Assembly: GCF_017304615.1 (NCBI RefSeq)
Contig: NZ_JAFKLZ010000001.1
Location: 1,116,001-1,180,000, forward strand
DNA: 64,000 bases
Direction: 5' to 3'
Source of the DNA: Sphingomonas sp.
GTDB taxonomy: Bacteria; Pseudomonadota; Alphaproteobacteria; Sphingomonadales; Sphingomonadaceae
This document shows, piece after piece, positions 1-64,000 of the stretch (position 1 is its first letter; each line of letters opens with the position of its first letter). The notes under the pieces are model-generated. The model saw only the letters and a list, made by a program, of their open reading frames with translations, was not told the origin of the DNA and made no database searches. The position numbers were made by a program, and so were the translations under genes.

Positions 1-626
1 TCGCCGCCAACGATCTGGCCGAGCCTTACGTGCTGCGCTCCGGCCGCCGCATCCTCATCCCGGGCGGCACACCGCCGCAGACGCTTGCGGAGCGCGCCGC
101 CGCGTTCAAGATCGACCTGGGTGACATCGCCACCGGCGGCGGCGAGCCTGCTATTCCCGAAGGTGGCCGCGCGCCCCGCGCCGCCAGCGTCGTACGCAAG
201 CCGCTGCCACCCACCGTGCCGATCGCGACGCCCGGCCCGTTCAACGGCGCCTTCGTGTGGCCCGTCTCCACCGGCAACGTCGTCAAGCGGTTCGGCGCAG
301 GCGACAGCGGGGAGCGCAACGACGGCATCAAGATCGCGGTGCCGCTCGGCACGCCGATCAAAGCGTCAGCGGACGGCGTGGTAATCTACACCGCCACCAA
401 CGTCCCAGGCCTCGGCGGGCTGGTGATGGTCAAGCATGGCGACGGCTGGACCAGCGTCTATGGTCATGCCAGCCGCATCCTCGTCCAGCGCGGCCAGGCG
501 GTGAAACGCGGCCAATCGCTCGGGCTGTCGGGGGCGACGGGCTTCGCCGACCGGCCCGAGTTGCACTTCGAGCTGCGCAAGGGGCGTGTCCCGGTCGATC
601 CGCTGAGCGAGTTGCCGAGGCGGTAG
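1..626 (+). CDS. LysM/LytM (M23-fold) murein hydrolase activator, 5' truncated
   Basis: The reading frame is open from base 3 and its start lies before the window. The first visible residues ([12 protein letters not shown]) look like the end of a LysM peptidoglycan-binding module, followed by a Pro/Ala-rich linker and a C-terminal LytM (peptidase M23) fold. The M23 zinc ligands look degenerate: the first motif reads NDGIKI instead of the usual HxGxD, and the HxH motif reads ELHFEL. Such inactive LytM domains occur in the NlpD/EnvC family, which activate cell-wall amidases in the periplasm. The role as an amidase activator is inferred from fold and missing ligands. It ends 25 bases before tyrS on the same strand. 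Confidence 0.85.
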
Positions 627-651
627 TGCGAATGCTACCGGCGCGCGCATC

Positions 652-1875
652 ATGACCTACCAATCCGATCTGCTCCGCCTGCTCGACGAGCGCGGCTACA
701 TTCATCAGATGACCGACGCGGCGGGGCTCGATGCACTCGCCGCCCAGCAGATCGTGCCCGGCTATATCGGCTTCGATCCAACCGCGCCGTCGCTCCATGT
801 CGGCAGCCTGGTGCAGATCATGCTGCTGCGCCGGTTGCAGCAGTCGGGGCACAAGCCGATCGTGCTGATGGGAGGCGGTACCGGCAAGGTCGGCGATCCG
901 AGCTTCAAGGACGAAGCGCGCAAGCTGATGACGGTCGAGACGATCAACGCGAACATCGCTTCGCTGAAGACCGTATTCGCGAAGTTTCTTAAATTCGGCG
1001 ACGGTCCGACCGATGCGGTGATGGTCGACAATGCGGAGTGGCTCGACAAGCTCGAATACCTGCCGTTTCTACGCGACATCGGGCAGTATTTCTCGATCAA
1101 CCGGATGCTCGGGTTCGACTCGGTCAAGCTCCGGCTCGACCGCGAGCAATCACTGTCGTTCCTCGAATTCAACTATATGATCCTTCAGGGCTACGACTTC
1201 CTGGAACTGTCGCGGCGGATGGGATGCCGGCTGCAGATGGGCGGGTCGGACCAGTGGGGGAATATCGTCAACGGCATCGACCTCGCGCGCCGCGCCGACG
1301 GGACCGAGGTGTTCGCCGTGACGACGCCGCTGATCACGACCGCGGACGGCGGCAAGATGGGGAAGACCGCGGCGGGCGCCGTGTGGCTCAACGAGGATGC
1401 GCTGCCAGCCTATGACTATTGGCAGTTCTGGCGGAACACCGACGACCGCGACGTGGGCAAGTTCCTGCGGCTGTTCACCGATTTGCCGCTCGACGAGATA
1501 GCCCGGCTGGAGGCGCTGGAAGGCGCGGAGATCAACCAGGCCAAGATCGTGCTCGCCAACGAAGCTACCGCGATGTGCCGGGGGGCGGATGCCGCGACGC
1601 TGGCGGCAGATACCGCGCGCAGGACTTTCGAGGAGGGTGCGAGCGGCGATGCGTTGCCGACGCTCGCCGTTAGCGGGTCGGTGGGTATCGTCGATGCGCT
1701 GGTCGGTTTGGGCTTCTGCGCATCGAAGGGAGAGGCGCGGCGGTTGATCGCGGGCGGCGGCGCTCGAGTCGACGGCGAGAAGGTCGCGGACGAAACGCTC
1801 GTCATTGAAATGGACGGAAATCCGGTCCGCTTGTCGGCGGGCAAGAAGCATCACGGGCTGCTGACGCCTAATTAA
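652..1875 (+). CDS. tyrS: Tyrosyl-tRNA synthetase
   Basis: This 407-residue cytoplasmic class I synthetase charges tRNA-Tyr with tyrosine. The HIGH-type signature appears as HVGS at residues 49-52 and the KMSKS loop as KMGKT near residue 234. Between them lie the tyrosine-binding Rossmann residues ([12 protein letters not shown] and GGSDQWGNI), and the last 60 residues form an S4 RNA-binding domain. Length matches bacterial TyrRS. It follows the truncated LytM gene closely on the same strand and may be cotranscribed. ATG start with no competing upstream in-frame start. Confidence 0.97.
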
Positions 1876-1896
1876 AGCATCGTTAACGCCCGTTAA
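1872..1896 (+). promoter_or_regulatory. Candidate CtrA binding site upstream of the PilZ gene
   Basis: The sequence contains TTAA (1872-1875), seven bases, then TTAAC (1883-1887), which is the full alphaproteobacterial CtrA motif TTAA-N7-TTAAC. A third TTAA at 1893-1896 follows with a six-base gap. The site lies just after the tyrS stop and 58-82 bases before the PilZ start. CtrA control is inferred from the motif only. Confidence 0.5.
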
Positions 1897-1953
1897 ATAC
1901 GTTCCTTTTCAAGCTTTTCACACGCGAGTTCCTAGCGTGGCGGCGGAACAGGG

Positions 1954-2286
1954 ATGACGATACCGATGGCCGCAGCCGCAATGGCCTTTACCGACAGACG
2001 CGACGTCCCGCGCGACGAGGTGGATTATCGCGCGCGGGCCTATGGCGCCGATGCGCAGCCGCTGTCGTTGCAGGTCGTCAACATGTCGGCACAGGGCCTG
2101 ATGGCGCGAATCGTCGGCGACCGCCCGGTCGGCGAACGGCTGCGCATCACCTTGCCGGTGGTCGGCGCGATCGGCGCCGAAGTGCGCTGGTCGCTCGGCG
2201 GTCGGATCGGGTGCGAGCTCGACCGGCCAATCGGGATGGCGGAATATTACGAACTGCTCGCCGCGCTGCTGAAGGGCGTGCGCTAA
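1954..2286 (+). CDS. PilZ domain protein, probable c-di-GMP receptor
   Basis: This 110-residue protein is essentially a single PilZ domain. It has an RxxxR motif (R16-DVP-R20) followed by a NxSxxG motif (NMSAQG, about residues 47-52), the two elements that bind cyclic di-GMP, and the typical beta-barrel end with GCEL. It is probably a cytoplasmic c-di-GMP receptor affecting motility or surface behaviour. A CtrA-like site lies upstream, and an EAL phosphodiesterase gene lies 6.5 kb away. Its stop codon overlaps the recG stop on the other strand by four bases. Methionines at residues 5 and 10 are alternative starts. Confidence 0.85.
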   Translation: MTIPMAAAAMAFTDRRDVPRDEVDYRARAYGADAQPLSLQVVNMSAQGLMARIVGDRPVGERLRITLPVVGAIGAEVRWSLGGRIGCELDRPIGMAEYYELLAALLKGVR

Positions 2287-4334
2287 CCCGAGCGGAGAAG
2301 CTGCACCCCGGCATCGCGCTCGAACAGATAGAGCGCAATCCGCGCCGCCTGGCCTCGTGGCCCCGCCAGCCCGCCATCACGATCGATCAGGAGGCGCGCG
2401 TCGTCATTGGCGATGGGCAGCAGCTCGTTGAGCTGCTCCGGCGTCGCGATCCGGAACCCCTGCTCGCCCGATTGCCGGGTGCCGAGCATCTCCCCCGCGC
2501 CGCGCAGCCGCAGATCCTCCTCGGCGATGCGGAAGCCGTCATTGGTCTCGCGCATCAGCGCCAGCCGCGCGCGCGACGTCTCGCTCAGAGTTCCACCGCG
2601 GATCAGCAGGCAGATCGACTTTCCGCTTCCCCGCCCCACGCGTCCGCGCAGCTGGTGGAGTTGCGCCAGTCCGAAGCGGTCGGCATGCTCGATGACGATC
2701 AGGGTCGCATTGGGCACGTCGACACCGACCTCGATCACTGTCGTGGCGACCAGCACGCCGAGCCGCCCGCTCGCGAACGCGGCCATCACCGAATCCTTCT
2801 CGGTGGGCTTCATGCGGCCGTGGACCAGCCCGATGCGGTCGCCGAACCGCGCCTGCAGGGCCGCGGCGCGCGCTTCGGCGGCGGCGAGGTCGGACTTTTC
2901 CGACTCCTCGACCAGCGGGCACACCCAATACGCCTGCCCGTCGGCCTCGAGATGCCGACCGATCCCCTCCACCACCTCGCCCAGCCGATCCTCCGACACC
3001 ACGCGAGTCTCAATTGGCTGGCGGCCCGGCGGCATTTCGTCGAGCCGGCTGACGTCCATTTCGCCATATTGCGCGAGCGTCAACGTGCGCGGAATCGGCG
3101 TCGCGGTCATCGCCAGCAGGTGCGGCGCGTTGCCCTTGTCCTGCAGCAGCATGCGTTGCGCGACGCCGAAACGATGCTGCTCGTCCACGACGACTAACCC
3201 GAGATCCTTGTAAGTCACCGCTTCCTGGAAAATCGCGTGCGTGCCGACCAGAATGTCGATCGACCCATCGGCGAGCCCCATCAGCGTCGATTCGCGTACT
3301 CGCCCCTTATCGCGGCCGGTCAGCACCGCGACGTTTACTGGCAAGCTTGCGAGCATCCGCTGCAACGTTTCGAAATGCTGCCGCGCGAGGATTTCGGTCG
3401 GGGCCAGAAACGCACCCTGCGCCCCCGCCTCTACCGCGATCAGCAGCGCCATCGTCGCGACCAACGTCTTGCCCGATCCGACATCTCCCTGGAGCAGCCG
3501 CAGCATCGGTGAGGATTGCGCCAGGTCACCCTCGATCTCGCGAATCGTCCGCGCCTGCGCGCCCGTCGGCGCATAGGGCAGCTTGAGCATATCCCGCAGC
3601 CGCCTGTCGCTCGCCAGCGCCTTGCCCCGCCGCGCTCGCGACGACGCGCGGACCAGCATGAAGGCGAGCTGGTTGGCGAACAGTTCGTCATAGGCGAGCC
3701 GCTCGCGCGCCTTGGCGTCCGCCGGGTCGGCATGCGCGCGCGCCAGCGAATCGCGCCAATCAGGCCATTGGTGCCGCGATTTCAGTCCCGGCTCGATCCA
3801 TTCGGGCAAATCGGGCGCGCGATCGATCGCCTGATGCGCGAAATCGCCCAGGCGGCGCGAGCTCAGCCCTTCGGACAGCGGATAAATCGCCTCGCGCTCG
3901 CGAAACCCCTCCCCAGCGTCGATCAGATCGGGGTGGATGATCTGGAGCTCCTGCCCATACATCTCCAGCTTGCCCGACATCCGCTTCGGCTCGTTGAGCG
4001 GCAACAGCTTCCGCACCCAGCCCGACGATCCTCCGAAATAGATCAGGCTGACGTAGTTGCCATGCCCGTCGATCGCGTGGACGCGCATCGGCCCGCGCGG
4101 GCTGCTGCTGGTCCTGTAGTCAACCGGCGTCAGCGTGATCGCGATCGTCCGCCCGGCATCCGCCATATCGAGTTCGTCGCGTGGGACTCGATCGATGAAT
4201 CCGGTCGGCAGGTGGAACGCGACATCGACCACGCGGTGCAGCCCGAGCTTGTCGAGCGGCTTGGCCAGCCCCGGCCCGACGCCCTTCAGCGCGGTGACTT
4301 CGGCAAACAGCGGGTTGAGGATGTCGGGGCGCAT
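2283..4334 (-). CDS. recG: ATP-dependent DNA helicase RecG
   Basis: This 683-residue superfamily 2 helicase remodels stalled forks and branched recombination intermediates. An N-terminal wedge/OB domain (about residues 60-140) precedes the helicase core, with Walker A GDVGSGKT at 283-290 and the DEQH box at 384-387, then the C-terminal helicase domain with GRVGRGSGKS and the RecG C-terminal region. Length matches family members. It converges with the PilZ gene, sharing a four-base stop overlap, and is divergent from sdhE-mfd, so two repair helicase genes sit side by side. Confidence 0.97.
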   Translation of the reverse strand: MRPDILNPLFAEVTALKGVGPGLAKPLDKLGLHRVVDVAFHLPTGFIDRVPRDELDMADAGRTIAITLTPVDYRTSSSPRGPMRVHAIDGHGNYVSLIYFGGSSGWVRKLLPLNEPKRMSGKLEMYGQELQIIHPDLIDAGEGFREREAIYPLSEGLSSRRLGDFAHQAIDRAPDLPEWIEPGLKSRHQWPDWRDSLARAHADPADAKARERLAYDELFANQLAFMLVRASSRARRGKALASDRRLRDMLKLPYAPTGAQARTIREIEGDLAQSSPMLRLLQGDVGSGKTLVATMALLIAVEAGAQGAFLAPTEILARQHFETLQRMLASLPVNVAVLTGRDKGRVRESTLMGLADGSIDILVGTHAIFQEAVTYKDLGLVVVDEQHRFGVAQRMLLQDKGNAPHLLAMTATPIPRTLTLAQYGEMDVSRLDEMPPGRQPIETRVVSEDRLGEVVEGIGRHLEADGQAYWVCPLVEESEKSDLAAAEARAAALQARFGDRIGLVHGRMKPTEKDSVMAAFASGRLGVLVATTVIEVGVDVPNATLIVIEHADRFGLAQLHQLRGRVGRGSGKSICLLIRGGTLSETSRARLALMRETNDGFRIAEEDLRLRGAGEMLGTRQSGEQGFRIATPEQLNELLPIANDDARLLIDRDGGLAGPRGQAARIALYLFERDAGVQLLRSG

Positions 4335-4410
4335 AGCTATCTGAAACCGACCCTAGCCCCAGCCGACTGCGCCGAAAAGCGCCGCCGGCCAATTGCCGTT
4401 GGAACTCCGC

Positions 4411-4686
4411 ATGGACCGCGACATTCGCCTCAAACGCCTGCGCTTTCGTTCGTGGCATCGCGGCACCAAGGAAGCCGACCTGATGATCGGGGGATTCTTC
4501 GACCGTCACGGGGCGAGCTGGGACGCGGCGCAGCTCGACTGGTTCGAGGCGCTGCTGGAGGAACAGGACGTCGACATCATGGCCTGGGCGATGGGCACTC
4601 TTCCCTGTCCCGAGCGGTGGGAGGGGGCCATGATGGCTCAGATGCGCGCGCTCGATTTCGTTCCGATAGCCGCGAAGCCCGCATGA
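4411..4686 (+). CDS. sdhE: FAD assembly factor SdhE (succinate dehydrogenase assembly factor 2)
   Basis: This 91-residue protein matches the SdhE/YgfY/SDH5 family, which promotes covalent FAD attachment to the flavoprotein subunit of succinate dehydrogenase. The conserved RGxxE motif is visible as RGTKE, followed by the acidic WFEALLEE and DVDIMAWAMG segments typical of the family. I use the ATG at 4411 rather than the TTG at 4393 because the family begins at this point. Its stop overlaps the mfd start (ATGA), so the two are translationally coupled. Confidence 0.93.
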   Translation: MDRDIRLKRLRFRSWHRGTKEADLMIGGFFDRHGASWDAAQLDWFEALLEEQDVDIMAWAMGTLPCPERWEGAMMAQMRALDFVPIAAKPA

Positions 4687-7600
4687 CCGACCCGCGTAAA
4701 ATTCTATCCGCGACGCAGCCGCTGACGCTGGCGGGCGTCCCGGCGGGATTCCTGCCGGTGCTGCTGGCGGATCTCGCGCGCGCGGCGCCGGCGCGGACGG
4801 TATTGATCGCGCCCGACGACGCGGAGATGCGCAGCGTCGCCTCGACGATAGGCTATTTTGCGCCGGAGATCGAGGTGATCGCATATCCCGCGTGGGACTG
4901 CCTGCCCTACGACCGCGCGAGTCCGACGCTGCGGATCATGGCCGAGCGGCTTGCGGCGCTGCACCGGCTGCAAGCCAAGCCAAAGGGGCCGCAACTGCTC
5001 GTCACGACCGCCAACGCCGCGACGCAGCGCACGCTGACGCCGTTCCGCGTGCGGCAACTGGTCGCGCGGCTGGCGCCCGGCGAGCGGATCGGGCGCGACA
5101 AGCTGGCGGCGTTGCTGTCGGCCAACGGCTATGTCCGCACCGACACGGTCCACGACCAGGGCGAGTTCGCGGTGCGCGGCGGGCTAGTCGACCTGTTCCC
5201 GAGCGGCGAGGAACAGGCGCTGCGGCTCGATTTCTTCGGCGACGAGATCGAGAGCGTGCGCACGTTCGATCCGAGCGATCAGCGCACGACCGGGCGGATC
5301 GATGGTTTTACGTTGCTGCCCGCGTCGGAGGCGCTGCTCGATGACGACTCGATCAAGCGGTTCCGCGCGCGCTATCGCGAGACGTTCGGCGCAACCGCGA
5401 CCGGCGATCCGCTCTATCAGGCAATCAGCGAAGGCCGCCGCCTAGCCGGGATGGAGCATTGGCTGCCGTTGTTCGAGGAGCGGCTGGAGACGCTGTTCGA
5501 TCATATCGGCGACGACGCGCTGGTCGTGTGCGAGGCTGGGGTCACCGCGGCTGCCGAGCAGCGGTTCGAGGCGGTCACCGATTATCACGCCAATCGCGTC
5601 AAGGCGCAGTCGGGCGATCCGGGCAGCTATCGCCCCCTGCCCGCCAACGCTTTGTACCTCACCGCCGACGATTGGTCCGCCAAGCTCGCGACAGCGAAGG
5701 CGCACCTGGCCACGCCGTTCCATGAACCCGAAAGCGCTACCGTTATCGACTTCGACGTCGACGGTCCCCGCGACTTCGCGCCCGAACGCGCGAGCGGCGT
5801 CAACATTTACGAGGCCGTCGTCGAGCACCTCGACAAGCTGCGCAAAGACAAGAAGAAACTGATTCTCGCCAGCTATTCCGCCGGGTCGCGCGAGCGGCTC
5901 GCGGGGTTGCTGCGCGATCACGACCTGACCGGTGCCGTGCTGGTCGACACCTGGCAGGAGGCGCTCGGCGCGGCGGATCGCGGTGTCGCGCTGACGATCC
6001 TGTCGCTCGACCACGGTTTCTCCGCTCCGGACATCGCGTTGCTGACCGAGCAGGATATGCTCGGCGACCGCCTGGTCCGCCGCAACCGGCGCAAGAAATC
6101 GGCCGACGCCTTCCTCGCCGAACTCGCTACGCTGTCGCCCGGCGATCTCGTCGTCCACGCCGATCACGGCATCGGCCGCTACGAAGGGCTGACCCAGATC
6201 CCGGTGCAAAAGGCGCCGCACGATTGCGTCGCGCTGACCTATGCCGGCGGCGACAAGCTCTACGTCCCGGTCGAGAATCTCGAAGTCCTGAGCCGCTACG
6301 GGTCGGACGAAGGCGGCACGCTCGACAAGCTGGGCGGCGAGGCGTGGCAGCGGCGCAAGAGCCGCATGAAGGAGCGCATCCGCGAGATCGCCGGCGAGCT
6401 GATCGCGACCGCGGCGGAGCGCGCGCTCCACCCTGGCGACGTCATCACGCCCGACGAGGCAGGCTATCCGGCGTTCGTCGACCGCTTCCCCTATGAGGAA
6501 ACCGACGACCAGGATCGCGCGATCGACGACGTGCTCGGCGATTTGTCGGCGGGCAAGCCGATGGACCGGCTGGTCGTCGGCGACGTCGGCTTCGGCAAGA
6601 CCGAGGTCGCGCTGCGCGCCGCGTTCGCCGCCGCGATGGCGGGCAAGCAGGTCGCGATCGTGTGCCCCACCACGCTGCTCGCGCGCCAGCATTACAACAA
6701 TTTCGTCACGCGGTTCGAAGGCTTCCCGATCAGGATTGGCCGCCTTTCGCGCCTCGTCGGCACCGCCGAGGCGAAAGCGACGCGCGAGGGCCTCGCCGAC
6801 GGCACGACCGACCTCGTCGTCGGCACGCACGCGATCCTTGCGAAACAGGTCGAGTTCAAGCGGCTCGGCCTCGTCGTGGTCGATGAGGAGCAGCGCTTCG
6901 GCGTCACGCACAAGGAACGCCTCAAGACGCTGCGCGCCGACGTCCATGTCCTCACGCTGACCGCGACGCCGATCCCGCGCACCTTGCAGATGGCGATGTC
7001 GGGCATTCGCGAACTGTCGGTGATCCAGACCCCGCCGGTAGATCGCCTGGCGGTGCGCACCTACGTCATGCCCTGGGACCCGGTCGTGCTGCGCGAAGCG
7101 TTGCTGCGCGAACATTATCGCGGCGGGCAAAGCTTCGTCGTGACGCCGCGCATCAAGGATCTGCCCGATATCGAAGCCTTCCTGCGCGAGCAGGTGCCCG
7201 AAGTCCGCTACGTCGTCGCGCACGGCCAGATGGGCGCGGGCGAAGTCGAGGAGCGGATGTCCGCCTTCTACGACAAGAAATTCGAGGTACTGGTTTCGAC
7301 CACCATCGTTGAATCGGGCCTCGACATCCCCAGCGCCAACACGATGATCGTCCACCGCGCCGACATGTTCGGCCTTGCCCAGCTCTACCAGCTGCGTGGG
7401 CGCGTCGGCCGGTCGAAGACGCGCGCCTATGCCTATATGACGACGCCGCCCAACCGCATCGTCACGGAGACCGCCGACAAGCGCCTGAAGGTGCTGAGCG
7501 ACCTCGACACGATCGGCGCGGGGTTCCAGCTGGCGAGCTACGACCTCGACATTCGAGGTGCCGGCAATCTGCTCGGCGACGAGCAGTCGGGGCATATCCG

Positions 7601-8135
7601 CGAGGTCGGCTACGAACTCTACCAGTCCATGCTCGAGGAGGCGATCATGGAGGCGAAGGCGGGCGGCATAGCAACGCGTCCGCGCGATTTCAGCCCCCAG
7701 ATCACTGTCGATGCGCCAATCATGATCCCGGAGGATTACGTCCCCGACCTCGACCTGCGCATGGGCCTCTATCGCCGCCTCAACGACCTCGACGAACAAG
7801 ACAGCATCGAGGCGTTCGCCGCCGAACTGATCGATCGTTTCGGCCCGTTGCCGGAGGCGACCGCGAACCTGATCAAGCTGATCGAGGTGAAGCTCAACGC
7901 CAAGACGGCGTGCGTCGCCAAGATCGACCTCGGGCCGAAGGGCGCATTGGTCAGCTTCCACGACGACAAGCCGCCGAATGTTGAGGGGCTGCTCGCTTAT
8001 GTCGACCGGCTTAAGGGGGTCGCCAAACTCCGTCCCGACAGCAAACTCGTCATCGCCCGCGAATGGGCCGATCCGCAGGCCCGGTTGAACGGCGCGCTGC
8101 AATTGTCGAAGGGGCTGGCCAAGGCCGCGCTATAA
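4683..8135 (+). CDS. mfd: Transcription-repair coupling factor Mfd
   Basis: This 1150-residue ATP-driven translocase removes RNA polymerase stalled at lesions and recruits UvrA. The N-terminal part is the UvrB-homology module. The RNA-polymerase interaction domain begins near residue 485 (DLVVHADHGIGRYEG). The helicase core has Walker A GDVGFGKT near residue 633 and the DEEQ box near 733, and the C-terminal TRCF domain follows. The frame is open far upstream on this strand, but homology begins at the ATG at 4683, which overlaps the sdhE stop. Length is typical for the family. Confidence 0.97.
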   Translation: MTDPRKILSATQPLTLAGVPAGFLPVLLADLARAAPARTVLIAPDDAEMRSVASTIGYFAPEIEVIAYPAWDCLPYDRASPTLRIMAERLAALHRLQAKPKGPQLLVTTANAATQRTLTPFRVRQLVARLAPGERIGRDKLAALLSANGYVRTDTVHDQGEFAVRGGLVDLFPSGEEQALRLDFFGDEIESVRTFDPSDQRTTGRIDGFTLLPASEALLDDDSIKRFRARYRETFGATATGDPLYQAISEGRRLAGMEHWLPLFEERLETLFDHIGDDALVVCEAGVTAAAEQRFEAVTDYHANRVKAQSGDPGSYRPLPANALYLTADDWSAKLATAKAHLATPFHEPESATVIDFDVDGPRDFAPERASGVNIYEAVVEHLDKLRKDKKKLILASYSAGSRERLAGLLRDHDLTGAVLVDTWQEALGAADRGVALTILSLDHGFSAPDIALLTEQDMLGDRLVRRNRRKKSADAFLAELATLSPGDLVVHADHGIGRYEGLTQIPVQKAPHDCVALTYAGGDKLYVPVENLEVLSRYGSDEGGTLDKLGGEAWQRRKSRMKERIREIAGELIATAAERALHPGDVITPDEAGYPAFVDRFPYEETDDQDRAIDDVLGDLSAGKPMDRLVVGDVGFGKTEVALRAAFAAAMAGKQVAIVCPTTLLARQHYNNFVTRFEGFPIRIGRLSRLVGTAEAKATREGLADGTTDLVVGTHAILAKQVEFKRLGLVVVDEEQRFGVTHKERLKTLRADVHVLTLTATPIPRTLQMAMSGIRELSVIQTPPVDRLAVRTYVMPWDPVVLREALLREHYRGGQSFVVTPRIKDLPDIEAFLREQVPEVRYVVAHGQMGAGEVEERMSAFYDKKFEVLVSTTIVESGLDIPSANTMIVHRADMFGLAQLYQLRGRVGRSKTRAYAYMTTPPNRIVTETADKRLKVLSDLDTIGAGFQLASYDLDIRGAGNLLGDEQSGHIREVGYELYQSMLEEAIMEAKAGGIATRPRDFSPQITVDAPIMIPEDYVPDLDLRMGLYRRLNDLDEQDSIEAFAAELIDRFGPLPEATANLIKLIEVKLNAKTACVAKIDLGPKGALVSFHDDKPPNVEGLLAYVDRLKGVAKLRPDSKLVIAREWADPQARLNGALQLSKGLAKAAL

Positions 8136-8218
8136 TCCAATATAAGCATGGGTCGACAACGGCTTATCGGTAACCCCTGCTTTACCCGAGGGGCGTAGGA
8201 TGGGGACGGGAGGCGCCG

Positions 8219-8734
8219 ATGAACAAGACCGTCCGATTCCAGCGCTGGCGTTTGCTGAGCGCCGCGACGCGTCGGCTCGGCGAGGCGGGTTCGCTCGACG
8301 GGATCCTCGAAATCCTGCGCATCAGCGCACGCGCGATCCTGCAATCCGACGGCGTTGCGGTGGTGCGCCGCGAAGGCGACATGGTCCATTATGTCGGCGA
8401 GGACGCGATCGCGCCGTTATGGTCGGGCCAGCGCTTCCCGATCGCGACCTGTATTTCCGGAATCTCGATGCTCGAACGGCGGATGGTGGTTATCCCGGAC
8501 ATTCGCGTCGATCCGCACGTGCCGCTCAACGCCTATCTGTCGACGTTCGTCGCCAGCATGGCGATGGCGCCGATCGGCCACGGAGCGCCCGTGGCCGCTA
8601 TTGGCGCCTATTGGCGGACGACCGCCCCGATCGAGGAGGATGCGCTGACCTTGCTCGACATGCTGGCGCGGGGCGCAAGCGCACAGCTCGAACGGATCGC
8701 CGACGAACGGCTCCTGTCGCGCATCGCTTCCTAG
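8219..8734 (+). CDS. GAF domain protein
   Basis: This 171-residue protein consists of one GAF domain, a small-molecule or redox sensor fold. Recognisable features are the N-terminal helix with LLSAATRRLGEAGSLDGIL, the central strand pattern and the CISGISMLERRMVVIPDIR segment. There is no output domain. Many sphingomonad GAF proteins of this size are separate proteins that act with histidine kinases or c-di-GMP enzymes. The neighbouring convergent gene encodes an EAL phosphodiesterase and shares a four-base stop overlap with it, but a functional link is only suggested. The ligand is unknown. Confidence 0.8.
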   Translation: MNKTVRFQRWRLLSAATRRLGEAGSLDGILEILRISARAILQSDGVAVVRREGDMVHYVGEDAIAPLWSGQRFPIATCISGISMLERRMVVIPDIRVDPHVPLNAYLSTFVASMAMAPIGHGAPVAAIGAYWRTTAPIEEDALTLLDMLARGASAQLERIADERLLSRIAS

Positions 8735-9537
8735 CTGCCGGCCAGTTCAGCCAACGCGGCGCTGGACAAGGGCGCGGCACAAAGGAAACCCTGGAATATA
8801 TCCGCGCCCGCCTCGGCCAGCAGATCGCGCTGGCGTTGGGTTTCGACCCCCTCGACGATGACCGTCAGTCCCAACGCGCGCGCGATCGCGATCACACCCT
8901 TCACCACCACTTGGCCGCGCAGCGACCCGTCAATGTCGTGCGTCAGCCGAGCGTCGAGCTTGACCACGTCGGCCGGCAGTTCCTTGAGATACGCCAGACT
9001 AGAATAGCCCGTCCCGAAATCGTCGAGCGCGACGCGACATCCGCCCGACCGAAGCGCGTCGAGCACCGCGGCGGCCTTGGCCAGATCGGCGATGAGGTCA
9101 TGCTCGGTCACTTCGATCGTCAGCCGCGACGCCGGAAAGCCGTGCTGCGCCATCCGCGCGAGCAGCACCTCGGCAAACCCCGATCGGGCGAGATCACGCC
9201 CCGTGACGTTGATCGACAGCCGCAAATTGCCGAGCGCAGCGGGCCACGCCGCCGCATCGGCCAGCGCCACATCATGGATTTCGTCGGATACCGCCGCGAT
9301 CAGCTCCGCGCGCTTGGCCGCGGCGAACAGCCGTTCCGCCCCCACCTCGTCCCTGCCCGGCCGACGCCAGCGCGCCAGCGCCTCGGCGCCGACGATCGCG
9401 CCGCTCGCCATCGACACTTGCGGCTGGAACAGCACGACGATTTCGCCACCGCCCAGCGCTGGGGGTAAATGGTCCGAGAGTCGCCGGCCGCGCGGCGTCC
9501 CCTGTTCGTTGGTTTGTCGCCCCGCTGGTCGATGCAT
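8731..9537 (-). CDS. EAL domain cyclic-di-GMP phosphodiesterase
   Basis: This 268-residue protein is a stand-alone EAL domain hydrolysing c-di-GMP to pGpG in the cytoplasm. The catalytic set appears complete: the signature in GAEALARW, the Asn in NVTGRDLA, the Glu in EVTEHDL, the metal-binding DDFGTGYSSL loop, the Lys in VVKLDARL, the late Glu in VIVEGVET and the Gln in FQGF. It should therefore be active. No GGDEF, PAS or membrane segment precedes it. It diverges from moaA and converges on the GAF gene. The first 30 residues are not family-conserved, so the start could lie somewhat later. Confidence 0.9.
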   Translation of the reverse strand: MHRPAGRQTNEQGTPRGRRLSDHLPPALGGGEIVVLFQPQVSMASGAIVGAEALARWRRPGRDEVGAERLFAAAKRAELIAAVSDEIHDVALADAAAWPAALGNLRLSINVTGRDLARSGFAEVLLARMAQHGFPASRLTIEVTEHDLIADLAKAAAVLDALRSGGCRVALDDFGTGYSSLAYLKELPADVVKLDARLTHDIDGSLRGQVVVKGVIAIARALGLTVIVEGVETQRQRDLLAEAGADIFQGFLCAAPLSSAALAELAGS

Positions 9538-9615
9538 CGTCTGTCCTTACGCACCGCGCCCTGTTCGGCCAAGCACTTGTGCGTTTGCGTCGCACCGCCT
9601 AGCTCTCGCCTCACG

Positions 9616-10629
9616 ATGGCGTCCCAATCCGCCCTGATCGGCAACCCATTGAAAGATGGGCACGGCCGCACGATCAGCTATCTGCGCGTGTCCGTGACGG
9701 ACCGCTGCGACTTGCGCTGCCGCTATTGCATGGCGGAGAAGATGACCTTCCTGCCGCGGAACGCGCTGCTCGCGCTGGAAGAAATCGCCATCATCGCCGA
9801 ACGCTTCATCGCGCGCAGCGTTACCAAGATCAGGCTGAGCGGCGGCGAGCCGCTGGTGCGGCGCGACGTGATTGATCTCGCGCGGCGATTGGGCCGGCAT
9901 ATCGGGTACGGGCTCGACGAACTGACGATGACGACCAACGGCACGCGGCTCGCGGAACATGCGGAGGCGCTGCATGCCGCCGGGATGCGCCGCCTCAACG
10001 TCAGCCTCGACAGCCGTGATCCCGACCGATTCCGCTATATCACGCGGCACGGCGATGTGGGCCAAGTCCTCGACGGGATCGCGGCGGCGAAATCTGCCGG
10101 GCTGGCGGTCAAGATCAACATGGTCGCGCTGAAGGGCCTTAATGCCAACGAGATTGCCCCGATGCTCGCCTGGTGTGTCGAGCAGGGCCACGACCTCAGC
10201 TTGATCGAGACCATGCCGCTGGGAGCGATCGACGAGGATCGCGCCGATCGTTTCCTGCCACTGACCGATGTGTTCGCCGACCTGTCGGAAGCGTTCGGTC
10301 TGACTCGCGATACGCACGACAGCGGTGGCCCGGCGCGCTATTGGCGAGTGGGCGCGAGCGGCACGCGGCTGGGCCTGATTTCCCCGCTGACCGCCAATTT
10401 CTGCGACGGCTGCAATCGCGTGCGGCTGACCACCGAGGGCCGGCTATACTCGTGCCTCGGCCATGACGATCAGGTCGATCTGAAGGTCGCCCTGCGCGAG
10501 GGCGGAGTCGCGGGCCTCGACGCCGCGATCGACCGCGCCGTCGCGATCAAGCCCGCCCGCCACGATTTCCGCGTCGCCGCTGGCGCGGCGCCCACCGTCG
10601 CGCGCCATATGAGCGTCACCGGCGGATGA
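9616..10629 (+). CDS. moaA: GTP 3',8-cyclase MoaA
   Basis: This radical SAM enzyme performs the first step of molybdenum cofactor synthesis, converting GTP to 3',8-cyclo-GTP. The N-terminal [4Fe-4S] cluster motif CxxxCxxC appears as CDLRCRYC, the SAM-binding GGE follows as SGGEP, and the C-terminal second cluster ligands are in NFCDGCNRV plus a later Cys. The protein ends in Gly-Gly, as required for interaction with MoaC-stage catalysis in this family. I choose the ATG at 9616 (337 residues); the frame is open to 9469 but that extension lacks homology. The stop lies five bases before the palindromic element. Confidence 0.95.
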   Translation: MASQSALIGNPLKDGHGRTISYLRVSVTDRCDLRCRYCMAEKMTFLPRNALLALEEIAIIAERFIARSVTKIRLSGGEPLVRRDVIDLARRLGRHIGYGLDELTMTTNGTRLAEHAEALHAAGMRRLNVSLDSRDPDRFRYITRHGDVGQVLDGIAAAKSAGLAVKINMVALKGLNANEIAPMLAWCVEQGHDLSLIETMPLGAIDEDRADRFLPLTDVFADLSEAFGLTRDTHDSGGPARYWRVGASGTRLGLISPLTANFCDGCNRVRLTTEGRLYSCLGHDDQVDLKVALREGGVAGLDAAIDRAVAIKPARHDFRVAAGAAPTVARHMSVTGG

Positions 10630-10634
10630 TCGGC

Positions 10635-10897
10635 GCCTGCACTCATGGCCGGCAATGGTCGAGATCGCCCGGGAAAGGCCGCCGGCGAGGAGCGCAGCGC
10701 AGTCGCGTAGCCGGCGCTACGCGCAAGCAAGCGACGAAGACCGGTGGGCTTTCCCGGGCCGCGAAGCGGCGGGCGGAATTTCGCACCGGGACGTCGTCGC
10801 TCGTCGGTCACGATGCATTTGGCATCGCTCCCTCCTTGCTCCTTGCCCAGCACGAAATTCCGCTCCGTCTCGACCGTTGCCGGCCATGAGTGCAGGC
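10635..10897. repeat. Palindromic element with 30-bp inverted terminal repeats
   Basis: The arms 10635-10664 and 10868-10897 are inverted copies matching at 29 of 30 bases. Inside are further nested palindromes: 11-bp arms at 10667-10677/10749-10759, a 7-bp stem at 10704-10710/10717-10723, 11-bp arms at 10773-10783/10853-10863 and a small stem at 10811-10816/10821-10826. No convincing ORF or target-site duplication is seen. The right arm contains the first codons of nadK. It may be a MITE-like unit, an inverted duplication of the nadK 5' end, or a structured RNA leader. Confidence 0.75.
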
Positions 10898-11665
10898 CCC
10901 AAACGCGCCCTGGTCGTCTCGCCGACCGCCCAAGCCCAAACCGCTAAGCGCGAGTTGCGCGGCGCCTATGACTGGGTGCCGGTCGAGGAGGCGGAGTTGA
11001 TCGTCGCGCTCGGCGGCGACGGTTTCATGCTTCAGACGCTCCACGCGATGCTCGAGCGGCGCGGCGATCCGGTGCCGGTGTTCGGCATGAACCTCGGCAC
11101 GGTCGGCTTCCTGATGAACGAATGGCGCGGCGACGGGCTGGACGCACGTCTGGAACGCGCCAAGTCTTTCAAGGTCACGCCCTTGCAGATGACCGCCCGC
11201 ACTGTCTCGGGCGAAAGCTTCGTGTTGCCAGCGATCAACGAAGTGTCGCTGCTCCGCGAAACCCGCCAGACGGCAAAGCTCGAAGTGACGGTCAACGACC
11301 GCATCGTCCTGCCCGAACTGGCGTGCGACGGCATCCTGGCCGCGACGCCCGCGGGATCGACCGCCTACAACCTGTCCGCCAACGGCCCGATCCTGCCGCT
11401 AGGATCGGGGATGATCGCGCTGACCGCGATCTCGGCGTTTCGCCCCCGGCGCTGGCGCGGCGCTGTCCTGCCCGAAAAGGCGCGTATCACGCTCAAGGTG
11501 CTCGAACCCGCCAAGCGGCCGGTCTCCGCCGTGGCCGACCAGCGCGAAGTGCGCGACGTCGCACAAGTCGACATCGCGATCGACCGCACGCGCGAACTGA
11601 CCTTGCTGTTCGACCCCGAACATGCGCTCGACGACCGCATCACGATGGAGCAGTTCGCCTCATAG
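10886..11665 (+). CDS. nadK: NAD kinase
   Basis: This 259-residue cytoplasmic kinase phosphorylates NAD to NADP. The GGDG motif is in VALGGDGFML, followed by the NEVSLL segment and the STAYNLSANGP motif that bind the substrate. Length agrees with short bacterial NadK. The ATG at 10886 is the best start by family length, although the frame is open further upstream through the palindromic element. The first four codons and the start codon therefore lie inside the right inverted arm, so an RNA covering both arms could sequester the start. Confidence 0.94.
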   Translation: MSAGPKRALVVSPTAQAQTAKRELRGAYDWVPVEEAELIVALGGDGFMLQTLHAMLERRGDPVPVFGMNLGTVGFLMNEWRGDGLDARLERAKSFKVTPLQMTARTVSGESFVLPAINEVSLLRETRQTAKLEVTVNDRIVLPELACDGILAATPAGSTAYNLSANGPILPLGSGMIALTAISAFRPRRWRGAVLPEKARITLKVLEPAKRPVSAVADQREVRDVAQVDIAIDRTRELTLLFDPEHALDDRITMEQFAS

Positions 11666-11718
11666 CTTTGGGGTTGCATCGCGAAGTCGGGCGTTTATAG
11701 AGCGCCCCTCAACGCTAT

Positions 11719-11793
11719 TCCCTGATAGCTCAGCGGTAGAGCTCTCGACTGTTAATCGAGCGGCCGTAGGTTCGAATCCTACTCAGGGAGCCA
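11719..11793 (+). tRNA. tRNA-Asn (anticodon GTT)
   Basis: The cloverleaf is complete. The acceptor stem TCCCTGA pairs with TCAGGGA, the D arm reads AGCTCAGCGGTAGAGCT, the anticodon arm CTCGA-CTGTTAA-TCGAG carries GTT, and the T arm contains GGTTCGAATCC. The discriminator G is followed by an encoded CCA (11791-11793). It lies 53 bases after nadK. Confidence 0.97.
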
Positions 11794-11945
11794 GCGGCGC
11801 GACCGTCGGCGGCGTCGCCACCTCCCGCGACAAAATGTGACAATTTATTTCCGGCCTCGGGCGGGAGCCAAGCCGTTCATCCTGCGTTCCACCTATCCGC
11901 GATAGGATGGATCGTTTAGAACCATCGGCGAACGGAGACTTGTTT

Positions 11946-12527
11946 ATGGCGTTTTCATTCCGCCGCACCTCGGCCCTGGGCCTGATCGCGGCTTCGACGC
12001 TGGCACTCGCCGGCTGTATTTCCGAAACCACATATCGCCCGGCCACGGGCACCGGCTTCGCTCGCGAGGGGTTCAGCGATCGACAGATCGAAGCCAACCG
12101 CTTCGTCGTCAGCTTCGCCGGCAACACCGTGACCAGCCGCGACACCGTCGAGAAATACCTCCTGTTCCGCGCGGCGGAGATCACCGTCCAGAACGGCTAT
12201 GATTATTTCGTCACGGCCGATCGCGACATCGACAAGAAGGAGCGGACCTATACGACGCCCAGCTTCGGCGGCGGCTACGGCTTCGGCTATGGCGGCTGGG
12301 GCCCGCGCTGGCGCTATTACGGGCGCGGTTATGGCTGGCGCTCGTGGGATCCGTTCTGGGGCGATCCGTTCTTCGACCGCACCGTCGATATTAATACGGT
12401 CGAAAAATACGAAGCCACGGCAGAGATCGTGATGGGCAAGGGTCCGAAGCCCGCGGGCAACGTCCGCGCGTTCGACGCCCGCGCGGTGATGTCCAACATC
12501 GGCCCGTCGGTGGTGCTGCCGAAATAA
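11946..12527 (+). CDS. CC0125/CC1285-type lipoprotein
   Basis: This 193-residue protein has a lipoprotein signal peptide with lipobox LALAGC, so Cys20-21 is the predicted lipidation site. The mature part resembles the alphaproteobacterial CC0125/CC1285 lipoprotein family, with YRPATGTGFAREGFSD near the start and a FRAAEIT segment. A central Gly/Tyr/Trp-rich stretch (about residues 98-130) is low complexity. I use the ATG at 11946, preceded by a purine-rich CGGAGAC, rather than the earlier in-frame ATG at 11907, since the signal peptide begins here. Function is unknown. A bidirectional terminator follows. Confidence 0.85.
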   Translation: MAFSFRRTSALGLIAASTLALAGCISETTYRPATGTGFAREGFSDRQIEANRFVVSFAGNTVTSRDTVEKYLLFRAAEITVQNGYDYFVTADRDIDKKERTYTTPSFGGGYGFGYGGWGPRWRYYGRGYGWRSWDPFWGDPFFDRTVDINTVEKYEATAEIVMGKGPKPAGNVRAFDARAVMSNIGPSVVLPK

Positions 12528-12552
12528 GCGGCGCGCCATTCACGCAAAGATG

Positions 12553-12582
12553 AAAAGGCCGGGGATCACTCCCCGGCCTTTT
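12553..12582. terminator. Bidirectional intrinsic terminator
   Basis: A 12-bp perfect stem (12553-12564 with 12571-12582) with a six-base loop carries A-tract and T-tract flanks, so it can terminate both the lipoprotein gene on the plus strand and secA on the minus strand. Confidence 0.9.
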
Positions 12583-12587
12583 TCGTT

Positions 12588-15329
12588 TTAAGCAGCCTGC
12601 CCGTGGCAATGCTTGTATTTCAACCCCGACCCGCACGGGCACGGCGCGTTGCGGCTGACCCTGCCCTCCCATTCCGCGGGATCGGTGCCCAGATCGGGTT
12701 CCTCGGGCCGGACGTAGGATAACGGCGGCAGCGTCGTGGTGACCGTGCCCAGCGCCCCGCCGTCGAGATCGCGCGTATCGTCCTCGCCCGAGAACGGATC
12801 GAAATGCTGCGTGATGAAATCGGGCAGCTCAGGCAGTTCCGGCGGCGGCTGGAAACGGAACTCGGCATGCGCGAGCGTGCGAGTCACATCCTCGCGGATC
12901 GACGACAGCATGCGCTCGAAAAGCGCGAACGCCTCCTGCTTATACTCGTTGATCGGCGTCTTCTGCGCATAGGCGCGCAAGTGAATGACCTGGCGCAGCG
13001 CGTCGAGCGTCGCGAGATGCTCCTTCCAGTGGTGGTCGAGATTCTGCAGCAGGATTGATTTCTCGATCGTGGTCCACGTTTCGGCATCGATGTCCGCGCT
13101 CTTGCTCGTGACCAGGGCATCGGCGGCCTCGCGCAGCCGCTCCTCGACCATCTCGACATCGACCGATTCCTCGGTGAGCCAATCGTCGACCGGCGGCGTA
13201 ATACCGAGCAGCTCGGTCGCTTTGGCCTTCATGCCCTCGACGTCCCACTGTTCGGGGTAGGATCCCGGCGGGCAAGAATCGCCGACGATCGAATTGACCG
13301 TCTCGGCGCGCATATCCTCGACCACGTCGCCAACCGCGTCGGCATCCATGATGTCCGCGCGCTGTTCGTAGACGACCTTGCGCTGGTCGTTCATCACGTC
13401 GTCATATTCGACGACCTGCTTGCGGATGTCGTAGTTGCGCGCTTCGACCTTCTTCTGCGCGGTCTCGATCGCCTTCGACATCCAGCGCGACGGCGGCAGC
13501 GCCTCGCCATCCTCCAGGCTGGAGCGCATCATCTTCGCGAACAGCGTGTTGGGTCCGAAGATACGCAGCAGGTCGTCGTCCAGCGACAGATAGAATCGCG
13601 ACAGGCCGGGGTCGCCCTGGCGGCCCGAACGGCCTCTCAACTGATTGTCGATGCGACGGCTTTCGTGGCGTTCGGTGCCGAGCACGAACAGACCACCGGC
13701 CGCGAGCACTTCCTGCTTCTCTGCGGCGATCTCCGCCTTGATCCGCTCGATCGCGGCGTCGCGTTCCGGCCCTTCGGGCATTTCGGCGAGTTCGTCCTCG
13801 ATGCGGAACTCCAGGTTGCCGCCAAGCTGGATGTCGGTGCCGCGGCCCGCCATATTGGTCGCGATCGTGACCGCGCCCTTGCGGCCCGCCTGCGCCACGA
13901 TATGCGCTTCCATCTCGTGATAGCGCGCGTTGAGCACCTTGTGCTCGACCCCTTCCTCGACAAGGAATTCGGAGAGCATTTCGGATTTCTCGATCGACAC
14001 GGTGCCGACCAGGATCGGCTGACCCTTGTCGGCATGTTCCTTGATCGTCTTCGCGATGCCGCGGAACTTGTCGTTCAGGTCCTTGTAGAACGTGTCCTCC
14101 TCGTCCACGCGCTTGACCGGCACGTTGGTCGGTATCGACACGACGTTCATCTTGTAGATGTCGTAGAACTCCGCCGCTTCGGTCGCCGCGGTCCCGGTCA
14201 TGCCCGACAGCTTGGGATACATGCGGAAATAGTTCTGGAAGGTGATCGAGGCCATCGTCTGGTTCTCGGGCTCGATATCGACGCCCTCCTTCGCCTCGAC
14301 CGCCTGGTGCAGGCCGTCCGACCAGCGCCTGCCGTCCATCATGCGACCGGTGAACTCGTCGATGATGATGACCTTGCCGTCTTTCACGATGTAATCGATG
14401 TCGCGCTTGAACATCATGTTGGCGCGCAGCGACTGGTTGAGGTGGTGGACCACCTGCGTGTTTTCGAAATCGTAGAGGTTATCGCCCTGGAGCAGCCCGG
14501 CCGCCTCCAGCATCCGCTCGACCGCCTCGGTGCCGTCTTCGGTCAGGATGATCGACTTCTGCTTCTCGTCCTTTTCGTAGGTGTCGGGCGCGAGCTGCTT
14601 CACGATCGCATCGACGCTCTTGTAGAGTTCCGACTTGTCGTCGGTCGGGCCGGAGATGATCAGCGGCGTGCGCGCTTCGTCGATCAGCACCGAATCGACT
14701 TCGTCGACGATCGCCATCGCGAACGGACGCTGCACCATCTGGTCGCGCTCGTATTTCATGTTGTCGCGCAGATAGTCGAAGCCGAATTCGTTGTTCGTGC
14801 CGTACGTGATGTCCGACCCATAGGCCGTCTTGCGCTGCTCGTCGGTCAGGTTCGGGATGATGACGCCGACCGTCATGCCTAGGAACTTATAGATCCGCCC
14901 CATCCACTCGGCGTCGCGCGCCGCCAGATAGTCGTTGACGGTAATGACGTGGACGCCCTTTCCGGTCAGCGCGTTGAGATAGACCGCCAGCGTCGCGACC
15001 AGGGTCTTGCCCTCGCCCGTCCGCATCTCGGCGATCTCGCCGCGATGGAGGACGATGCCGCCGATCATCTGCACGTCGAAATGACGCATGCCGAGCACGC
15101 GCATCGCCGCCTCACGCACGGTGGCGAAGGCTTCGGGCAGCAAATCGTCGAGCTTCTCGCCGTTCGCGAGCCGCGCGCGGAACTTGACCGTCTGATCGGC
15201 CAGCGTCGCATCGTCCATCGCCTTGAGCGACGGTTCGAAGCCGTTGATCTTGTTGACGATCGATCCGAGCGACTTAACGTAACGATCGTTGGACGACCCG
15301 AAAATGGATTTGGCGAGTCCGCCGAGCAT
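12588..15329 (-). CDS. secA: Preprotein translocase ATPase SecA
   Basis: This 913-residue motor drives protein export through SecYEG. Walker A is MRTGEGKT at about residues 102-109, the DEAD-type motif [12 protein letters not shown] follows, then the preprotein cross-linking domain, second nucleotide-binding fold ([21 protein letters not shown]) and helical scaffold. The extreme C terminus carries the SecB/zinc-binding motif: C897, C899, C908 and H909. Length is typical. The gene converges with the lipoprotein gene at a shared terminator. Confidence 0.98.
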
Positions 15330-15425
15330 GATGGTATTCCTGTTATATGGAGTGCGCGCAGCGCCGGGGACGCCGCACGGAAAATCAGCGTTGTGAAGGG
15401 GTCCGGCGCAGGCCAGACAGCCGGC

Positions 15426-15680
15426 TTATTCGCGCCGGCGGCTCGCGAAGGCGGGAACCGGATCGGCCAGCGCGAACGCGCGAAGCTCCGGCGTGACGCT
15501 GGTAGCAGGACCACCGACCGCCTGAACCGGCCGCGCCGCCACCTGAAGCCGCGCTGCCGCCGTCGCCTTGACGACGCTCGCGACGCTGCTGCTCAACGCC
15601 GCCGGCGTGACCGGCGCACGCACGCCACCCGAACCGCTAAGCGCGGACAGCAGGGCGGACAGGAGCAGGATCAGGTTCAA
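15426..15680 (-). CDS. Possible small secreted protein upstream of secA
   Basis: An 84-residue ORF begins with a short hydrophobic segment (MNLILLLSALLSALSGSG) that could be a signal peptide, followed by an Ala/Val-rich region and a basic end. It reads toward secA, ending 96 bases before the secA start. I recognise no family, and the Ala-rich composition could arise by chance in GC-rich DNA. Without this ORF, 15330-15774 would be a non-coding gap holding the secA promoter region. Confidence 0.4.
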   Translation of the reverse strand: MNLILLLSALLSALSGSGGVRAPVTPAALSSSVASVVKATAAARLQVAARPVQAVGGPATSVTPELRAFALADPVPAFASRRRE

Positions 15681-15774
15681 GCGATTACTTCACAGACGAT
15701 GCGTGCGCGGTGACATAGGGGCGCGGAGGTTAAAGGTCTAATTATTTTGGCCAGCCATGCGAGACGGTCTGCCA

Positions 15775-16602
15775 TCATTGCGCCGTTGGACGAGACATGA
15801 CGAGTTTGACTCGGACGCCGCTCGGCTTGTCGATAGGCAAAAATGGGCCAGGTGGATTAGTGCATGTGTTCGTAATGGGCGGTCCACTCTGCGCCTCGAC
15901 CCGGCAATTCGACACCTTACCGTCCGTGTTCACGTCAACATGTATGATCATCATCATGATGGCTTCACGGCCATCAGCTTCGTAGGTCATTGGGATTGCC
16001 GGTGTCCCATCGATGCCAAGCGATGACTCTACAACGAGTTCGGTCATTGGTGCAGTCGAGTTGCCGCGTGCAAAAGTTCCGAACTCAGGGGGCATTTCGC
16101 GCGTGACTGCACACATTTGCACGTCTGCCGGTGCAGGACCGGTGCGTTGCTCACTGCATGAAACGATCTTGCCAGCGGAATCGATCTTGATCTTGGCCCC
16201 GACACGCCAAGGCCCCGTCAGTTTAGTTGGCGGGCTGTCCTGCAATTCCCATCTCACTGCCGGCAACGTGTAGGTCGATGCGACAGGTCGGCCGCTCGCG
16301 TCCTTGGCCGGAACGAACCGCGCATTGGCAAGCGCCAGTTCGCAGGTACGCGCGTCCAGCGAAGCCGAACCGCTGCTCTCGACGATTTTGCAGGCAACGG
16401 CGGCGCCGGTCTTGTCGACCGAAAGTTGAGCGACGACCCGGCCCTGCTCGCCCTTGCGTTTCGCTTCGGGCGGATAGATGTCCATCGGGAACCAGTCGCC
16501 AATATTTCCCCGCGGGTGCGTCGGCTCCAGTCCGTCCTGGGCCGCGCCGGCCGTCGGCAATGCCAGCACCATCGCCAGCCCCAGCAATACCCGTCGCATC
16601 AT
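15775..16602 (-). CDS. Secreted protein with three TonB-C-like Cys-paired repeats
   Basis: The predicted 275-residue protein starts at the ATG at 16602, directly before a clear signal peptide (RRVLLGLAMVLALPTAGAAQ); the ORF extends 44 codons upstream without homology. Three repeats share a pattern of alternating strand, D-x2-G, Cys, 13-15 residues, Cys: VDKTGAAVAC, IDSAGKIVSC and VNTDGKVSNC. The first repeat resembles the TonB C-terminal domain. There is no TM anchor after the signal peptide and no Pro-rich spacer, so classic energy transduction is unlikely. Paired cysteines suggest disulfides in the periplasm. It diverges from argJ. Confidence 0.75.
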   Translation of the reverse strand: MMRRVLLGLAMVLALPTAGAAQDGLEPTHPRGNIGDWFPMDIYPPEAKRKGEQGRVVAQLSVDKTGAAVACKIVESSGSASLDARTCELALANARFVPAKDASGRPVASTYTLPAVRWELQDSPPTKLTGPWRVGAKIKIDSAGKIVSCSEQRTGPAPADVQMCAVTREMPPEFGTFARGNSTAPMTELVVESSLGIDGTPAIPMTYEADGREAIMMMIIHVDVNTDGKVSNCRVEAQSGPPITNTCTNPPGPFLPIDKPSGVRVKLVMSRPTAQ

Positions 16603-16703
16603 ATCTGCACCAACCGATCTCGAATTACTCGACCCTAGCCGATATCGATTGGTTGTCATCCACCCACTTTGCCTTGATCGAATAGGCCTCTTATGAGGCG
16701 TGC

Positions 16704-17930
16704 ATGACCGACCGCTCTCCCCTCGCCCCGTCATCGCTGCCTGACCTGCCCGAAATCGCCGGCGTCACGCGCCGTGTCGCGCGGGCGCGTTACAAGACGT
16801 GGGACCGGTGCGACCTGACCTATGTCGAGCTGGCCCCGGGCACGACGGTCGCCGGTGTAACGACCAAGAGTAAATGCGCCTCGCCGGAGGTTGATTGGTG
16901 CCGCGCGGCGCTGGTGCTGGGCCGTGCGCGTGCACTGGTCGTCAATGCCGGCAACTCCAACGCCTTTACCGGCGATCGTGGACGGTATGCGGTCGAAGGC
17001 CTCGTCGCTCGCGTCGCCCGCCGTCTCGATTGCCAGCCCTCGGACGTGTTCGTCGCCTCTACGGGCGTGATCGGCGTGCCGCTGCCGCTCGACAAGGCCG
17101 AAGCCGGCTTGAGTGCCGCGTTCACCGCCGACCCCTGCGACTGGATCGTCGCGGCAGAGACGATCATGACCACCGACACCTTCGCGAAGGTCGCGGTAAC
17201 GCAAGCCGTGATCGGCGACAAAACCGTCAACCTGGTCGGCATCATCAAGGGGTCGGGCATGATCGCGCCCGACATGGCGACGATGCTGGGCTTCGTCTTC
17301 ACCGACGCGGCGGTCGATGCCGCGTGGCTGCAATCGGCGCTGTCGGCGGCGAACACCAAGAGCTTTTCGTGCATCACGGTCGACAGCGACACGTCGACCA
17401 GCGACACCGTGCTCGCCTTCGCGACGGGGGCGGCGGGCAACGTCGCGATCGCCGATAATGGCGACCCGGGGGCAAACGCCTTCCGCGCCGCGCTAGACGA
17501 TCTCTGCCTGCAACTCGCTCACCTGGTCGTGCGCGACGGTGAGGGCGCGTCGAAATTCATCCGCATCGACGTGACCGGCGCCGAGAGTGACGACAGCGCG
17601 CATCGCATCGGCATGAGCATCGCCAACTCGCCGCTCGTGAAGACCGCGATCGCCGGTGAGGACGCCAATTGGGGGCGCGTGGTGATGGCGGTCGGCAAGG
17701 CGGGCGAACCCGCCGAGCGCGACAAGCTCGCCATCCGCTTCGGCGAGACGCAAGTGGCGAAAGACGGCCTCGCGGTCGATGGCTATGACGAAGCGCCGGT
17801 CGCGGCCCATTTGAAGGGCCAGGACATCGACATCGGCGTTGATCTGGGCCTTGGCGATGGCCGGGCAACGGTGTGGACGTGCGACCTGACCCACGGCTAC
17901 ATCTCGATTAACGCCGACTATCGCAGCTGA
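16704..17930 (+). CDS. argJ: Bifunctional glutamate/ornithine N-acetyltransferase ArgJ
   Basis: This 408-residue enzyme makes N-acetylglutamate and recycles acetyl groups from N-acetylornithine in arginine synthesis. The autoproteolysis site that creates the alpha and beta chains is visible in IAPDMATML, with the nucleophilic Thr after Ala. The upstream KGSGM and the downstream [16 protein letters not shown] segment are family signatures. Its stop overlaps the trmFO start by one base (TGATG), implying translational coupling with a tRNA-modification gene. Confidence 0.97.
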
Positions 17931-19240
17931 TGACGCATCAGGTTCACATCATCGGCGGCGGTCTGGCCGGATCGGAAGCGGCATGGCAGCTCGCCGAGGC
18001 GGGCGTGCGCGTGAAGCTGTCCGAAATGCGCGGCGGCGGTGACATGTCGCCCGCTCACCAGACCGACAGCCTGGCAGAGCTCGTCTGCTCGAACAGCTTT
18101 CGGTCGGACGACGCAGAGAACAACGCCGTCGGCCTGCTCCACGCCGAGATGCGCACGTTCGGTTCGATCATCATGGCCGAGGGCGACCGGCACAAGGTTC
18201 CCGCCGGATCGGCGCTGGCGGTCGATCGTGAGGGCTTTTCGGCCGGCGTCACCGCACGCCTGGCGGCACATCCCAATATCGAGATCGTCCGCGAACGCGT
18301 CGATACATTGCCGGAGGGTCCCGCGATCATCGCCACCGGCCCCCTCACCGCCCCTGGCCTGGCCTCCAGCATCGGCGCGGCGACCGGCAGCGACGCTCTC
18401 GCCTTTTTCGATGCGATCGCCCCGATCGTGCATCACGACAGCATCGACATGAGCGTCGCGTGGCGCCAGGCGCGATGGAACAAGGGCGGCGACGACTACA
18501 TCAACTGCCCGCTCGACAAGGACCAGTATCACGCCTTCGTCCAGGGCCTGATCGACGGCGAAAAGGGTGAGTTTCGCGACTGGGAAAAGAACACGCCCTA
18601 TTTCGAAGGTTGCATGCCGATCGAGGTGATGGCGGAGCGCGGGCCGGAGACGTTGCGGTTCGGGCCGATGAAGGGTGTCGGACTGGACGATCCGCGCACC
18701 GGGCGCTGGCCCTATGCCTGCGTCCAGCTACGCCAGGACAATGCCAGCGGTACGCTGTGGAACATCGTCGGGTTCCAGACCAAGCTGAAGCACGCCGAGC
18801 AGGTGCGGCTGTTCCGGACGATCCCGGGGCTTGAGAACGCCGAATTCGCACGGCTGGGCGGTCTGCATCGCAACACCTTCATCCGCTCGCCCGAATTGCT
18901 CGACCCAACGTTGCGGCTCAAGTCGCGGCCCAACATCCGGTTCGCCGGCCAGATCACGGGCTGCGAGGGCTATGTCGAAAGCGCGGCGATTGGGTTGCTC
19001 GCGGGCCGGTTTGCCGCGGCGGAACTGCGGGGTGACGTCATGACGCCGCCGCCGGTCGAGACGGCCCTGGGGGCACTGCTGCATCATATCACCGGCGCAG
19101 CGGAGGCCGAGACCTACCAGCCGATGAACGTCAATTTCGGGCTGATGCCGCCGATCCCCGGCCGCACCAAGAAAGCGGATCGCAAGAAGATGTACACCGA
19201 CCGTGCCCGCGCCGCGCTCGCGGAGTGGATGGCGGCTTAG
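17930..19240 (+). CDS. trmFO: Folate-dependent tRNA (uracil-54-C5)-methyltransferase TrmFO
   Basis: This 436-residue FAD enzyme uses 5,10-methylenetetrahydrofolate to make ribothymidine at position 54 of tRNA. The N-terminal FAD dinucleotide motif is [14 protein letters not shown]. The family-typical [11 protein letters not shown] segment carries the catalytic-region Cys, and [12 protein letters not shown] plus [14 protein letters not shown] follow. Length is usual for the family. It begins within the argJ stop and ends in a four-base overlap with the EF-hand gene on the other strand. Confidence 0.97.
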
Positions 19241-19719
19241 GATTCTTCGTCGCGATTGTCGCTCGCGGGCGCCGGTTTGTCGCGGCAGTTCGCCTTGGCG
19301 CGGGGCTTACGCTTGACCGCCGTCGTGGCGAACTCGGTCGCGTTCATCGCGCCGGACTTGTCGGCGTCGGCGGTGGCGAACTTGGTTTCGGCCTTGATCG
19401 CCCATTCGTCGAACGACAACGCGCCGTCGCCATTGGTGTCGAGCTTGGCATAGGCTTTCTTCCGGGACGCGAGATATTCGTCGCGTGTGATCGATCCGTC
19501 GCGATCCTTGTCATAGCGATTGAAGCGCTTTTCCTCGCGCGTCTTGGCCGTCGCCTCCGGCACGGCGGGATCAGCGGTGGCCTGGCCCTCGGCGGTCGCG
19601 GCGCTCGCCGCCGGCATCGCCGCGAGCGGCGCCACCGTCGCCGGCCGCATCGCCTGCAGCATCATCCCCGCCACGACCAGCAAAGCCCCTGCGCCAGCCC
19701 CCGCCAGATACCGCCACAT
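19237..19719 (-). CDS. Membrane-anchored or secreted EF-hand protein
   Basis: This 160-residue protein has an N-terminal hydrophobic segment (about residues 5-22) and three EF-hand loops: [24 protein letters not shown] and [12 protein letters not shown]. The first two have all canonical Ca2+ ligands; the third is also close to consensus. The C terminus is basic (KRKPRAK). It is probably a periplasmic calcium-binding protein anchored by an uncleaved or cleaved signal. Role unknown. It converges on trmFO with shared stop bases. Confidence 0.88.
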
Positions 19720-19779
19720 CGCGCCGCCCCCTTGATGCCCAGGTGCGATAGAATATCGTGTAATCCTCGACGGTAAAGA

Positions 19780-20436
19780 CTAGCGCCCCGTAAGCCGGTG
19801 CCAGGCCAGCCGCGCCACGCGCCGCGCCGTCGCGGGACCGGCAAGATTCATCCGCGCGATATGTGTCAGTGCCCCCAACGGCCGGCCCTTCCGGCTCCAT
19901 CGGCGGGCCGTCGCGCCGACAAGCAGCGGCAGCGCCGCGTCTCGCGCGATACCGGCCAGGACAGGATCACTGAGATGCGCGGCGAGATCGGCCAGCGCCC
20001 AGCCTCGCCCGGCCTCGGCCAGCGGGTCATCGACGCTACCGAGCACGGCTCCAGCCACCTCGAACAGGACTGCGCCCCGTAACCGCCCGTATTCATCGAT
20101 GGCGTGTTGGTCGACAGGGCCGAGCAGCAATTCCCAACCGTCGTTCATCGTGGCGAGCGCCTCGCCCGTCAGTCCGAGCGGCAACACGTCCGCCGCGAGC
20201 GCCTCCAGCACCGGCTCCGCAGGCGGCGGCGCGGTATCGAGTTTCGCCAGCGCCTCCCGCCACCAAGCCAACCGCATCTGCCCTACCATCGGCTCCCGCG
20301 TCGTTCGCAGGACCTGGCCCAGCGCGGCGTCGAGTGCGAACAGCGCCCGTAACCCCGCACGCCGATCCGCTGGAGCATAGCTCATTGCCAGCGCGCGCTC
20401 CGGGTCCTCGATCGTCGTCACCGTAACATTAACCAT
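19780..20436 (-). CDS. Squalene/phytoene synthase-like protein (NDUFAF6-like)
   Basis: This 218-residue protein has the trans-isoprenyl synthase fold pattern, including the conserved RLAWWREAL segment. It lacks both Asp-rich DxxxD motifs needed for prenyl diphosphate binding and is shorter than true phytoene synthases (about 290-350 residues). Such proteins resemble the mitochondrial complex I assembly factor NDUFAF6, and carotenoid synthesis is therefore unlikely. It diverges from the Tad pilin cluster. The exact biochemical role is unknown. Confidence 0.8.
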   Translation of the reverse strand: MVNVTVTTIEDPERALAMSYAPADRRAGLRALFALDAALGQVLRTTREPMVGQMRLAWWREALAKLDTAPPPAEPVLEALAADVLPLGLTGEALATMNDGWELLLGPVDQHAIDEYGRLRGAVLFEVAGAVLGSVDDPLAEAGRGWALADLAAHLSDPVLAGIARDAALPLLVGATARRWSRKGRPLGALTHIARMNLAGPATARRVARLAWHRLTGR

Positions 20437-20511
20437 TCGTCTTTAGGCGTCGTTATCCCTGCGAAGGCCATAGCGCACGCTCGTAGGATTTTATCGGGCG
20501 GAACGGGGCGG

Positions 20512-22416
20512 ATGATCCAACCAGACGATCGTAAGGCGGTGCGGACGGCGTCCACCATGGGCAAGCTCCGTCGCGACGTGCGCGGCAACACGCTGGCGAT
20601 GATGGCGATCGCGCTGATTCCGATTTCGGCGATGATCGGTTCGGGCATCGACACCGCGCGACTCTATGTCGTCAAGGTACGGTTGCAACAGGCTTGCGAC
20701 GCTGGCGTGCTCGCCGGGCGCAAGGCAATGCTGTCGTCGAACTCGACTACGCTCGACACGAATGCCACGAATCAGGCAAGCGCATCGTTCAACAACAATT
20801 TCAAGGCGGGCTGGATGCGGACCGACACGGTCAGCTTCACGCCCTCGAAGACGACCGACCAACAAGTCAGCGGCGTGGCGTCGGCGAACGTGCCGATGAG
20901 CATCATGAAGATGTTCTCCGCGCCCGATGTCACGCTGAACGTGACGTGCGAGGCGCGCTACGACGTCGCCGACACCGACATGATGTTCGTGCTCGACACA
21001 ACCGGGTCGATGGCCTGCACGTCGGGCGGCACCTGCACCGGCGCGGTCGATACTTATACGCGGTCCAACGGCACGACCGGCTATAAATCGCGCGAGGCGT
21101 CGGGATCGAAGATTTCAGGCCTGCGGACGGCCGTGCTCAATTTCTACGATACGATCGCGGCCAATATCGATCCTACCACGCACGTCCGCTACGGCTTCGT
21201 CACCTATTCGTCGACAGTGAACGCCGGCAAGGCGTTATACGACCTGTCGCCGAGCAACATCGTCGACAGCTGGACCTATCAGTCGCGCAAGATCGTCGGC
21301 GATGCCTACAACGGCAATTCGTCCACGACGAACTATACCGGCAAGACCGACGCCGATTGCAACGCGATGGCGGGCCGTACCCCAGCCACGGGTTTTACCA
21401 CTACCGGCCAGGCCACACTGTACACCGTCGCCAAGCTCCCGTCGGCCAACAGCGGTACGTGTCAGATCAAGAACCAGCCGCTGAAGCCGACATGGCGCTA
21501 CCAGCCCGTCACCTATGACACGAGCCAGTTCAAGACCGGCAACGCCGTCAACGATCCCAGCCGGATCGACGGCTCGAAGAGTTCCTGGGCCGGCTGTATC
21601 GAGGAACGCGATACGACCGCATCGGCGACGTTCGACGTCAACAACTTGCCACCCGACCTCGATCCCGACCTCGCTCCGACCAACGACTCGACCAAATGGC
21701 GCCCTATGTGGCCGGATGTCGAATATTACCGCGGCGGCAATACGACGTTGGACTATTCGGGCGACAGCAGCCTCCCGACCACTCCGGTCGCGCCTTATGC
21801 GTTCGGTGATAAGGAATATACCGGCAGCAGCGCGGTTCAATCGATGGTCCCGATGGACTATTCCGCCAACCAGAGCAGCGGATATTATTCCTGCGGCAAG
21901 CCGGTGTCACGCCTGGCAGTGATGACCCGGACGGATGTCAGCAACTTCGTCAACGCCGTCGATTTCGTCGCGCTCGGCGGCACGTATCACGATACCGGGA
22001 TGATCTGGGGTACCCGGATGATCTCACCCAACGGCATCTTCGCGTCGGACACCGCCGCCTGGCCGGGCCGCAACGCGCCGAACCGCTATATCGTCTTCAT
22101 GACCGACGGCGACATGGCGCCGAACGAGAAGATCTACGGCATGTACGGCATGGAATATTACGACAAGCGCGTCACTGGATCGGCCGGGACGTCGAACCTC
22201 ACCAACTATCACAACGCACGCTTCCTGGCGGAATGCGCGGCGGCGAAGGCGCGCAACATCAAGGTGTTCGTGATCGGCTTCGGCCAGACCCTCACCACGC
22301 AGCTCACTCAGTGCGCTTCGCCGGGCAAGGCCTATTACGCCAGCGACAATGCTTCCCTGAACCAGGCGTTCCAGGACATCGCCAAGCAGATCGCGCTGCT
22401 CCGGATTTCGCAGTGA
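20512..22416 (+). CDS. TadG-like pilus assembly protein with von Willebrand A domain
   Basis: This 634-residue protein begins with a positively charged region and a TadE/G-type hydrophobic helix (about residues 28-50, RGNTLAMMAIALIPISAMIGSG). A VWA domain follows with MIDAS motif VLDTTGSM near residue 165, a large insertion of about 200 residues rich in Thr, Ser and Asn, and the end of the VWA fold (VFMTDGD, NIKVFVIGFG). It is probably an exported or inner membrane-anchored minor pilin or adhesin-like part of a Tad system. The next gene starts within its stop codon (TGATG). A start 15 codons later is possible. Confidence 0.88.
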   Translation: MIQPDDRKAVRTASTMGKLRRDVRGNTLAMMAIALIPISAMIGSGIDTARLYVVKVRLQQACDAGVLAGRKAMLSSNSTTLDTNATNQASASFNNNFKAGWMRTDTVSFTPSKTTDQQVSGVASANVPMSIMKMFSAPDVTLNVTCEARYDVADTDMMFVLDTTGSMACTSGGTCTGAVDTYTRSNGTTGYKSREASGSKISGLRTAVLNFYDTIAANIDPTTHVRYGFVTYSSTVNAGKALYDLSPSNIVDSWTYQSRKIVGDAYNGNSSTTNYTGKTDADCNAMAGRTPATGFTTTGQATLYTVAKLPSANSGTCQIKNQPLKPTWRYQPVTYDTSQFKTGNAVNDPSRIDGSKSSWAGCIEERDTTASATFDVNNLPPDLDPDLAPTNDSTKWRPMWPDVEYYRGGNTTLDYSGDSSLPTTPVAPYAFGDKEYTGSSAVQSMVPMDYSANQSSGYYSCGKPVSRLAVMTRTDVSNFVNAVDFVALGGTYHDTGMIWGTRMISPNGIFASDTAAWPGRNAPNRYIVFMTDGDMAPNEKIYGMYGMEYYDKRVTGSAGTSNLTNYHNARFLAECAAAKARNIKVFVIGFGQTLTTQLTQCASPGKAYYASDNASLNQAFQDIAKQIALLRISQ

Positions 22417-23000
22417 TGCGTGCGCTCCGCTCCCTCCGTCGCGATACGCGCGGCGCGACGATCGTCGAATTCGCGATCGTCGCGCCCGTGATGATCCTGA
22501 TGATGATGGGCATCGGCGATCTCGGCTATCAGGTCTACGCGCAATCGATCCTCAACGGCGCGATGCAAAAGGCCGGGCGGGACTCCGCGATCCAGGGCGG
22601 CGCCAACGCCACCGCGACGATCGACGGCAAGGTGTCGGCGATGGTGAAGAACATTGCGCAGAATGCGACGATCAGCTTCACGCGCAAGAACTACAGCTCG
22701 TTCAGCGTCATCAAGCCGGAGCCGTTCACCGATACCAACGGCAATGGCGTGCGCGACACTGGCGAGTGCTACACGGACGTCAACGGCAACAAGCAATGGG
22801 ATGCCGATCCGGGCATGACCGGTCAAGGCGGCGCCAACGACGTCACGGTCTACACCGCCACGGTCACCTATCCCCATCTTTTTCCCGTCACCGGCCTGTT
22901 CGGCTGGCCGAGCACGCAGACGATCACCGCGTCGACCCTGCTCAAGAACCAACCCTATGCGTCACAGACGGTGGTGACTCCCGCGACGATATGCACATGA
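22416..23000 (+). CDS. TadE-like minor pilin with dockerin-like Ca2+ loops
   Basis: This 194-residue TadE-family protein has the signature RGATIVEFAIVAPVMILM, a prepilin-like charged leader followed by one membrane helix. Near residues 108-131 it carries two Asp/Asn-rich loops, DTNGNGVRDTGE and DVNGNKQWDADPG, which resemble dockerin/EF-hand calcium loops. Start and stop overlap both neighbours (TGATG upstream, ATGA downstream), so the trio is one translational unit. Role in Tad pilus biogenesis is inferred from family membership; the core tad genes are not in the window. Confidence 0.88.
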   Translation: MRALRSLRRDTRGATIVEFAIVAPVMILMMMGIGDLGYQVYAQSILNGAMQKAGRDSAIQGGANATATIDGKVSAMVKNIAQNATISFTRKNYSSFSVIKPEPFTDTNGNGVRDTGECYTDVNGNKQWDADPGMTGQGGANDVTVYTATVTYPHLFPVTGLFGWPSTQTITASTLLKNQPYASQTVVTPATICT

Positions 23001-23719
23001 TGATCTCCAAGGCTCGCACCGCTTTCTCGGCGCTCGCGCGCATGCGCCGCCGGCTGTCTCGCGACACCAGCGGTCTCGCGATGCTCGAATTCGCGTTCTC
23101 CGCGCCGATCGTGCTGATGATCGGGCTTTACGGTGTCGAGACCGCCAATCAGGCGCTGATCAACCTCAAGATCAGCCAGATCGCACTCAGCCTCGCCGAC
23201 AACGGCTCGCGCGTCGGGTTGATCAGCGGCGCGAACATCGAGCAGTTGCGCGAGATCGACTTGAACGACGTGCTGGTAGCGGCGAAGAACCAGGGTTCCA
23301 GCATCGGCCTGACGACCAACGGCCGCATCACCATGTCGAGCCTCGAAAAGGATTCGAGCGGCACCCAACGCATCCATTGGCAGCGCTGCATCGGAACGAA
23401 ATCGGGCACCAACTACGATTCGAGCTACGGGACGACGACCGTGACGGCGGGTACCGACACCACCCCCGCAAATGCCGGAACGCTCGCCCCCAATGGAATG
23501 GGCGACCCCGGCGCGCAGGTCCAGGCCCCGACCAGCGGCGGCGTGATCTTCGTGGAGATCAACTACGATTATCAGCCCATCGTCGGCAATTGGCTGTTCG
23601 GTCCGATGCGCATTCACTACCTCGCGTCGTTCGTGGTGCGCGACAATCGCGACTTCACGCAGATCTACAACCCCTCGCCGACCGCGACGCGGGCGACCTG
23701 CAACCTCTACCCGGCCTGA
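22997..23719 (+). CDS. TadE-like pilus assembly protein
   Basis: This 240-residue protein has a TadE-like N-terminal segment (SGLAMLEFAFSAPIVLMIG) with the conserved Glu of prepilin-like leaders, then a large extracytoplasmic domain rich in Ser, Thr and Gly. Two Cys residues (C133 region and near the C terminus) could form a disulfide. I use the ATG that overlaps the preceding stop (ATGA); an in-frame ATG six bases earlier (22991) is equally possible. It is the last gene of the Tad trio and is followed by a bidirectional terminator. Confidence 0.85.
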   Translation: MMISKARTAFSALARMRRRLSRDTSGLAMLEFAFSAPIVLMIGLYGVETANQALINLKISQIALSLADNGSRVGLISGANIEQLREIDLNDVLVAAKNQGSSIGLTTNGRITMSSLEKDSSGTQRIHWQRCIGTKSGTNYDSSYGTTTVTAGTDTTPANAGTLAPNGMGDPGAQVQAPTSGGVIFVEINYDYQPIVGNWLFGPMRIHYLASFVVRDNRDFTQIYNPSPTATRATCNLYPA

Positions 23720-23731
23720 TCCGCCGAACAT

Positions 23732-23769
23732 GAAAAGGCCGCGCTCCCGATCGGAAACGCGGCCTTTTC
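23732..23769. terminator. Bidirectional intrinsic terminator
   Basis: A 12-bp perfect stem (23732-23743 with 23758-23769) and a 14-base loop, with A- and T-runs on its outer sides, lies between the convergent Tad trio and ahcY. Confidence 0.88.
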
Positions 23770-23790
23770 CTTGCCCGTTCGGGCCGAGCC

Positions 23791-25197
23791 TTAGTAGCGG
23801 TAGTGATCCGGCTTGAACGGCCCTTCGACCGGCACGCCGATATAGTCCGCTTGCTTCTGCGACAGCTTGGTCAGCTTCACGCCCAGCTTTTCGAGGTGCA
23901 GTTCAGCGACCTTCTCGTCCAGGTGCTTCGGCAGGACATAAACGTCGTTCTTGTACTCGTTCGCCTTGGTGAACAACTCGATCTGCGCCAGCGTCTGGTT
24001 GGTGAAGCTCGACGACATCACGAACGACGGATGGCCGGTCGCGTTGCCCAGGTTCACCAGCCGGCCCTTCGACAGGATGATGATCTGCTTGCCGTCGGGG
24101 AATTCGACCAGATCGACCTGCGGCTTCACCTCGGTCCACTTGTAATTCGACAGGCCCGAAATCTGGATCTCACTGTCGAAATGGCCGATGTTGCAGACGA
24201 TCGCCATGTTCTTCATTCCCGCCATATGCTCGGCGGTGATGACGTCGGCGTTGCCGGTCGCGGTGACGAAGATGTCGGAGCGCGTGACTGCTTCCTCCAT
24301 CGTGACCACCTCATAGCCTTCCATCGCCGCCTGCAGGGCGCAGATCGGGTCGATCTCCGTCACCAGCACGCGCGCGCCGCCGTTGCGCAGCGACGCCGCC
24401 GATCCCTTGCCGACATCGCCGAAGCCGGCGACGGTCGCGACCTTGCCGGCCAGCATCACGTCGGTGCCGCGACGGATGGCGTCGACCAAGGATTCCTTGC
24501 AGCCATAAAGGTTGTCGAACTTCGACTTGGTCACGCTGTCGTTGACGTTGATCGCCGGGAACGGCAGTTCGCCCTTCTTCGCGATCGCGTACAGGCGGTG
24601 GACGCCGGTGGTCGTCTCTTCCGACACGCCCTTGATGTTCTTGACGGTCTCGGTGAGGTAGCCAGGCTTGCGCTTGATGAATTCCTTCACCGCGCGCTGC
24701 ATCTCGACTTCCTCGTCATTCTCGGGCTCGCCGAACGACTGGCCGGCTTCGAGCTTGGCGCCCCACAGTGCGAACATCGTCGCGTCGCCGCCGTCGTCGA
24801 GGATCATGTTGCAGGTCTCGTCGCCCCAATCGAAGATCGAGCCGACATAGTCCCAATATTCGGCCAGGCTCTCGCCCTTCACCGCGAACACCGGCACGCC
24901 CGACGCCGCGATGGCGGCGGCGGCATGGTCCTGGGTCGAGTAGATGTTGCAGGTTGCCCAGCGAACCTTCGCGCCCAGCGCGGTCAGCGTCTCGATCAGG
25001 ACAGCGGTCTGGATCGTCATGTGCAGCGAACCGGTGATGCGCGCACCCTTCAGCGGCTGGCTGGCGCCGAATTCCTGACGGAGCGCCATCAGACCCGGCA
25101 TCTCGGTCTCGGCGATGTCGATTTCCTTGCGGCCGAAATCGGCGAGGGAAATGTCCTTCACGACATAATCGGTTGCACGGTCGAGCACGGTGGCCAC
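23791..25197 (-). CDS. ahcY: Adenosylhomocysteinase
   Basis: This 468-residue NAD-dependent enzyme splits S-adenosylhomocysteine to adenosine and homocysteine, keeping methylation reactions running. Visible signatures are the substrate-binding [15 protein letters not shown], the [11 protein letters not shown] segment, the NAD-binding [14 protein letters not shown] and the C-terminal DHYRY ending. I choose the GTG at 25197, preceded at good spacing by GGAG, because homologues begin MATVLDR; the frame is open 21 codons further upstream. A perfect palindrome lies 68-89 bases upstream of this start. Confidence 0.97.
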
Positions 25198-25264
25198 GTC
25201 AGAATTCTCCGAAATTGGATTGATGCCGCGCGCCCTACAGCGATGCGCCCCGGATTGCAATAAG

Positions 25265-25286
25265 CATATAAAGATTTCTTTATATG
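25265..25286. promoter_or_regulatory. Palindromic operator candidate upstream of ahcY
   Basis: Ten-base arms (25265-25274 and 25277-25286) are perfectly complementary around a two-base centre, in an AT-rich island within GC-rich DNA. The half-site reads CATATAAAGA. ArsR-family SAH-responsive regulators (SahR) bind AT-rich palindromes near ahcY and methionine-cycle genes in proteobacteria, so an operator is likely; the identity of the regulator is inferred. Confidence 0.6.
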
Positions 25287-25408
25287 TCTTTCGCCAAGAT
25301 AGTCGCGGCCATGTCCTCGCCCTAGTCGCGACGATAGTTGATTACCCTACGCCAGGTGCGCTCGGCCCGTCCGCGGTGCATTCCACAAGGGACGGTCGAG
25401 CGGCTGGC

Positions 25409-25969
25409 TCACGCCCTGCCGGTCTCCGGCGCGAGCAGGCGAGGATCGATCCCCGCGCTAGCGAACCCCGCGGCCCAGCGATCGTCCGCCGGCGTGTCAT
25501 AGATCAGGCTTTCATCCGCCGTCACGTTGAACCAGCCGTGACGCAACATCTCGCCGTCAAGCTGCCCCGCGCCCCACCCGGCATAGCCCAAGGCAACGAC
25601 CCACCGACTCGGCCCCGCCCCCTCGGCAATCGCGTGCAGCACATCGACCGTGCCCGACAGCGACCAGCGTCCCGCGACGTCGATCGTGTCCTGCCCTCCC
25701 CAATCGGTCGAATGGATCACGAATCCTCGCCGTGGCTCGACCGGGCCGCCGAAATGGACCGGCGCATCGGGCGCGACGCCATGATCGATCTCGAACTGGT
25801 CGAGCACGTCGTGCAGTCCAAGACCGTCGATCTCGGCGCCGATGCCGATACCGATCGCGCCGTCCTCGTCATGCCCGCACATCGCTATCACGGCATGGTC
25901 GAACCGCGGATCGCCGATCCCCGGCATCGCGAGCAGGAATTGTCCGACCAGAAAACGCGCCGACTCCAT
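25409..25969 (-). CDS. YqgE/AlgH family protein
   Basis: This 186-residue protein matches the YqgE/AlgH (DUF179) family: FLVGQFLLAMPGIGDPRF at the N terminus, then HFGGPV and the late GYAGWGAGQLDGE motif. The molecular role of the family is not established. Length is normal. It is divergent from the peroxiredoxin gene, with 97 bases between the two start codons, and lies downstream of nothing on its own strand. Confidence 0.93.
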   Translation of the reverse strand: MESARFLVGQFLLAMPGIGDPRFDHAVIAMCGHDEDGAIGIGIGAEIDGLGLHDVLDQFEIDHGVAPDAPVHFGGPVEPRRGFVIHSTDWGGQDTIDVAGRWSLSGTVDVLHAIAEGAGPSRWVVALGYAGWGAGQLDGEMLRHGWFNVTADESLIYDTPADDRWAAGFASAGIDPRLLAPETGRA

Positions 25970-26066
25970 GCCCGCTATCTTAAGCGGAGCGTCACCGCTT
26001 CGTCACCGCTTGAAATTACGCGCCGGCATGCCAAGTGGCTCACGACACTTTTAGGGAGAAGATGAC

Positions 26067-26549
26067 ATGACCGTTTCCGTCGGCGACAAGCTGCCCTCGA
26101 CCACCATCGTCAAGGCGACCGAGAACGGGCCGGAAGCGGTCAGCTCCGACGAGTTCTTTGCAGGCCGCAAGGTCGCGCTCGTCGCGGTGCCGGGTGCGTT
26201 CACGCCTACTTGTTCGGCGCGTCACTTGCCCGGCTTCCTCGACAAGGCCGAGGAGATCAAGGCGAAGGGCGTCGATGAGATCGCTTTCACCTCGGTCAAC
26301 GACGCGTTCGTGATGGGTGCCTGGGGCAAGGCCAATGAGGCTGCCGGCAAGGTGACAATGCTCGCCGACGGCAACGGCGATTTCGCCAAGGCGGTCGGGC
26401 TGACGATGGACGGCAGCAAATTCGGCATGGGCGAGCGCAGCCAGCGTTATTCGATGATCGTCGACGACGGCGTCGTCACCGAACTCAATGTGGAAGCGCC
26501 GGGCGAGTTCAACGTCAGCTCGGCGGAGCACTTGCTCGAACAGCTCTGA
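26067..26549 (+). CDS. Peroxiredoxin of the Prx5 type
   Basis: This 160-residue thiol peroxidase reduces hydrogen peroxide and organic peroxides. The peroxidatic Cys is in GAFTPTCSARHLPG, followed by the family-typical VNDAFVMGAWGK segment. The Prx5 family commonly uses glutathione or glutaredoxin as reductant; no fused glutaredoxin domain is present here. A strong ribosome binding sequence (GGGAGAAG) precedes the ATG. Confidence 0.94.
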   Translation: MTVSVGDKLPSTTIVKATENGPEAVSSDEFFAGRKVALVAVPGAFTPTCSARHLPGFLDKAEEIKAKGVDEIAFTSVNDAFVMGAWGKANEAAGKVTMLADGNGDFAKAVGLTMDGSKFGMGERSQRYSMIVDDGVVTELNVEAPGEFNVSSAEHLLEQL

Positions 26550-26584
26550 TTCGTCGCGCCTCCGAAACAAAAGACTCGGTTCCT

Positions 26585-26610
26585 GGAACGCTTGGTGTAA
26601 TCCTGGCGTT
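26585..26610 (+). promoter_or_regulatory. EcfG-type general stress promoter
   Basis: GGAAC (26585-26589) and CGTT (26607-26610) are separated by 17 bases, which matches the alphaproteobacterial EcfG sigma factor consensus GGAAC-N16/17-CGTT. The element lies 38 bases before the ATG of the Lys/Ala-rich protein in the correct orientation, with a GGAGAG ribosome binding sequence in between. Confidence 0.65.
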
Positions 26611-26647
26611 CTCGAAACCGTAATCTTGGCAATTTCGGAGAGTAAAG

Positions 26648-27106
26648 ATGGCTGACGCGAAGAAGCCCACGACCCCCGCCCGCGCAAAGCCCGCCGCCGC
26701 GGCGAAATCAACCGCCAGCAAGCACTGGGTCGACGCCGAAAAACTGCTCGCCCGCGCGCAGAAGGAAGCGAACGTCCTGCTCGACCGCGCCCAGAAGGAG
26801 GGCGCCAAGCTGCTCGACAAGGCGCAGAAGGAAGCCGGCGTCCTCCTGAACAAGGCGCAGGTCGCGATCAGCGACGGCGCGAGCAAGGCGGTCAAGGCCG
26901 CGAAGGACAATCCGAAGGTCGCGGCCGGGATCGCGGCCGGGGCCGCCGCGACGATCGCCGGGGGCGCCTATGCCGCGACCAAGCTGAAATCGGGCAAGAA
27001 ATCCGCCGCCGCGCCGAAAACCACGGCAGCCGCCAAACCCGCCGCGCGCAAGCCGGCAGCCCGCAAGCCCGCCGCACGCAAACCGGCGGCCCCGAAGAAG
27101 CCGTAA
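26648..27106 (+). CDS. Lys/Ala-rich LEA-like protein with histone-like tail
   Basis: This 152-residue protein has three visible parts. Residues about 36-70 hold three 11-residue repeats of the form AQKEANVLLDR, as in LEA-type amphipathic helices. Residues about 92-112 are a hydrophobic Gly/Ala-rich glycine-zipper-like segment. The C-terminal 40 residues repeat KPAAR, as in histone H1-like or AlgP-like tails. An EcfG-type promoter lies upstream, so general stress induction is likely. No enzyme function is indicated; desiccation protection or nucleoid/envelope binding are guesses. Confidence 0.82.
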   Translation: MADAKKPTTPARAKPAAAAKSTASKHWVDAEKLLARAQKEANVLLDRAQKEGAKLLDKAQKEAGVLLNKAQVAISDGASKAVKAAKDNPKVAAGIAAGAAATIAGGAYAATKLKSGKKSAAAPKTTAAAKPAARKPAARKPAARKPAAPKKP

Positions 27107-27151
27107 CGCCACCGACTTGCCAGCGTCACTCTCCTGCTTTAGCCGCAGGAG

Positions 27152-28588
27152 ATGACGCAGGCTTCCGAGATCGTCGCCGAACTCGATCGGCTCTACACCG
27201 CATCCGTCGCGCGCTTGAAGGCTGCGCTGACCGATTACATCACCTCCGGCAAGACGCCCGCGCCTGAAGCGCGCATCGACGGCTCCTATGCCTATCCCGA
27301 AATACGCCTGGTCTATCGCGGCAATGATGATCGCCCAGCCCCGCTGCGATCTTTCGGACGGCTGTCGGAGGCGGGCGATTACCGCATCAGCGTGACCAAG
27401 CCGGCGATCTTCGCCGACTACCTCACCGAACAACTCACGCTGCTGATCGAGGATTACGACGTCGAGGTCTCCGCGGTGCCGGGCCGGCAGGAGATCCCCT
27501 TTCCCTACGTGCTCGACGCCGAACAGGTCAGCGCGCTGGAGACGATCTCCGTGCTGGAACTCGCACGCTGGTTCCCGGCGACCGAGCTCGCCCATATCGG
27601 CGACGAGATTGCCGACGGCCTGCTGACGCCCAACGAAGCGCGCCCGCTTGCGCTGTTCGATGGCCTGCGCACCGATTTCAGCCTCGCGCGGTTGCGGCAC
27701 TATACCGGCACCCCACCCGAACACGTCCAGCGCTTCGTGCTGTTCACCAACTATCACCGCTATGTCGACGAATTCGTCCGCTGGGCGTTCGCGCAACTGG
27801 GCGAAGGCAGCCGCTTTACCGGCGTGTCGGGCGCGGGCGGCGTGTTGCTGCACGCGGGCGACGATCTGGAGGCGGCGATGGCCGACACCAGCGCGTGGCG
27901 GCGGCATCAGATGCCCGCCTATCACTTGATGGCCGACGACCATACCGGCATCACGCTGGTGAATATCGGCGTCGGGCCGTCGAACGCCAAGACGATCTGC
28001 GACCATCTCGCGGTGCTGCGGCCCGAGGCCTGGCTGATGATCGGGCATTGCGGCGGGCTGCGGCCGAGCCAGCGGATCGGCGACTATGTCCTCGCCCACG
28101 CCTATCTGCGCGACGATCACGTGCTCGACGACGTGCTGCCCCCCGAAATCCCCGTTCCGGCGATCGCCGAGGTGCAGGTGGCGATGGCGCGCGCGGCGGA
28201 AAAGATCAGCGGCCAGTCCGGTGAAGAGCTAAAGCGGCGGCTGCGCACCGGCACGATCGTCACCACCGACGACCGCAACTGGGAGTTGCGTTATACCAAA
28301 TCGGCGTTGCGTTTCTCGCTCAGCCGCGCAGCCGGGATCGACATGGAATCGGCGACGATCGCGGCGCAGGGCTATCGCTTCCGCGTGCCGTACGGGACGC
28401 TGCTGTGCGTGTCGGACAAGCCGCTCCACGGCGAACTCAAGCTGCCCGGCCAGGCCAACGCATTCTACGAACGCGCGATCGCCGAGCACATGCGTATCGG
28501 CATCCAGACGTGCGAGGAATTACGGCTTGAGGGCGCCAAGCTCCACAGTCGCAAACTGCGCGCATTCAACGAACCGCCCTTCCGTTAG
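27152..28588 (+). CDS. amn: AMP nucleosidase
   Basis: This 478-residue enzyme hydrolyses AMP to adenine and ribose 5-phosphate, adjusting adenylate pools. It has the N-terminal AMP nucleosidase domain and a C-terminal phosphorylase-like domain, with the nucleoside-phosphorylase signature in NIGVGPSNAKTICDHLAVL and MIGHCGGLR, and the late substrate-binding IDMESATIAAQGYRF. Length fits the family. It sits between two Lys/Ala-rich proteins on the same strand. Confidence 0.95.
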   Translation: MTQASEIVAELDRLYTASVARLKAALTDYITSGKTPAPEARIDGSYAYPEIRLVYRGNDDRPAPLRSFGRLSEAGDYRISVTKPAIFADYLTEQLTLLIEDYDVEVSAVPGRQEIPFPYVLDAEQVSALETISVLELARWFPATELAHIGDEIADGLLTPNEARPLALFDGLRTDFSLARLRHYTGTPPEHVQRFVLFTNYHRYVDEFVRWAFAQLGEGSRFTGVSGAGGVLLHAGDDLEAAMADTSAWRRHQMPAYHLMADDHTGITLVNIGVGPSNAKTICDHLAVLRPEAWLMIGHCGGLRPSQRIGDYVLAHAYLRDDHVLDDVLPPEIPVPAIAEVQVAMARAAEKISGQSGEELKRRLRTGTIVTTDDRNWELRYTKSALRFSLSRAAGIDMESATIAAQGYRFRVPYGTLLCVSDKPLHGELKLPGQANAFYERAIAEHMRIGIQTCEELRLEGAKLHSRKLRAFNEPPFR

Positions 28589-28662
28589 GGAAGGTGCGGG
28601 CTGGTCGCGACGGAACGATCTGTTATGCATTGAGAATCGGGACGAAGAACAGGGAATCCGCG

Positions 28663-29331
28663 ATGGCCACGACTCCGAAAAAGACCGGCACGACCAAACC
28701 CAAGGCGGCGGCTGCAAAGCCTGCAGCCGCAAAGGCCGAGGCTGCGGCAAAGCCCGCCACGACCAAGACGCCGACCAAGCCCAAGGGCCCGACCGCCAAG
28801 CCGGCGGCGACGGCGAAGCCTGCAGCCAAGGCTCCGGCCAAACCCAAGGCAGCCGCGAAACCTGCCGCCAAGCCCGCCGGCGTTACTGCGGCCGCGCCGA
28901 AGGCCAAGGTCGCACCCAAGGCCAAGGCGGCCACGAAGCCCGTCGCGTCCGCTAAGTCGGCCGCGCCAAAAACCGCCGCCGAACCGACGCCAGCCGCAAG
29001 CACGAAAACGGTGGCGAAGGCAAAGCCGGCCGCTAAGCCAAAGGCTACCGCAGCGGCGAAACCTGCCGCCAAGCCGAAGGCTGCAGCGACGCCGAAACCC
29101 GCTGTTAAGGCGGCAACCAAACCAAAAGCCGCCGCAAAACCCAAAGCGTCAGCCAAACCGAAGGCGACGCCCACGGTCGAAGCTGTCGCGACACCCGAAC
29201 CCGTTGCGGTAGTACCCGAACCGACGCCGGTGCCTTCCCCCGCTCCGGCGATTTCGAAGTCCGACACGCCGCAACGCAAGCGCGGGTTCCTCGCCAAGCT
29301 CGCGGCGTTTTTCTCCGGAAATAGCGACTGA
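28663..29331 (+). CDS. Lys/Ala/Pro-rich histone H1-like protein
   Basis: This 222-residue protein is dominated by degenerate AAKPKA/KPAAK repeats from residue 5 to about 165, very like histone H1-like and AlgP-like tails. A Val/Pro/Glu segment follows, and the last 18 residues (QRKRGFLAKLAAFFSGNSD region) form a basic amphipathic or membrane-touching helix. I take the ATG at 28663; the frame is open to a GTG at 28594. Repeats make length variation likely among strains. DNA or RNA binding is inferred from composition only. Confidence 0.78.
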   Translation: MATTPKKTGTTKPKAAAAKPAAAKAEAAAKPATTKTPTKPKGPTAKPAATAKPAAKAPAKPKAAAKPAAKPAGVTAAAPKAKVAPKAKAATKPVASAKSAAPKTAAEPTPAASTKTVAKAKPAAKPKATAAAKPAAKPKAAATPKPAVKAATKPKAAAKPKASAKPKATPTVEAVATPEPVAVVPEPTPVPSPAPAISKSDTPQRKRGFLAKLAAFFSGNSD

Positions 29332-29336
29332 ACGCA

Positions 29337-29357
29337 CGCCGGGGTCTGACCCCGGCG
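29337..29357. terminator. GC-rich hairpin between convergent genes
   Basis: An 8-bp perfect stem (29337-29344 with 29350-29357) and a five-base loop separate the convergent repeat-protein and SIMPL genes. It lacks a U-tract, so its termination strength is uncertain. Confidence 0.45.
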
Positions 29358-29367
29358 GCGCGTCACA

Positions 29368-30063
29368 TCATTTCTTGCCGTCGAGCCGGAAGGTCACGGT
29401 CACGGCCACGTCGATCGGCACGGTGTCGCCGCGCGACGGCTCGAATATGTTTTTGGGACCGCGCGCCGCGATCGACATGCCGTAGCTGACCAACGTGCCG
29501 AGATCACCGCGTTCGCTGACTTTGACCACCGTCGCGTTGGCGTAACCGAGCGAGTCGGCATAATTCTGCGCGTCGAGCTTGGCCTTGGCGATCGCATCCC
29601 GTTTGGCCGCGCGGTTCGCGACCGTCGTGTCGCTGATCGAACTGACCGGAGCCTGATCGGCGCTCGCGCCCTCCGTCCTGCTTACGAACTCGCGCGCTGC
29701 GTTGATCGCCACGCGCGTCGTCGCCTGGACCGAGAAGCTTTCGGACGCGCTCGGTTTTTCCTCGGTCTTGTCGGTAGAGGTTTCGAAAGCGTCGAGCTTG
29801 ATCGACGCGGCCTTGGTCGCGCCCGATTCTTCGGGAACCAGCGTCGCGCCGGCGGCGGACAGTTGCTGGAGCAACGCAGCCTTCTTCGTCGCCAGCGCCG
29901 CCTTCGCCTTGGCCTCAGTATCGCCGGTCGCGGTCAGGTCGACCGCTAGGACGAATCGGGTCGCCGGCGCATCGACGTGCCCGACCGCGACGACTTCGAC
30001 CGTCACCGGCTCGTTTGCCGCGCCCGCCAGCGCGAGCGCCAGCCATAAAGGTGCCATCACCAT
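29368..30063 (-). CDS. SIMPL (DUF541) domain periplasmic protein
   Basis: This 231-residue protein has a short signal peptide (MVMAPLWLALALAGAANE) and a SIMPL/DUF541 domain: the early VEVVAVGHVDA strand, the central repeat of Ala-rich helices, and the conserved AKRDAIAKAKLDAQNYADSLG helix followed by VAVTVTFRL at the end. SIMPL proteins are periplasmic or outer-membrane associated and of poorly known function. Its start overlaps the end of the upstream M2 peptidase gene by seven bases, so the pair is probably cotranscribed. Confidence 0.88.
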   Translation of the reverse strand: MVMAPLWLALALAGAANEPVTVEVVAVGHVDAPATRFVLAVDLTATGDTEAKAKAALATKKAALLQQLSAAGATLVPEESGATKAASIKLDAFETSTDKTEEKPSASESFSVQATTRVAINAAREFVSRTEGASADQAPVSSISDTTVANRAAKRDAIAKAKLDAQNYADSLGYANATVVKVSERGDLGTLVSYGMSIAARGPKNIFEPSRGDTVPIDVAVTVTFRLDGKK

Positions 30064-31886
30064 CCGCTCGGTTTTCCCTTATTCTGTTGGTCCAGCCATT
30101 TCTTCAGTGGCGCAAAATAATCGACCAGAGCTTGCCCCGAAATCTCGCGGCTCCCAGTGAACGCCTGCAACGCGTCGGGCCATGGCTTCGACTGGCCCAT
30201 CTCCAGCATTTTCTGAAGGTTCGCGCCGACCTGCTTGTTGCCGTAGAACGAACAGCGATGCAGCGGCCCAGTCCAACCGGCCTGCTTGCACGCCGCCTGA
30301 TAGAATTGGAACTGCAGCAACCGCGCCAGGAAATAACGCGTATAGGGTGTGTTCGCGGGGATGTGATATTTTGCCCCGGCGTCGAACCGCGTGGCGTCGC
30401 GCGCGACGGGCGGCTTGATCCCCTGATATTGCAGCCGCAGCGAATCCCACGCGCCCTGATAATTGTCAGGCTTGATGCTGCCATCGAACACGCCCCAGCG
30501 CCATTTGTCGACCAGCAGGCCGAACGGCAGGAACGCGACCTTGTCCATCGCCTGGCGGAGCAGCAGCCCGGTGTCCTTGTCCGCGCTCGGGACCTTCGAC
30601 GGATCGAGCAGGCCGATCTTGACCAGGTAATCGGGCGTGATCGACAGCGCGACGAAATCGCCGATGGCTTCGTGGAACCCGTCATTGGCGCCGTTCTGAT
30701 AGAGGAACGACTGGTTCATGTACGCGCGCTGGTAATAATTATGCCCCAGCTCGTGATGGATCGTCACGAAGTCGTCGGCATTGACCTTCGTGCACATCTT
30801 GATGCGGACATCGGTCTTGTTGTCGATGTCCCATGCCGATGCGTGACACACCACTTCGCGGTCGGCGGGCTTGGTGATCTGTGATCGCGTCCAGAACGTG
30901 TCGGGCAACGGTGCGAAGCCGAGCGAGGAATAGAAGCCCTCGCCGGTCTTCACCATCTTGATCGGGTCGTAACCCTTCTCGCGAAGGAGTGCGCCGGTAT
31001 CGTAACCGATGTCGCCCGCCCCCTTGGGCGCGACGATGTCATAGATGTTGCCCCATTCCTGCGCCCACATATTGCCCAGCAGGTCGGCGCGGATCGGGCC
31101 GGTCTTGGGCTGGACCGCATCGCCATATTTCTCGTTCAGCTTCCAGCGGACATAGGTGTGGAGCGACTTGTAGAGCGGCTCGACCTGCTTCCACAGCCGG
31201 TCGGTCATCGCCGCGAACTGCTCAGGCGTCATGTCGTAGCCCGACCGCCACATCGCGCCGACATCCTTGTAGCCGAGCTCGGCCGCCCCTTCGTTGGCGA
31301 TCCCGACCATCTCCGCATAATTCGCCTTGGACGGCGCGCCGACATTGTCGTTCCAGCTCGTCCACATCTCCTGCAACTTCGCCGGATCGCGCGTCGTGCC
31401 CATCGCCGCTTCGATGTCCGACCCGTTGATCGGCTTACCGTCGAGTGTCCCCCTCCCTTTCCCGTAATCAGACTGCAGCCTGGTCGCGATCCGCGACAGC
31501 TTGTCGGCCGCGCCGAGCGTCGATGGCGCGGGAAGCGTAAGACTATTGCGTAGGAGGTCGAGCTTGCGCTTGGTGTCGGGGGAAAGTCCCGCGACCTTCT
31601 GATATTTCGCCGCCTCACCGGCATATTTGACGCCAAGCAAGGTCAGCTTCGCGCCCACCCGCGCCGCCAGCGCATCGGTGTCGTCGGTGATGTAGGTCGC
31701 GTTGACCCAGCCGACCTGATTGCCCTCGATCGACGCCTCGGCCAGAGTCTTTTCGGCGTCGGCGGTGAACTTGTCGGCGTCGGCTGCGGTCGGCTCCGTG
31801 CCCTCGTTCGCCTGGCTGGCGATCGCGACGGCGCCCGACAGGACCAGGGCGAGCGCAAGGCTAGACGCCACGGCGGTGCGGATCAT
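30057..31886 (-). CDS. M2 family metallopeptidase (ACE-like peptidyl-dipeptidase)
   Basis: This 609-residue protein resembles bacterial angiotensin-converting-enzyme homologues, zinc peptidyl-dipeptidases that remove C-terminal dipeptides. A signal peptide (about residues 1-25) directs it to the periplasm. The zinc motif HHELGH is clear, with the downstream Glu ligand in NDGFHEAIGDF and the substrate-region YFLARLLQFQFY segment. Length fits single-domain bacterial M2 enzymes. It overlaps the downstream SIMPL gene by seven bases. Confidence 0.95.
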   Translation of the reverse strand: MIRTAVASSLALALVLSGAVAIASQANEGTEPTAADADKFTADAEKTLAEASIEGNQVGWVNATYITDDTDALAARVGAKLTLLGVKYAGEAAKYQKVAGLSPDTKRKLDLLRNSLTLPAPSTLGAADKLSRIATRLQSDYGKGRGTLDGKPINGSDIEAAMGTTRDPAKLQEMWTSWNDNVGAPSKANYAEMVGIANEGAAELGYKDVGAMWRSGYDMTPEQFAAMTDRLWKQVEPLYKSLHTYVRWKLNEKYGDAVQPKTGPIRADLLGNMWAQEWGNIYDIVAPKGAGDIGYDTGALLREKGYDPIKMVKTGEGFYSSLGFAPLPDTFWTRSQITKPADREVVCHASAWDIDNKTDVRIKMCTKVNADDFVTIHHELGHNYYQRAYMNQSFLYQNGANDGFHEAIGDFVALSITPDYLVKIGLLDPSKVPSADKDTGLLLRQAMDKVAFLPFGLLVDKWRWGVFDGSIKPDNYQGAWDSLRLQYQGIKPPVARDATRFDAGAKYHIPANTPYTRYFLARLLQFQFYQAACKQAGWTGPLHRCSFYGNKQVGANLQKMLEMGQSKPWPDALQAFTGSREISGQALVDYFAPLKKWLDQQNKGKPSGW

Positions 31887-31939
31887 TGGACGACTCCCCG
31901 AATGTGAAGCTCAGACACTGATATGCCGCCCGAGGGCGG

Positions 31940-32740
31940 TCAAGCAGCCAAATAATCCGCGATCTCCTGGCCGAGTTCGGGGCGCAACACGGCGCTCATG
32001 TGGGTGCCCGGAATCTCGCGATAGGTGGCGTGCGGCAACGCCTCGGTGAGTACGTGCGCGGAACCATTGTCGTGGTCATCCGCGCCCTGCAGCACCAGCA
32101 CCCGCATCGAGACCGCGCGGACCTTTTCCTCCGGAGTGTTTACGAAAGTGTCTAGTATATGGAGCAACGCAACGGGATCGCCCTTGGTGGTTTTGAGGAA
32201 AGCCTCGGCCAGCCATTCCGGGCTGCCCTGCTTGAACGTGCCGAGATTGGTCAGGATGTTGCGGAAATGATCGCTGCGCCCTTCGGTGTGCGTCAGCCCC
32301 GTCAGACCCATGCCCGACAATATCGCACGCCGCGGCTTCGCGCCGTTTACCAGCATCCGCATCGTCGTGCGCGCGCCCAGCGAATAGCCGCCGAGATCAT
32401 ACTCTGTGAGACCGAGATGCTCGATCAGGGCGAACCCGTCGCGCATCAGCACGTCGGGCGGATAGGCGGCCGGATCATGCGGTTTCGCGCTCGACCCGTG
32501 CGCACGCAGATCGGGCATGATCACCCGGAACCCAGCCGCCGCGATCGTCGCCGCATGGCCATACCGAATCCAGTTGGTGTGCGCGTCGGAGAAATAGCCG
32601 TGGATCAGGACCAGCGGACGCCCCTCCCCCGTCTCGCGCCAGGCCAGCCGCTCGCCGTCGAAGCTGTCGAAAAACTGTGGTTCAATCGGGGAGTTTGCCA
32701 CAGGCGGCGATCCACTTTGCGGTGATGTTGGGATTGTCAT
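31940..32740 (-). CDS. Alpha/beta hydrolase
   Basis: This 266-residue protein has the alpha/beta hydrolase fold: oxyanion-region LIHGYFSD, nucleophile elbow GYSLGA, catalytic Asp region VLVLQGADDHD and the catalytic His in GTHMSAV. The natural ester or related substrate is unknown. I choose the ATG at 32740, which overlaps the end of the upstream GFA gene by 59 bases; a GTG at 32701 would shorten the overlap to 20 bases. Both genes read on the minus strand and are probably cotranscribed. Confidence 0.88.
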   Translation of the reverse strand: MTIPTSPQSGSPPVANSPIEPQFFDSFDGERLAWRETGEGRPLVLIHGYFSDAHTNWIRYGHAATIAAAGFRVIMPDLRAHGSSAKPHDPAAYPPDVLMRDGFALIEHLGLTEYDLGGYSLGARTTMRMLVNGAKPRRAILSGMGLTGLTHTEGRSDHFRNILTNLGTFKQGSPEWLAEAFLKTTKGDPVALLHILDTFVNTPEEKVRAVSMRVLVLQGADDHDNGSAHVLTEALPHATYREIPGTHMSAVLRPELGQEIADYLAA

Positions 32741-33125
32741 CGGTGCGATATTCGGGGAGCCCGTGCAACTCCATCCACGCTTCGTTGCGGCTTTCGACAC
32801 CCGAATGGTCGACCGGGCGGAAGCGGGACGGGTCGTCGAAGCTGCCCACGGTCAGGTCCATCCCGTCCGACCCGTCGCCTTCATAGGTCAGCGGCGTGCC
32901 ACATGCCGCGCAGAATCCACGCACAGCGATCGGCGACGAACGATACCGCTCCGGCTCACGCTCCCAGTGGAGGCCGGAACGCCTCACTTGCTTGAGCGCC
33001 GCGGCAAATCCGCCGGTCGCCCGCTGGCACATGCGGCAATGGCAGAGATAGGCATCCTGATCGTCGACCTGCACGGCGTAACGGATGCGGCCGCACTGGC
33101 ATCCTCCGGCCATCGTTTCGGACAT
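32682..33125 (-). CDS. GFA (CENP-V/GFA) zinc-binding protein
   Basis: This 147-residue protein matches the glutathione-dependent formaldehyde-activating-like family. Zinc ligands are visible in GGCQCG, CHCRMCQ and GFCAACGTPL. The family name comes from a proposed glutathione-formaldehyde activity that is not general, so the substrate should be left open. The start at 33125 fits the family; the upstream open frame lacks homology. It overlaps the alpha/beta hydrolase gene downstream and lies 83 bases from RNase P RNA. Confidence 0.9.
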   Translation of the reverse strand: MSETMAGGCQCGRIRYAVQVDDQDAYLCHCRMCQRATGGFAAALKQVRRSGLHWEREPERYRSSPIAVRGFCAACGTPLTYEGDGSDGMDLTVGSFDDPSRFRPVDHSGVESRNEAWMELHGLPEYRTDDNPNITAKWIAACGKLPD

Positions 33126-33208
33126 TCCACGCCCTCCATGAGAGGCGAACCGCGCGTTCGCCTGCGCCCGCGCGCCGACGGTTAGCACCCGCCAACCGCC
33201 CCGCAAAA

Positions 33209-33569
<361 letters not shown>

Positions 33570-33609
33570 AACAGCGTGTACATGACGCCCCGCCCCCGCT
33601 CAAGCGCGG

Positions 33610-34368
33610 TCAAGTGAAGTCGAGAAAACCCTTGAGTTCGCTATCGGGAATCTTGCGGCGATTGAGTTCGAAGACCCCTATGCCGTTGCTGCTGCCGTTG
33701 GGGTTACTATTTCCCTCGACGGTGCGCAGCGCGCCGCCGCTCACCGACTTGATGATGCCGGTGTGCCCTAGCCCATCGCCGTGATCGAGGATGAATACCA
33801 TTCCCGGCTTGACGAGCGACGGGTCGGCCATGGCGCGTGCCTTGGTCAGGATGCGCGTGGGCATGCCGGTCTTTACGCGGTTCCAGGCGTCGAGGCAGCC
33901 GGCCGTCCGTGGGAACAGGTTCTGCATCCCCTGGTTCGCGGCGCCATGCTTGAAGCACCAATAGACGAATGCCATGCACCAGAAATTGCCGACCCCGACA
34001 CCAGCCTCCGTCAGATAGGCATCGACTTGCGGTCCACGGTTCGATCCCGGCGGCTGTTCCATCACGCCGATCTGGGTAATCGCCTCTGCCAATGCGGCGG
34101 CGGCAAGCCCCGTGGCCACATTCGTCGTGGTCGTGCCGAACAGTGCCCCCCAAGTCATCGGGCCGATCACCCCGTCGACCTTGAGCGGCAATCCGCCCGC
34201 GTCGAAATGTTGCGACTGGAACAATTTCACCAGCGACGCGACCGACGCATCGAAGCCGTTATTCGCCCCGCTCAACCGGTACCCAAAATTCGCCAGCGCA
34301 CCGACGACGGCGGCAACGATTCCCGGGTCGGTCTCGCCGACTTTGATGAGACGGCCTGGATAATTCAT
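33610..34368 (-). CDS. Peptidoglycan-binding CHAP-domain hydrolase without signal peptide
   Basis: This 252-residue protein has an N-terminal peptidoglycan-binding domain (about residues 10-80, with DGVIGPMTWGALFG) and a C-terminal CHAP amidase/endopeptidase domain with catalytic Cys in NFWCMAFVYW and His in GLGHTGII. A strong ribosome binding sequence (GGGGGAAGG) supports the ATG at 34368. No signal peptide or TM is present, which is like phage endolysins or contact-delivered effectors; release could otherwise require lysis or another exporter. It follows the amidase gene and precedes rnpB. Confidence 0.85.
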   Translation of the reverse strand: MNYPGRLIKVGETDPGIVAAVVGALANFGYRLSGANNGFDASVASLVKLFQSQHFDAGGLPLKVDGVIGPMTWGALFGTTTTNVATGLAAAALAEAITQIGVMEQPPGSNRGPQVDAYLTEAGVGVGNFWCMAFVYWCFKHGAANQGMQNLFPRTAGCLDAWNRVKTGMPTRILTKARAMADPSLVKPGMVFILDHGDGLGHTGIIKSVSGGALRTVEGNSNPNGSSNGIGVFELNRRKIPDSELKGFLDFT

Positions 34369-34479
34369 GATGCCTTCCCCCGAAGACCATTCGCCGGCCC
34401 CAGCCCTTAGGCGGGGCTGCATCCCGACTATCATCGGGCCGGAGATGGCCTAAGCGGGGAAGCAACCGATTCGGCTGCT

Positions 34480-35169
34480 TCAGTCGTCGCCTTGGGGTTT
34501 GGGAAGCAGCAAGGCGAGGAGCAGGCAGCGGCATTCGCCGTCTATCTCGCCGTCAATCAATTCGGGGCGGAAGCGCCGCTGAAAGGCGACGACCGCGGCA
34601 AGCTTGTCGGTCACTTCGTAGCCGAAGCGTTCTAGCGCGAGGAGGAAACCGGCATCGCTCCACAACGGATCGATCAAGTTCTTGGTCGGGCGGGGCATCG
34701 CCAACCGCAGCCGCGCGAGCTTGCCCCAGGGGAACAATTCACCCGGATCCTGCTTGCGCGTCGGCGCAATATCCGAATGACCGACGATGTTGCCGCGCGT
34801 GATGCCGTGGCGTTCCTTGATGTCCTGCATCAACACGATCAGCGCGTCGATCTGCGCCTCCGGAAAGTCGCGATAGCCGAATTCGTGGCCCGGGTTGACC
34901 AATTCGATCCCGATCGACGCGGAATTGACGTCGGTTATCCCCCGCCAATGCGACTGGCCCGCGTGCCAGGCGCGCTTGTCCTCGGGCACCAGCCGATGGA
35001 CCGTTCCGTCCTCGTCGATCAGGTAATGCGCCGACACCTCCGCGTTCGGATCGGTCAGCCGCGCAATCGCAGCCTCGGCGCTTTCCATGCCGGTATAGTG
35101 CAGCACGATCATCGTGACCGGCAGTTGCCGCTCGCTGAAATTGGGCGACGGGGTCTCGACGATACTCAC
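34480..35169 (-). CDS. N-acetylmuramoyl-L-alanine amidase (amidase_2, AmiD/AmpD-like)
   Basis: This 229-residue zinc amidase cleaves the bond between MurNAc and the stem peptide. The zinc ligands are in IVLHYTG and IVGHSDIAPTRKQDPG, and HYLIDEDGTVHRLV belongs to the same domain. The C terminus carries a peptidoglycan-binding-like segment (FGYEVTDKLAAVVAFQRRF). I use the GTG at 35169, because the longer ORF would overlap cheR and adds an unrelated Arg-rich leader. No signal peptide is seen, so it may act on cytoplasmic muropeptides (AmpD-like recycling). Confidence 0.85.
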   Translation of the reverse strand: MSIVETPSPNFSERQLPVTMIVLHYTGMESAEAAIARLTDPNAEVSAHYLIDEDGTVHRLVPEDKRAWHAGQSHWRGITDVNSASIGIELVNPGHEFGYRDFPEAQIDALIVLMQDIKERHGITRGNIVGHSDIAPTRKQDPGELFPWGKLARLRLAMPRPTKNLIDPLWSDAGFLLALERFGYEVTDKLAAVVAFQRRFRPELIDGEIDGECRCLLLALLLPKPQGDD

Positions 35170-35206
35170 GAAGCGAGGATTGCGGCGAACGCGGCGGAAA
35201 GTAAAC

Positions 35207-36025
35207 CTACGCCGCGGCGGCGGTTGCGACGGCCGGTTCGTAGAGACCGCGGAACCGCTGGCTCGGGCGGAACGCATCGGTCTGGCCGATTACCGTCTCC
35301 CCCGCGCCGAGCACGAGCACACCATCGGGCCGCAGCACCTGCGCCAGCCGCGCAAGCACCTTGCGGCGCAGATCGAGCGAGAAATAGAGCAGAACGTTGC
35401 GGCACAGGATCACGTCGAACCGCCCGGTCGGCAGCGGATCGGCGACCAGGTTCATGCGGCGGAACGACACCAATCGCGTCAGTTCCGGGTTGGCGATCCA
35501 CTCGCCATCGACCGTGTCGAACCATCGCATCATCCGCCGGACCGCCAGGCCGCGCTGGATTTCGAACTGGGTGTACCGCCCGGCCCTGGCGCGCGCCAAC
35601 ACCGATTCCGACACGTCCGTCGCGACGATCTCCGGCATTTCGGCACCGATATTCTCGGCGAACATCATCGCGAGACTGAGCGGTTCCTGCCCGGTCGAGC
35701 ATCCCGCCGACCAGATACGCGCGCGCCGGGTGTTGGGGATCGCCGCGATTGCTTCCGCCACCAGATCGAACACTGCGGCGTCGCGGAAGAAGAAGCTTTC
35801 CTGATTGAGCAATTCGTCCACCACGCGGTCGGCGAGCGGCCCGTTGCGATCGGCTCGGACTGCCGCCGCCAGTCCTTCGAGACAGTCATGGCCGGTATCG
35901 CGCATGGAGGGCTTGAGCGCGGTTTCGATCCGCCAGCGGCGGCTGGCGTCGATTTGCTGTCCGGTCCGCGATTCCAGCAACGCTGCAAATTCGTTGGTCG
36001 GGCTGCCGGTTCGGGGGATCAGCAT
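35207..36025 (-). CDS. cheR: Chemotaxis protein methyltransferase CheR
   Basis: This 272-residue SAM-dependent enzyme methylates glutamates of chemoreceptors. The N-terminal helical CheR domain and the Rossmann-type methyltransferase domain are both present, with SAM-binding SAGCSTGQEPLSLAM and the CRNVLLYFS motif. It overlaps the cheB stop by seven bases. The two enzymes set receptor methylation in opposition. No methyl-accepting receptor gene is in the window. Confidence 0.95.
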   Translation of the reverse strand: MLIPRTGSPTNEFAALLESRTGQQIDASRRWRIETALKPSMRDTGHDCLEGLAAAVRADRNGPLADRVVDELLNQESFFFRDAAVFDLVAEAIAAIPNTRRARIWSAGCSTGQEPLSLAMMFAENIGAEMPEIVATDVSESVLARARAGRYTQFEIQRGLAVRRMMRWFDTVDGEWIANPELTRLVSFRRMNLVADPLPTGRFDVILCRNVLLYFSLDLRRKVLARLAQVLRPDGVLVLGAGETVIGQTDAFRPSQRFRGLYEPAVATAAAA

Positions 36026-37089
36026 GAGGGAGCCGATGCCGGACGACGCCGGCGCGCGATCAACTGGCCGATCTCATCGGGCGGCAGGATCGCGTCGGCC
36101 AGACCGCCCGCCGCCACCGCGCCGGGCATGCCCCAGATGACCGACGACGCGCGGTCCTGTACCACGACGCAGCCGCCAGCGGCGGCCAGGCTCGCCGCGC
36201 CGATCGCGCCATCGCGGCCCATCCCGCTCAACACCACGCCAAGCGCGCGATCGCCGTAGGTCGCCGCGATCGAATCGAGCATCGGATCGACCGACGGCAG
36301 ACATCCGCTCGGCGCGGGCGTGGTCGACAGCCGTACCGCCGTCGTCTCGCCGATCGAGACACAGCGCAGATGCGCATTTCCCGGCGCGATCAGGATGCGG
36401 CCCGGCCGGATTCGGGCATGATCCTCGGCCACCTCGCACGGGCGATTGGCCAGCACCGCCACCTGGGCCGCGAAATAGGGCATGAACGAGTCCGGCAAAT
36501 GCTGGGTGATCAGGATCGGCAGGCGGAAATCGGCCGGCAGCGACCGCAGCAGCAAGCTGAGTGCATGGATGCCCCCTGTCGATGCGCCGATCGCGACGAT
36601 GTCGAAGTCATCGCCCGGCGCGAATACCGCGACGGGCGTGCGCGGCACGACGATCTCGTCATTTTCGACGAGGCGGGCGATCTTGTGGTTGAGGAGATCG
36701 GCGAACCGGCCGGCGAACGCGCCGACCTCCGGCTTGACCAGCGTATCGGCGGCGCCGAGCGCCAGCGCCTGGACCGTAGTGGCGGCGCCATCGCCGCACG
36801 CTGACGAAACGATCAGGACGCGCGCGCCCTGCCCCGCGGCGATGAGGTCTGGCAAGGCGGTCAGGCCGTCGACGCCGGGCATCTCGATGTCGAGGATGAT
36901 CACGTCGACGCGGTGCCGGGCAAGGAAGTCCTGCGCGGCATCGGCGTTCGGCACCGCACCGGCAACGAGGAAGTCGCCCGCCCCGTCGATCGCACGCGCC
37001 ATCACGGCGCGCGCGACGACCGAGTCATCGACGATCAGGACCGATGGCGGTGTGTCGAATTGTTGTTTGTCGGGAGCCGGGCTGGCCAT
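36019..37089 (-). CDS. cheB: Chemotaxis response regulator / protein-glutamate methylesterase CheB
   Basis: This 356-residue protein removes receptor methyl groups when phosphorylated by CheA. A receiver domain occupies residues about 15-130, with phospho-acceptor D67 in LDIEMPGVDG. The methylesterase domain carries the catalytic triad S169 (GASTGG), H196 (ITQHLP) and D292 (GMGRDG). It overlaps the cheR start by seven bases and lies just downstream of cheY, in the usual order of the operon. Confidence 0.95.
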   Translation of the reverse strand: MASPAPDKQQFDTPPSVLIVDDSVVARAVMARAIDGAGDFLVAGAVPNADAAQDFLARHRVDVIILDIEMPGVDGLTALPDLIAAGQGARVLIVSSACGDGAATTVQALALGAADTLVKPEVGAFAGRFADLLNHKIARLVENDEIVVPRTPVAVFAPGDDFDIVAIGASTGGIHALSLLLRSLPADFRLPILITQHLPDSFMPYFAAQVAVLANRPCEVAEDHARIRPGRILIAPGNAHLRCVSIGETTAVRLSTTPAPSGCLPSVDPMLDSIAATYGDRALGVVLSGMGRDGAIGAASLAAAGGCVVVQDRASSVIWGMPGAVAAGGLADAILPPDEIGQLIARRRRPASAPSC

Positions 37090-37105
37090 CGCGCCAACGC
37101 CGGGC

Positions 37106-37471
37106 TCAGGCCATGCCCACGATCTGGAGCTTGCTCTCGAGCGTCTCGCGGTCGAATGGCTTCATCACATATTCGTCGGCACCCGCATCGATCGCGGCGC
37201 GGATATAGGCCATCCCGTTCTCGGTCGTGCAGAACACCACCTTGGGGCGGCTGGCGAGCGCCGTGTCGCGAAGAGCGCGCAGGAAATCCATCCCGCTCAT
37301 CACCGGCATGTTCCAGTCGAGTAGGATCACGTCGGGTGCGGACGCCAGGCAGCTGTCGAGCGCTTCGCGACCGTCGGCGGCCTCGCTGACCTCGAAGTCG
37401 AGCGCTTCGAGGATGTGGCGGGCAACCTTGCGGATCACCTTCGAATCATCGACAACCAGACACGTCTTCAT
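37106..37471 (-). CDS. cheY: Chemotaxis response regulator CheY
   Basis: This 121-residue single receiver domain signals from CheA to the flagellar motor. Residues D8, D9, the phospho-acceptor D52 (LLDWNMPV), the switch Thr82/83 and Lys104 (YVMKPFD) are all present. I use the ATG at 37471; the open frame continues 11 codons upstream without homology. It lies between cheW and cheB. Confidence 0.94.
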   Translation of the reverse strand: MKTCLVVDDSKVIRKVARHILEALDFEVSEAADGREALDSCLASAPDVILLDWNMPVMSGMDFLRALRDTALASRPKVVFCTTENGMAYIRAAIDAGADEYVMKPFDRETLESKLQIVGMA

Positions 37472-37533
37472 GATCGTAAAACCCTGTAACATCGCCCCGT
37501 TCAACGACTTAGCTTCAACTAATGATCAGCAAG

Positions 37534-37977
37534 TTAATTGATCGCCGCGGTGTGATCCGACGCGCCATGAACCAGCGCCGTCAGGTTGATCGCCAGAATG
37601 GGCTCGCCGTCGCGCTCGATCTCGCCGCAACCCGCGCGTCGCCAGCCCGCGTCGAGCGCAATCCCCGACGGCAGCGGCGACGCTTCGAACGGTGCGACGT
37701 CCTCCAGTGAATCGACCAGCACCGCGTAATGATGTCCATCGATCACAGTGATGACCGCGCGCGATCCCGCAATGCCGATCGGCGGCAGGCCAAGCGCCGC
37801 GTGAGTATCGATCACCGTCACCACGCGGCTGCGCAGCGCGGCAAGACCGCGAATGTGTTTCGCGACGCGGGGCGTCGGCGTGACGGAGCCGATGTCGACG
37901 ACCGATTCGACCTGAGCGGAATCGATTGCGACACCGCGTCCGGCGATATGCGCTATCAGAAAGAGTTGCTCGCTCAT
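37534..37977 (-). CDS. cheW: Chemotaxis coupling protein CheW
   Basis: This 147-residue CheW-domain protein links receptors to CheA. Family features include the early FLIAHIAGRGVAID strand pair, the VESVVDI segment, and the GLAALRSRVVTVIDTHAALG motif corresponding to the conserved NLRG-type loop. Its start overlaps the cheA stop by four bases (ATGA), so both are translationally coupled. Confidence 0.92.
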   Translation of the reverse strand: MSEQLFLIAHIAGRGVAIDSAQVESVVDIGSVTPTPRVAKHIRGLAALRSRVVTVIDTHAALGLPPIGIAGSRAVITVIDGHHYAVLVDSLEDVAPFEASPLPSGIALDAGWRRAGCGEIERDGEPILAINLTALVHGASDHTAAIN

Positions 37978-40280
37978 GCCGCCTCCACCCGCTTGGCGAC
38001 CGCCGCGAGGAGTCCCGCCCGGTCGTAGCGGTAAACTTGTTCGCTCGATCCGATGTCGCGGCGATCATTGGTCAGCCGGATGATGCGATCGTCGTGCCGG
38101 TCGTCCGCGTCGGTCGTCAGAATGACAGCCGGCTCCTCGCCCGCATCGGTCTTCATCGCGACGCGATACCCCGCTGCCTCCAGCACCGGCTTGAGGAAGG
38201 TCGCGATCCAGCCGTCCCCTTCGCCGTGGATCAGGCACAAGGGCGCGCCGGGCTGCACGACAGCCGCGCTGTTGGGGCCGAGCAGCCATTGCGGGTCGAT
38301 CAGTTCGATCTGTTCGTCATCGATCGTGACGACGCCCAGGATCGGCCCTGCCTGGACCGACGGAACTATTTCCGCTGGCACTGCGACAATATCGACCGGC
38401 TCGGCGATGGCGTAAGCAACTTCCGCCTCGCCATCCTTGATCCGCAGCACCGCGAGATCGACGCGGCCGGCAACGTCACCAAGCGACGCGAGCGGGACGA
38501 TCCGGCCGTCGATCAACAATCGCATCCGACCGCCGCTGAAGCGAGCCGTGTCGGACGGGACGGTCTCGACGCGGTCGATGATCGCCAGCGGCACCGCACG
38601 GCGTCGGCCGTCGAGATCCTCGAACAACAGGGCATCGACCGTCGGCGCGACTGCCGCTTCGGTCTCTTCGTCGTCGATCACCGCATCGTGCGTGAAATTG
38701 ATGCCCGCCGCGGTCGCGATCCCGGCGCAATCCAGCAGCAGCATCGGCGATCCGCTGTCGGGCAGCGTCTGGCCGGCATAGATGCCCGACGCCATCACCG
38801 CGGGCGCGGCCGGCTTGATCACCAGCTCTTCGTGATCGAGCACCGAATCGACCGCGACGGCGAAGCTGCCGCCGCTCGCGCTGATGATCGCCAGCATGTC
38901 GGCGGCGGCCGGGTTGGCGGGCGCCAGGCCCAGCAGAGCGCCAAGATCGACGAGCGGCATCCGCCGGTCGCGCACCGTCGCCGCGGCGGTATCGCCCAGC
39001 AAGTCGATGCGGATGGCATCGCCGCCGACATGGACGATTTCTTCGATCGCTTGCCGCGTGACGGCAAAGCGTTGTCCGGCGACGCCGATGACGATGGCGG
39101 GAATGATCGACAAGGTCAGCGGGACATGGATCAGGATGCGCAGGCCACGACCGCGCGCGTTGACCAGTTCGATGCGACCGCCAATCTGTTCGATATTGGC
39201 GCGTACCACGTCCATCCCGACGCCGCGCCCCGAAATCGCCGTGACTTCGTCCTTGGTCGACAGGCCGGGCTCGAAGATTAGGTCGAGCTTGGCACGTTCG
39301 CTGAGCGCTGAAAGGTCGCGCCCGCGCGACTGGCCTGACGCAGTGAGTTTCTGAACCAGCCGGTCGGTATCGATGCCGCGCCCATCGTCGGAGATCTCGA
39401 TGATGATCTGGTTGCCCGACTGGCGCGCGCAGACCACGAGGCGCCCGACCTCGCGCTTGCCGGCGGCGCGGCGCTGTTCAGGAGATTCGATGCCGTGGTC
39501 GATCGAATTGCGGATGATATGGACCAGCGGGTCGCGCATCATCTCGATCATCTCACGATCGAGTTCGACGTCGGCGCCCTCCACGACGAGCTGAACTTGC
39601 TTGCCCAGTTCGGCAACGGTGTCGCGGACCATGCGCGGCAACGCGGAGAAAAGCGCGTCGATTTTTTGCATGCGCGTCCGCGTGACGGTGTCGCGCATTT
39701 CGGCGACGGTCAGCGACAGACGATCCAGCGCGGCCTCGATCCCGGGATCGCCCTGATGATCGCGCATCCGGCGCGCGAGTTCGTTACGCGCCAGCACCAT
39801 GTCGGACATGCCGCTCATCATGCGGTCGAGCAAATCGGTCGAAAGCCGAACGCTGCGATTGGCGGCGCGCTGGCTGGACGACGCCTGTTGCGCGACGGGC
39901 GTAGCCATCTCCGCGCTGCCGTCGAGTGCGGCAATCAGCAACTCTTCGCCGCTGTCGTCCAACGCCGTGCCAGCGTCGATGGCTTCGACGATTTCACCGA
40001 TCCGATCGACGATCGCGAGCACCGCTGTGACGAGCGGGGCGTCGGGCGAGCGTTCGCCCGACCGCAGCGCCGACAGCACGTCCTCAGCGGCATGGCTCAA
40101 CCGCGCGAGACGCGGCAGATCGAGAAAGCCGCAGCTTCCCTTGACGGTGTGAACGAAGCGGAAAATGGCGTCGAGCCTGGCCCGATCCTCTGGCGCAGCT
40201 TCCCACGCGACGATCTCGCCCGAGAGCGCTTCCAGCGTCTCGCGCGTTTCGGCAATGAATTCCTGGAGCAGATCGTCCAT
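37974..40280 (-). CDS. cheA: Chemotaxis histidine kinase CheA with extended C terminus
   Basis: This 768-residue kinase phosphorylates CheY and CheB. The HPt domain (residues 1-105) has the phospho-His at H44 (VHTVKGSCGFL). There is no separate P2 domain. Dimerisation helices (about 145-205) and the HATPase follow, with the N box HIIRNSIDHGIE near 254-265, G1 DDGRGID at 298-304 and G2 GRGVGMD at 351-357. A CheW-like regulatory domain covers about 385-525. Unusually, residues about 545-665 look like a second CheW-like domain and 679-768 like a receiver fold without clear phospho-acceptor signatures. It ends in overlap with cheW. Confidence 0.95.
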   Translation of the reverse strand: MDDLLQEFIAETRETLEALSGEIVAWEAAPEDRARLDAIFRFVHTVKGSCGFLDLPRLARLSHAAEDVLSALRSGERSPDAPLVTAVLAIVDRIGEIVEAIDAGTALDDSGEELLIAALDGSAEMATPVAQQASSSQRAANRSVRLSTDLLDRMMSGMSDMVLARNELARRMRDHQGDPGIEAALDRLSLTVAEMRDTVTRTRMQKIDALFSALPRMVRDTVAELGKQVQLVVEGADVELDREMIEMMRDPLVHIIRNSIDHGIESPEQRRAAGKREVGRLVVCARQSGNQIIIEISDDGRGIDTDRLVQKLTASGQSRGRDLSALSERAKLDLIFEPGLSTKDEVTAISGRGVGMDVVRANIEQIGGRIELVNARGRGLRILIHVPLTLSIIPAIVIGVAGQRFAVTRQAIEEIVHVGGDAIRIDLLGDTAAATVRDRRMPLVDLGALLGLAPANPAAADMLAIISASGGSFAVAVDSVLDHEELVIKPAAPAVMASGIYAGQTLPDSGSPMLLLDCAGIATAAGINFTHDAVIDDEETEAAVAPTVDALLFEDLDGRRRAVPLAIIDRVETVPSDTARFSGGRMRLLIDGRIVPLASLGDVAGRVDLAVLRIKDGEAEVAYAIAEPVDIVAVPAEIVPSVQAGPILGVVTIDDEQIELIDPQWLLGPNSAAVVQPGAPLCLIHGEGDGWIATFLKPVLEAAGYRVAMKTDAGEEPAVILTTDADDRHDDRIIRLTNDRRDIGSSEQVYRYDRAGLLAAVAKRVEAA

Positions 40281-40337
40281 GGGTCCCCGGGTCTGGCGCT
40301 CGGGCGAACATTGGACGATCAGTGGTAAAGGAGACGT

Positions 40338-40982
40338 TTACCCGGCGTGAATTGTCACGCCAAACAGCAGGATAGGCGAATCAGGCTCGGAAATCTGAAC
40401 GGTCCCGTTGCCCGCCGTCACCAGCGAGTGCACCAAATAGGCCGCCGCGCTACGCGGGGTCACGCCGTCCTCACCCAGATCACCGAGCAGGGTCGAGCGC
40501 AATTCCTGGTCGAGCACCAGCCGCGGCCCCTCGGCGCGGACGACGATCTCGATCTTGTCGCCCAGTTCCTCTGCGCCGATGTCGAGCTGGCCGCCACGGA
40601 CCAGCGCATCGCCCGCGATCAGCGCGAGGTTCATCAGCACCTTGACCGCCGGCTTGGGCAACGCGCCCTCCTCGATCATCCAGCCGATCGCGATTTTCCC
40701 GCCCTCGCCGAACAACCCCTCGATCGCGGTCCGCGCTTCGCGCGTGTCGACCTTGTCGCCAAACCCGCCCGCCGCACCGAATGCCAAGCGGAAGAATTTG
40801 AGCTTGTTGGCCGACGCCCGTGCGCTTTCGTTGAGCAGATCCAGACACCGCTGCCGCATATCCGGGTCGTGCTCGTCGGCAAGCAGCTCGAGTCCGTTAT
40901 TCAGCGCGCCGACCGGGCTGAGCAAGTCGTGGCACAGGCGCGAACAGAGCAGGCTGGCGAAATCGACCGGGGTGATGGTCAT
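40338..40982 (-). CDS. chpT: Histidine phosphotransferase ChpT
   Basis: This 214-residue protein matches ChpT, the phosphotransferase that passes phosphate from CckA to CtrA and CpdR in alphaproteobacteria. The phospho-His is H18 in SRLCHDLLSPVGALNNGLELL-like context, followed by a pseudo-kinase C-terminal fold lacking ATP-binding boxes. The ATG at 40982 fits homologues. It lies 57 bases upstream of cheA on the same strand, so CtrA pathway and chemotaxis genes are adjacent. Confidence 0.92.
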   Translation of the reverse strand: MTITPVDFASLLCSRLCHDLLSPVGALNNGLELLADEHDPDMRQRCLDLLNESARASANKLKFFRLAFGAAGGFGDKVDTREARTAIEGLFGEGGKIAIGWMIEEGALPKPAVKVLMNLALIAGDALVRGGQLDIGAEELGDKIEIVVRAEGPRLVLDQELRSTLLGDLGEDGVTPRSAAAYLVHSLVTAGNGTVQISEPDSPILLFGVTIHAG

Positions 40983-41049
40983 GCGGACGTTTCTTTCGGT
41001 TCTTGTCGTGCGCTTCTTGGCGTAGCATGCCGTCGCTAGCAACCTTTCG

Positions 41050-41445
41050 TCATGTCAGCCGGAATGGGAGGCGCTCGAACGTGGCGTCGTTCGAGGCAAG
41101 CCACGCGGTCGCATCGCTGTCGGCGACTATCACCCACACCTCCCCGCCCCGCGCCGACGCGGCATCGCGGGCCGACGGTTCGGCTTTACCGGTGGGGTGA
41201 GAGTGGTAGTGCCCGATCACTGCGGGACCGCCTATTCGCGCCTGCTTATGGGCAGTGATCAGCGCTTGCGAATCGATCTCGAATGCCATCCTCGGCTCCG
41301 CCGCGACGTTCCGGCACGGTACTACGCGTTCGACCTGTAACCCCCGGCCGAGCAGCAGCCCGCACACCTCGACGTCGGGACTCGCCGCCGCCTCGGCCCG
41401 GATCGCGTCGAGCGCCGCCCTTGAAATTTCCAGCCTCATCCCCAT
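41050..41445 (-). CDS. JAMM/MPN metalloprotease-like protein (M67)
   Basis: This 131-residue protein is a bacterial JAB/MPN domain. The JAMM zinc motif is intact: E26 (EVCGLLLG), H81-S82-H83-P84, S91 and D94. Bacterial members often remove ubiquitin-like sulfur carrier extensions or cleave cysteine adducts (Mec+ type), but no sulfur carrier gene is next to it. It is divergent from rluD with 14 bases between the two starts. Confidence 0.9.
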   Translation of the reverse strand: MGMRLEISRAALDAIRAEAAASPDVEVCGLLLGRGLQVERVVPCRNVAAEPRMAFEIDSQALITAHKQARIGGPAVIGHYHSHPTGKAEPSARDAASARGGEVWVIVADSDATAWLASNDATFERLPFRLT

Positions 41446-41459
41446 CTCCGTACACGAAA

Positions 41460-42410
41460 ATGGTCTCGGGGGTTTCCATCATCGAAGCGCAGGTTTCCGC
41501 GGCCGCCAACGGCTGGCGGCTCGACCGTGCGCTGGCCGACGCGGTGCCGACACTGTCGCGCGAGCGGCTGAAGGCGCTGATCTCGTCGGGCGCGGTCAGC
41601 GACCGGACGGGGGCGCTGTTGCGCGACCCAGCCAGGAAAGCGGTGGCGGGCGACGTGCTGTCGGTCGCGGTGCCCGATCCCACTCCAGCGCACAACGAAG
41701 CGCAGGACATCCCGCTGGTCGTCGCGTTCGAGGACGAGCATCTGATCGTGATCGACAAGCCCGCGGGCCTGGTCGTCCACCCGGCAGCGGGCAACCTCGA
41801 CGGGACGCTGGTCAACGCGCTGCTCCACCATTGCGGCGGCAGCCTGTCGGGGATCGGCGGCGTGGCGCGGCCGGGGATCGTGCACCGCATCGACAAGGAT
41901 ACGTCAGGGCTGATGGTCGCCGCCAAGACCGATCGAGCGCATGTCGGCCTCGCCAAGCAGTTCGCCGATCACTCGATCGACCGCCGCTACAAGGCGATCG
42001 TGTCGGGCCGCCTGACCACCAAGTCTGGCACCGTCGATGCGCCGCTCGCGCGCAGTCCGCAGAACCGCAAGAAGATCGCGATCGTGCAGACCGGCAAGCG
42101 CGCGGTCACGCACTGGTCCCAGCTTGCCCAGCTGTCGGACGCCACGTTCGTCGAATGCCGCCTCGAAACCGGACGCACGCATCAGGTGCGCGTGCATATG
42201 GCGTCGATCGGCCATCCCTTGCTGGGAGACCCGGTTTATGGTAGAACAAAACAGGTTCATCGGAAGGATTTGGAAACCCTGAATTTCCGCCGCCAGGCAT
42301 TGCACGCGGCGGTTCTGGGGTTCATCCATCCCATCACAAGAGAAGCTTTGTCGTTCGAAAGCGAAATGCCTGCGGACATGCAGGAACTGTTCGATACACT
42401 GGCTCGTTGA
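41460..42410 (+). CDS. rluD: 23S rRNA pseudouridine synthase RluD-type
   Basis: This 316-residue enzyme isomerises uridines in helix 69 of 23S rRNA. An S4 RNA-binding domain covers residues about 15-75, and the RluA-family catalytic motif with its Asp is GIVHRIDKDTSGLM. The later EGRTHQVR-like signature reads ETGRTHQVRVHM. I use the ATG at 41460; the open frame continues upstream over the divergent JAMM gene without homology. An EcfG-type promoter for rpoH lies inside its last codons. Confidence 0.94.
   Translation: MVSGVSIIEAQVSAAANGWRLDRALADAVPTLSRERLKALISSGAVSDRTGALLRDPARKAVAGDVLSVAVPDPTPAHNEAQDIPLVVAFEDEHLIVIDKPAGLVVHPAAGNLDGTLVNALLHHCGGSLSGIGGVARPGIVHRIDKDTSGLMVAAKTDRAHVGLAKQFADHSIDRRYKAIVSGRLTTKSGTVDAPLARSPQNRKKIAIVQTGKRAVTHWSQLAQLSDATFVECRLETGRTHQVRVHMASIGHPLLGDPVYGRTKQVHRKDLETLNFRRQALHAAVLGFIHPITREALSFESEMPADMQELFDTLAR
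42383..42408 (+). promoter_or_regulatory. EcfG-type general stress promoter upstream of rpoH
   Basis: GGAAC (42383-42387) and CGTT (42405-42408) with a 17-base spacer match the EcfG consensus. The element lies in the end of rluD, 70-95 bases before the rpoH ATG, in the right orientation. Dependence of an rpoH gene on EcfG is known in several alphaproteobacteria; here it is inferred from sequence. Confidence 0.55.
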
Positions 42411-42477
42411 TTATTGTGCAGCGCAGCACGTCGCCTCTTCTGGGGCGTGCCGGCTGAAGGAAAGGGAGTAGAAGATC

Positions 42478-43380
42478 ATGGCAAACCGCAGCAACGTCCC
42501 CGCGACGATTCCTGCTCTCGGCGGCGAGGCGAGCCTCAACCGCTATCTGGCCGAGATCAAGAAATTCCCCGTCCTGACGCCGGAGCAGGAATACATGCTC
42601 GCCAAACGTTTCGAGGAACATGGCGACACGGAAGCCGCGCATCAGCTCGTCACCAGCCACCTGCGCCTCGTCGCGAAGATCGCGATGGGCTATCGCGGTT
42701 ATGGCCTGCCCGTCTCGGAACTGATTTCCGAAGGCAATATCGGCCTGATGCAGGGCGTGAAGAAGTTCGAGGCCGATCGCGGCTTCCGCCTCTCGACCTA
42801 TGCGATGTGGTGGATCCGCGCGTCGATCCAGGAATTCATCCTGCGCTCGTGGAGCCTGGTGAAGATGGGCACGACCGCCGCGCAGAAGAAATTGTTCTTC
42901 AACCTGCGCCGGATGAAGTCGAAGCTCGACGCGTTCGACGACGGCGACCTGTCACAGGAGAATCTCGCCAAGATCGCCAAGGACCTCGGCGTGACCGAGG
43001 AAGAGGTGACCAGCATGAACCGCCGCATGGCGATGGGCGGCGACACGTCGCTCAACGTCTCGATGCGCGAGGATGGCGAAGGTCAGTGGCAGGATTGGTT
43101 GCAGGACGATTCGCCCTTGCAGGATCAGGTCGTCGCCGAGACGCAGGAGGCGGACGTCCGCCACAGCCTGCTGACCGAGGCGATGGAAGACCTCAACGAG
43201 CGTGAACGCCACATCCTGACGGAACGTCGCCTGACCGACGACCCCAAGACGCTCGAGGAGCTATCGCAGGTCTATGGCGTCAGCCGCGAGCGTGTCCGCC
43301 AGATCGAGGTGCGCGCGTTCGAGAAGCTGCAGAAGGTGATGATGCGGCTTGCAGGCGAAAAGCGCCTGATCGCGGCGTAA
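42478..43380 (+). CDS. rpoH: Heat-shock sigma factor RpoH (sigma-32)
   Basis: This 300-residue sigma-70-family factor directs RNA polymerase to heat-shock promoters. Region 2 is well conserved (HLRLVAKIAMGYRGYGLP, DLIGN-like SELISEGNIGLMQGVKKF and STYAMWWIRASIQEFIL). The RpoH-specific box is QKKLFFNLRR. Region 4 with its helix-turn-helix (TLEELSQVYGVSRERVRQIE) is at the C terminus. A clear AGGAAAGGGAG precedes the ATG. Upstream is a small stem (GTGCAGCGCAGCAC, about 42416-42429), and a repeat unit follows the gene. Confidence 0.96.
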   Translation: MANRSNVPATIPALGGEASLNRYLAEIKKFPVLTPEQEYMLAKRFEEHGDTEAAHQLVTSHLRLVAKIAMGYRGYGLPVSELISEGNIGLMQGVKKFEADRGFRLSTYAMWWIRASIQEFILRSWSLVKMGTTAAQKKLFFNLRRMKSKLDAFDDGDLSQENLAKIAKDLGVTEEEVTSMNRRMAMGGDTSLNVSMREDGEGQWQDWLQDDSPLQDQVVAETQEADVRHSLLTEAMEDLNERERHILTERRLTDDPKTLEELSQVYGVSRERVRQIEVRAFEKLQKVMMRLAGEKRLIAA

Positions 43381-43392
43381 GCCTCCTTTATC

Positions 43393-43472
43393 CGTCACCC
43401 CGGCCTTGAGCCGGGGTCCTGCTTTCTCAACCGGAAGAAGAAGCGGGATGCCGGATCAAGTCCGGCATGACG
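43393..43472. repeat. Intergenic two-hairpin repeat, copy 1
   Basis: The unit consists of an outer hairpin around CCCCGGCC..GCCGGGG and a second hairpin ATGCCGGA..TCCGGCAT, flanked by CGTCA and TGACG. Two further copies are at 46067 and 56540. It follows rpoH. Such REP-like units are common between genes in sphingomonads. Confidence 0.85.
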
Positions 43473-43548
43473 AACGGGGTTTGCACCTCCTGGTTTACAC
43501 GCGCCCTGCGGCTCCCTAGCCTCCCCGCTCAACCATCGGGGACCGATC

Positions 43549-44040
43549 ATGTGGCGTTACGTCAAGATACCCAAGGCCATCGCGCTGCTGGCGTTCCTGC
43601 TGCCGTGGATGACGGTGTCGTGTTCGAACACCAAGGTAGCGGAGGCGAACGGCTGGGAACTGGTGCTGGGCCGCATCCGCCCCGTGATGCAGGCCGCGAG
43701 CGACGCGCCCGCCCATGCCGATAAACTCAACATTTACCTCGCCGCCGCCGTCGCGTTGATCGTCGTCGGGCTAATCTTTTCGCTGATGCGCAAGCGTCTC
43801 GCGCCGGTGGTGGTCGCGACGTCGCTCGGCGCGCTCGCGCTGATCTGGGCGGGCGCTCAGCAATATACGCCTCAACGCCTCGCCGACGCCGCGAAGCGTG
43901 GCGGTGAAGCGGGCATGGACGACATCGCCACATCGGTGATCCGCATCGATTGGCAGATCGGCTATTGGGTCGCGCTCGGCGCGCTCCTGGTTGCCGCCCT
44001 GCTGGCGTTCCTCGCGATCCGTGATCCCGACACGCGCTAA
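43549..44040 (+). CDS. Hypothetical membrane protein
   Basis: This 163-residue protein has three probable membrane helices: residues about 9-24, 65-84 and 90-105, plus a fourth near the C terminus (YWVALGALLVAALLAFLAI). I do not recognise a family. A short Cys-containing MTVSCS segment after the first helix resembles, but does not match well, a lipobox. It ends three bases before the fused oxidase-transglycosylase gene, so it may be cotranscribed with it. Confidence 0.75.
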   Translation: MWRYVKIPKAIALLAFLLPWMTVSCSNTKVAEANGWELVLGRIRPVMQAASDAPAHADKLNIYLAAAVALIVVGLIFSLMRKRLAPVVVATSLGALALIWAGAQQYTPQRLADAAKRGGEAGMDDIATSVIRIDWQIGYWVALGALLVAALLAFLAIRDPDTR

Positions 44041-44043
44041 CGG

Positions 44044-46050
44044 ATGAAACACGACGTCGTCGTCATCGGCGGGGGCGCGGCCGGGATCGCCGCCGCCCGG
44101 CGTCTGCACGACGCGCGCGCCGACGTCCTGCTGGTCGAGGCGAGCGGACGGCTCGGTGGGCGGGCGCATACCGTTCGGGTGCGCGGCGAAGTGCTCGACC
44201 TCGGCTGTGCGTGGCTGCATTCGGCCGATCGCAATCCATGGACCCGGATCGCATTGGCGGAAGGGTTCCAGATCGACCGCACGCCGGCGGGCTGGCGCAC
44301 GCAATGGAACGATCTGGGCTTTTCCAGGGAGGAACGCGCGGCGTTCGAAGCGGCCTACGCCCAATGGCACGAACGCGCGGAACGCTTCGTCCACGGCCCA
44401 GACCGCCCGCTCAGCGACTTCATCCCCGCCGCCTCGCCCTGGCGTCCGCTGATCGATGCGATTTCGGGCTATGCCAACGGCGCGAATTTGCGGGACGTCT
44501 CCCTCCACGACTGGGCGGCGTACGAAAATGCTGCGGGCGACGACAATTGGCGGCTGCGCGAGGGATATGGCACGCTCATTTCGGCGTACGGGAAGCGGCT
44601 GCCCGTCAAGCTCGACGCGCCCGTCTCGCTGATCGATCATCGCGGTGCCGTCATCCGTCTCATGACGCCCAGCGGCATCATCGAAGCGGATCGCGTGATC
44701 GTCGCGGTGCCGACGCCGATCATCGCCGATGGCGACCTTCGTTTCGACCCGCCGCTCGAGGACAAGCGCCAGGCCGCCGCCGCGCTCCCGCTCGGGCTGG
44801 CCGACAAGATCTTCCTTGGCATTAAGGGCGGTGACTATCCGCAGAACGCGCACCTGATCGGCAACCCGCGCAGCGCCAATACCGCGAGCTATCAGGTCGG
44901 TTGGCTCGGCCAGCCAGTGATCGAAGCTTTTTTCGGCGGCGATTGTGCCGAGGCGCTGGAACGGATCGACGACCGCGCCGCCGCCGATTTCGCGATCGGA
45001 GAATTAGCGGGACTGCTCGGCAACGACTGGCGGATGCGGCTACAGCCTCTCGCCCGTACCCGGTGGCGCGCGGAGAAATTCATTCGCGGGAGCTATTCGC
45101 ACGCGCGCGTGGGCCAGGCCGGGCAGCGCAATATCCTGGCTTCGGCGCACGACGACCGCTTGTTCTTTGCCGGCGAGGCATGCCACCCGAACGATTTCTC
45201 GACCGCGCACGGCGCTTACGAGACCGGGATCACCGCCGCCGAAGAGGTGCTTGCGGCGGGGCGCCGTCCGCGCGTAGTGGCGGCCATGCCGCTCGCCGCG
45301 GTCCCGACCCTCGCCACGACCGAACCTGCCGACGACGCCATGCCTGCAAGACGCACCAGCCCCCGCCGTTCTTGGCCGCGCCGCATCTTTGGATGGGCCT
45401 GGAAATCCGTGCTGGGCTTCGTGGTGCTCAGTGTCGTCTGGGTCGGACTCTACCGTTTCGTCAACCCGCCGATCACCTTCACGATGCTGGCGGACGGCGT
45501 GTCGGGGAACGGCATCGTCAAGCAGTGGATGTCGCTCGATCAGATGGATCCGCGGATGGCCCGCGCCGCGATCGCGGGCGAGGATTCGCGCTTCTGCCTG
45601 CACAACGGCTTCGATCTTCGCGCGATCGAGCAGGCCTATAATCGCAACCAGAAAGGCGGCCGCATCCGCGGCGGCTCGACCATCAGCCAGCAGACCGCGA
45701 AGAATGTCTTCCTGATCCAGGGCGGCGGCTATGTCCGCAAGGCGTTCGAGGCGTATTTCACCTTCCTGATCGAACATCTGTGGGGGAAGCGGCGGATCAT
45801 GGAGGTGTATCTCAACGTCGCGGAGACCGGGATCGGCACCTACGGCGCCAATGCCGGGTCGATCCGCTATTTCGGACACGACGCGTCGAAACTGACGGCG
45901 ATCGAGGCGGGGCGGATCGCCGCGGTGTTGCCGCTACCGAAGAAGCGCGACGCAGTGGACCCGACGGGCTTCGTGCGGCGACACGGCAACGCGATCGCGC
46001 GCTATGTGGACGTGGTGCGCGGCAGTGGGCTGGATAGCTGTTTGAAATAG
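44044..46050 (+). CDS. Fusion of FAD amine oxidase and monofunctional peptidoglycan glycosyltransferase (MtgA)
   Basis: This 668-residue ORF joins two families without a stop. Residues 1 to about 412 are a flavin amine oxidase: FAD motif VVVIGGGAAGIAAARRL at the start, GRLGGRAHT, and the C-terminal FAD segment FFAGEACHPNDFSTAHGAYETG. Residues about 433-668 equal a full-length MtgA: Arg-rich start, one TM helix (about 448-471), catalytic Glu in AGEDSRFCLHNGFD near 513, and GGSTISQQTAKN. An internal ATG at 45340 could start MtgA alone (236 residues). As one chain, the oxidase would be cytoplasmic and the GT51 domain periplasmic. The oxidase substrate is unknown. Confidence 0.88.
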   Translation: MKHDVVVIGGGAAGIAAARRLHDARADVLLVEASGRLGGRAHTVRVRGEVLDLGCAWLHSADRNPWTRIALAEGFQIDRTPAGWRTQWNDLGFSREERAAFEAAYAQWHERAERFVHGPDRPLSDFIPAASPWRPLIDAISGYANGANLRDVSLHDWAAYENAAGDDNWRLREGYGTLISAYGKRLPVKLDAPVSLIDHRGAVIRLMTPSGIIEADRVIVAVPTPIIADGDLRFDPPLEDKRQAAAALPLGLADKIFLGIKGGDYPQNAHLIGNPRSANTASYQVGWLGQPVIEAFFGGDCAEALERIDDRAAADFAIGELAGLLGNDWRMRLQPLARTRWRAEKFIRGSYSHARVGQAGQRNILASAHDDRLFFAGEACHPNDFSTAHGAYETGITAAEEVLAAGRRPRVVAAMPLAAVPTLATTEPADDAMPARRTSPRRSWPRRIFGWAWKSVLGFVVLSVVWVGLYRFVNPPITFTMLADGVSGNGIVKQWMSLDQMDPRMARAAIAGEDSRFCLHNGFDLRAIEQAYNRNQKGGRIRGGSTISQQTAKNVFLIQGGGYVRKAFEAYFTFLIEHLWGKRRIMEVYLNVAETGIGTYGANAGSIRYFGHDASKLTAIEAGRIAAVLPLPKKRDAVDPTGFVRRHGNAIARYVDVVRGSGLDSCLK

Positions 46051-46066
46051 CGTTGCGGTGCTCCCT

Positions 46067-46146
46067 CGTCACCCCGGCCTCGAGCCGGGGTCCCGCTTGA
46101 TCGACGCAGAAAAGAAGTGGGATGCCGGATCAAGTCCGGCATGACG
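46067..46146. repeat. Intergenic two-hairpin repeat, copy 2
   Basis: This copy has the same length and layout as the unit at 43393, with GC-rich hairpin CCCCGGCC..GCCGGGG and hairpin ATGCCGGA..TCCGGCAT between CGTCA and TGACG. It lies between the convergent fusion gene and ybaB and may also act as a terminator. Confidence 0.85.
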
Positions 46147-46161
46147 ACGTAAAACTACTCG

Positions 46162-46485
46162 TCAGAAGGGCAGCTTGAACCCCGGCGGCAGCGGCATGCC
46201 CTGCGTCATCTTCGACATCTCGGCATTCGACGCGGCATCGGCCTTCGCCCGCGCATCGTTGAACGCGGCGACGATCAAATCCTCCAGCATCTGCTTGTCC
46301 GCCGGCACGATGAGCGAATCGTCGATCGAGATGGCGATGATCCGACCCTTGGCCGACGCCTTCACCTTGACGAGGCCACCACCCGACGCACCTTCGACCT
46401 CGATCTGGTCGAGCCCGTCCTGCGCCTTGGCCAGTTCGGCCTGGACGTTCTGCGCCATCGCCATGATGTCTTCGAGACTCTTCAT
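46162..46485 (-). CDS. YbaB/EbfC nucleoid-associated protein
   Basis: This 107-residue protein matches the YbaB/EbfC DNA-binding family, a small nucleoid-associated dimer with a coiled helical N terminus (MKSLEDIMAMAQNVQAEL) and a central beta sheet containing VEGASGGGLVKVKASAKG. The ATG at 46485 overlaps the dnaX stop (ATGA), giving translational coupling, a common arrangement with dnaX. The recR gene often found next is absent here. Confidence 0.94.
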   Translation of the reverse strand: MKSLEDIMAMAQNVQAELAKAQDGLDQIEVEGASGGGLVKVKASAKGRIIAISIDDSLIVPADKQMLEDLIVAAFNDARAKADAASNAEMSKMTQGMPLPPGFKLPF

Positions 46486-48116
46486 GATGCCTGTATTTCC
46501 TTGTTCCAGTTTTCCAGCACCGCGTCGGGGAACGCCTCGAACGCCGCCTTGACGATGGGGGTTTCGAGGATCGCGGCACGCTCCGCTTCTTCCGCCGCCT
46601 TGCGCCGCTCCGACAGCGTCGCCTCTCCCACGGCATCCTCGGTCGTGATCTTCCATTTGACGCCCGTGAGGTCGTGCAGTCGCGCCGCCAATTGGCTTGG
46701 CAAGTCGGCCGGGAGCGGCCGCTGCGTGCTCAGCGTCAGTTCGGGCGGCGCATAGCGGATCGGGCGGGCATTGGCGTTGAGATGCGACAATAGCGATCCC
46801 CCACCGTTGCGCTGGATCAACCCGACCATGTCCTCGAATGTCGCCGGGAGAGCGTTGACCGGTGTAGCGGCGAGCGCTGACGTTCCGCTGGCGGCGGGAG
46901 CAGCCGCGATCGGCGCACCCGACGCGATCTGGCGCGCCAGTTCGCCCGGGTCTGGCAGGCTGGAGGCATGGACCACGCGCAGCAGCGCCATCTCCCCCGC
47001 CTCGATCGGCAAGGCGGCGCGCCCGACCTCGTCATGCCCCTTGAGCATCAGCTGCCACAGCCGATGCAGCGCCGGGAACGAAAGGTTCTGCGCCCAGCTC
47101 CGATAGGCTTCGCGTTCCTCCGCCGATTGCGCAGGGTCGGCATCGCCGCCGAGCTTGGCCAGCGTGGTCGCATGGACGGTCTCCAGCAATCCACGCAACA
47201 CCGACTGCGGATCGACGCCGAGATCGTATTGCGTTCGTAGAGCACTGAGCGCGCCCGCCGCGTCGCTCGCCAGCAGCAGCCCAAACAGGTCGCGGATCGC
47301 CGCACGATCGCTCAAGCCCAGCATCGCGCGGACCGCTGGCGCGCTCACGCCGCCGCCCTCCATCCCGGCATGCGCGATCGCCTGATCGAGGATCGAGAGG
47401 CCGTCGCGCGCCGACCCGTCCGCCGCACGCGCGATCAGCGCCAGCGCCTCAGGCTCGGCCTCCGCGCCCTCCAGCTCCGATACATGCGCGAAATGCGCCG
47501 CCAGTTTGTCCGCTGGGATCCGCCGCAGATCGAACCGCTGGCACCGCGACAGCACGGTCACTGGCACCTTCTGCACCTCGGTCGTCGCCAGCAGGAACTT
47601 CACATGCTCGGGCGGTTCTTCCAACGTCTTCAGAAGCGCGTTGAACGCATTCTTCGACAGCATATGGACTTCGTCGATGATGTAGATCTTGAACCGCGCG
47701 CCGAACGCCGCCAGTCGCGCCGCGTCGATCACCGCGCGCATGTCATCGACGCCGGTGTGGCTCGCGGCGTCCATCTCGATCACGTCGATATTGCGCCCTT
47801 CGGCGATCGAGACGCAGGGCTCGCACACGCCGCACGGGTCGATCGTCGGACCCCCCTGCCCATCCGGGCCGATGCAGTTGAGAGCCTTCGCTATCAAACG
47901 CGCGGTGCTGGTCTTGCCCACCCCGCGCACACCCGTCAGCAGGAACGCGTGCGCGAGCCTCCCGCGACGGATTGCATTGGCCAGCGTCTGGACCATCGCG
48001 TCCTGGCCGATAAGCTGATCGAAACTCTGCGGCCGGTATTTGCGCGCCAGAACGCGATAGGCGGTGTCTTTGGGCTGAGGCGGCTCGCCAAGGTCGAGGA
48101 AGGAGTCGTCGGACAT
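46482..48116 (-). CDS. dnaX: DNA polymerase III subunits gamma/tau
   Basis: This 544-residue AAA+ clamp-loader ATPase joins polymerase cores to the sliding clamp loader. Walker A is GVRGVGKTSTA near residue 60, the zinc-binding Cys cluster follows (CGVCEPC), then the Walker B IYIIDEVHML and the sensor motif VTVLSRCQRFD. The tau-specific C-terminal half is Ala-rich. No slippery frameshift signal is obvious. It lies upstream of ybaB in the same operon. Confidence 0.96.
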   Translation of the reverse strand: MSDDSFLDLGEPPQPKDTAYRVLARKYRPQSFDQLIGQDAMVQTLANAIRRGRLAHAFLLTGVRGVGKTSTARLIAKALNCIGPDGQGGPTIDPCGVCEPCVSIAEGRNIDVIEMDAASHTGVDDMRAVIDAARLAAFGARFKIYIIDEVHMLSKNAFNALLKTLEEPPEHVKFLLATTEVQKVPVTVLSRCQRFDLRRIPADKLAAHFAHVSELEGAEAEPEALALIARAADGSARDGLSILDQAIAHAGMEGGGVSAPAVRAMLGLSDRAAIRDLFGLLLASDAAGALSALRTQYDLGVDPQSVLRGLLETVHATTLAKLGGDADPAQSAEEREAYRSWAQNLSFPALHRLWQLMLKGHDEVGRAALPIEAGEMALLRVVHASSLPDPGELARQIASGAPIAAAPAASGTSALAATPVNALPATFEDMVGLIQRNGGGSLLSHLNANARPIRYAPPELTLSTQRPLPADLPSQLAARLHDLTGVKWKITTEDAVGEATLSERRKAAEEAERAAILETPIVKAAFEAFPDAVLENWNKEIQAS

Positions 48117-48165
48117 CGACCCCTATCTAGGATCGGCGAGCCGTAATGTCGAAGGCTATGCGCCC

Positions 48166-48510
48166 TCAATAAACGCGATAGCAGCGACGATAGCCGTGGC
48201 GGTAGCGGCACACCGTGCGGCCACCACGCCAGCTGCGATACGGGCGGTAGTAGCGATTGGGGCGGTAATAGCCGCGCCGATAGTAACCGCGATTACCACG
48301 CCAGCTGCGGTTGCCGCGCCAACCGCGATCGGCCCGCCAGCCGCGACCGTCGCGATATTGCTCAGCGGTGGTGCCGGCGGCCGGGTCCGCGTTGATCGAT
48401 GAAGAGACGGGAACCGCCTTCGTCAGTGCCGTGCTGGCTGCGGCGGGCGTCGCGCTCACGATGCCGGCAAAGGCCAACGCCGCGGCAAGAATTGGGGCAA
48501 AACGCATCAC
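48166..48510 (-). CDS. Small secreted Arg/Tyr-rich protein
   Basis: This 114-residue protein has a signal peptide (FAPILAAALAFAGIVSATPAAAS) and an Arg/Trp/Tyr-rich mature part with repeats such as RGWR/RGNR and RGYYRP. The C terminus has a Cys-x4-HGYRRC-Y pattern: VCRYRHGYRRCYRVY. The same motif style occurs in the nearby gene at 48821. Function unknown. Amino acid composition suggests surface or nucleic acid contact, but this is speculation. Confidence 0.8.
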   Translation of the reverse strand: MMRFAPILAAALAFAGIVSATPAAASTALTKAVPVSSSINADPAAGTTAEQYRDGRGWRADRGWRGNRSWRGNRGYYRRGYYRPNRYYRPYRSWRGGRTVCRYRHGYRRCYRVY

Positions 48511-48681
48511 AAGTCTCCTTTAGGTCAGAGGCATTGTCCAAATGCGCTACCACGGATTGTTGTTCCGGCGTTATGACTGAGGAAACGCGTCATAGCAAAG
48601 CGATGGCGTCGGACAGCGCCTTGCACTGCCGGCCGCGCTTGTTTTCGAGGCGCGATGCAATCGCGCACTCGAAAACTGCGC

Positions 48682-48778
48682 GGTGGGAGCCGGAACGACC
48701 CGTGGCGAAATCGTTGTGGCTGCTGCCTTCCGGCCCTGACCAGGTTGGCGACGACCACGTCCGCCCGACTCCCGCGCG
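48682..48778 (-). ncRNA. ffs: Signal recognition particle RNA (4.5S type)
   Basis: On the minus strand the conserved SRP domain IV is present: GGTCAGGGCCGGAAGGCAGCAGCC, with the GGAA tetraloop and symmetric internal loop, and the flanking strands pair into the usual long hairpin (GGAGTCGG with CCGGCTCC). It lies upstream of dnaX, as in many alphaproteobacteria. Ends are estimated to within about 10 bases. Confidence 0.88.
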
Positions 48779-48820
48779 CCATATGGCGGGGTCGGGCGGC
48801 GCTTTCAAGCGGTCAGCGAA

Positions 48821-49054
48821 TTACCAGCGGACGCGCACGTTACGGCATTGGCGCCATTTCTTCCCGTGCCGCCACTTGGTCGTGCAGACCTTTTTCCATT
48901 TCCAGCGATGGCCACCGTTCCAGCGGCGCTCTGTATCGCTGGTTCGCGTCACCGTGGTGCGGGTGACTCGTTCCTGACCGGGAGCGGCGTTCGCGGCGGC
49001 CGGCACGACCACGACACCCGCAGCCATGGCCGCAATCAAAAGCAGCTTTTTCAT
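48821..49054 (-). CDS. Small secreted basic Trp-rich protein
   Basis: This 77-residue protein has a signal peptide (KKLLLIAAMAAGVVVVPAAANA) and a short, highly basic mature part with many Trp/Arg/Lys residues, ending VCTTKWRHGKKWRQC-R. The Cys-x5-RHG-x5-C spacing resembles the C terminus of the protein at 48166, suggesting a small family. The ATG at 49054 begins the signal peptide. An EcfG-type promoter lies 38 bases upstream, so stress induction is likely. Function unknown. Confidence 0.78.
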   Translation of the reverse strand: MKKLLLIAAMAAGVVVVPAAANAAPGQERVTRTTVTRTSDTERRWNGGHRWKWKKVCTTKWRHGKKWRQCRNVRVRW

Positions 49055-49091
49055 ATGCAGTTCCTCTTCCTGAATTCCCCCATGCCGCCAG

Positions 49092-49116
49092 AACGGTCGA
49101 GCGGCAGGCTCGTTCC
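49092..49116 (-). promoter_or_regulatory. EcfG-type general stress promoter
   Basis: On the minus strand GGAAC (49116-49112) and CGTT (49095-49092) are separated by 16 bases, matching the EcfG consensus GGAAC-N16/17-CGTT. The element lies 38 bases upstream of the start of the small secreted protein at 49054, in the correct orientation, followed by an AGGAAGAGG ribosome binding sequence. Confidence 0.6.
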
Positions 49117-49147
49117 GTAACCGAAATATCGGCACGGATCGGCCGGA

Positions 49148-49477
49148 TCAGCGGCCCTGCATGTTCTTGGATTCGGGGGGTATATGCACGGTCAGGGCCT
49201 CGATGCCGTCGAGCCAGATCTGGCAGGCGAGTCGGCTGTACCGTGTGGCGCCAGCCGCGAGATCGAGCATGTCTTCCTCCTCCTCGACGGCAGGCGGCAG
49301 CTTGGCGAAGTCGCCGGCGTCGATGATCACATGACAGGTCGAACAGGCCATCTGTCCCTCGCACGTTCCCTCCAGCGGCTCGCCGGCGTTCTGCGCCACG
49401 TCGAGCAGGCGGTCGCCGGGCTGCGCCTCGACTTCGCGCCGTGAGCCGTCCCGCTCGATGAAGGTCACGCGAGTCAT
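49148..49477 (-). CDS. [2Fe-2S] ferredoxin, adrenodoxin type
   Basis: This 109-residue electron carrier has the cluster ligands C-x5-C-x2-C and a distant Cys: CEGQMACSTC and the Cys in RLACQIW. The sequence pattern matches ISC-type/adrenodoxin ferredoxins with an acidic helix (VEEEEDMLDLA). The ATG at 49477 overlaps the stop of the upstream cysteine desulfurase (ATGA), so it is translationally coupled with two cysteine desulfurases. It could supply electrons for Fe-S cluster assembly or to a P450-type partner. Confidence 0.93.
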   Translation of the reverse strand: MTRVTFIERDGSRREVEAQPGDRLLDVAQNAGEPLEGTCEGQMACSTCHVIIDAGDFAKLPPAVEEEEDMLDLAAGATRYSRLACQIWLDGIEALTVHIPPESKNMQGR

Positions 49478-50565
49478 GCTGCGATCCGCTGCGCGCGGGC
49501 GGCGGCATCGATCCGGGTAAGTGCGTCGACCAGTTCGTCCTCGGTCGTGTACCGGCCGAAACCCAACCGGATGCTCGACTTCGCCTCTGCGTCGCCAAGC
49601 CCGATCGCCTGCAGCACGTGGCTCGGCCGTCCCGATCCGCTGGCGCAGGCGGATCCGGCAGAGAAGGCAATGTCGCGCAAGTCGGACATCAGCCGCGCGA
49701 CGTCGAGACCTTTGCGACGGATGTTGAGGTTGCCTTTGAAGCGATGGTCGATCGAACCGTTGATCGTCCATTCCGGCCCGAGCCTACTAACCGCAGCATC
49801 CCACAGATCGATGATATGATCGTCTTCGCCTCCGACATCGTCGACGTAGATGCGCGCCGCCGCACCGAAACCGGCGCACAGCGCTGGTGACAAGGTGCCG
49901 GATCGACCGCCCGGCTCCTGCCCGCCGCCGTTGAGCAGCGGATCGAGCTTTATGCCCTCGCGTATCCATAGCGCGCCGACCCCCTTGGGTCCGTAAATCT
50001 TGTGCGCTGACACCGCGATCAAGTCGGGTGATTGGGGCATGTCGAGTTTGCCGTATCCCTGCACGGCGTCGCACAAGAATAGCGCGCCAGCTTCGTGCGC
50101 CAGCGCCGCCAATTCGTCGATCGGCTGGATCACGCCGACTTCGTTGTTGATCAGCATGATGGCGACCAACCCCGTGCCGGGCTGGATGACCTCGGCCGCG
50201 CGATTGAGATCGATCAAGCCGTCTGGCTGGACGGGTAGGACCGTGAACGGTCGCCCATAGCGGGCCTCCGCATACACCGTGTCGAGCACCGCCGCGTGTT
50301 CGGTGCTGGCGGTGACGATCGGACCAGTCGTGCCCTTAATCGCCCAGTTGAGCGCCTCGGTCGCGCCGCTCGTGAAGCTGACCGTGCCGCCTTCCGGCAG
50401 TAACGCTGCGACTTGCTCGCGCGCCACCTCGACCGCCGCCTTCGCCGCGCGGCCTTCACGGTGCGCCGAATGCGGGTTGGCGTGTTGGTCGCGGAGCCAC
50501 GGCAGCATCGCCTCGAACGCCTCGGACGCGAGCGGTGTCGTTGCCTGATAGTCGAGATAGGTCAT
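49474..50565 (-). CDS. Cysteine desulfurase (NifS/IscS family)
   Basis: This 363-residue PLP enzyme takes sulfur from cysteine for cluster or thio-cofactor synthesis. The PLP Lys is in SAHKIYGPKG and the catalytic Cys in SAGSACASGSGRPS, typical of group I IscS-like enzymes with a mobile loop. The ATG at 50565 begins the family core (MTYLDYQATTP). It lies between a second desulfurase and a ferredoxin, each joined by four-base overlaps. Confidence 0.94.
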   Translation of the reverse strand: MTYLDYQATTPLASEAFEAMLPWLRDQHANPHSAHREGRAAKAAVEVAREQVAALLPEGGTVSFTSGATEALNWAIKGTTGPIVTASTEHAAVLDTVYAEARYGRPFTVLPVQPDGLIDLNRAAEVIQPGTGLVAIMLINNEVGVIQPIDELAALAHEAGALFLCDAVQGYGKLDMPQSPDLIAVSAHKIYGPKGVGALWIREGIKLDPLLNGGGQEPGGRSGTLSPALCAGFGAAARIYVDDVGGEDDHIIDLWDAAVSRLGPEWTINGSIDHRFKGNLNIRRKGLDVARLMSDLRDIAFSAGSACASGSGRPSHVLQAIGLGDAEAKSSIRLGFGRYTTEDELVDALTRIDAAARAQRIAA

Positions 50566-51635
50566 GCCGCCCTCGATCGCCCCGCCACGATGTCGCGCCA
50601 TACCGCGATGAACGTGTCCAGGTCGCCTTGGGTGGTCGATCGCCCGAAGCTGACGCGCACTACCTCCTGCGCCGCCTGCTGATCCCAGCCCATCGCGGTC
50701 AGCACATGGCTCGGCTTCATGCTCCCGCTGGCGCAGGCGCTGCCCGCCGATACCGCGATCCCGGCCATGTCGAGCCGGATCAATTGGGTGGTCGCAGCAA
50801 CGCCGGGCAAGCGGTACGATCCAATCGCCGGATGCCGCAATGCCCCCGAAAGCACCGGCTCGGCACCGAGTGACGTCATGGCGTCGTCGAGATAGCGGCG
50901 CAGCTCGGCATAGCGCGCGACGTCCTCCGGCTCGGCGAGCGCGGCGGCATAGCCGAGTATCGCGGGCATGTTCTCCGTTCCCGGCCGATAGCCCCGCTCC
51001 TGCCCCCCGGTCGGGTCGAGCGTGGCGAGATCGCGCACCAGCAGCGCGCCGACCCCGATCGGCCCGCCGCGCTTGTGCGCCGACAGTGCGACGAAATCGG
51101 CATGCCGCGCGACGTCGCGATCGGCGCCCGCCGGCATCTGTGCAGCATCGACCAGCAGCAGGTGGCCAGCGGCATGAACGCGCTCAGCCAGCGCCGCGAT
51201 CGGCTGGCGCACGCCGGTTTCGCTGTTCGCCCATTGGATCGCGACGACCGCCCGGCCCTCCCCCGCCATCGCGGCGTCGAGCGCGTCGCCATCGACCAGC
51301 CCGTCTGCGCCAACCTTGATGAGCGCGATGTCATACGCCGCGCGCAGCACCGCGTCATGCTCGACCGCGCCCGCCAGCCGCCGTTCGACCGTGCTCCGCG
51401 TCAGCGCGATGCTGAGCGACTCGCTCGCCCCGCTTGTGAACAGCACTTCGCCCGCCCAGCCATAGGCCGCTGCGACTTGCCCCCGCGCGGCCTCCAGCGC
51501 CGCTTTTGCCGCGCGCCCCTCGGCGTGCGGCGAGGACGGATTGGCCCAGCGCGCGAACCCTTCCGCCATCGCCTCGCGCGCCGCAGGCAGCAGCGGCGTG
51601 GTCGCGGCATGGTCGAGATAGATGCGGGCGCTCAT
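50562..51635 (-). CDS. Second cysteine desulfurase
   Basis: This 357-residue protein is a second NifS/IscS-family PLP enzyme, clearly diverged from its neighbour. PLP Lys is in SAHKRGGPIG and catalytic Cys in SAGSACASGSMKPS, so both copies appear active. It overlaps the downstream copy by four bases (ATGA). The paired arrangement is typical of sphingomonads; whether the two copies serve different acceptors cannot be told from sequence. It is divergent from an alpha/beta hydrolase gene. Confidence 0.93.
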   Translation of the reverse strand: MSARIYLDHAATTPLLPAAREAMAEGFARWANPSSPHAEGRAAKAALEAARGQVAAAYGWAGEVLFTSGASESLSIALTRSTVERRLAGAVEHDAVLRAAYDIALIKVGADGLVDGDALDAAMAGEGRAVVAIQWANSETGVRQPIAALAERVHAAGHLLLVDAAQMPAGADRDVARHADFVALSAHKRGGPIGVGALLVRDLATLDPTGGQERGYRPGTENMPAILGYAAALAEPEDVARYAELRRYLDDAMTSLGAEPVLSGALRHPAIGSYRLPGVAATTQLIRLDMAGIAVSAGSACASGSMKPSHVLTAMGWDQQAAQEVVRVSFGRSTTQGDLDTFIAVWRDIVAGRSRAA

Positions 51636-51736
51636 CGGGGCCGATTCGTTCCAATTGCGTGACAGGACTTCCTGCCTATATAGCGCGCAACCTTTCCCGC
51701 CACACTGGCGGCCACTTATTCCTGCGACAGGACATT

Positions 51737-52393
51737 ATGCCCGAAGTCATTTTCCCCGGCCCCGAAGGCCGTCTCGAAGGCCGTTTCAACCCCGGCCCCA
51801 AGCCCCGCGCGCCGGTCGCGATGATCCTACACCCGCACCCGCAGGCGATGGGCACGATGAACAACCGCATCGTGATGGAGCTCTACAAGACGTTCCAGCG
51901 CCGCGGCTTCGCGACCTTGCGCTTCAATTTCCGCGGCGTCGGCAAGAGCCAGGGCACGTTCGACAACGGCATCGGCGAGCTGTCGGACGCGGCGTCGGCG
52001 CTCGACTGGGTGCAGAGCTTCCATCCGGAGGCCTCGACCACCTGGATAGCGGGCGTCAGTTTCGGCGCGTGGATCGGCATGCAGCTCTTGATGCGCCGCC
52101 CGGAAATCCGCGGCTTCATCTCGGTCGCGCCGCCCGCGAACCTCTACGACTTCACCTTCCTCGCGCCGTGCCCGGCGAGCGGCATCCTGATCGCCGGCGA
52201 GAATGACGAAGTGGCGACCCCGGTCGCGATCCAGAAGCTGGTCGACAAGCTCCGCACCCAGCGCCACATCACGATCCACCACGACACGATCCCGAAAGCG
52301 AACCATTTCTTCGAGCATGAGATGGGGGAATTGATGGGGAGCGTGGACAAGTATCTGGACATGCGGCTCGACCCGAATTCGCCGATCAGGTGA
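51737..52393 (+). CDS. Small alpha/beta hydrolase
   Basis: This 218-residue protein has an alpha/beta hydrolase fold with nucleophile elbow GVSFGA, an early HPHPQAMGTMNNR segment, the RFNFRGVGKSQG motif and catalytic His in KANHFFE. The family has unknown natural substrates and is often annotated as a serine aminopeptidase-like or esterase. The frame is open upstream over the cysteine desulfurase gene; homology starts at the ATG at 51737. Its stop overlaps the GTG start of the next gene by four bases. Confidence 0.9.
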   Translation: MPEVIFPGPEGRLEGRFNPGPKPRAPVAMILHPHPQAMGTMNNRIVMELYKTFQRRGFATLRFNFRGVGKSQGTFDNGIGELSDAASALDWVQSFHPEASTTWIAGVSFGAWIGMQLLMRRPEIRGFISVAPPANLYDFTFLAPCPASGILIAGENDEVATPVAIQKLVDKLRTQRHITIHHDTIPKANHFFEHEMGELMGSVDKYLDMRLDPNSPIR

Positions 52394-52713
52394 TCGTTTC
52401 GCGGCTAGCGCTGGCTGCCGTCGCCGCGCTGGTCGCGCTTGCACCCGCTTATTCGGCGTCCCGATCTCTGCCAATCACAGTGCAAATCCGTGACGCTGCG
52501 AGTTGTTTTGCATCGGTCGATGGTAGCGACTTCAAACTGCCAGACGATCGCGGGCGCTTTGTTCAGCGGCTTAAGCAGCTGCGAAAAAAATGGCGCGGGA
52601 TTTCGATCGTTAGCGACACCGACGTCCGTTATAAATGCGTCGGCGGGGTCATCTTTCTAGCTCAATCTGCTAAGTTCAAAAACGTCGGCTTCCCGGCGCA
52701 ACCGCCGCAATGA
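52390..52713 (+). CDS. Small secreted ExbD/TolR-like periplasmic domain protein
   Basis: This 107-residue protein has an N-terminal hydrophobic segment (LALAAVAALVALAPAYSAS) that could be a signal peptide, followed by a region resembling the periplasmic domain of ExbD/TolR: a strand-helix pattern with VDGSDFKLPDDRGRF and SIVSDTDVRYKCV and the ending AKFKNVGF. It lacks the rest of an ExbD operon. The GTG start overlaps the preceding stop. It may be a stand-alone binding domain. Base composition is more AT-rich than its neighbours, which could mean recent transfer. Confidence 0.6.
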   Translation: MIVSRLALAAVAALVALAPAYSASRSLPITVQIRDAASCFASVDGSDFKLPDDRGRFVQRLKQLRKKWRGISIVSDTDVRYKCVGGVIFLAQSAKFKNVGFPAQPPQ

Positions 52714-52721
52714 CCAGACGT

Positions 52722-52889
52722 CTAAAGCGTCCAGATCACCACATTCCCCACCAGCACCAGCGCCATCACGACCATCAGCATGCCCTTCGTCCGCGTGTCC
52801 GGGCGTAGCGTCAGCCTCACGCCGAAGAACGCCAGGATGAACGCCGCGATCATCGCGATCGCGGGGGCGACCTGTTCGAGGCCAGTCAT
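52722..52889 (-). CDS. Small two-helix membrane protein
   Basis: This 55-residue protein has two predicted membrane helices (about residues 9-25 and 38-54) joined by a short basic loop (RLTLRPDTRTKG). No family is recognised. The ATG at 52889 gives the shortest sensible product; an upstream extension is Arg-rich and probably not coding. Small size makes this call moderate. Confidence 0.6.
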   Translation of the reverse strand: MTGLEQVAPAIAMIAAFILAFFGVRLTLRPDTRTKGMLMVVMALVLVGNVVIWTL

Positions 52890-52913
52890 GCGTGCCGATA
52901 CTCTTTTGCTCGT

Positions 52914-52982
52914 GCTCCGGCGCAGGCCGGAGCGCTGGAGATGGAAGGCTGCGATTGCCAACGCTCCGGCCTTCGCCGGAGC
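52914..52982. repeat. Intergenic paired GC-rich hairpins
   Basis: Two hairpins with the same half-stem GCTCCGG lie here: 52914-52920 with 52927-52933, and 52963-52970 with 52975-52982. They occupy the gap between two minus-strand genes and could act as terminators or RNA stabilisers. Confidence 0.7.
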
Positions 52983-53010
52983 ACAGCCAAGGAACTGATC
53001 GACGTGGTCT

Positions 53011-54018
53011 TCATGCGCCGCTCAGCGCCGGGATGGCGGGGGCTTCGGCGGGTTCGGGCGCCAGCGCGCGCGCATACGCCTCCATGTCCACATTGCCGCC
53101 CGACAGGATGATCAGCATCCCCGGCTCGGCCTCGACCTTGCCCGCGAGCAGCGCCGCCAGCGCCACCGCGCCACCCGGCTCGACCACCAGACGCAGCACC
53201 GACGCCGCCCAGCGTTGCGCCGCGCGCACCTCGGCCTCGCTGACCGCCACGCCCTTCGCGTCACGGCGCGCCAGCACCTCGAACGTCAGCGGTGAGACCT
53301 CCGGCGTCTGCAACGCGTCGCACGCGGTCGGCGGCGGGTTGGGGCCGACCGGCTCGATCCAGCTCGCCTCCAGGCTGCGGCGCATGTCATCCCAGCCCTC
53401 CGGCTCGACCACGGTGATCCGCGCCTCCGACAGGCCGAGCGCGATGCCAGACGCGAGGCCGCCGCCGCCGCATGGCACGACGACATGGCTCGGCTCGCCC
53501 AGCCCCATCGCTTCCATCTGCCGCCGCGCCTCGATCGCGACCGATCCCTGCCCCTCGATGATCCACGGATCGTCGAAGCTCGGCACCAACGTCGCGCCCC
53601 GCGCCTCGGCCAGGTCGCGCGCCTTGCGGATACGATCCTCACCGCCCGCGCGGTCGTAAGGCACCACTTCCGCCCCCAGCGCAAGTGTCCCGTCGCGCTT
53701 CGCCCGCGGCGCGTCGGCGGGCATCACGATGGTCGCGGGCATGCCGAGTCTCTTCGCCGCCCAGGCGACGCCTTGCGCGTGATTCCCGGAACTGAACGCA
53801 ACGACTCCCTTGCGTCGTTGATCCTCGTCCAGCGCCGTCAGCCGGTGCCACGCCCCGCGCAGCTTGAACGCGCCGATCGGCTGCAGCGATTCCGCCTTAA
53901 AGGCGACCGTCACACCGTTGAAATCATGCGTAAAAAGCGGCGTCGGCGGCAGGATCGCGGCGATTTTCGCGGCGGCGTCCCGCACCCCGGCCCGCGTCGG
54001 CTGTCGCACGATCGTCAC
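53011..54018 (-). CDS. Threonine/serine dehydratase, PLP fold type II
   Basis: This 335-residue PLP enzyme probably deaminates threonine or serine to the 2-oxoacid. The PLP Lys is K52 in ESLQPIGAFKLRG, the SSGNHAQGVA loop binds substrate and the CGGGGLASG loop binds the PLP phosphate. No ACT regulatory domain is present, so it is catabolic or short form, or possibly a serine racemase-like enzyme. The start is a GTG at 54018 with an excellent AGGAGG sequence seven bases upstream; the longer ORF is not used. Confidence 0.92.
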   Translation of the reverse strand: MTIVRQPTRAGVRDAAAKIAAILPPTPLFTHDFNGVTVAFKAESLQPIGAFKLRGAWHRLTALDEDQRRKGVVAFSSGNHAQGVAWAAKRLGMPATIVMPADAPRAKRDGTLALGAEVVPYDRAGGEDRIRKARDLAEARGATLVPSFDDPWIIEGQGSVAIEARRQMEAMGLGEPSHVVVPCGGGGLASGIALGLSEARITVVEPEGWDDMRRSLEASWIEPVGPNPPPTACDALQTPEVSPLTFEVLARRDAKGVAVSEAEVRAAQRWAASVLRLVVEPGGAVALAALLAGKVEAEPGMLIILSGGNVDMEAYARALAPEPAEAPAIPALSGA

Positions 54019-54159
54019 TGCTCGCCTCCTGTCACAAAAAAACGCTTTACGTGGGGGGTCACCGACCCTATCTGCCCGCTTCCCGCTGCCCCATGGGACT
54101 TCCAACCGCAAGGCAGCATTTCGTGAACGACGGCGCAAGCCACTTGGAGGTCCCTTGAA

Positions 54160-55344
54160 TTGCAGCAGCATCATAACGCGCTGGGGCTAGCTACTGCCCT
54201 CCGACCGGTAGCTCCGGTCACGCTCATTCGTCCGCACGCTGCCGCGCGCGCCGCTCGATTCTTCGTAGAGAAGTTTCCGGGCCGCTCGATGTATGCGGTG
54301 AAGGCGAACCCCTCGCCCGATCTGCTCCAGATCCTGTGGGACAGCGGCATCACGCATTACGACGTCGCGTCGCTCAACGAAGTGCGGCTGGTGCGGCGCA
54401 CGTTGCCCGAGGCGGTGCTGTGCTTCATGCACCCGGTGAAGGCCGAGGAAGCGATCGCGCAGGCGTATTTCGAGCATGGCGTGAAGACCTTCAGCCTCGA
54501 TTCGATCGAGGAACTCGACAAGATCGTCCGCGCGACCCGCAACGCCAGCGACCTGACGCTCTGCGTGCGGCTGCGCGTCTCGTCGGAACATTCGAAGCTC
54601 AGCCTCGCGTCGAAGTTCGGCGTGGCGCCCGGCGAATCGAAGGAATTGCTGTTCCAGGCCCGCCAGGTCGCCGACGCGCTCGGCATCTGCTTCCATGTCG
54701 GCAGCCAGGCGATGACGCCCCAGGCCTATGCCGATGCGATGGAGCGCGTGCGCCAGGCGATCGTCGAGGCCGCGGTGACGGTCGACGTCGTCGACGTTGG
54801 CGGCGGGTTCCCGTCGACCTATCCGGGCATGGAGCCGCCGCCGCTCGAACTGTATTTCGAGACGATTTATCGCGCGTTCGAATCGCTGCCGATTTCGTAT
54901 TCGGCGGAATTGTGGGCGGAGCCGGGCCGCGCTTTGTGTGCCGAATACAGCTCGATCATCGTGCGCGTGGAAAAGCGTCGCGGCGACGAACTGTACATCA
55001 ACGATGGCGCGTACGGTGCGCTGTTCGATGCCGCGCATATCGACTGGCGCTTTCCGGTGACGCTGCTGCGCGAGCCCGACAGCAACGCCAAGGACATGCC
55101 GTTCAGCTTCTACGGCCCGACCTGCGACGATCTCGATTACATGAAGGGTCCCTTCCTGCTCCCGGCGGACATCCGTGCGGGCGATTATCTCGAGATCGGG
55201 ATGCTCGGCGCGTACGGTTCGGCGATGCGAACCGCGTTCAACGGCTTCGGATCGGACGAGACGGTGATCGTCGAGGACGAACCGATGGCGTCGCTCTACG
55301 TCGCGCCGGACCAACAGGTCGCGTCGAACGTCGTAAAGCTGTAA
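54160..55344 (+). CDS. Type III PLP decarboxylase (ornithine/lysine decarboxylase)
   Basis: This 394-residue enzyme has an alanine-racemase-like fold with PLP Lys48 (MYAVKANPS), HVGSQ and the glycine-rich GGGFPSTYPG and EPGRALC motifs. The catalytic-Cys region appears as GPTCDDLDYM. It likely makes putrescine or cadaverine; substrate specificity cannot be read from sequence alone. The start is a TTG at 54160 with GGAGG nine bases upstream. The next gene, 101 bases downstream, is a deoxyhypusine-synthase-like enzyme that uses such diamines. Confidence 0.92.
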   Translation: MQQHHNALGLATALRPVAPVTLIRPHAAARAARFFVEKFPGRSMYAVKANPSPDLLQILWDSGITHYDVASLNEVRLVRRTLPEAVLCFMHPVKAEEAIAQAYFEHGVKTFSLDSIEELDKIVRATRNASDLTLCVRLRVSSEHSKLSLASKFGVAPGESKELLFQARQVADALGICFHVGSQAMTPQAYADAMERVRQAIVEAAVTVDVVDVGGGFPSTYPGMEPPPLELYFETIYRAFESLPISYSAELWAEPGRALCAEYSSIIVRVEKRRGDELYINDGAYGALFDAAHIDWRFPVTLLREPDSNAKDMPFSFYGPTCDDLDYMKGPFLLPADIRAGDYLEIGMLGAYGSAMRTAFNGFGSDETVIVEDEPMASLYVAPDQQVASNVVKL

Positions 55345-55445
55345 CAACTCGTTTCTAGCGAATTGGCGGCGGCGCGCTGCGGTGCACCGCCCCCTTACGG
55401 GTTTCCGCGTCCCCATAACGACGGCGGCATGAGAGAAAGAAAACC

Positions 55446-56525
55446 ATGACCGACACCCTGACCAAGACCGCCGCGGCGAACGCGCCGATCAACGACACCC
55501 GCAAGGCGGAACTGCTGTCGAAGCAAGTCAAGCACATCGACATCACCAGCTTCGACGCGCGACCGATCGTCGATGCGATGAGCGACATGAGCTTCACCAG
55601 CCGCGACCTTGGCCGCGCGACGAAGATTTATAATCAGATGCTGGCGGACAAGGATTGCACGGTTTGCCTGGTCATCGCCGGATCGACCTCGGCCGGCGGC
55701 TGCATGGACCTCTATGCAGAGTTGATCCGCAACAACATGGTCGATGTCGTCGTCGCGACCGGCGCTTCGATCGTCGATATGGATTTCTTCGAAGGCCTTG
55801 GCCACAAGCACTATCAGGCGCTTGAAATTCCTGACGATGATACGCTGCGCTCGCTTTATATCGATCGCATCTACGACACCTATATCGACGAGGAGCAGCT
55901 CCAGGATTGCGACCATACGATCCTGAAGATCGCCGATTCGCTCGAGCCGAAGCCCTATTCGAGCCGCGCGTTCATCCGCGAGATGGGCAAGTATCTCGCC
56001 GAGCACGGCAAGAAGGATAACAGCCTCGTCAAGCTCGCCTACGAGCATGACGTGCCGATCTTCTGCCCGGCGTTCGTCGATTCATCGGCCGGCTTCGGCC
56101 TCGTCAAGCATCAGGTCGACCGTGCCAAGGCGGGCAAGCCCTATATGGTGCTCGACGCGATCGCCGATTTCCGCGAGCTCACCGAGATCAAGATCCAGGC
56201 GGGCACCACTGGCCTGCTGATGATCGGGGGCGGCGTGCCGAAGAACTTCATTCAGGACACCGTCGTCTGCGCCGAAATCCTGGGCCATGAGGATGTCGAG
56301 GTCCACAAATACGCCGTGCAGATCACCGTCGCCGACGTCCGCGACGGCGCGTGCTCGTCCTCGACGCTGCAGGAAGCCGCAAGCTGGGGCAAGGTGAACA
56401 CCGGGATCGAACAGATGGTGTTCGCCGAAGCCGGGTCGGTCATGCCGCTGCTGGCGTCGGACGCCTATCACCGCGGCCATTGGAAGGACCGCGCGAAGCG
56501 CGCCTGGGGCAAGCTGTTCGCCTGA
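55446..56525 (+). CDS. Deoxyhypusine synthase-like polyamine enzyme
   Basis: This 359-residue NAD-dependent enzyme is a bacterial DHS homologue. In bacteria without hypusine, such proteins make homospermidine-type polyamines or, in another branch, the agmatine-derived 1,9-bis(guanidino)-5-aza-nonane. The NAD-binding SAGGCMDLYAELIRNN region and the conserved SWGKV segment near the C terminus, where the family's catalytic Lys lies, are visible. The upstream decarboxylase likely supplies its diamine. A repeat unit follows the gene. Confidence 0.9.
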   Translation: MTDTLTKTAAANAPINDTRKAELLSKQVKHIDITSFDARPIVDAMSDMSFTSRDLGRATKIYNQMLADKDCTVCLVIAGSTSAGGCMDLYAELIRNNMVDVVVATGASIVDMDFFEGLGHKHYQALEIPDDDTLRSLYIDRIYDTYIDEEQLQDCDHTILKIADSLEPKPYSSRAFIREMGKYLAEHGKKDNSLVKLAYEHDVPIFCPAFVDSSAGFGLVKHQVDRAKAGKPYMVLDAIADFRELTEIKIQAGTTGLLMIGGGVPKNFIQDTVVCAEILGHEDVEVHKYAVQITVADVRDGACSSSTLQEAASWGKVNTGIEQMVFAEAGSVMPLLASDAYHRGHWKDRAKRAWGKLFA

Positions 56526-56539
56526 CCCCAAACACCAAC

Positions 56540-56627
56540 CGTCGTGCCCCCGGCCCTGAGCCGGGGTCGCGCTTTTCGTCGCGAACAGAACAAAGACCCG
56601 GGATGCCGGATCAAGTCCTGCATAACG
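56540..56627. repeat. Intergenic two-hairpin repeat, copy 3
   Basis: This copy is less regular than those at 43393 and 46067: the first hairpin (CCCCGGCC..GCCGGGG) is kept but the second has changed bases (TCCTGCAT in place of TCCGGCAT). It follows the DHS-like gene. The remaining stretch to 56804 holds no clear gene. Confidence 0.75.
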
Positions 56628-56804
56628 ATTGGTTGATCCTTACCGTGCCGCCCTCGCGACACCCGCCATCCGGTTGATATGCGCGAACGAAGCATCGACG
56701 CCGCCCGAGCCGCCTTCGACGCTCTTAAAGCGTTTTCACCAGCAACGTTGCGTTCCCGAACCGATTGATGCAGCCTAACCGGTAACGCTTTGGGGAGAGG
56801 CTTG

Positions 56805-57242
56805 ATGCACAGTGAAATCCTGAAACCGATGGTCGTCCTGATCGCATGGACGCTGGTGATGCTCGTGTGGCTGGTCGCAACGCGACTGCCGGCAATGAAG
56901 GCGGCCGGTGTCGATCTCGGCAAACTGGTCGGTGGCAAGGGGGCCGATGCGGACGGCGTTCTGCCCCCTGCAACACAATGGAAGGCGCACAATTATAACC
57001 ACCTGATGGAACAGCCCACGTTGTTCTACGCGGTGTGTCTGGTCATCGCGTTCAGCGGCACGGGCGACGGCATGAACGCCTGGATCGCCTGGGGCTATGT
57101 CGGTTTCCGGATTGCGCACAGCTTGTGGCAAGCGACCGTCAACAAGGTATCGACCCGCTTCCTGCTGTTCGCGCTATCGACTCTGTGCCTCGTAGCGCTG
57201 ACGCTCCATGCGGCGATGGCGGTGTTCCAGTTCCATGGCTAA
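56805..57242 (+). CDS. MAPEG family membrane protein
   Basis: This 145-residue protein matches the MAPEG family (glutathione transferase-like membrane proteins of eicosanoid and glutathione metabolism). It has four membrane helices (about residues 10-27, 65-85, 90-110 and 122-140) and the conserved AHNYNHLMEQPTLFYAVC-like segment, with the RIAHS motif that follows. Bacterial members are of mostly unknown substrate. I use the ATG at 56805 with upstream GGGGAGAGG. It overlaps the next gene by eight bases. Confidence 0.92.
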   Translation: MHSEILKPMVVLIAWTLVMLVWLVATRLPAMKAAGVDLGKLVGGKGADADGVLPPATQWKAHNYNHLMEQPTLFYAVCLVIAFSGTGDGMNAWIAWGYVGFRIAHSLWQATVNKVSTRFLLFALSTLCLVALTLHAAMAVFQFHG

Positions 57243-57420
57243 GGGCGAAGGGTTCGAGCGCCACAAGCAACCGTGGCGTCAGAACGAGGTGCAGAAGCTC
57301 CACACGCTCGCCAAGAAGGGGATGGCGCTGAAAGCGATCGCCAAGGCGCTGACCCGGAGCGAGGAATCGGTGAAGGCCCGCGCGAAGGAAGACGGGCTGA
57401 ATATCGCCAAGCTGCGTTAG
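57235..57420 (+). CDS. Small basic HTH-like protein
   Basis: This 61-residue protein starts at the ATG at 57235 and has a likely helix-turn-helix region (KKGMALKAIAKALTRSEESVKARAKEDGL), resembling small DNA-binding domains that scan repeated sequences. Many charged residues occur throughout. It overlaps the MAPEG stop by eight bases, suggesting translational coupling. Function unknown; possibly a small regulator. Confidence 0.72.
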   Translation: MAKGEGFERHKQPWRQNEVQKLHTLAKKGMALKAIAKALTRSEESVKARAKEDGLNIAKLR

Positions 57421-57421
57421 G

Positions 57422-57518
57422 CTCGGCGCAGTGAAATAGCTGCGCTATTTCGCGCTTTGCGCCGAGTCCGGCCGGCGGCGCGTCTGCGCCGACCGACGGC
57501 GCGAATTCACTTCGCGCC
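57422..57518. repeat. Three-hairpin intergenic cluster
   Basis: Between the convergent HTH-like and asnB genes lie three stems: a long nested hairpin (CTCGGCGCA at 57422-57430 with TGCGCCGAG at 57458-57466 and an inner GAAATAGC stem at 57433-57440/57444-57451), a GGCG hairpin around 57477-57490, and an 8-bp stem 57498-57505/57511-57518. No U-tract is visible. Confidence 0.7.
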
Positions 57519-57520
57519 AC

Positions 57521-59401
57521 CTAGCCGAACAGGTGCGCCAAACTCCGCTCGAGCGTCACCAGCTGCCATAACGTCCGGCCATGCTCGGCGCGCCCGGCCC
57601 GGTGGTCGGCAGCCAGCTTCTCGATCGCCGGGCCGTCGAACCATTGCAGTAGCCGCGGCGACCGAGCGAGCCCAGCCGCCTCCCCGGCCAGATCCCGGCG
57701 AAACCAGGTGCTGATCGGCGTCACGAACCCCATCTTGGGCCGATACAGGATGTCGCGCGGCAGATAGCGCTCCATCGCCTTCTTCATCAGCCATTTGCCC
57801 TGCCCGCCGCGCAAACGCATCGACACCGGTAACGACGCGGCGAATTCCATCAGCCTGTAGTCGAGCAACGGTTCACGCGCCTCCAGGCTCACCGCCATGC
57901 TGGTGCGGTCGATCTTGGTCAGGATGTCGCCGGGCAGCCAGTGCTGCACATCGGCATATTGCGCGCGGTCGAGCGCTTCGCGCGCCGGCGCGTCGCGCAT
58001 CGTCGCGATGTAGCGGTTCTCCGCGCGATGCCCGCCGAGCTGCCGCCAGGCGTCGACGGTAAAGAGCTGCTGGCGCAGCGCCGGCGTCGTCACCCCGACC
58101 GATCGCGCATAGGCGGTCGCGCCGTCATCCGCGAGCGCAAGCAACGTCGTCTTTGCCCGCAACGGCCGCGGCGCCCAATCGGCCTTGGGATAGAACCGCC
58201 CGAGCGTCCCGAACACGGTCGAGGACAGGCCACCCGGCAGCAGCGACCGCACGCGTTCCTCAGCCGCCTGAAACTTGTAGCGGCGATACCCCGCGAACGC
58301 TTCGTCGGCGCCGTCGCCGGAAAGCGCGACCGTGACTTGCTCGCGCGCCAATTCGCACACGCGATACGTCGCGAGCGCTGAGGCATCGGCGAAGGGTTCG
58401 TCGAACGCCGTAGTCAGCCGGTCGATCAGCGCGAAATCGTCCGCCGCGACGACGCGCTCGCGGTGATCGGTGTGGTACCGCGCAGCGATCGCATCGGCGT
58501 AGGCGCGCTCGTCATGCCCCGCTTCCTGGAAACCGATCGTGCACGTCTTGACCGCGCCCTTCGACGCCTCCGCCATCAGCGCGACGACGGCCGAACTATC
58601 GACCCCGCCTGACAGGAACGCGCCGAGCGGCACGTCCGACACCATACGCAGCCGCACCGCCGCGCGCATCCGCTCGACCAGTTCGGCCTCCAGATCCCGG
58701 ACCGACCCGCTGGCGCGCCGGGTGAAGTCCATGTCCCACCAGCGTTGCGGGTGCGGGATCGGCCGCCCGCGCTCTAGCAGCAGGAAATGCGCGGCGGGCA
58801 GCTTCTTCACTCCCGCGACGATGCAGGCGTCGTCGGGGACGTAGCCGAGCCCCATGAAATCCTCGATCGCCGACAGATCGGGCGCGCGGCGCAGCAACGG
58901 ATGCGCGAGCAGTCCCTTCAACTCTGACGCGAACGCCACCGACCCATCGCTCAGTTCGACATAGTGGAGCGGCTTCACCCCGAGCCGGTCGCGAGCGAGG
59001 AAGAGGCTCTGTCGTCCGGCGTCGTGCAACGCGAACGCGAACATGCCGTTGAGCCGCTCCAGCATCGCCGGTCCCCAGGCGCGCCAGCCATGGAGCAACA
59101 CTTCGGTATCGCCATTAGTGACGAACTTCGCGCCCATCACCTGAAGCGCCTTACGCACCTCGGCGAAATTATAGATCTCGCCGTTATACGTGACCGTCAG
59201 GTCGCCGTCCTGCATCGGCTGCGAGCTGCCCGCGACGTCGATGATCGCGAGGCGGCGATGACTGAGCCCCACGCCCGGCGCGGTCCACACCCCTGCCCCG
59301 TCCGGCCCGCGATGCGCCTGCGCGTCGGCCATCGCCAGCACTCGAGCGCGATCGACCGGCTTTGGAGTTCCGGGGTGGAAGACCCCGGCGATACCGCACA
59401 T
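57521..59401 (-). CDS. asnB: Asparagine synthase-like amidotransferase of the exosortase A locus
   Basis: This 626-residue protein has an N-terminal class II glutamine amidotransferase domain with the nucleophilic Cys2 (MCGIAG) and an ATP pyrophosphatase domain with SGGVDSS. It matches the XrtA system-associated amidotransferase family (TIGR03108 type) rather than general asparagine synthesis. It starts directly after the xrtA stop with no gap. Probable role is transfer of an amide nitrogen to a cell-surface sugar or amino acid; the acceptor is unknown. Confidence 0.92.
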   Translation of the reverse strand: MCGIAGVFHPGTPKPVDRARVLAMADAQAHRGPDGAGVWTAPGVGLSHRRLAIIDVAGSSQPMQDGDLTVTYNGEIYNFAEVRKALQVMGAKFVTNGDTEVLLHGWRAWGPAMLERLNGMFAFALHDAGRQSLFLARDRLGVKPLHYVELSDGSVAFASELKGLLAHPLLRRAPDLSAIEDFMGLGYVPDDACIVAGVKKLPAAHFLLLERGRPIPHPQRWWDMDFTRRASGSVRDLEAELVERMRAAVRLRMVSDVPLGAFLSGGVDSSAVVALMAEASKGAVKTCTIGFQEAGHDERAYADAIAARYHTDHRERVVAADDFALIDRLTTAFDEPFADASALATYRVCELAREQVTVALSGDGADEAFAGYRRYKFQAAEERVRSLLPGGLSSTVFGTLGRFYPKADWAPRPLRAKTTLLALADDGATAYARSVGVTTPALRQQLFTVDAWRQLGGHRAENRYIATMRDAPAREALDRAQYADVQHWLPGDILTKIDRTSMAVSLEAREPLLDYRLMEFAASLPVSMRLRGGQGKWLMKKAMERYLPRDILYRPKMGFVTPISTWFRRDLAGEAAGLARSPRLLQWFDGPAIEKLAADHRAGRAEHGRTLWQLVTLERSLAHLFG

Positions 59402-60928
59402 CTAGCGCGTCATGCCCGCGCTGCGATCCGCCAGCACGTCGAGCGGGCCGAGCGACGCCAGGAACGTCGTCATCGTCGCCCGCGGATCGCGGCCGCCTTC
59501 CACCGACAGATGGATCGCGACGGCACGCTGCGGGCCACCGAACAGTTTCGCCTTGAGGGTTTCGAGCTTCACGATTTTCCCGCTGGAGGTCAGCACCGAC
59601 CCGACCCGATACCATGTCGCGACTTGCCGCTCCACCGGTCCCGGCGCGGTCATCGCCACGACTGTGCCACCGTTCAGCGCATCCAGGTCCTTTATCTTCA
59701 CCCAGCGGTCATCCTGCCGGATCGCGCCGATGCCGAATCCGACGATCTCCTTGCCCTCGCGCTGGCTGCCATAGACGGCGATGGCAAGATCGACCGTATT
59801 GCCTTGCGCATCGACGTAACGGCCGAACAGCTGATGGTCGGCGCCCGGATAGTTGGGCATCCACGGTGCGGTCGTGCTGACGGGTGCGCGATTCCAACCG
59901 GGCACTTGCGGCAGATCGATGTGCGCGGGCAGCGCTTGTGCCCGATGCGCAATCGCCGCAGACCATGTGGGAAAGATCATCGCCGTCGCCAGCACGAGCA
60001 ACGCGGCGACCGGCACGTCGAGCCGCCACCGAATGGCTCCCCGGAGCTTCGCCGGATCGAACGCCGGCGCATCGGGCGCGCGGTCGAACCACTTCCACCC
60101 GATCGCGAGCACCGCCGCCATCACCAGCCCGAAGAACACCCAGCCGAACACGATATGGTCGTATCCGGTCGCTTGCTCCACGCTCGTCAGAACGGCGGCA
60201 TAAATCGTCCCGAACGCGCGGATACCGTTCGCCAGCACCGGCACGACCAATGCCATCGCCATGAAGGCAAGCCGTCGCGGCCAGGTGCGGTAGCAAAGGT
60301 TCGCGACCAGCACGCCGTACGCGACCATCGCGATCACGAACTTCGATCCCGAGCACGCTTCCGCCACCTCGAAATACTTGCCCCCTGCGGTGATCAGCAC
60401 GCCATCGACCGTCGCCGGCGCGCCGACCAGATGAAGCAAGTGCATCGTCATCCAGACCGTCACTGTCTGGAGCGGCGGCTCGAGGAAGTCGCCGAAGGGC
60501 ACCAGGAACAGCGCATAGGCCAGCGGAAAGAGCAGCCCGCGCGCGACGTTTGGCCCCAGCACCGTCACCACGGCGCCCTGCAACATCATCACCAGCCCGA
60601 AATGCCGCGCGAACGACACTGTCCCGGCATCGCCGAGCAGCCAGCCAAACCCGCCCGCCGCGACCAGCGCCAGCCCCGGCGCCCAGCCCTGCGGCGTCAG
60701 TTGCGCGAGTTCGCTCCGCCGGATCCACACCAGCCAGCCGATCACCGGCGCGATGAACAGGCAATGCCCGAACGTCGTATTGGTCCAGTAGAGCGCGGCG
60801 AGATCGCTCACGTCGCGGCGGAACGCGACAAGCAGCACCGCCACGACCAGCCCGAGCGCAACCAGCGGTCGACGCCATGCCGCCGCTAGTGTGAAGGCGT
60901 TCGGCGCGGTCTGCGCGATACTGGTCAC
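59402..60928 (-). CDS. xrtA: Exosortase A fused to EpsI domain
   Basis: This 508-residue protein has an N-terminal exosortase of about 290 residues with eight or so membrane helices. Catalytic residues are C192 (EACSGSKF), R237 (LANGIRAF) and H258 (YDHIVFGW). The C-terminal part (about 300-500) is an EpsI/DUF3485 domain, periplasmic and linked by one helix. XrtA is believed to process PEP-CTERM proteins and is tied to exopolysaccharide export. No PEP-CTERM substrate is found in the window. Four-base overlap with the glycosyltransferase gene upstream. Confidence 0.95.
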   Translation of the reverse strand: MTSIAQTAPNAFTLAAAWRRPLVALGLVVAVLLVAFRRDVSDLAALYWTNTTFGHCLFIAPVIGWLVWIRRSELAQLTPQGWAPGLALVAAGGFGWLLGDAGTVSFARHFGLVMMLQGAVVTVLGPNVARGLLFPLAYALFLVPFGDFLEPPLQTVTVWMTMHLLHLVGAPATVDGVLITAGGKYFEVAEACSGSKFVIAMVAYGVLVANLCYRTWPRRLAFMAMALVVPVLANGIRAFGTIYAAVLTSVEQATGYDHIVFGWVFFGLVMAAVLAIGWKWFDRAPDAPAFDPAKLRGAIRWRLDVPVAALLVLATAMIFPTWSAAIAHRAQALPAHIDLPQVPGWNRAPVSTTAPWMPNYPGADHQLFGRYVDAQGNTVDLAIAVYGSQREGKEIVGFGIGAIRQDDRWVKIKDLDALNGGTVVAMTAPGPVERQVATWYRVGSVLTSSGKIVKLETLKAKLFGGPQRAVAIHLSVEGGRDPRATMTTFLASLGPLDVLADRSAGMTR

Positions 60929-62121
60929 GCCGCGCTCCGCGCCGCGGACGATCCACCGACCAGCGCATCCAGCAGGGCCAGCCGCGCCGTCCAGCCATAG
61001 CGTCGTTTGACCTGCTCGCGCGCCTTCCGGCCCAGCGCATCGGCCCGGTCCCGATCGCCCAGCAGTTCCACCACCGCCCGCGCAATATCATCCGCCCCGG
61101 CTCCACTCAGGATCGCGCCGTCATGGTCGATCCCCTCGGACGCCGGCATGCTCGCAACCACCGGCTGCGCCATCGCCATGGCTTCGAGCACCTTGTTCTG
61201 GATGCCCCGCGCGATCTTGAGTGGCGCAACCACGCATGCCGCCGCGGCGAGCCAGCCGCGCACGTCCGCAACCTCGCCGGTGACGATCACCGCGTCGCCC
61301 GCCAACGCCCGAACCGCGTCGGTCGGATGACGCCCGACGATCGCAAATCGCGCGCCCGGATGCGCCGCGCGGATCATCGGCAGGATGTCGCGCGCAAACC
61401 ACGTCACCGCCTCGACATTCGGGCGGTAATCCATCTGCCCGGTGAACACGATCAGCGGCCCCGCGACATCCACCGTTTCGAACGCCACGTCCGGATCGAA
61501 AAAGTCGGTATCGATGCCGTTCTCGACCACCTGCACGTTCTGCGCGCCCGTTCTCACGCGAAAGATCTGCGCCTCGGCCGCGCTGACGAACAGGCTGGCG
61601 TCGACGCGGCGCGCCGTCGCCTGTTCGAACGCCTGCAAAGCCCCCGCCTCGCGCGCCATCAGCCAGCGCATCGGGCCGTGCGAACCCTTCGCGTAATCGG
61701 CGAACTTCAGCGAATCCATGTCGCAGAAATCCATGATCACCCGCCCGCCAAAATCGGCGGGGACATATTGCGCCATTTGCCCCGAGAAGACGTAGATCGT
61801 GTCGATCGCCTCGCGCGCCAGCACGTCCGCCACTGCGGCGCGCATCGCCTTGTCGTCGAACGCGGTCAGCGAGGCCGGCTTGCCCTGCGCCAGCGCTTCC
61901 AGTGTCGCGACCACCCGCGACTTGCCGCGCCAGAGCACTTCCCGGCTCGCGGTCAGCGACGCCAGGCCGCCATGATCCAGATCACGCCGATCATCAGCGA
62001 ACGCGAGCAGATGCACTCGCTTCCGGCTGCTGAGATACTTGAGCACGTTATACGCCCGGATCTTGTCCCCACGATCGGGCGGAAACGGCGACCGGTGCGC
62101 CAGGAACAACAAATCACCCAT
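60925..62121 (-). CDS. Exosortase A-associated glycosyltransferase
   Basis: This 398-residue GT-B protein matches the sugar transferase family (TIGR03087 type) linked to XrtA systems. It begins with FLAHRSPFPPDRGDKIRAYN, a family hallmark, and contains the C-terminal donor-binding GTP-type helix AMAMAQPVVASMPASEGID. It is cytoplasmic or peripheral. I use the ATG at 62121, which overlaps the FemAB stop (TGATG). Sugar substrate unknown. Confidence 0.92.
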   Translation of the reverse strand: MGDLLFLAHRSPFPPDRGDKIRAYNVLKYLSSRKRVHLLAFADDRRDLDHGGLASLTASREVLWRGKSRVVATLEALAQGKPASLTAFDDKAMRAAVADVLAREAIDTIYVFSGQMAQYVPADFGGRVIMDFCDMDSLKFADYAKGSHGPMRWLMAREAGALQAFEQATARRVDASLFVSAAEAQIFRVRTGAQNVQVVENGIDTDFFDPDVAFETVDVAGPLIVFTGQMDYRPNVEAVTWFARDILPMIRAAHPGARFAIVGRHPTDAVRALAGDAVIVTGEVADVRGWLAAAACVVAPLKIARGIQNKVLEAMAMAQPVVASMPASEGIDHDGAILSGAGADDIARAVVELLGDRDRADALGRKAREQVKRRYGWTARLALLDALVGGSSAARSAA

Positions 62122-63194
62122 CAGCCGAGGCCTTTGGCGATCACCGGCCCTATCGTGTTCGCCAGCCACAAGGGCAGCTTCTTCCAGACCGCGACTTGCA
62201 GCCGATATTTCGGGCTCATCGGGTTCATTTCGCGCGGAGCCTCGCCCGGCGCGACGCGCTTGGCATAGCGCAGCGGCACACCCTCGAACCCCCAATTCTT
62301 CTTGAACGCGGCGACGCCCGTTCCCGCCTTCGATCTGCCGAAATCGTAGCGCGTACAGGCCTTGTTCGCGCGAGCATGGCGCATAAGCTCGTAGTACAGC
62401 CGATCGTTCGCCTTCAGCGCGCGCGCTTCGCGCGTGCCGCCGCCCCAGAACGGGTAGACGGTGCCGTTGAGATAGACGCTGAACACGCTCGCATGCGGCG
62501 TGCCGCGATGCGAGACGGTGACGATATCGGCATGATCGCCGAGTTCCTTCGCGACCTCGCGAAACAGCTTCGCCGGGAACACGGGCGTGCCGAGGTTCCG
62601 CACGCTTTCCGAGAACACGCTATAGTGCATCGCGAGGTCGTTCGGCCAATTGCCGATCGCGACTTGCAGGTCGCCGTCGAGCGACTTGCGCACCTCTGCG
62701 CGCTGCTTGCGGGGGATCGCGAGCAACTGCGCCTCGTCGTCGGCGGACAGGTCGCGCGAGAAGCCGAGATAGGTCGTGTCATCGACGATCCACCCCTCGC
62801 CCGGCGCCGGTCCGCCACGCAGTTCGAGACTCGGGCAGCCCAGCTTTTCGGCGAGCGCCCAGCCCGATGCCGCCAAGGCGTCGGCGACGGCATCGCGGCG
62901 CGTCAGGATGCCGCCATCTACCGCGAACCCGGTCGACACCAACGCGTTGCCGAACAGCGGCGAGCGAATCTCCGTCAGCGGCAACACGCCGACGATCTCG
63001 CCATCGGCGGTCTGCGCGATCAGGCAATGCGCGGTCTGGCCGCACGCGCGCGCCACCGCGACGTTCCAGCCGGTCAGATGGAACGGCGTCGCATCGGGAT
63101 GCGCGCGAACATAGTCGTCGATCCGCGCGCGCTCGGCGGCATCACCGAGGTCGGCAGGCGTTATGGCGACGAGCGTGGAAGGCTGGACGGTCAT
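62121..63194 (-). CDS. FemAB-like protein of the exosortase A system
   Basis: This 357-residue protein has the GNAT-like FemAB fold typical of XrtA/PEP-CTERM loci (TIGR03019 type), with the TPFHLTGWNVAVARACG segment near the start and the C-terminal KKNWGFEGVPLRYA motif. FemAB proteins attach amino acids to peptidoglycan precursors using aminoacyl-tRNA; here an aminoacyl or acyl transfer to a surface polymer is inferred. The ATG at 63194 overlaps the deacetylase stop (ATGA). Confidence 0.92.
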   Translation of the reverse strand: MTVQPSTLVAITPADLGDAAERARIDDYVRAHPDATPFHLTGWNVAVARACGQTAHCLIAQTADGEIVGVLPLTEIRSPLFGNALVSTGFAVDGGILTRRDAVADALAASGWALAEKLGCPSLELRGGPAPGEGWIVDDTTYLGFSRDLSADDEAQLLAIPRKQRAEVRKSLDGDLQVAIGNWPNDLAMHYSVFSESVRNLGTPVFPAKLFREVAKELGDHADIVTVSHRGTPHASVFSVYLNGTVYPFWGGGTREARALKANDRLYYELMRHARANKACTRYDFGRSKAGTGVAAFKKNWGFEGVPLRYAKRVAPGEAPREMNPMSPKYRLQVAVWKKLPLWLANTIGPVIAKGLG

Positions 63195-64000
63195 GACAGC
63201 CGCGCCGCTTCCTGCGCGACAACCGCATCGACGCGACCCCATTGATGCTTCGCGACCAGGGTCCGCAGCTTGCCCGCCATCGCACCGAGCCGCGGATAGT
63301 GGCGCAGCTTCGACCGCAGCGGCGCGTTCGCGACGCGCGGCTGGCCGGGATCCATGTCCCACGGGTGGAAATAGAAGACGGCTGGGCGATCGGCGCGGTT
63401 GGTCCGGGCGATCGCGCGATAGGTGATTTCGCCGGGCAGCAACCGGAAGAAGCCGCCTCCGGTCACGATTTTCCTGACGCCGATACTCGCCAGGCTAACC
63501 GGCAGCTCGATCAGATCCGATCCCGCAACCGGTCGATAGGCATGCTTGGGCGCATCCGCCCAGCCATAATGGTCATGCGAGATCGGCGCGACGCTGGACG
63601 AATATCGATAGCCTTCCTCGGCAAGTACCTGATGCGCCCAGGGCGTCCGGTGGTCGATCGAGAAACTCGGGGCGCGATAGCCGGTAACCTTCTGCCCCGA
63701 TGCATCCTCCAGCGCCGTTCGCGCGCGCTTCAGATCGTCGCGGAACGCCGCCGCATCCATCGTGAACACGCGGTCATGGTCCCAGCCGTGACTGGCGACC
63801 TCATGACCCTCCGCGACCATGCGCCGGATCAGTTTCGGATGCCGGTCCGCCACCCAGCCGAGCGTGAAGAACGTCGCCTTGACCTCGCTCTCGGCGAACA
63901 GGTCGAGCACCTTGCCGGTATTGTAGTCGACGCGACCCTCCAGCCCGTCCCAGTCGGCCTTCTTGATCACGCGTTCGAACGCGCCGACCTGGAACCATTC
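63191..64000 (-). CDS. Polysaccharide deacetylase of the exosortase A system, 5' truncated
   Basis: The frame runs to the window edge, so the start is missing. The first visible residues (EWFQVGAFERV) match the typical beginning of XrtA-system deacetylases with a DUF3473 tail. Deacetylase motifs include the zinc-binding SHGWDH (H-x3-H type) and the catalytic GYRAPSFS motif. It probably deacetylates an N-acetylated exopolysaccharide. It is the most upstream visible gene of the locus. Confidence 0.93.
   Translation of the reverse strand, partial: EWFQVGAFERVIKKADWDGLEGRVDYNTGKVLDLFAESEVKATFFTLGWVADRHPKLIRRMVAEGHEVASHGWDHDRVFTMDAAAFRDDLKRARTALEDASGQKVTGYRAPSFSIDHRTPWAHQVLAEEGYRYSSSVAPISHDHYGWADAPKHAYRPVAGSDLIELPVSLASIGVRKIVTGGGFFRLLPGEITYRAIARTNRADRPAVFYFHPWDMDPGQPRVANAPLRSKLRHYPRLGAMAGKLRTLVAKHQWGRVDAVVAQEAARLS

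Follow-up and report, generated by a model that had tools for sequence, protein, structure and literature searches.

An in-frame fusion of a flavin amine oxidase with the glycosyltransferase MtgA in one Sphingomonas clade, and a putative mtgA promoter at its junction

Peptidoglycan synthases have been reviewed previously (PMC4632607). Among known proteins the gene described here has counterparts of two kinds. Like MtgA (TIGR02070, family GT51), its product has the whole glycosyltransferase domain, a basic N-terminal stretch, one helix, and GT51 motifs that are invariant in the ten genomes carrying it; unlike MtgA, it has about 430 predicted cytoplasmic residues with a flavin oxidase in place of a short tail. 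The oxidase domain (hereafter OX) is placed by sequence and fold among the oxidases of polyamines, monoamines and histone lysines, with 19-26% identity to LSD1/LSD2, spermine oxidase, and the bacterial monoamine and cyclohexylamine oxidases. Unlike those flavin amine oxidases, it is joined to a membrane helix and a glycosyltransferase. In other Sphingomonas the same two genes stand in the same order after rpoH, but the first ends in a stop codon and two separate proteins result. We found no paper on an amine oxidase joined to MtgA or to a transglycosylase in a search of the open-access literature that reached few of the subscription papers.

For the short elements at the junction of the two domains, the relevant described system is that of Zymomonas mobilis, which belongs to the same order as the Sphingomonas studied here. 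In the published study (PMC7566282), the sigma-A consensus is given as TTGNNN, a spacer mostly of 17, TANNNN and a discriminator mostly of 6, and leaderless transcripts make up 119 of 2,675 TSS-gene pairs. The fused genes resemble those promoters in having TTG...TA and a start codon that coincides with or adjoins the position where a transcript would be expected to begin; they differ in that the pair lies within a coding frame and has spacings of 18 and 5. No paper on transcription start sites or leaderless transcripts of Sphingomonas was found in the open literature.

The analysed window is a stretch of 64,000 nucleotides of Sphingomonas DNA, and all features given below lie on its plus strand. 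As the first-pass annotation had stated, positions 44044..46050 hold one open frame of 668 codons, which runs from ATG at 44044 to TAG at 46048-46050 with no internal stop; the same single frame with OX, linker, membrane helix and MtgA is seen in 10/10 members of the clade. That annotation had also read the frame as a complete FAD amine oxidase followed by a complete MtgA, and both domains were recovered. Pfam Amino_oxidase (PF01593) matches residues 13-403 (44080..45252) with an E-value of 3.4e-50, Pfam Transgly (PF00912) matches residues 493-647 (45520..45984) with an E-value of 9.7e-39, and the NCBIfam equivalog model of MtgA, TIGR02070, scores 212.9 bits over residues 452-658, above its cut-off of 182.65. 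OX has the FAD-binding motif and matches the flavin amine oxidase fold, the structure matches spanning residues 2-407, and the fold of the MtgA part is assigned from sequence and a predicted model. Lys255 (44806-44808) aligns with an LSD2 lysine, is kept in all ten fused genes, and may be the catalytic, flavin-facing lysine of OX. The GT51 part aligns in sequence with solved GT51 structures, and in the alignment of the ten fused genes the motifs AGED (with Glu513), RGGSTISQQTAKN and GKRRIMEVYLN are all kept; we take the glutamates of these motifs to have a catalytic-type role. The chain stops 21 residues past the Pfam glycosyltransferase match, and the transpeptidase domain of class A penicillin-binding proteins is absent among the 10 Pfam families listed. 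With an Amino_oxidase domain in the same chain, the protein is not the "monofunctional" enzyme that MtgA denotes; it is an MtgA domain within a fusion. The motifs of both domains are retained in all ten genes, and the fusion of OX and MtgA in one frame is confirmed as real.

Between the two domains lie a linker (residues 408-441, 45265..45366), predicted to be disordered with block means of pLDDT of 37-41 at residues 411-440, and a membrane helix (residues 445-470, 45376..45453). The basic stretch and single hydrophobic helix that had been ascribed to the MtgA part as its own N-terminus are both found ahead of the MtgA domain. Around the most hydrophobic 19 residues there are 7 lysines or arginines in the preceding 25 residues versus 1 in the following 25, which predicts an N-in orientation. 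The annotation was right that in a single chain the oxidase and the glycosyltransferase would face opposite sides of the membrane.

The fusion was sought within the genus, the family and the order. The search of 295 Sphingomonas genomes with the OX domain gave ten genomes with an OX at least 78% identical to that of the window, the remaining matches listed being at most 65% identical, and in all ten the fusion is a single open frame encoding 666-672 aa. The group includes S. mali NBRC 15500, S. pruni NBRC 15498 and a one-contig assembly, G146. In each of the ten the fused gene is the sole MtgA above the TIGR02070 cut-off (one genome being 85% complete). A junction search of 397 genomes of the family gave, among its best 30 loci, 2 fused (G000 and G132), 1 split and 27 with a lone mtgA; in a full-length search of 99 genomes of the order, G000 and G132 were the only genomes matched along the whole chain. 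Seven other fused genes, compared over their full length, are 77-89% identical to the window gene. As all ten genomes of the clade are fused and the genes have diverged to this degree, the loss of the stop codon is old, and the recent loss that the annotation had offered as one of its alternatives is rejected.

In FastTree phylogenies, the fused genes form one side of a branch with local SH-like support of 100 for OX, 99 for MtgA and 99 for rpoH. The closest relatives of the clade in the rpoH and MtgA trees are split (G139, G031, G590, G053, G554 and others); the OX tree differs in that split G664 is placed beside the fused genes with support 80. Because the fused genes form one group in all three trees and all ten genomes are fused, it is most likely that the fusion arose once and has persisted.

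We examined 114 loci. The gene is fused in 10 of them, OX and mtgA are split neighbours on one strand in 80, and OX has no adjacent mtgA in 24. Nine of these 24 were drawn from a group of 47-51% identity that does not adjoin rpoH. The remaining 105 loci constitute the rpoH-linked set, of which 15 have no adjacent mtgA (4 of the 15 were examined to about 1.5 kb beyond the match), and OX and mtgA adjoin on one strand in the other 90, fused loci included. The rpoH-type sigma factor gene, found at 42478..43380 in the window by its Pfam sigma-70 regions, lies upstream of OX on the same strand in 104 of the 105 loci; in the other, the contig ends and no rpoH is seen. That the two families are normally separate proteins holds in the relatives examined, among them the 80 split pairs, whose gaps range up to 921 nt. 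Homologues that are always two genes with a stop here, which the annotation had named as a finding against the fusion, are not what we see, as one clade is fused and the rest are split.

The gap is exactly 9 nt, and in frame, in 42 of the 80 split pairs, where the mtgA start was assigned to the in-frame ATG that comes first downstream of a point 60 nt upstream of the OX stop; this rule certainly misplaces a few of the 80 starts. In G070, for instance, OX ends as ...GCA TAA GGA GCG GCG ATG, with the stop at codon 21 counted from the start of AYETG and the mtgA ATG at codon 25. The window gene reads GTA GTG GCG GCC ATG at those codon places, and Met415 (45286..45288) stands where the mtgA start codon stands in G070 and others of the 9-nt group. 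Codon 415 is ATG in 8/10 fused genes, ATA in G648 and CCG in G144. The residues that follow Met415 are similar to the cytoplasmic MtgA tail of split sisters, as in ATTEPADDAMPARR of the window and ATTEPVPDMPRRR of G579, and the linker is also like the tail of G554. Given the shared codon position and the similarity of the tails, the linker is probably the old cytoplasmic tail of MtgA plus four codons that were once the stop and intergenic bases. The split relatives closest in the rpoH tree (G053, G554, G139, G031 and G590) are without the 9-nt arrangement, which is a point against this derivation.

A second candidate start of free MtgA is Met433 (45340..45342), which is invariant in 10/10 fused genes and has no Shine-Dalgarno-like sequence upstream of it in any of the ten. 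The first-pass annotation had pointed to this ATG as a possible source of free MtgA. An internal start is indeed possible, but Met433 is doubtful as the original start of mtgA, since both position and promoter spacing point to 45286. The Met-Pro at 45340-45348 is invariant in the fused clade and is also seen inside the MtgA tail of split sisters G579, G580, G085 and G043, whose chosen start lies further upstream.

A TTG 35 nt and a TA 11 nt ahead of codon 415 are present in 10/10 fused genes. In the window they belong to a putative -35 element TTGCGG (45251..45256), starting within codon 403, and a putative -10 element TAGTGG (45275..45280), starting within codon 411; the spacer of 18 and the discriminator of 5 are each one off the modal 17 and 6. 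Across the fused genes the pair at that spacing lies ahead of 112 of 19,024 positions and of 8 of 258 ATG triplets; all 8 of these triplets are codon 415, one from each genome in which that codon is ATG. The codons on which the pair lies are rare, as judged from 40 long ORFs of the window picked by length and not from annotated genes. Codon 403 is CTT in all ten (10% of Leu codons) and is the rarest of the 35 codon-invariant 4/6-fold columns. Codon 411 is either GTA (5% of Val codons) or ATA (8% of Ile codons) in all ten, GTA in the window, and its column is the sole one in the alignment with NTA in every fused gene. A promoter scan of 43400-46200 with the E. coli consensus found none; that scan demands a T which the published Zymomonas consensus lacks. 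A sigma-A-like pair at the 3' end of OX, on rare codons in all ten genomes, is a new observation. If the putative promoter is used, a start at Met415 would be near-leaderless.

The TAG at 45275 is offset from the OX frame by one base; it occupies the place of the OX stop in the split genes with a 9-nt gap. In that group, TTG is 35 or 36 nt ahead of the mtgA ATG in 37/42 and TA at -12 is part of the OX stop codon in 42/42. The distance from TTG to ATG in the fused genes equals that of the commonest split form, whereas TA lies one base closer to the ATG and is no longer read as a stop in OX. The OX stop of the 9-nt group is TAA or TAG in 42/42 and never TGA (0/42), whereas TGA is used in 22/38 other split pairs and in 9/15 loci of OX without adjacent mtgA, counts that come from related genomes and are not independent. 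Similarly, TTG within codons 11-16 of the OX end is found in 10/10 fused, 37/41 split with a 9-nt gap and 15/37 other split genes, compared to 2/14 OX without adjacent mtgA and 1/7 distant OX as a natural control; 5 of the 114 loci, lacking an AYETG-type anchor, were dropped from this count. The complete TTG/TA pair is present in only 6/38 split pairs with other gaps. For mtgA genes not adjoining OX, the pair is seen in 10/40 versus 293 of 45,589 background positions (0.64%); this test applied one rule to all, used the 40 of 43 loci with an ATG start, and replaced a biased set of 21 hand-picked starts. A Shine-Dalgarno-like sequence precedes mtgA in 33/80 split pairs, and TAAGGAG in the 9-nt group may be a stop with a Shine-Dalgarno sequence instead of a -10 element. 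Many of the lone mtgA genes (loci L072-L111) have a GCTAA-like sequence shortly upstream of the ATG, which suggests near-leaderless mtgA transcripts in sphingomonads. TA at -16 to -9 was seen in 20/40 of them versus 11% in the background.

Pooled estimates of pN/pS were 0.24 over OX and 0.21 over the glycosyltransferase, against 0.53 over the linker (0.61 ahead of Met433), values that are rough given the many synonymous differences (pooled pS 0.41-0.49 by region). The linker is the least constrained stretch of the fused gene. Since none of the ten genes has a stop between its two domains, translating OX must yield the OX-MtgA fusion, and it follows that whenever OX is made a bitopic chain would be made, with a cytoplasmic OX, about 34 disordered residues, a helix predicted to be N-in and a periplasmic glycosyltransferase. 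Most likely, both the OX-MtgA fusion and free MtgA are produced.

The explanation that we favour, and consider probable though well short of settled, is that the OX-mtgA pair fused once, that the internal mtgA promoter was kept and that two products are made. A conserved pair of OX followed by mtgA downstream of rpoH would have become one gene in the common ancestor of the fused clade, which comprises at least ten species. We infer that the ancestral mtgA had its own sigma-A promoter, located in the 3' end of the OX gene so that its -10 element included the OX stop codon, and that a one-base shift of TA would have moved the stop out of the OX frame while retaining the promoter. Transcripts from upstream would then give the OX-MtgA fusion, and the internal promoter would give free MtgA whose first residue is Met433 or lies at or close to Met415. 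Met415 is lost in 2/10 genomes, and therefore free MtgA there would need Met433. The simplest consequence of the fusion would be that a soluble enzyme of the polyamine/monoamine-oxidase type is anchored to the inner membrane, with MtgA continuing to work in the periplasm. The fusion would thereby give a cell-wall polymerase a flavin oxidase as its cytoplasmic part. A single-origin fusion with unfused relatives still extant makes before and after comparable in culturable species. It also suggests a route by which neighbours may fuse without losing the separate expression of the second gene, if a promoter lying at the end of the upstream gene is retained after the stop codon of that gene has gone.

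The TTG/TA pair in the fused genes could also be a relic of the old mtgA promoter, the fusion being the only product and MtgA solely tethered. The missing Shine-Dalgarno-like sequence before Met433, the loss of Met415 in two genomes, and spacings that are each one off the modal values fit this reading. We nevertheless consider it unlikely, because the rare codons CTT and GTA/ATA are kept in 10/10 despite the pooled pS given above and because TTG is almost missing where mtgA is not adjacent (2/14). A chain that is made and then cut in its disordered linker would leave oxidase and MtgA to act separately as in the relatives, and the fusion would be nearly neutral; disorder and low constraint of residues 408-441 agree with cleavage, but the total length has stayed constant at 666-672 aa across ten species, and we regard this as quite improbable. 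A missed stop codon at the junction or an assembly error is practically negligible as an explanation, as the same open frame is found in 10 genomes including the one-contig G146 and two culture-collection strains.

Other readings give the fusion a regulatory role. OX may sense or change something at the inner membrane, such as polyamines, and tune MtgA across it. Both domains are intact and constrained, and the two genes are one-strand neighbours in 90/105 rpoH-linked loci, which speaks in its favour; on the other hand, the long disordered linker offers no obvious signal path and mtgA is not beside OX in 15/105 loci. We find such tuning improbable, and a regulatory link between OX and MtgA across the membrane is possible but unsupported. 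It is a speculative extension of the favoured two-product explanation, and one that we think distinctly doubtful, that the sole MtgA of these cells exists in two forms, one free, from a promoter whose -10 element formerly took in the OX stop, and one tethered to cytoplasmic OX, which as an amine- or redox-responsive domain across the membrane would position or tune the synthesis of cell-wall glycan.

Two minor observations concern the region just upstream of OX. A 163-aa protein with hydrophobic stretches (43549..44040), whose stop codon is 3 nt ahead of the OX start, matched no Pfam or NCBIfam family, and among the stretches examined at the 114 loci a match to it was seen only in G000, G146, G028, G012, G648, G144 and split G650. 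In G132 and G040 (L243 and L242), TA elements are seen shortly ahead of the OX ATG, which may point to a near-leaderless promoter for OX itself in some members of the clade.
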